Made by a program: the position numbers and the translations under genes | Origin: Streptomyces sp. NBS 14/10 | GTDB lineage: Bacteria; Actinomycetota; Actinomycetes; Streptomycetales; Streptomycetaceae | DNA length: 13,574 nt | Assembly: GCF_002224125.1 (NCBI RefSeq) | Contig: NZ_NCSM01000045.1 | Span: forward strand, 41,238-54,811 | Reading direction: 5' to 3' | Part shown: piece after piece, positions 1-13,574 of the stretch | How positions within the stretch are numbered: position 1 is the first letter of the stretch | How the letters are laid out: every line of letters begins with the position of its first letter | Notes under the pieces: generated by a model | Seen by the model: only the letters and a program-made list of their open reading frames with translations | Databases searched by the model: none | Told to the model about the DNA's origin: nothing

Positions 1-136
1 CGGTCTGACGGCGCAGCACTGCATTCTCATGCCGGAGCGCCAACACCTCCGCATCCTTGGCCACGCGTCTGCGCAGCACGGCGGTGGGCACCATGACCAG
101 GTTCCTGGCCAGCGCGGTGACGATCGACAGCACCAT
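1..136 (-). CDS. Integrase-type transposase, N-terminal part (runs off window edge)
   Basis: Read on the minus strand from an ATG at 134-136, this encodes about 45 residues, including LARNLVMVPTAVLRRR and then DAEVLALRHENAVLRRQ. The motif D-A-E-(I/V)-L-x-L-R-H-(E/Q)-x-x-V-L-x-R-Q also opens the complete transposases at 2713-3810 and 12158-13276 of this window. It marks the N-terminal helical and HTH part of actinobacterial integrase-core (IS3/IS481-like) transposases. The catalytic DDE core would lie to the left of the window, so it cannot be told whether this copy is intact. The diverging gene starts 131 bp away at 268, and this gap should hold the left end of the IS, although I could not delimit its terminal repeat. 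The family assignment is fairly sure; completeness is unknown. Confidence 0.7.
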   Translation of the reverse strand, partial: MVLSIVTALARNLVMVPTAVLRRRVAKDAEVLALRHENAVLRRQT

Positions 137-267
137 CGAAGGATGGTCCCAGATGTGCGGGCTCTGACGGAGAAGCTTGCAGGTCACACCCAGAATCGTG
201 TTTCCGAGCGGGACAGCATACCGGCTGGACAAGCAGCCATTCCAAGACTGGAGAGGACGGTGCGCGC

Positions 268-585
268 ATGGTCGGCGGACGCGCCCGCGCACGCTCCCCC
301 AGGCAACTGACCAGTGATCCGGAAGCCTGGCCCGAACACCCCAGCCCCGACCCCGGAGCAGAGGCGGTCCGCCAGATCGCCCGCACCCTTGACCAAGCCC
401 TGGCCGACCAGGGTTTGAGCCTGCGGGCGGCCGCGGCCGGCTCCGGCGTCAACCGGCAGGCCATCGCTGACCTGCTGGCCGGACGGTCCTGGCCGGACGT
501 GGCCACCATCGCCCGGTTGAACGCCTTCACCGGGATCCGCCTGTGGCCGCAGCAGCCCACTTGTGACCGGAAGAGGGAACAATGA
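268..585 (+). CDS. Small helix-turn-helix (XRE-like) DNA-binding protein
   Basis: A 105-residue cytoplasmic protein with a predicted HTH at about residues 49-80. Within it SLRAAAAGSGVNRQAIADLL reads as helix 2, turn and recognition helix, followed by GRSWPDVATIARLNAFTG. This matches the start of the lambda-repressor/Cro fold, where 'AxxxGVxxxxIxxLxxGRxxPxxxTIxRL' is typical. The first 35 residues are proline- and arginine-rich and look disordered. The ATG at 268 is the only good in-frame start, with GAGAGGACGG about 8-17 bases upstream acting as a weak Shine-Dalgarno. The stop overlaps the start of the next small ORF (ATGA at 582-585), so translation of the two is probably coupled. It lies beside a broken transposase. 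It could be a regulator of a lost neighbour; the target is unknown. Confidence 0.72.
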   Translation: MVGGRARARSPRQLTSDPEAWPEHPSPDPGAEAVRQIARTLDQALADQGLSLRAAAAGSGVNRQAIADLLAGRSWPDVATIARLNAFTGIRLWPQQPTCDRKREQ

Positions 586-674
586 GCCTCGATTCGCACC
601 TGGATTCGCACGATCGCGACCAGGACAGGACGAATTCGCAGCTCCGCTCGCCGAGTGGAGAAGACCCCCACTAA
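582..674 (+). CDS. Possible 30-residue peptide translationally coupled to the HTH gene
   Basis: The ATG at 582-584 overlaps the TGA (583-585) of the preceding HTH gene in an ATGA arrangement, with AAGAGGGAAC just upstream as a ribosome binding site. The ORF ends at TAA 672-674. The product begins MSLDSHLDSHDRDQDRTNSQ and is very hydrophilic, rich in Asp, His, Arg and Ser, with no membrane segment or recognised domain. The strong hairpin at 719-749 follows it and would end the transcript. ATGA coupling plus a terminator right after argues for a real gene, but at 30 codons chance cannot be excluded. Confidence 0.35.
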   Translation: MSLDSHLDSHDRDQDRTNSQLRSPSGEDPH

Positions 675-718
675 CCTCGGACGTGCGAGAGCCACCTTTG
701 CGGGACGCTCAAGCAACC

Positions 719-749
719 GGCACCGCCGAGCTGAACCCTCGGCGGTGCC
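719..749. terminator. Hairpin terminator between convergent genes
   Basis: A perfect 12-bp stem, GGCACCGCCGAG (719-730) paired with CTCGGCGGTGCC (738-749), closes over a 7-base loop. There is no long T run, which is usual for actinobacterial terminators. It sits between the plus-strand HTH unit ending at 674 and the minus-strand gene ending at 801, so it probably serves both directions. Confidence 0.8.
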
Positions 750-800
750 AGCCTCTTCGCCGCCAGGCTAGGCATGAAGACCAGCCCGGCGGACGTTTTA

Positions 801-1328
801 TCAGCCCACCCCGGACTCCTCTCGGCGCTCGCTGTCGGCATGCGAGATGGAGAACCAGGCCGTGGGGCCCTCGACCGCCCGGCCTTCCTTCACCAGTTTC
901 TTGAGTCGGGAGCGAGTCGTCTCCACCCGCCGCGCGTTGGACGTGCCCTCGCCGATCGCTGCAGCGATGTCCTGCACCTTCATGGCCCGCCCGGCACCCG
1001 CCAAGAGCACCAGCATCCGCTCCCGCGCCGTTTCCAGGTCCACCGGGCCGGGCGTCTGCGGTGCCTCCGCTGTCTGGGCGCCCTCACCAGCAGCCCCTTT
1101 CCCATCACTGGCACTCTGACTGGCTGCAGGGCTCTCGGCAGCCCACGGCTCTTGGGTTTGGGGTTCGTCACGGTGAGAGCTTTCACTCATCAGCGACAGC
1201 GCCGTCTCACGCGTAATCGCCAGGCGAGCCAGCCACTGTTCTGTCGCGGCGACCTTTTCGCGCAGAGCAGCCAACTCGCCGCGGGCGACGGCTTCTTCCT
1301 CGTCCAACCGCTTGAAAAGTGGCGTCAT
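801..1328 (-). CDS. Coiled-coil plus winged-helix protein of unknown function
   Basis: A 175-residue protein in three parts. Residues about 5-42 (FKRLDEEEAVARGELAALRE, then WLARLAITRETA) form a charged coiled coil. Residues 48-95 are a low-complexity Gln/Ala/Ser/Pro linker. Residues 98-160 (LETARERMLVLLAGAGRAMK, then IAAAIGEG and VETTRSRLKKLVKEGRAVEG) read as a winged helix with a final wing strand AWFSI. I recognise the layout from hypothetical proteins common in Streptomyces, often near transposases, but know no function for it. The start chosen is ATG 1326-1328, with AGGAGG 11 bases upstream; a longer reading frame extends to 1556 but lacks coding character before this point. It may be a DNA-binding accessory protein or regulator, which is inference only. 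Confidence 0.65.
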   Translation of the reverse strand: MTPLFKRLDEEEAVARGELAALREKVAATEQWLARLAITRETALSLMSESSHRDEPQTQEPWAAESPAASQSASDGKGAAGEGAQTAEAPQTPGPVDLETARERMLVLLAGAGRAMKVQDIAAAIGEGTSNARRVETTRSRLKKLVKEGRAVEGPTAWFSISHADSERREESGVG

Positions 1329-1442
1329 CGTCAGCTCTGCCTCCTGCCCCGACGTGCAGGCCCCGACGCAAGGACCGCCAGAGCCATTGACCCACCGTAG
1401 AAGAGCACGCCACAAGATCGCAGAAGGTGATCGCCAATGATC

Positions 1443-1479
1443 CCTAACGACAACTACCGTCTGGACGCTGTGCGTTAGG
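1443..1479. repeat. Inverted repeat in the gap upstream of the lipoprotein
   Basis: CCTAACG (1443-1449) and CGTTAGG (1473-1479) are perfect inverted copies. The stem extends inward as ACA/TGT if one base is bulged. The 23-base loop region has no coding sense. It lies 115 bp behind the start of the minus-strand gene at 1328. It could be a small hairpin or the footprint of an old element; its role is unknown. Confidence 0.3.
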
Positions 1480-1536
1480 TGACCAGGCCGGACTGGCGAG
1501 GATCGAAGCCCGTGCGTCACGTCGACTGCCGCTCGC

Positions 1537-1555
1537 TGTCCACCACAAGTGGACA
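1537..1555. promoter_or_regulatory. 19-bp perfect dyad, probable repressor operator upstream of the lipoprotein gene
   Basis: TGTCCAC, five bases (CACAA), then GTGGACA form a perfect 7+5+7 palindrome whose right arm ends 73 bases before the lipoprotein start. The size and symmetry suit a dimeric HTH regulator. It lies upstream of a poor promoter-like stretch (TAGCGT near 1586). The regulator that binds it is not identifiable here. Confidence 0.4.
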
Positions 1556-1628
1556 AATCGCGCTCCCACCCTCGGCGGTTGCGGCTAGCGTCTACCTGAC
1601 CCGTACAGACAGCTCAGAGGAGGCACAT

Positions 1629-2342
1629 GTGGCTGCACTCATGCGACGGATGACAGCAAGTAACGCGGTGATCGCCGGAATGCTCGTCGTCTCCGCTTGC
1701 TCAACCGAAGAAGCGGCAAGCCGCCCAACGGCGACCCCGGCCACGGAAGCACCCTCGAGAACCTCAAGACCCCCTTTAACTGCCGAGCAGCTGAAGGCAC
1801 TCGCCCTCAAGGACAGGGATGTGCCACAGGCCCACGACGTGCCTGTGCAGGATCCTCTTCCAGAAAGCGAGCAACGCACATACCCGCCCGTCTCGGATGC
1901 CTCTTGCCAGAGAGTCCTTGACGTGCTTGACGCCGAGAACGCGTCCGCCGTCGTGCTCCAGATCTTCAATTGGAAGAAGAACATCATGGGGGGCGGGTCC
2001 ACGCTGGCTTCGTACGACGACACGAAGGCAGAAGGGGCCTTTCAAGAGCTTCATGACTCGCTCACGACCTGCAGGTCCTTTACGGGAGTCGGCCAGTTCG
2101 GGAAGTTCAACGCCAAGATCGCCCTGGAGAAGGCCCCCGATGTCGGAGACGAGGCCCTCAGTTTCCACCTGACCATGCCGCTGCCGGACGGAGGTGGGCT
2201 TCGGGATGAACACCATGTTTTCGTGCGGACAGGCAACGTCACAGCGAGTTTCGCAGAACTGAACATAGGTGAGAAAGCTCAGTTCCCCCTCGTCCTCATC
2301 AACAAGCAGGTCGACCGGCTGGCTACCGCCCAGCGTCCCTGA
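1629..2342 (+). CDS. Secreted lipoprotein, possible PknH-like extracellular sensor domain
   Basis: A 237-residue protein with an N-terminal lipoprotein signal: basic MRRM, a hydrophobic core, then the lipobox V21-S22-A23-C24. After cleavage, C24 would be lipidated and the protein anchored outside the membrane. Residues 25-50 are a Ser/Thr/Pro/Ala tether. The folded part from about residue 50 contains two cysteines (C93 and C148), well placed for a disulfide. This arrangement resembles the small extracellular sensor (PknH C-terminal-like) domains of actinobacterial lipoproteins, a loose resemblance that I could not confirm. The start is GTG 1629, six bases after AGAGGAGG; an ATG at 1627 is out of frame, and the next in-frame ATG (1641) would also keep the signal. 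Codon 50 is TTA (1776-1778), so expression may depend on the bldA tRNA. It stands alone. Confidence 0.75.
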   Translation: MAALMRRMTASNAVIAGMLVVSACSTEEAASRPTATPATEAPSRTSRPPLTAEQLKALALKDRDVPQAHDVPVQDPLPESEQRTYPPVSDASCQRVLDVLDAENASAVVLQIFNWKKNIMGGGSTLASYDDTKAEGAFQELHDSLTTCRSFTGVGQFGKFNAKIALEKAPDVGDEALSFHLTMPLPDGGGLRDEHHVFVRTGNVTASFAELNIGEKAQFPLVLINKQVDRLATAQRP

Positions 2343-2366
2343 CCGGCCACATCCCTCGACGGCCGG
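2343..2366. terminator. Weak candidate terminator after the lipoprotein gene
   Basis: CCGGCC (2343-2348) and GGCCGG (2361-2366) can pair over a 12-base loop directly after the TGA stop. The stem is only 6 bp but all GC. Confidence 0.3.
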
Positions 2367-2712
2367 CCTTCCGGGAAACGATCAGTTGGCGGATGGGGAG
2401 CGATCTTCAGGCGAGCGCGAAGCCGCTGGCAGAGGACACTCGTGAACAGTCCCTTTGAGTGGTCACTCTCAGTCCCATACCTGCCGACACCGGCAGCAGT
2501 CTGGCTGCTGTCGCTGGGGTTCATGATCGACACACTGGGCTAGCGGGCTGTCCTGCCAGGTAGAGCGACCGTTCACTTTCAGTGAAGGTGTGCTTGCCGA
2601 GAACGTCATCCACCCTGGTCGGAGGCCTGTATCGGGACCGGCGGTCGTCGGCCTCGCCGCCCGGGTAGGCGCCCTCGCGTAGTCGGTGGTTCACGCGTCA
2701 TGATGATCGATC
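2367..2712. other. Gene-free gap with one hairpin at 2568-2589
   Basis: No convincing gene lies between the lipoprotein and the transposase. A 33-codon frame from GTG 2442 to TAG 2543 has a weak AGAGGA upstream and a hydrophobic stretch, but nothing else supports it. At 2568-2589 ACC-g-TTCACT, three bases, AGTGAA-GGT makes a 9-bp stem with one bulge. It lies about 125 bases before the transposase start and could be a leader hairpin or operator of the insertion sequence. I could not find the element's terminal repeats. Confidence 0.4.
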
Positions 2713-3810
2713 GTGCTGCTGCGACTGGCCTACCTGAGCGTGACTAACGTGTTCGCGCTGCTTCGTCTGCTGTCGATGAGCGACCGGAACAAGGATGCGG
2801 AGATCCTGGCTCTCCGTCATCAGATCACGGTGCTCGAACGCCAACTCGACGGTGCCCGAGTACGGTTCACTGCGAGCGACCGGGCGTTCCTGGCGGCGCT
2901 GCTGCATCGGATACCGTTGCCCGCCCTGCGGCGTCTGCGACTGCTCGTACGTCCTGACACAGTGCTGCGCTGGCATCGTGACCTTGCCAGGCGTCGGCAT
3001 GCCGCCTTATCGCGATCCAAGCGACCCGGTCGGCCTCGTACCGTGCGCTCCATCCGCATTCTGGTGCTGCGTCTGGCGAGGGAGAATCCGAACTGGGGCT
3101 ACAGGCGTCTGCACGGCGAATTGCTCGTGCTGGGAGTGAAGGTGGCCGCATCGACCGTCTGGAAGATCCTCAAGGATGCCGGCATCGATCCGGCGCCCGA
3201 CCGGAGCTCCAGCACCTGGGCCGACTTTCTACGCTCCCAAGCCGACGCTCTCCTGGCCTGCGACTTCTTTGAGACGGTCACCCTGTCCGGCGCGCGAATG
3301 TATGTACTCGCGGTGATCGAGCACAGCAGCCGTCGCATCCGGATCCTGGGCGCCACCGCACACCCGACCACCTCCTGGGTAAGACAGGCTGCGAAGAACC
3401 TGGTCATGGACATCGAGGACGTCGACTGCCGGGCACGATTCATGATCCATGATCGGGACGGGAAGTTCCCTCAACTGTTCGACACCGTCCTCAAGGAGGC
3501 GGGGATTGAGGTCGTCCTCACCGGCATCCAGATGCCGAGAATGAACTCGGTCATGGAACGGTGGGTGCAGACCTGCAGACACGAGCTCCTGGACCGAACA
3601 TTGATATGGAACCAGCGCCACCTCCTCCACGTACTCCGGGAGTTCGAACAGTTCTACAACACACACCGACCGCACCAGGGCATAGCGAACGCCCGACCGC
3701 TACACCCACTGCCGACACCAATCCACCATCGGGACAAGCTAAGCCACCTCGACATACGACGCCACGACCGCCTTGGCGGCATCCTCCACGAATACAAACA
3801 TGCCGCGTGA
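2713..3810 (+). CDS. Integrase-core (DDE) transposase, complete
   Basis: A 365-residue transposase of the actinobacterial integrase-core (IS3/IS481-like) type, which cuts and joins its element's ends. The N-terminal part carries [17 protein letters not shown] (about residues 28-44). A linker ENPNWGYRRLHGEL (about 124-137) follows, of the kind that precedes the rve core. The catalytic triad is visible: D184 (LLACDFFETV), D247 (MIHDRDGKF) and E282 (MNSVMERWVQT), with the canonical 35-residue D-E spacing. The C-terminus FYNTHRPHQG is typical. The start is GTG at 2713; no in-frame ATG lies close upstream. One TTA codon (L99) is present. The element appears to have landed in, or beside, the Tn3-type transposase remnant that begins about 10 bases after its stop. 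Length and motifs suggest it is still active. Confidence 0.92.
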   Translation: MLLRLAYLSVTNVFALLRLLSMSDRNKDAEILALRHQITVLERQLDGARVRFTASDRAFLAALLHRIPLPALRRLRLLVRPDTVLRWHRDLARRRHAALSRSKRPGRPRTVRSIRILVLRLARENPNWGYRRLHGELLVLGVKVAASTVWKILKDAGIDPAPDRSSSTWADFLRSQADALLACDFFETVTLSGARMYVLAVIEHSSRRIRILGATAHPTTSWVRQAAKNLVMDIEDVDCRARFMIHDRDGKFPQLFDTVLKEAGIEVVLTGIQMPRMNSVMERWVQTCRHELLDRTLIWNQRHLLHVLREFEQFYNTHRPHQGIANARPLHPLPTPIHHRDKLSHLDIRRHDRLGGILHEYKHAA

Positions 3811-3820
3811 CCTGCACGGA

Positions 3821-4154
3821 CGAGGTATTCGGCAAGCGCAGGGCAAGCGCGGCGCCATCCACCAGGCGTACCGCGACGGCATGGAGGACCAGCTCGGCGC
3901 GCTCGGCCTGGTCCTCAACGCCATCGTGCTCTGTTATCTGCTACTTGGACGCGGCTGTCGCCCAGCTCCGCGCCGAGGGCTATGAGATCCGAGAGGAGAA
4001 CATCGCCCGGCTCTCCCTGCTCAAGCACCGCAACCTGAACCTGCTCGGCCGATACAGCTTCACGGCCTCGACGCTGGCCGCTGGCGCCTTGCGCCCGCTG
4101 CACGACCCGGACGCGCCGGAGCTGGACGAGGACGACGACGGTGGGCAGGAATGA
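3821..4154 (+). pseudogene. tnpA: Tn3-family transposase, 3' remnant with frameshifts
   Basis: The C-terminal end of a Tn3-family TnpA, in pieces. One frame gives GKRGAIHQAYRDGMEDQLGA followed by LGLVLNAIVL. Another then gives YLDAAVAQLRAEGYEIREEN, IARLSLLKHRNLNLLGRYSF and GALRPLHDPDAPELDEDDDG. Together these match the family ending known from Streptomyces elements ('...YREGQEDQLGALGLVLNAVVLWNTRYxDAAVxQLRAEG...'). The frame break lies about 3930-3945, where the usual WNTR is lost, and a second break lies near 3835-3845, after VFGKR. Everything upstream, including the catalytic core, is missing and replaced by the transposase at 2713-3810. It is nonfunctional. The family call is strong; the exact left boundary is uncertain by about 20 bases. 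Confidence 0.82.
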
Positions 4155-4202
4155 CCGAGCAGTGAGGCCGCGGCGGCAGGGCCCGCGTCGGCCGTTTAAG
4201 GA

Positions 4203-4661
4203 CTATTCAGCGGTCCTGCTCACACGGATCAGGGTCTGCTGGCCGTTCGCGATGAGCTTCCGGGCGCCGTCGGGCTGGACGCCGTAGACCTCCAGTTGGC
4301 AGACGGTCAGGGTGCGCCCGGGCTTGAGGACGGTTCCGATCGCTTCGAGGTGGTCACCGGCGGCGGGCGCGAGCAGGTTGATCTTGTACTCGACGGTGAG
4401 GACCTCGGAGTCCTCGTCGAACAGGGTGAGCGCTGCGTACCCGCCGGCGCTGTCGGCGATGGCGCTGGTGGCACCGGCGTGGACGTAGCCGTGCTGCTGG
4501 GTCACCTCGGGGCGGGCCGGGAGCACGATGTGTACCCGGCCGGGGCCGATGTGAGCGAGGCGGGCGCCGAGGTGAGACATCAGGCCCTGCAGGTCGAAGC
4601 TGTCCCGGACGCGCTTCTGCACCGCCGGGGTCGCCTGTTCCTGCTGCATCCGGTCGTCCAC
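4203..4661 (-). CDS. PaaI-family hotdog-fold thioesterase
   Basis: A 152-residue single-domain hotdog protein, the usual length for PaaI/YbgC-like acyl-CoA thioesterases, which hydrolyse acyl- or aryl-CoA esters in the cytoplasm. The signature region QQHGYVHAGATSAIADSAGG (about residues 55-74) corresponds to the 'HGG...ALADTA' active-site helix; D70 sits where the catalytic acid is expected. LTVEYKINLLAPA (88-100) and GRTLTVCQLEVYG (115-127) are the matching core strands. The start is GTG 4659-4661, with AAGGAG nine bases upstream; ATG 4647-4649, four codons in, is a weaker alternative. It begins 41 bases after the stop of the LysE-type gene on the same strand, so the two probably share a transcript. 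The substrate is unknown. Confidence 0.85.
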   Translation of the reverse strand: MDDRMQQEQATPAVQKRVRDSFDLQGLMSHLGARLAHIGPGRVHIVLPARPEVTQQHGYVHAGATSAIADSAGGYAALTLFDEDSEVLTVEYKINLLAPAAGDHLEAIGTVLKPGRTLTVCQLEVYGVQPDGARKLIANGQQTLIRVSRTAE

Positions 4662-4702
4662 GAGCGTGCTCTCCTTCAGTTCCGTGTCGGGCGGGCGGGG
4701 CC

Positions 4703-5320
4703 TCAGCCGGCCAGGCGTTCCACCAGCAGGAGGGCGCCGATGGCGATCATCATGGCACCGCTGATGCGGGTGACGATCCGGGCAGCCGAAGGCCGGGTGC
4801 TCAAGACCGTGCGTGCGAGCATGCCGACGGCGAGGTAGACGACGGCGCACGCGGTCAGGTGCACCGTGCTGAGCAGCCCGGTCTGCGCGGCGACCGGCCA
4901 GCCCGTGGCCGGGTCGATGAACTGCGGGAACAGTGAGAAGTACAGCAGCAGCGCCTTCGGGTTCAGGCCGCTGATCCCCGCCCCCTTCAGCAGGACCTGT
5001 AGGCGGGAGGCGTCCGTGCTGTCGCCGGCGGCCGCCGGAACGGCTGGCTGCCGCAGGACTCCCCAGCCCAGCCACAACAGGTAGCCGGCGCCCGCCACGG
5101 TCAGGGCGGTGAGCGCGGCCGGTGAGCTCGCCACGATCACGGCCAGGCCCGCGACGGCCACCAGCGCATAGGCGGTGTGTCCGGCGATCAGTCCGGTGAC
5201 GGCCGGGACGACCGAGCGGCCCCGCAGTCCGGCGGAGATCGCATAGGCCCAGTCCGCGCCCGGAGTGAACACCAGCAGCAGGTCCACCGCCAGAAAGGCC
5301 GCCAGCGTCGTAGTATCCAT
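4703..5320 (-). CDS. LysE/RhtB-family amino-acid or metabolite exporter
   Basis: A 205-residue integral membrane protein with about six hydrophobic segments, the normal size for LysE/RhtB translocators, which export amino acids or related small molecules by proton exchange. Family landmarks are visible: the N-terminal helix followed by FTPGADWAYAIS (18-29; usually PGP), G-x-x-x-G-H-T-A-Y at 43-51, GYLLWLGWGVLR (79-90) and the loop SGLNPKALLLYFSLFPQFID (117-136). The start is ATG 5318-5320, with GAGAGGGAA just upstream. The thioesterase gene follows 41 bases downstream. A divergent Lrp/AsnC regulator starts 112 bases away, the classical arrangement for this family (as in lysG-lysE type pairs, though there the regulator is LysR-type). 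The substrate cannot be told from sequence. Confidence 0.92.
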   Translation of the reverse strand: MDTTTLAAFLAVDLLLVFTPGADWAYAISAGLRGRSVVPAVTGLIAGHTAYALVAVAGLAVIVASSPAALTALTVAGAGYLLWLGWGVLRQPAVPAAAGDSTDASRLQVLLKGAGISGLNPKALLLYFSLFPQFIDPATGWPVAAQTGLLSTVHLTACAVVYLAVGMLARTVLSTRPSAARIVTRISGAMMIAIGALLLVERLAG

Positions 5321-5376
5321 CGATCATTCCCTCTCGCACGTCTCGCTCTGGAGGGAAGGTTAGGCTGGGTTTGCCC

Positions 5377-5396
5377 GAAAGTGTTTGCGTTTTTTC
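5377..5396. promoter_or_regulatory. Candidate Lrp/AsnC operator in the divergent intergenic region
   Basis: Between the LysE-type gene (start 5320) and the regulator (start 5433) lies an unusually T-rich patch in otherwise GC-rich DNA. It is framed by GAAA on the left and TTTC on the right. Lrp-family proteins favour such imperfect AT-rich dyads, often in their own promoter. The match is weak, and the location is the main argument. Confidence 0.3.
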
Positions 5397-5432
5397 CTCA
5401 TGATCGCGGCGTGTGGGGGGAGAATCTTCTCC

Positions 5433-5885
5433 ATGGACGCCTTGGACCGGAAGATTCTTACCGAGCTGCAGCTTGACGGCCGCCTGACGGTCACCGAGCT
5501 GGCCGCTCGCGTGCAGCTCAGCGTCTCGCCCTGCCACCGCCGCCTGCGCGACCTCGAACGCGAGGGCGCGATCCGCGGCTACCGGGCCGTCGTCGACCCG
5601 GCAGCCGTGGGCCTGAACTTCGAGGCCCTCGTCTTCGCCACGCTGCGCTGGGAGACCCCCGACACCGTCACCGCCTTCGAAGAGGCCGTGACCGCCGTCC
5701 CGCACGTGCTGCAGGCGCAGCGCCTGTTCGGCGAGCCCGACTACCTCCTGCGGGTCGCGACCACCGACCTGGCCTCGTTCCAGCAGCTCTACGACCAGCA
5801 GCTCGCCCGGCTCCCCGGCGTCCAGCGCCTGACTTCCACCCTGGTCATGAAGAACGTCGTCCAGGACAGACCGTTGCCCGAATAA
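5433..5885 (+). CDS. Lrp/AsnC-family transcriptional regulator
   Basis: A 150-residue feast/famine regulator of standard length. The N-terminal HTH is clear: LDRKILTELQLDGRLTVTEL (4-23), then AARVQLSVSPCHRRLRDLER (24-43), followed by EGAIRGYRAVVDPAAVG. The C-terminal RAM ligand-binding domain (about 65-145) contains the conserved GEPDYLL turn (100-106), where an amino-acid effector normally binds between subunits. The start is ATG 5433, preceded by GGGGGGAG about ten bases upstream; an upstream in-frame ATG at 5385 would add 16 residues unlike the family. It is divergent from the LysE-type/thioesterase unit and most likely controls it, activating export when the effector accumulates. That role is inferred from arrangement. 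Confidence 0.92.
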   Translation: MDALDRKILTELQLDGRLTVTELAARVQLSVSPCHRRLRDLEREGAIRGYRAVVDPAAVGLNFEALVFATLRWETPDTVTAFEEAVTAVPHVLQAQRLFGEPDYLLRVATTDLASFQQLYDQQLARLPGVQRLTSTLVMKNVVQDRPLPE

Positions 5886-5911
5886 GCCGCACCTGACCCC
5901 GGGCCGTCCTC

Positions 5912-6009
5912 CTGTCGTCAAACGCAATGAACCCATGCAATCCGGGGGGTTCGAGGCGGCCCGAATCCAATCAGATCCGATGGTGATCGATGACAGGGTT
6001 TGACGACAG
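5912..6009. repeat. Nested inverted repeats, candidate recombinase (res) site
   Basis: CTGTCGTCAAAC (5912-5923) and GTTTGACGACAG (5998-6009) are perfect 12-bp inverted copies 74 bases apart. Inside lie GAACCC (5929-5934) and GGGTTC (5947-5952), another perfect pair that may also act as the Lrp gene's terminator. The block ends 35 bases before a serine-recombinase gene remnant. TGTC...GACA dyads directly upstream of the recombinase gene are typical of Tn3-family res sites. Function is inferred from position and symmetry. Confidence 0.5.
5967..6009 (+). repeat. Direct repeat copy A (upstream of the recombinase remnant)
   Basis: Starts CCAATCAGATCCGATG and ends TGACGACAG. It resembles copy B at 7000-7054: about 22 of the first 31 positions agree, and both finish with TGACGACAG after slightly different spacing. 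The two copies bracket the recombinase remnant in the same orientation. Confidence 0.5.
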
Positions 6010-6044
6010 ATAGGGTCCGACCTTCCGCACGGAAGGGGCCCCTC

Positions 6045-6957
6045 GTGGCGAACCTGGTCTACCAGCGGATCTCGACCGACCAGCAGTCGACCGCCCGGCA
6101 GAACCTCGTCCTGGACGAGGTCGGGTTCGAGGACCCAGTCGTCTTCGAGGAGGACCCGGGGACCTCCAGCCGCCTCCACCCGCTCCAGCGGCCGAAGTTC
6201 CGCAGCTGCTGAACTACGCGGCCGGGCGACACCGTGCACATCTCCGAAATGTTCCGCCTCGTCCGAGGCACCGGCCACATCCTCGACGTGCTCGACGGCC
6301 TCCACCGCGACCAGGTGGCGCTGCGCATTCACGACGGCGCGTTCTCCCCGATGGACCTCACCGCCCGCCACCCGCGCACCGGCGAGTTGCTGTCCACCGT
6401 GAAGTTCATGGTGCAGACCCTCACGGCCGCCGGCGAACTCCAGCGTGATTTCCAGCGCGAGCTGACCTATGACGGGCTGCGGGCCGCCGCGGCCAAGGGC
6501 AGCAAGGGTAGCGCCGCCCCGCGGTGACGGCCGCGAAGACCGCCGACGTTCGCGCCGCGTACTTGGAAGGCTGGTCCATCGCCGCCCTCGCCCGCGACCA
6601 CGGCGTCAGCCGCGGCGCGATCCGTACGGCCGTCGCCGACTTCCTGCCCGACCCCGCCGCCATCGGGAGGATTCCCGGCGCCGGAGCTGTCGATCGCCAC
6701 CTGACATGCCAGGCAAGGTCGCCGACTTCCTGCGAACGGGACCCCGCCGAGCGGGATGCGCTCGACCAGGGGTGACCGTACGGCGCGGCCAGGGCTACAC
6801 CCTGCGCGTGACCGCCGTCCCAGCCGTGCACCGTCAGCTTCTTGACCGCTGCCAGCCGCTCGACGGCGGCCATGGCATCCCGGCTGTTCCGGCCCAGCGC
6901 AAGGCCCGTCGCGAGTACGAGAACCGCGTCAGCACGCTGGCGCCGATCGGACCATGA
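6045..6957 (+). pseudogene. Serine recombinase (Tn3-type resolvase family), decayed
   Basis: A resolvase/invertase-family recombinase with several lesions. From GTG 6045, eight bases after GGAAGG, it reads MANLVYQRISTDQQSTARQN, with catalytic serine S10 in the R-x-S-T-D-x-Q context. It stops at TGA near 6210, where KFRELLNYAAGGDTVH is expected but small deletions leave KFRSC. Homology resumes in the same frame (VHISEMFRLVRGTGHILDVL to LRAAAAKGSKG, to 6527). It then shifts at about 6513 into another frame encoding the C-terminal HTH (TADVRAAYLEGWSIAALARD, then HGVSRGAIRTAVADFLPD). Beyond 6700 coding-like sequence in further frames (DMPGKVADFLRT, GQGYTLRVTAVPAVHRQLLD, RKARREYENRVSTLAP) runs to TGA 6957. 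This may be a C-terminal extension or a second broken gene. It is clearly nonfunctional as it stands. Confidence 0.8.
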
Positions 6958-6999
6958 TCGTTCTCGGCGCCAACGGCTGTACCGATGTACCAACCGACG

Positions 7000-7054
7000 C
7001 CAATCAAATCGGATGCGAATAGGTGACACCGATTCAGGACACCACTGACGACAG
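7000..7054 (+). repeat. Direct repeat copy B (downstream of the recombinase remnant)
   Basis: Starts CCAATCAAATCGGATG and ends TGACGACAG, with GGTGACACC in the middle. It is the diverged partner of copy A at 5967-6009. It ends seven bases before the left end of the IS630 element. It may be a second res-type site, or the upstream region of another transposon gene cut away by the IS. Confidence 0.45.
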
Positions 7055-7060
7055 TCGCTA

Positions 7061-8300
7061 GTGCTCTGACCGGGAAGGTTCGCCGGGGCGGTCGTCCGGG
7101 CGGTTGGATGCACGGTGACGACGTCCGCTCTGACCGCTGGGGGTGTAGTGGCTGAGCTTGTCCATGTGCGCAGGTTGACCGACCAGGAGGGGCAGAAGCT
7201 GCCGCAGATCGTGCGCCGGGGCAGCAGCAGTTCGGTGCGCTACCGGCGCGCGATGATGCTGCTGGCCTCGGCCAGCGGGAACCGGGTGCCGGTGATCGCG
7301 AAGCTGGTGCAGGCCGACGAGGACACCGTCCGCGACGTGATCCACCGGTTCAATGAGATCGGCCTGGCCTGCTTGGACCCTCGGTGGGCGGGAGGCCGTC
7401 CCCGCCTGCTCAGTCCTGACGACGAGGACTTCGTCATCCAGACGGCCACCACCCGCCCGAGCAAGCTCGGCCAGCCCTTCACCCGCTGGTCCATCCGCAA
7501 GCTCGCCGCCTACCTGCGGAGAGTGCACGGCCGTGTCATCCGGATCGGCCGCGAGGCGTTACGGTGCCTGCTCGCCCGCCGCGGTGTCACCTTCCAGCGG
7601 ACCAAGACGTGGAAGGAGTCGCCTGACCCCGAGCGCGACGCCAAGCTGGACCGCATCGAGGAGGTGCTGGAGCGTTTCCCGGATCGTGTATTTGCGTTCG
7701 ACGAGTTCGGGCCCCTGGGCATCCGGCCCACCGCCGGGTCGTGCTGGGCCGAGCAAGGCCGGCCCGAGCGGCATCCCGCGACTTACCACCGCACCCACGG
7801 GGTGCGGTACTTCCACGGTTGCTACTCGATCGGCGACGACACCCTCTGGGGCGTCAACCGCCGCAGGAAGGGTGCCGCGAACACCCTGGCTGCGCTGAAG
7901 TCGATCCGGACCGCCCGCCCGGACGGCGCCCCGATCTACGTGATCCTGGACAACCTGTCCGCCCACAAGGGCAGCGACATCCGCCGCTGGGCGAAGAAGA
8001 ACAAGGTCGAGTTGTGCTTCACCCCGACCTACGCCTCGTGGGCCAACCCCATCGAGGCGCACTTCGGACCGCTTCGCCAGTTCACCATCGAGAACTCGCG
8101 CTACCCCAACCACGCTGTGCAGACACGGGCCCTGCACGCCTACCTCCGCTGGCGCAACGCCAACGCCCGCCACCGCGATGTCCTGGCTGCCGAACGCAAG
8201 GAGCGCGCCCGCATCCGCAGCGAGAAAGGGATCCGCTGGGGCAGACGCCCCCTCGCCACCGCAGGCTGAACGATCCAACGAATCCACGCGGTCACAGCCC
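7061..8300 (+). mobile_element. IS630-family insertion sequence, intact
   Basis: The left end is GTGCTCTGACCGGGAAGG from 7061, right after a TA dinucleotide (7059-7060). IS630/Tc1 elements duplicate TA on insertion. The right end, read inward from 8300, is GGGCTGTGACCGCGTGG. The two 24-base ends agree at 16 positions. The length is 1240 bp with a single transposase gene. The right flank is TG rather than TA, so the target duplication is not perfect or the end lies slightly elsewhere. A better partner for the left end lies at 9796-9821. Confidence 0.75.
7148..8269 (+). CDS. IS630-family transposase, complete
   Basis: A 373-residue transposase. The N-terminal half is a double helix-turn-helix region: RYRRAMMLLASASGNRVPVI, then QADEDTVRDVIHRFNEIGL, then the GGRPRLLS hinge. 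The catalytic DDE core contains D185 (FAFDEFGPLG), D268 (IYVILDNLSAHKG) and E303 (SWANPIEAHFG), with 35 residues between the last two as in the DD35E group of this family. The start is uncertain: GTG 7148 gives the family-like beginning MAELVHVRRLTDQEG with GGGGG four bases upstream, while GTG 7115 would add 11 residues with no clear ribosome binding site. Codon 138 is TTA. All catalytic residues are present, so it may be active, and it could act in trans on the IS630-like end at 9796-9821. Confidence 0.92.
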   Translation: MAELVHVRRLTDQEGQKLPQIVRRGSSSSVRYRRAMMLLASASGNRVPVIAKLVQADEDTVRDVIHRFNEIGLACLDPRWAGGRPRLLSPDDEDFVIQTATTRPSKLGQPFTRWSIRKLAAYLRRVHGRVIRIGREALRCLLARRGVTFQRTKTWKESPDPERDAKLDRIEEVLERFPDRVFAFDEFGPLGIRPTAGSCWAEQGRPERHPATYHRTHGVRYFHGCYSIGDDTLWGVNRRRKGAANTLAALKSIRTARPDGAPIYVILDNLSAHKGSDIRRWAKKNKVELCFTPTYASWANPIEAHFGPLRQFTIENSRYPNHAVQTRALHAYLRWRNANARHRDVLAAERKERARIRSEKGIRWGRRPLATAG

Positions 8301-8348
8301 TGGCGAGCAGGGGTTCACCGGGCAGGCGAACCGCTCGTGACCATGGAC

Positions 8349-8762
8349 TCATGTGGGCGAGAGCATCTCCTGAAGGATGCGCTGCAGCTCGGTGCGGTCC
8401 CGCGGAGTGATCCTCGCCAGCCTGCGGTCGTACTCCGCCGCGAGGGCTGCAAGTGCACGATCCCGTGCCTCTGTGCCCTCAGCGGTTAGTACGAGCCGGT
8501 GACGCCGCAGGTCCGCGTCGTCGATCTCGCGCCGGATGAACCCCTTGGCGACGAGGTTGCGGACGTAGACCGTCACGCTCGCTTTGGGGAGCAGCAGTGC
8601 CGTCGCGATCTGGGCCGGGTACGGCGATGCCTCCACCTCGGCCAGGACGAAAAACTCCTTCGTCTCCAACCCGAGCTCGGCCAGCTCCCCCGTGCAGGCA
8701 TCCATCACAACGCCCAGCAGCCGCTGGTTCAGCGTCCACAGCTGCGCCCCGTCGACTGACAT
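8349..8762 (-). CDS. MarR-family transcriptional regulator
   Basis: A 137-residue winged-helix repressor of normal MarR length. The N-terminal helix contributes to the dimer interface. YPAQIATALLLPKASVTVYV (48-67) is the HTH, with the recognition helix around KASVTVYVRNLVAKGF. The wing is IRREIDDADLRRHRLVLTAEG (76-96), containing the conserved D-x-R-R. The C-terminal helices 97-135 complete the dimer. The start is ATG 8760-8762, with GGAGGGG four bases upstream. It is divergent from the hydrolase gene at 8871, with palindromic sequences between, so it probably represses the hydrolase and itself until a small molecule binds. One cysteine (C23) lies in the N-terminal helix; redox sensing is possible but unsupported. 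It is convergent with the IS630 transposase, 79 bases away. Confidence 0.92.
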   Translation of the reverse strand: MSVDGAQLWTLNQRLLGVVMDACTGELAELGLETKEFFVLAEVEASPYPAQIATALLLPKASVTVYVRNLVAKGFIRREIDDADLRRHRLVLTAEGTEARDRALAALAAEYDRRLARITPRDRTELQRILQEMLSPT

Positions 8763-8792
8763 GCGACCCCTCCATCCATGTGGTACAGTTTC

Positions 8793-8832
8793 ATATTAGT
8801 TCCAGATCGTACAATACATTGTCTTGTACTGG
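8793..8832. promoter_or_regulatory. MarR-type operator and divergent promoter region
   Basis: GTACAA (8809-8814) and TTGTAC (8824-8829) are perfect inverted half-sites centred 10 bases apart-plus-spacer, with CAATACATTG as a further palindrome inside. Flanking CCAG (8802-8805) and CTGG (8829-8832) extend the symmetry. On the minus strand TAATAT (8793-8798) is a good -10 box for marR. The block is the most AT-rich part of the 108-bp gap between marR and the hydrolase gene. MarR proteins typically bind such dyads of 16-22 bp overlapping promoters; the assignment rests on that pattern. Confidence 0.65.
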
Positions 8833-8870
8833 ACTCCTATGGAACAACAATCTCACGAAGGAAGCCAGGC

Positions 8871-9785
8871 ATGCTTAAGCACCTCACGATCCCGCGCGGT
8901 CCCATCAACCTCGCCGCGGACCTCCACCTGCCCGACAACGCCGACAGCAGCGCACCGCTGCGCGCCGTGGTGCTCTCCACCCCGGGCAGTAGCGTGAAGG
9001 AGCAGATCGGCGCCAATTACGCCTCCCGTCTCGCTGCCCGCGGCATCGCGGCGCTCGTCCTCGACCCCGCCCATCAGGGTCAGAGCGAGGGCGAGCCCCG
9101 CGACCTCGAAGACCCTTACCGCCGAGGTGAGGACATCTCCTACGCCATCGACGTGCTCACCACGGCCCCCGGCATCGACCCGCAGCGCATCGGCGTCCTC
9201 GGCATCTGCGCCGGTGGCGGCTACGCCGTGCACACCGCTCGCACGGACCACCGCATCAAGGCGGTCGGCACGGTCGTCCCCGTCAACATCGGCGCCGCGT
9301 TCCGCAGCTTCTCCCTCGACGGTCCGGCCGCAGCACTCGACGCCCTCGCGGACGCACGGACCGAAGAGGCCCGCTCCGGCGAGACGACCCGCGTGAACTG
9401 GCTGCCCGACACCCTGGAGGACGCCACAACAGCGGGCCTGACCGACATCGACACCACTCAGGCCGTCACCTACTACCGCACCGAGCGCGGCGGTAACGAA
9501 CACTCCACGAACCGGCGCCTCTTGCGCAGCGACTCCCTCCTGCTGGGCTACGACGCGTTCCACCTGGCCGATCGGCTCATGACCCAGCCACTCCAGGTCA
9601 TCCTCGCCGGACGCATCGGCAACACCGGCTCCTACGACACCGGCATGCAGCTGTGGAAGCTGGCCCCCGACCCCGTCGACCTCATGGTGATCGACGGCGC
9701 CGGCCACTACGAGATGTACGACGAACCCGAATACGTCGACGCTGCCGTCGAACGACTCACCAGCTTCTATGCGAACAACCTGTAA
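8871..9785 (+). CDS. Alpha/beta hydrolase with a cysteine nucleophile (dienelactone-hydrolase/YcjY-like)
   Basis: A 304-residue cytoplasmic alpha/beta hydrolase. After an N-terminal strand pair (KHLTIPRGPINLAADLHLP), RAVVLSTPGSSVKEQIGANY holds the oxyanion-side loop. ALVLDPAHQGQSEGEPR follows, and the nucleophile elbow is VLGICAGGGYAV. Here the family's usual G-x-S-x-G is G-I-C-A-G, with C113 in place of serine, as in dienelactone hydrolases and YcjY-type proteins. H279 in VIDGAGHYEMYD is the probable catalytic histidine, with an acid from the 240-260 region. A lid-like insertion lies between about 145 and 235. No signal peptide is seen. The start is ATG 8871, eight bases after AAGGAAG; an upstream in-frame ATG at 8778 would cover the operator and is unlikely. 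It is divergent from marR and probably its target. The substrate is unknown. Confidence 0.85.
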   Translation: MLKHLTIPRGPINLAADLHLPDNADSSAPLRAVVLSTPGSSVKEQIGANYASRLAARGIAALVLDPAHQGQSEGEPRDLEDPYRRGEDISYAIDVLTTAPGIDPQRIGVLGICAGGGYAVHTARTDHRIKAVGTVVPVNIGAAFRSFSLDGPAAALDALADARTEEARSGETTRVNWLPDTLEDATTAGLTDIDTTQAVTYYRTERGGNEHSTNRRLLRSDSLLLGYDAFHLADRLMTQPLQVILAGRIGNTGSYDTGMQLWKLAPDPVDLMVIDGAGHYEMYDEPEYVDAAVERLTSFYANNL

Positions 9786-9795
9786 GGCATCCGAA

Positions 9796-9821
9796 CCGGC
9801 GAACCTATGCGGTCACAGCAC
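9796..9821 (+). repeat. IS630-type terminal inverted repeat, outward-facing to the right
   Basis: Read on the minus strand it begins GTGCTGTGACCG and ends GGTTCGCCGG. It agrees at 22 of 26 positions with the left end of the IS630 element (7061-7086). It starts ten bases after the hydrolase stop. One base further on, an internal IS630 fragment begins. Confidence 0.65.
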
Positions 9822-9822
9822 C

Positions 9823-10016
9823 CGCGTGATCCGGAGCGGCCGGGAAACGTTACGGTGCCTGCTCCGGCGCCGCGGGATCACCTTCCAGCGCACGAAGACC
9901 TGGAAAGAGTCGCCCGATCGCGAACGCGACGCCAAGCTCGACCGGATCGAGCACGTGCTGGAGCACTTCCCTGACCGGGTCTTCGCCTTCGACGAGTTCG
10001 GCCCCCTGGGCATCCG
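9823..10016 (+). pseudogene. IS630-family transposase, internal fragment
   Basis: About 65 codons (RVIRSGRETLRCLLRRRGIT, then FQRTKTWKESPDRERDAKLD, to FAFDEFGPLGIR) correspond to residues 129-193 of the intact transposase at 7148-8269 with about ten replacements. It therefore comes from a second, diverged copy rather than a recent duplicate. The fragment carries only the first catalytic aspartate. The left side is joined directly to a terminal repeat. The right side is interrupted exactly at the TGAAGGGTGTC end of another insertion sequence at 10017. An open frame running on to 10203 is a chance fusion. Confidence 0.88.
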
Positions 10017-10356
<340 letters not shown>

Positions 10357-10389
10357 TGAAGGCTGTCAATAATCCGATCAGGCTGCCAG
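10357..10389 (-). mobile_element. Right-end fragment of a second TGAAGGGTGTC-type element
   Basis: TGAAGGCTGTCAATAATCCG then ATCAGGCTGC matches the right end of the complete element (12137-12170) with two substitutions, in the same orientation as there. Only about 33 bases remain before unrelated sequence begins. It was probably left by a deletion or abortive transposition. Confidence 0.75.
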
Positions 10390-10581
10390 CTGGCTCATGG
10401 TGCACAGGACGTAAGTGACGAGCTCAGTGTTCTCCGCGTCGTGGGCGGCGGTGCGGGCGTCGTCGTAGTAGAACAGCCGGGCCAGGCGAGCGCCTCGCGG
10501 GGGCGAGGTGAAGGCCATGGCGAACTCGGCCGTCGCCGTGGACCCGGAGGCCGAACTGTGCGGGGAGGAGGAGAGGCGCAT
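10378..10581 (-). pseudogene. Chimeric remnant: ATP-binding regulator start joined to TPR-like fragment
   Basis: From ATG 10579-10581 the frame reads MRLSSSPHSSASGSTATAEF then AMAFTSPPRGARLAR. I recognise this as the N-terminus of the small Streptomyces ATP-binding (HATPase, anti-sigma-like) regulators ('...FxMTFTSTPRGARLARRL'). It then changes abruptly to YYDDARTAAHDAENTELVTY and VLCTMSQLA, which resembles a TPR helix pair from XRE-type regulators. The frame ends at TGA 10378-10380 inside the insertion-sequence end. Neither domain is complete: the ATP-binding residues are missing and the TPR part is one repeat. It looks like two neighbouring regulatory genes fused by deletion and capped by the IS. 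Recognition is from memory of these families. Confidence 0.45.
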
Positions 10582-10867
10582 GCTGCCAGCGTCGGGACGG
10601 TGACCGGCGCCTCGCCAGGGGAAACGCCTGTACCGGACGCCGCTGTACGCGACGGCGGGAAGCCCGTAGACGGCATGGAGAAAGCCGCCATCGAGCGACG
10701 GGGCAGGCGGATCGGTAAGACCGCCGTGCGCGAGACGGACGGGGCCCGTACGGCGGGGTCCTGTACGCGCGCCGTTGCAGCCCGCCCACCCCGATCGCCT
10801 TGTTGTCCCGACTTCGAGACGGGAATAATTACCGCCTGCCTTGGAAGTGACCTTACTCGGAGGGCCT
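10582..10867. other. Gap upstream of the 265-aa gene; no gene seen
   Basis: Several open frames cross this GC-rich stretch in both directions, but none has a ribosome binding site or recognisable product. It is probably the former upstream region of the minus-strand regulator remnant plus the promoter of the plus-strand gene. An AT-rich patch at about 10822-10830 (GGGAATAATT) lies some 40 bases before the next start and could hold its -10 region. Confidence 0.4.
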
Positions 10868-11665
10868 GTGAGTGCTGGTGCGCAGCCGGATCCCGCATCC
10901 GTGCCCGGACAGAACTTAGATCGCAACGCCGCCCGTCAGTGGCTGAAGATTCAAATCGACAAAGAACCCCCGATCCTGAAGCAGATCGCGGCACTGCACA
11001 AGGAAGCGCAGCTGAACGCCTTCAAGGCGCGCAACGCCAAGAAGAAGCGAAGCGCTCAGGACAGGTTAAGCAACACCCCGGTGACCGTCCTTCTGCGCAA
11101 GCGGGCTGATGTGAACCCCATGGTGCTCCTCGCCGCAGGGGTCGCCACCGCCGATCACATTCTCGAACTGGGTGCGAGCGGACTCCGGGCACGGGCCAAC
11201 ATAGACGCCAACGCCGCCGCGAATTGGGTGAACGCGGCGAGAGATGTCAAACGGGCCCAGCCCGGTGACGACCTGCCCGCACCCTCGCCGTCCGACTGGT
11301 GCGAGGAGGACGTGGGCCTGGTGCGGTCCCTGCTAATCCTCGAGTCCGCCGGTCTTCTCCGGTACGCCCCGCACACCCAGGGTCTCTCTTACGCCAGTGA
11401 CCGTGCTCGGGCCGTACTCAAAGGGACGAACTGGCTACGGTGGAAGTTCAAGGCAAGCGCGAGTGACGACTTGGCCGCGAACGTCGCGGAGCTGTCCGAG
11501 TGGATTTCCTCAGGTAACGGCGAGGCCAATCGGGAGCAGGTCGAAAGCCACCTGGCCAGGCACATGGCGCTGGTCGAAGGCCTGCGTGATCCGAACGAGG
11601 TCGCCCGCCTCTGGGGGTACAAGCATGAGGAGCTTCTGACCCTTTTGCGAGAAGAGGTCCCTTGA
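10868..11665 (+). CDS. Unrecognised 265-residue protein with HhH-like segment and two TTA codons
   Basis: I do not recognise this protein. Residues 1-70 are hydrophilic and basic (KARNAKKKRSAQDR). Residues about 84-126 (PMVLLAAGVATADHILELGA, then SGLRARANIDANAAANWVNA) have the rhythm of a helix-hairpin-helix DNA-binding unit ('...GI.T..DIL.LG..GLR.I..I....A..I..AA'), although the hairpin GxG is not conserved. Residues 148-215 (VGLVRSLLILESAGLLRYAP...AVLKGTNWLRWKFKASA) look like a small winged-helix or helical domain. The C-terminal 50 residues are acidic helices. No signal peptide or membrane segment is seen. The start is GTG 10868, four bases after GGAGG; TTG 10841 is a less likely alternative. 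Leucines 17 and 67 are TTA (10916, 11066), suggesting bldA dependence or foreign origin. It stands alone between IS remnants. Confidence 0.75.
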   Translation: MSAGAQPDPASVPGQNLDRNAARQWLKIQIDKEPPILKQIAALHKEAQLNAFKARNAKKKRSAQDRLSNTPVTVLLRKRADVNPMVLLAAGVATADHILELGASGLRARANIDANAAANWVNAARDVKRAQPGDDLPAPSPSDWCEEDVGLVRSLLILESAGLLRYAPHTQGLSYASDRARAVLKGTNWLRWKFKASASDDLAANVAELSEWISSGNGEANREQVESHLARHMALVEGLRDPNEVARLWGYKHEELLTLLREEVP

Positions 11666-11962
11666 CTCCGGGGGCTGCCCTATCGGGGCCACTCCGACGC
11701 GGCTGCGAGACCTCGACACACGCTGTGACAGAAACCTGAAGACAGACACCTCAAGCAGGATCATCGACCGAGCAATGCCGCGAAGTTAAGGGCGGGAGGA
11801 GAGCGGCAAGTCTGGCGCCGGGGTCGGCAAGGTGGCAGGCTGGGAGAAGCCAGTGAGGTTCCAGAACTCTGCCCTGTGGGTGCCGGGAATTATGTCACCC
11901 GGGCTGACCTGCTGGTTCGGATCTGTCAAAGCTCAGCAGGCCGCGAGCCGTTTTGAGGCAGC
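11666..11962. other. Gap before the interrupted transposase; possible solo IS end
   Basis: No gene seen. The segment around 11774-11800 (GCAATGCCGCGAAGTTAAGG) resembles the outer end of IS4-like elements that I associate with Streptomyces, and may be a solo end left by a lost element. CCTGCTG (from about 11907) and CAGCAGG (about 11934-11940) are inverted copies that may belong to the left end of the interrupted element whose transposase starts at 11963. Confidence 0.3.
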
Positions 11963-12136
11963 GTGCTGGTCGTGGTGATACGGCTGATCTACCTGCTCGC
12001 CTGCCAAGCCTTCCAATGGCTCGCCCTGCTCGCCCGCTCAAATGCCTCGAAGGACACAGAGATCTTGATGCTCCGGCATCAACTCGCCATCGCACGACGC
12101 GCCCAGCCACGGCCCCGCTTCTCCTGGAGCGACAGG

Positions 12137-12139
<3 letters not shown>
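11963..12139 (+). pseudogene. Integrase-type transposase 5' fragment, cut by an insertion sequence
   Basis: From GTG 11963 (GAGG six to nine bases upstream) it reads MLVVVIRLIYLLACQAFQWL, then SNASKDTEILMLRHQLAIAR, to PRFSWSDR, 58 residues. It shares the D-x-E-I-L-x-L-R-H-Q start with the other integrase-core transposases here, but is a distinct family member. The frame ends because the first three bases of the inserted element (TGA of TGAAGGGTGTC at 12137) form an in-frame stop. The rest of the gene is not found beyond the insertion in this window, so a deletion accompanied or followed it. Confidence 0.82.
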
Positions 12140-13347
<1,208 letters not shown>

Positions 13348-13493
13348 CGACCGGCCCAGCAACAGAAGACAGTCCAGCAGTCGGCAGAAGATCAAGTAGA
13401 GCAGTCGCAGACCCACGATCACTGATCATGCCCATACTTGAGCGATCGCAAAGCCCCTGGTCAACCACCGTACGGCAATAAAGACACCCTTCA
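13348..13493 (-). mobile_element. Second left end of the same insertion sequence (146-bp fragment)
   Basis: Read on the minus strand from 13493: TGAAGGGTGTCTTTATTGCC, the leader, then the transposase start with about 25 codons ([25 protein letters not shown]). It is then joined directly to the complete element's left end. The leader differs from that of the adjacent complete copy at several positions, so this is a separate, older insertion into which the complete copy later jumped. The right remainder of the older copy is missing. Confidence 0.85.
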
Positions 13494-13574
13494 GGTGACG
13501 GCCGCCCGCCCGGCCACCTACGTATGTCCTCGCCGCAAACACCGACGCCCGCTGGTCCGCCAAACGCGACATCT
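13494..13574. other. Right edge, unidentified sequence
   Basis: Directly after the IS end. One plus-strand frame reads TYVLAANTDARWSAKRDI to the window end without a stop. It has coding-like composition, but I do not recognise it. It does not continue the transposase interrupted at 12136. Confidence 0.25.

Follow-up and report, generated by a model that had tools for sequence, protein, structure and literature searches.

An IS630-family element of Streptomyces with marR and hydrolase passengers between its outer ends

The window, a stretch of 13,574 nucleotides from Streptomyces sp. NBS 14/10, contains an IS630 transposase gene, a divergent marR-hydrolase pair and IS630-type ends, whose positions are collected in Table 1. 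The transposase scored 170.5 bits against the IS630 model NF033545 (cut-off 100) and 60.5 bits against Pfam DDE_3 (cut-off 28.6). The repressor has the winged helix of the MarR family, and the hydrolase matched YcjY (PDB 5xb6) over the whole fold with an E value of 3.5e-53, residues 15-304 of 5xb6 lying on residues 11-302 of the query. As judged from sequence comparison both passengers are under purifying selection, with no stop in the aligned frame of either gene in the 8 full-length units described below, and with dN/dS of 0.11-0.17 for marR and 0.22-0.33 for the hydrolase. Of 16 aligned loci that bear ends, 13 have the GTACAA of the candidate operator and 8 have both half-sites exact, as against none of 5 aligned loci without ends. 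MarR would repress its own promoter and that of the hydrolase via this site, and a ligand, perhaps the substrate of the hydrolase, would free MarR from it.

Table 1. Features of the unit and its flanks (positions in the window).
Feature	Position	Strand	Basis
TA target dinucleotide, left flank	7059..7060		read directly in the window sequence
Left terminal inverted repeat (IRL)	7061..7086	+	sequence GTGCTCTGACCGGGAAGGTTCGCCGG
IS630-family transposase, 384 aa, full length	7115..8269	+	NCBIfam NF033545, Pfam DDE_3 and helix-turn-helix models
Decayed internal right end	8277..8302	-	16/24 vs IRL; outer dinucleotide TG, not TA
Passenger 1, MarR-family repressor, 137 aa	8349..8762	-	Pfam MarR_2, 37.7 bits (cut-off 27)
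Candidate MarR operator GTACAA-N9-TTGTAC, between the divergent genes	8809..8829		half-site conservation
Passenger 2, alpha/beta hydrolase of YcjY type, 304 aa	8871..9785	+	Pfam Abhydrolase_6 and DLH above cut-off
Right terminal inverted repeat (IRR), end in actual use	9796..9821	-	homology between loci halts at 9821 in many loci
Piece of a second IS630 transposase gene, outside the unit	9822..10016	+	84% identical to 7531-7725

An earlier note on this DNA had pointed out that the left end matches the outer repeat better than the element's own right end, and both of its counts were reproduced: the IRL agrees with the reverse complement of the IRR (GTGCTGTGACCGCATAGGTTCGCCGG) at 22 of 26 positions, and with that of 8277-8300 at 16 of 24. 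The best span for the internal end was 8277-8302, a slight refinement. An inverted-repeat search of the window ranked the pair 7056-7091 / 9791-9826 first of 20. At up to 3 mismatches the end pattern gave a single wrong-orientation match in 289 kb of related loci, one match in 341 kb past the chosen right ends with both strands searched, and none in 5.8 Mb of single-base shuffles; since it is nearly absent from controls and shuffles, the pairing of the outer ends is not due to chance. Behind the hydrolase, the same end recurs at a fixed position in many loci that are unrelated beyond it, and in most end-bearing relatives TA follows the equivalent of position 9821. In the window copy the right flank is CC, as the same note had cautioned in saying that it is not TA, and a target duplication therefore cannot be shown for this copy. 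The adjoining IS630 fragment, which the note had also reported, begins on the very next base and takes the place of the right TA flank. Plain relatives have a good end at the position corresponding to the internal end, which is kept at the corresponding place in several relatives, with CTAG there in L051. That the outer right end might be a special left type was considered and rejected, as plain elements such as L174 have near-identical left and right ends; the better match of the IRL to the IRR therefore reflects decay of the internal end.

The search of other genomes for the unit as one block, which the earlier note had proposed together with a check for TA flanks, empty sites and recurrence of the gene pair between IS630-like ends, was productive on each point. 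Positions 7058-9821 aligned as a single block in seven other genomes (Streptomyces sp. MP131-18, S. shenzhenensis, ST2-7A, SM10, S. mutabilis, S. globisporus and S. canus), and the match breaks off at both ends. Six of the seven have TA on both flanks; S. globisporus has TA on the left and TT on the right. Altogether both ends surround marR-hydrolase in 15 distinct loci, of which 8 are full length (2.75-2.76 kb, the window counted) and lie in differing surroundings, and 12 of the 15 have TA on both sides. Duplicates were counted once (L040-L043 and L046 with L074-L077 and L081; L175 with L082), and two loci with imperfect ends fall outside the 15, namely L058, which is truncated and shares the insertion site of L075, and L080. 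The IRL is identical or has at most one mismatch in 14 of the 15, the window counted, and L050 has three. An empty site was found for the SM10 copy: its insertion flanks, once joined, align without interruption over 1-600 in a number of other Streptomyces, with CTA aligned at the junction in 8 of the 12 loci inspected and absent in 4. The best candidate for L180 is only partial, with a gap beside the junction, and for L076 there was no empty site among 81 genomes. Two-ended forms that lack the transposase are present in Micromonospora mirobrigensis and Nocardia mexicana (L086 and L087; 1626 and 1635 bp), with TA on both sides. In L037 and L038, on two Streptomyces plasmids, an 86-base transposase relic lies left of marR; these were set aside as support for no more than an IS630 neighbourhood, not for a whole unit.

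By comparison among genomes, then, the unit has discrete outer ends, TA flanks, differing surroundings, one empty site and passengers under purifying selection. The earlier note's proposal of an IS630-derived unit with marR and a hydrolase as passengers is borne out by the two-ended loci, the TA flanks and the empty site, and 7061-9821 is very probably a transporter IS (tIS) of the IS630 family with its outer ends in use, one of a Streptomyces lineage with exchanged passengers. The transposase would bind both outer ends and excise the full 2.76 kb with both passenger genes, and the excised unit would be pasted into a TA; this cut-and-paste step is suggested by membership of the IS630 family.

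The close relatives of the transposase in Streptomyces were surveyed in 80 regions, which were the top matches (124 of 392 genomes had a match at 1e-230 or better) with at most two places per genome. In all 91 loci were analysed; L244 and L245 were dropped as repeats of L028 and L029, which gives the counts of 89, 85, 83, 76, 73 and 70 used here. There are 89 distinct elements, 85 of them with a recognised right end, the four others being L201, which runs off its contig, L226, L236 and L239. More than 150 bp lie between the transposase stop and the right end in 76 of the 85, forming 46 cargo clusters, figures which describe a sample of the best matches listed, several of them left out, and not a census; plain elements are only 9 of the 85. 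TA comes right after the right end in 70 of the 76 cargo elements, against a background of 1.2%, and among the 83 distinct elements with both ends found, TA stands at the left flank in 80 and at both flanks in 73. Cargo genes were called by choice of the best open reading frame together with Pfam, from one representative per cluster, and are best guesses; they include acetyltransferases, methyltransferases, hydrolases and immunity proteins, while 13 of the 46 clusters had no Pfam match above cut-off in the frames searched. The phosphotransferase-like frame of L232 aligns to positions 1-100 only, of 172 in the model, and is perhaps broken, and the cargo of L184 is uncertain, as its right end has two candidates, 400 and 3145 bases past the transposase match, of which the far one was used. 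Five pairs of elements with the same cargo within one genome have unrelated flanks and TA at every end; over the entire unit, identity is 99.25-100% in four of them, and the fifth pair stands at 89%. For L197, which has another type of cargo, an empty site was found that matches at 94% over 500 of 500 bases and retains an unbroken CTAG. The earlier note was thus right that passengers are present, but its expectation that a passenger-bearing IS630 would be unusual was not upheld: in the elements examined it is the norm for a passenger to lie between the transposase and the right end, and passengers have been exchanged over evolutionary time.

It is tempting to go further, and we lean towards the view that the lineage is a gene-shuttling platform, with a transposase module and one exchangeable cargo slot, delimited by short ends, that has repeatedly captured and swapped host genes (acetyltransferases, immunity proteins, kinases, hydrolases and regulator-enzyme pairs), the marR-hydrolase type at least having spread between actinobacterial families; such a platform would be a DDE-transposon counterpart of integron cassettes. 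How the swapping takes place is less certain. Cargo may have been exchanged by homologous recombination between elements via the conserved transposase and ends, and not by fresh capture of host genes, and we consider the chances of this to be about even. Different cargo occurs on transposases that are up to 94% identical, one and the same cargo cluster is found on transposases as different as 81%, and homology ended near the end of the transposase region in six of seven element pairs inspected, the six being the pairs with different cargo. The window copy itself is a mosaic in comparison with six other full units, at 76-95% per 250-base bin over 7056-8555 (the transposase and the end of marR) and at 91-97% from 8556 onward with one bin at 86%, which is also in line with recombination. 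But 46 clusters in 76 elements demand many fresh captures as well, and a right end of 26 bases is short for homologous recombination.

The same mosaic, together with the rearranged right flank and the adjoining IS630 fragment, would fit a window unit that is dead, a relic of a mobile unit retained for its hydrolase. Against this, all three reading frames and both outer ends are intact by sequence, and we regard the relic as a serious but somewhat doubtful reading. Against the tIS reading itself it counts that only one full-length match to the window transposase was found in the host genome, where a second marR-hydrolase copy has a decayed right end and no transposase match within the 10 kb examined.

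As to the origin of the passenger-bearing form, we infer that a plain IS630 first inserted beside marR, that its own right end then decayed, and that an IS630-type end past the hydrolase took over. An origin as a composite transposon, in which two inverted IS630 copies surrounded the pair and the outer one was trimmed to its last 26 bases, would account for one full IS and one solo end. Both origins would fit the former internal ends, which were recognised in 9 of 76 cargo elements at up to 5 mismatches (three of the nine with one cargo type; shuffles reach this in 0.06%) and in 13 at up to 6. In the window, though, nothing is left of a second transposase on the inner side of the IRR, which lies 10 bases from the hydrolase stop, and we find a composite origin unlikely; as a description of the present unit it fails, as two full IS copies are absent.

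In a tree of marR-hydrolase loci, hosts from other families nest among Streptomyces copies. Its 65 rows leave out duplicates, loci with fewer than 800 aligned bases and loci below 82% identity, and end labels were assigned by hand, with decayed right ends (L054, L114) scored as present. The case that the earlier note had named as speaking against a unit, marR-hydrolase without recognised IS630 ends, does exist, in 31 of the 65 rows, but some of these rows nest among end-bearing copies and others form deeper groups, and lack of ends therefore does not refute the unit. That the pair is a stable chromosomal one between an ordinary IS630 and a leftover end, with nothing moving as a unit, would suit these rows, several of which have one common downstream sequence, and the window's non-TA right flank, but is very improbable given a right end whose position is constant across many loci that are unrelated beyond it and usually have TA next, full-length two-ended units in seven other genomes, and an empty site.

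IS630 elements usually count as nothing more than a transposase, and such passengers may well be annotated as ordinary chromosomal genes. If exchangeable cargo is present in most members of the lineage, an IS that is common among antibiotic producers would serve to transport genes, some of them immunity-like or resistance-like. Four forms were found, namely plain elements, those in which an internal end is fading while an outer end is present, completed cargo elements and cassettes without a transposase, and the outward shift of the right end and the swapping of cargo are therefore directly testable.

In the available portions of the literature a tIS is defined as an IS that holds, between its ends, genes with no role in transposition (PMC3129680, PMC7986276, PMC9330008), and an ordinary IS630 is about 1.25 kb long with one or two open reading frames (PMC11092175). 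The window unit has an IS630 transposase with DDE_3, short inverted ends and the TA target of this family of Tc1/mariner relatives, the TA in the window being on the left only, but it differs from the compact, transposase-only form in its 2761 bp and two further genes. With the tIS it shares passengers inside IS ends, which by comparison of contexts, empty sites and within-genome duplicates appear to move with it. The available part of a review of the IS6 family gives a single tIS member for it (PMC7986276), whereas in the IS630 relatives examined cargo is the norm and falls into 46 clusters across 76 elements. There is no mention of an IS630 tIS in the available portions of PMC7986276, PMC3129680, PMC11092175, PMC7371123 and PMC9330008, and a search of the literature, as distinct from ISfinder, gave no IS630 passengers in Streptomyces in titles or abstract openings among the matches listed. 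The tIS is thus a known category, and an IS630 lineage with exchangeable cargo as the rule was not found in the literature searched. A composite transposon has two whole IS copies, while here the right side has only an end, with no second transposase inside the IRR. The transposase-less forms L086 and L087, with two IS ends and a passenger, can be classed as mobile insertion cassettes (MICs), from which the window unit differs in having its own transposase. To our knowledge, known MICs derive from other IS families. Integrons use a tyrosine recombinase and attC; the lineage uses a DDE transposase and inverted ends, with a single cargo locus rather than an array, and can be compared, by analogy only, to integron cassettes in that mostly small genes of similar kinds occur as many alternatives in one kind of slot.

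The unit at window 7061-9821 encodes an IS630 transposase, full length by profile searches, a MarR regulator (Pfam) and an alpha/beta hydrolase whose nearest solved structure is YcjY (5xb6). The 22 of 26 matching positions that the earlier note had claimed for its left and outer right ends were reproduced exactly by direct count in the window sequence and by repeat search, as were, by direct count, the 16 of 24 given for the left end and 8277-8300. The unit is flanked by TA on the left and CC on the right, and the window contains many mobile-element remains. A second, 88% identical marR-hydrolase locus in the host genome (L020) retains its right end in decayed form, and the 10 kb taken gave no transposase match.

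Features of the unit, its surroundings and related loci
Feature	Position	Strand	Remark
Left end (IRL)	7061-7086		window
Transposase	7115-8269	+	window
Internal end	8277-8302		window, just behind transposase
marR	8349-8762	-	window
GTACAA-N9-TTGTAC	8809-8829		window, between the divergent marR and hydrolase genes
Hydrolase	8871-9785	+	window
Outer right end (IRR)	9796-9821		window
Full transposase	2713-3810	+	window, rve_3 integrase core (Pfam)
Fragment	~10083-10320	+	window, by eye like the start of the 12158-13276 protein
Full transposase	12158-13276	-	window, rve_3 integrase core (Pfam)
Second marR-hydrolase (L020)	G000:C74:17044-18515	other strand	host genome
IS630 transposase relic	~8001-8086		86 bases, left of marR in L037/L038 (Streptomyces plasmids NZ_CP108219.1, NZ_CP109206.1)

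In most of the relatives that at first resembled plain IS630, the left end was clear and no right end stood directly behind the transposase; in nine of them the right end lay ~500-900 bases further out, across a gap with reading frames that differed between elements, and L027 was plain. The survey comprised 89 distinct elements (80 high-scoring ones among the matches listed and 11 earlier ones, less two repeats). A right end within 3.3 kb was found in 85, of which nine were plain and 76 carried cargo of over 150 bases (median 663, range 290-3100), with TA as right flank in 70/76 against a background of 1.2%. Matches to the end pattern numbered one in the wrong orientation (289 kb), one past the chosen ends (341 kb) and zero in single-base shuffles (5.8 Mb). 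Passengers are thus the rule among the related IS630 elements examined.

The cargo of the 76 elements fell into 46 clusters (blastn), 33 of them with a Pfam family above its cut-off: GNAT acetyltransferases (six clusters), alpha/beta hydrolases (five, including the window's type), methyltransferases (two), the immunity proteins Imm51, Imm53 and SUKH-4, an APH-family kinase, a partial chloramphenicol-phosphotransferase-like frame, glyoxalase, NADAR, LD-carboxypeptidase, OMP decarboxylase, inositol phosphatase, histidine phosphatase, and S1-domain, ABC ATPase and pentapeptide proteins. Regulator-enzyme sets were found in elements L195/L214 (HxlR plus short-chain dehydrogenase plus SnoaL-like protein; ArsR type plus AHSA1 protein), a layout idea shared with marR-hydrolase. 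An OMP-decarboxylase/HUMPS-family gene is cargo in two almost identical copies, which lie on separate contigs of a single genome (L028/L029, also L244/L245). Four of five relatives from one other genus of the same order were plain; the fifth, L249, a diverged relative (72%) with TA flanks, has a right end ~620 bases behind the transposase match, indicating that long forms are not confined to Streptomyces.

Five same-cargo pairs of copies, each within one genome, were compared. Four were 99.25, 99.80, 99.90 and 100% identical across the whole unit including cargo and the fifth 89%; in all five, TA borders every end and the flanks are unrelated, with no match over 200 bases, which points to movement of cargo-bearing units. 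The sequences likewise argue that cargo is exchanged: transposase regions were up to 94.4% identical with different cargo (L213, acetyltransferase; L217, methyltransferase) and down to 80.9% with the same cargo, and in six inspected pairs (different cargo, or plain against cargo) homology broke off near the point where the transposase region ends and resumed, if at all, at an end. The window copy has a mosaic sequence: its similarity to six other full units is much higher from ~8556 onward than upstream, a pattern that fits recombination between elements among the routes of exchange.

Empty sites were sought for individual copies. For the SM10 copy, several other Streptomyces have the joined flanks, with a single TA, as one contiguous stretch over the full 600 bases (88% in the top match). 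Some match reaching E 1e-30 was present in 292/295 genomes and was not contiguous in every case; in the 12 fetched loci, CTA is aligned at the junction in 8 and not in 4, amid small intergenic indels. L197, a within-genome pair member with another cargo type, had an empty site in another genome, contiguous over 500/500 bases (94%) with CTAG intact. L180 gave a partial empty site only, and none was found for the ST2-7A copy (L076) in 81 genomes.

A former right end (5 or fewer mismatches) stands just behind the transposase stop in 9/76 cargo elements, three of one cargo type, compared with 0.06% in shuffles; most cargo elements have no recognisable internal end. The window's internal end looks like such a former right end, more decayed than in those nine. 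The likely course, in an order that we infer, is that a plain IS would insert beside a gene, a new end would arise past the gene, supplied by another IS copy or through recombination, and that the internal end would then decay and the outer pair come into use.

As a query, marR-hydrolase matched 68 of 392 Streptomyces genomes (E 1e-20 or better). Many of the strongest matches end where the right repeat does, at its outer edge (window base 9821), and others at the hydrolase stop; in many loci the hydrolase is followed by this 26-base end, beyond which come mostly TA and then unrelated DNA. By the pattern used, 15 distinct loci including the window have both ends. Eight, again with the window, are 2754-2761 bp and align to it end to end, another six have a shortened transposase part and measure 1626-2568 bp, and the last is longer, at 3538 bp. 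TA stands at both flanks in 12/15, the others being the window, L077 (TG left, CA right) and L081 (TA left, TT right). The copies from Micromonospora mirobrigensis and Nocardia mexicana retain ends, passengers and TA on both sides and have lost the transposase gene, of which no more than the first bases remain. The right ends of L115, L069 and L141 have the GGGAAGG core of IRL (0, 1 and 2 mismatches to it) in place of the usual CATAGG type, and seem to have been exchanged or converted themselves. Two species share one insertion site (L058 in G219, L075 in G140), the L058 unit being reduced to ends plus part of the hydrolase. L037/L038 have TA after the right end and a catabolic-looking gene cluster alongside.

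In the hydrolase tree, Glycomyces, Nocardiopsis and Micromonospora hosts nest among Streptomyces copies, and the Glycomyces fuscus copy is the window's closest relative (98%). Copies in which no end was recognised make up 31/65 rows and are scattered, some among end-bearing ones (many forks are weak), which reads as a mixture, in whatever proportion, of lost ends and older end-less stock. Six end-less loci (L045, L047, L070, L073, L084, L096), and L049 in part, have much the same downstream sequence and probably occupy a settled position; an internal-end relic is still visible in L049.

GTACAA was present in 13/16 aligned end-bearing loci (both half-sites exact in 8/16) and in 0/5 aligned end-less loci. 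Both passengers were stop-free in 8/8 full units, and dN/dS against the window in seven was 0.11-0.17 for marR and 0.22-0.33 for the hydrolase, indicating purifying selection; the L081 transposase is broken, and that of L071 is spread over two frames. The nucleophile elbow of the hydrolase, read from sequence, carries a cysteine (GICAGG), as also occurs in dienelactone hydrolases. The cargo may work as a repressor, released by a ligand, together with a hydrolase under its control that has a detoxifying or scavenging role.

The literature has a category of transporter IS (PMC3129680, PMC7986276, PMC9330008), and the unit is a variant within it. Judged by title and abstract start, no report of IS630 passengers in Streptomyces was recognised among the matches listed from open-licence literature. 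What is notable beside the known category is the number of cargo types together with the visible intermediate stages.
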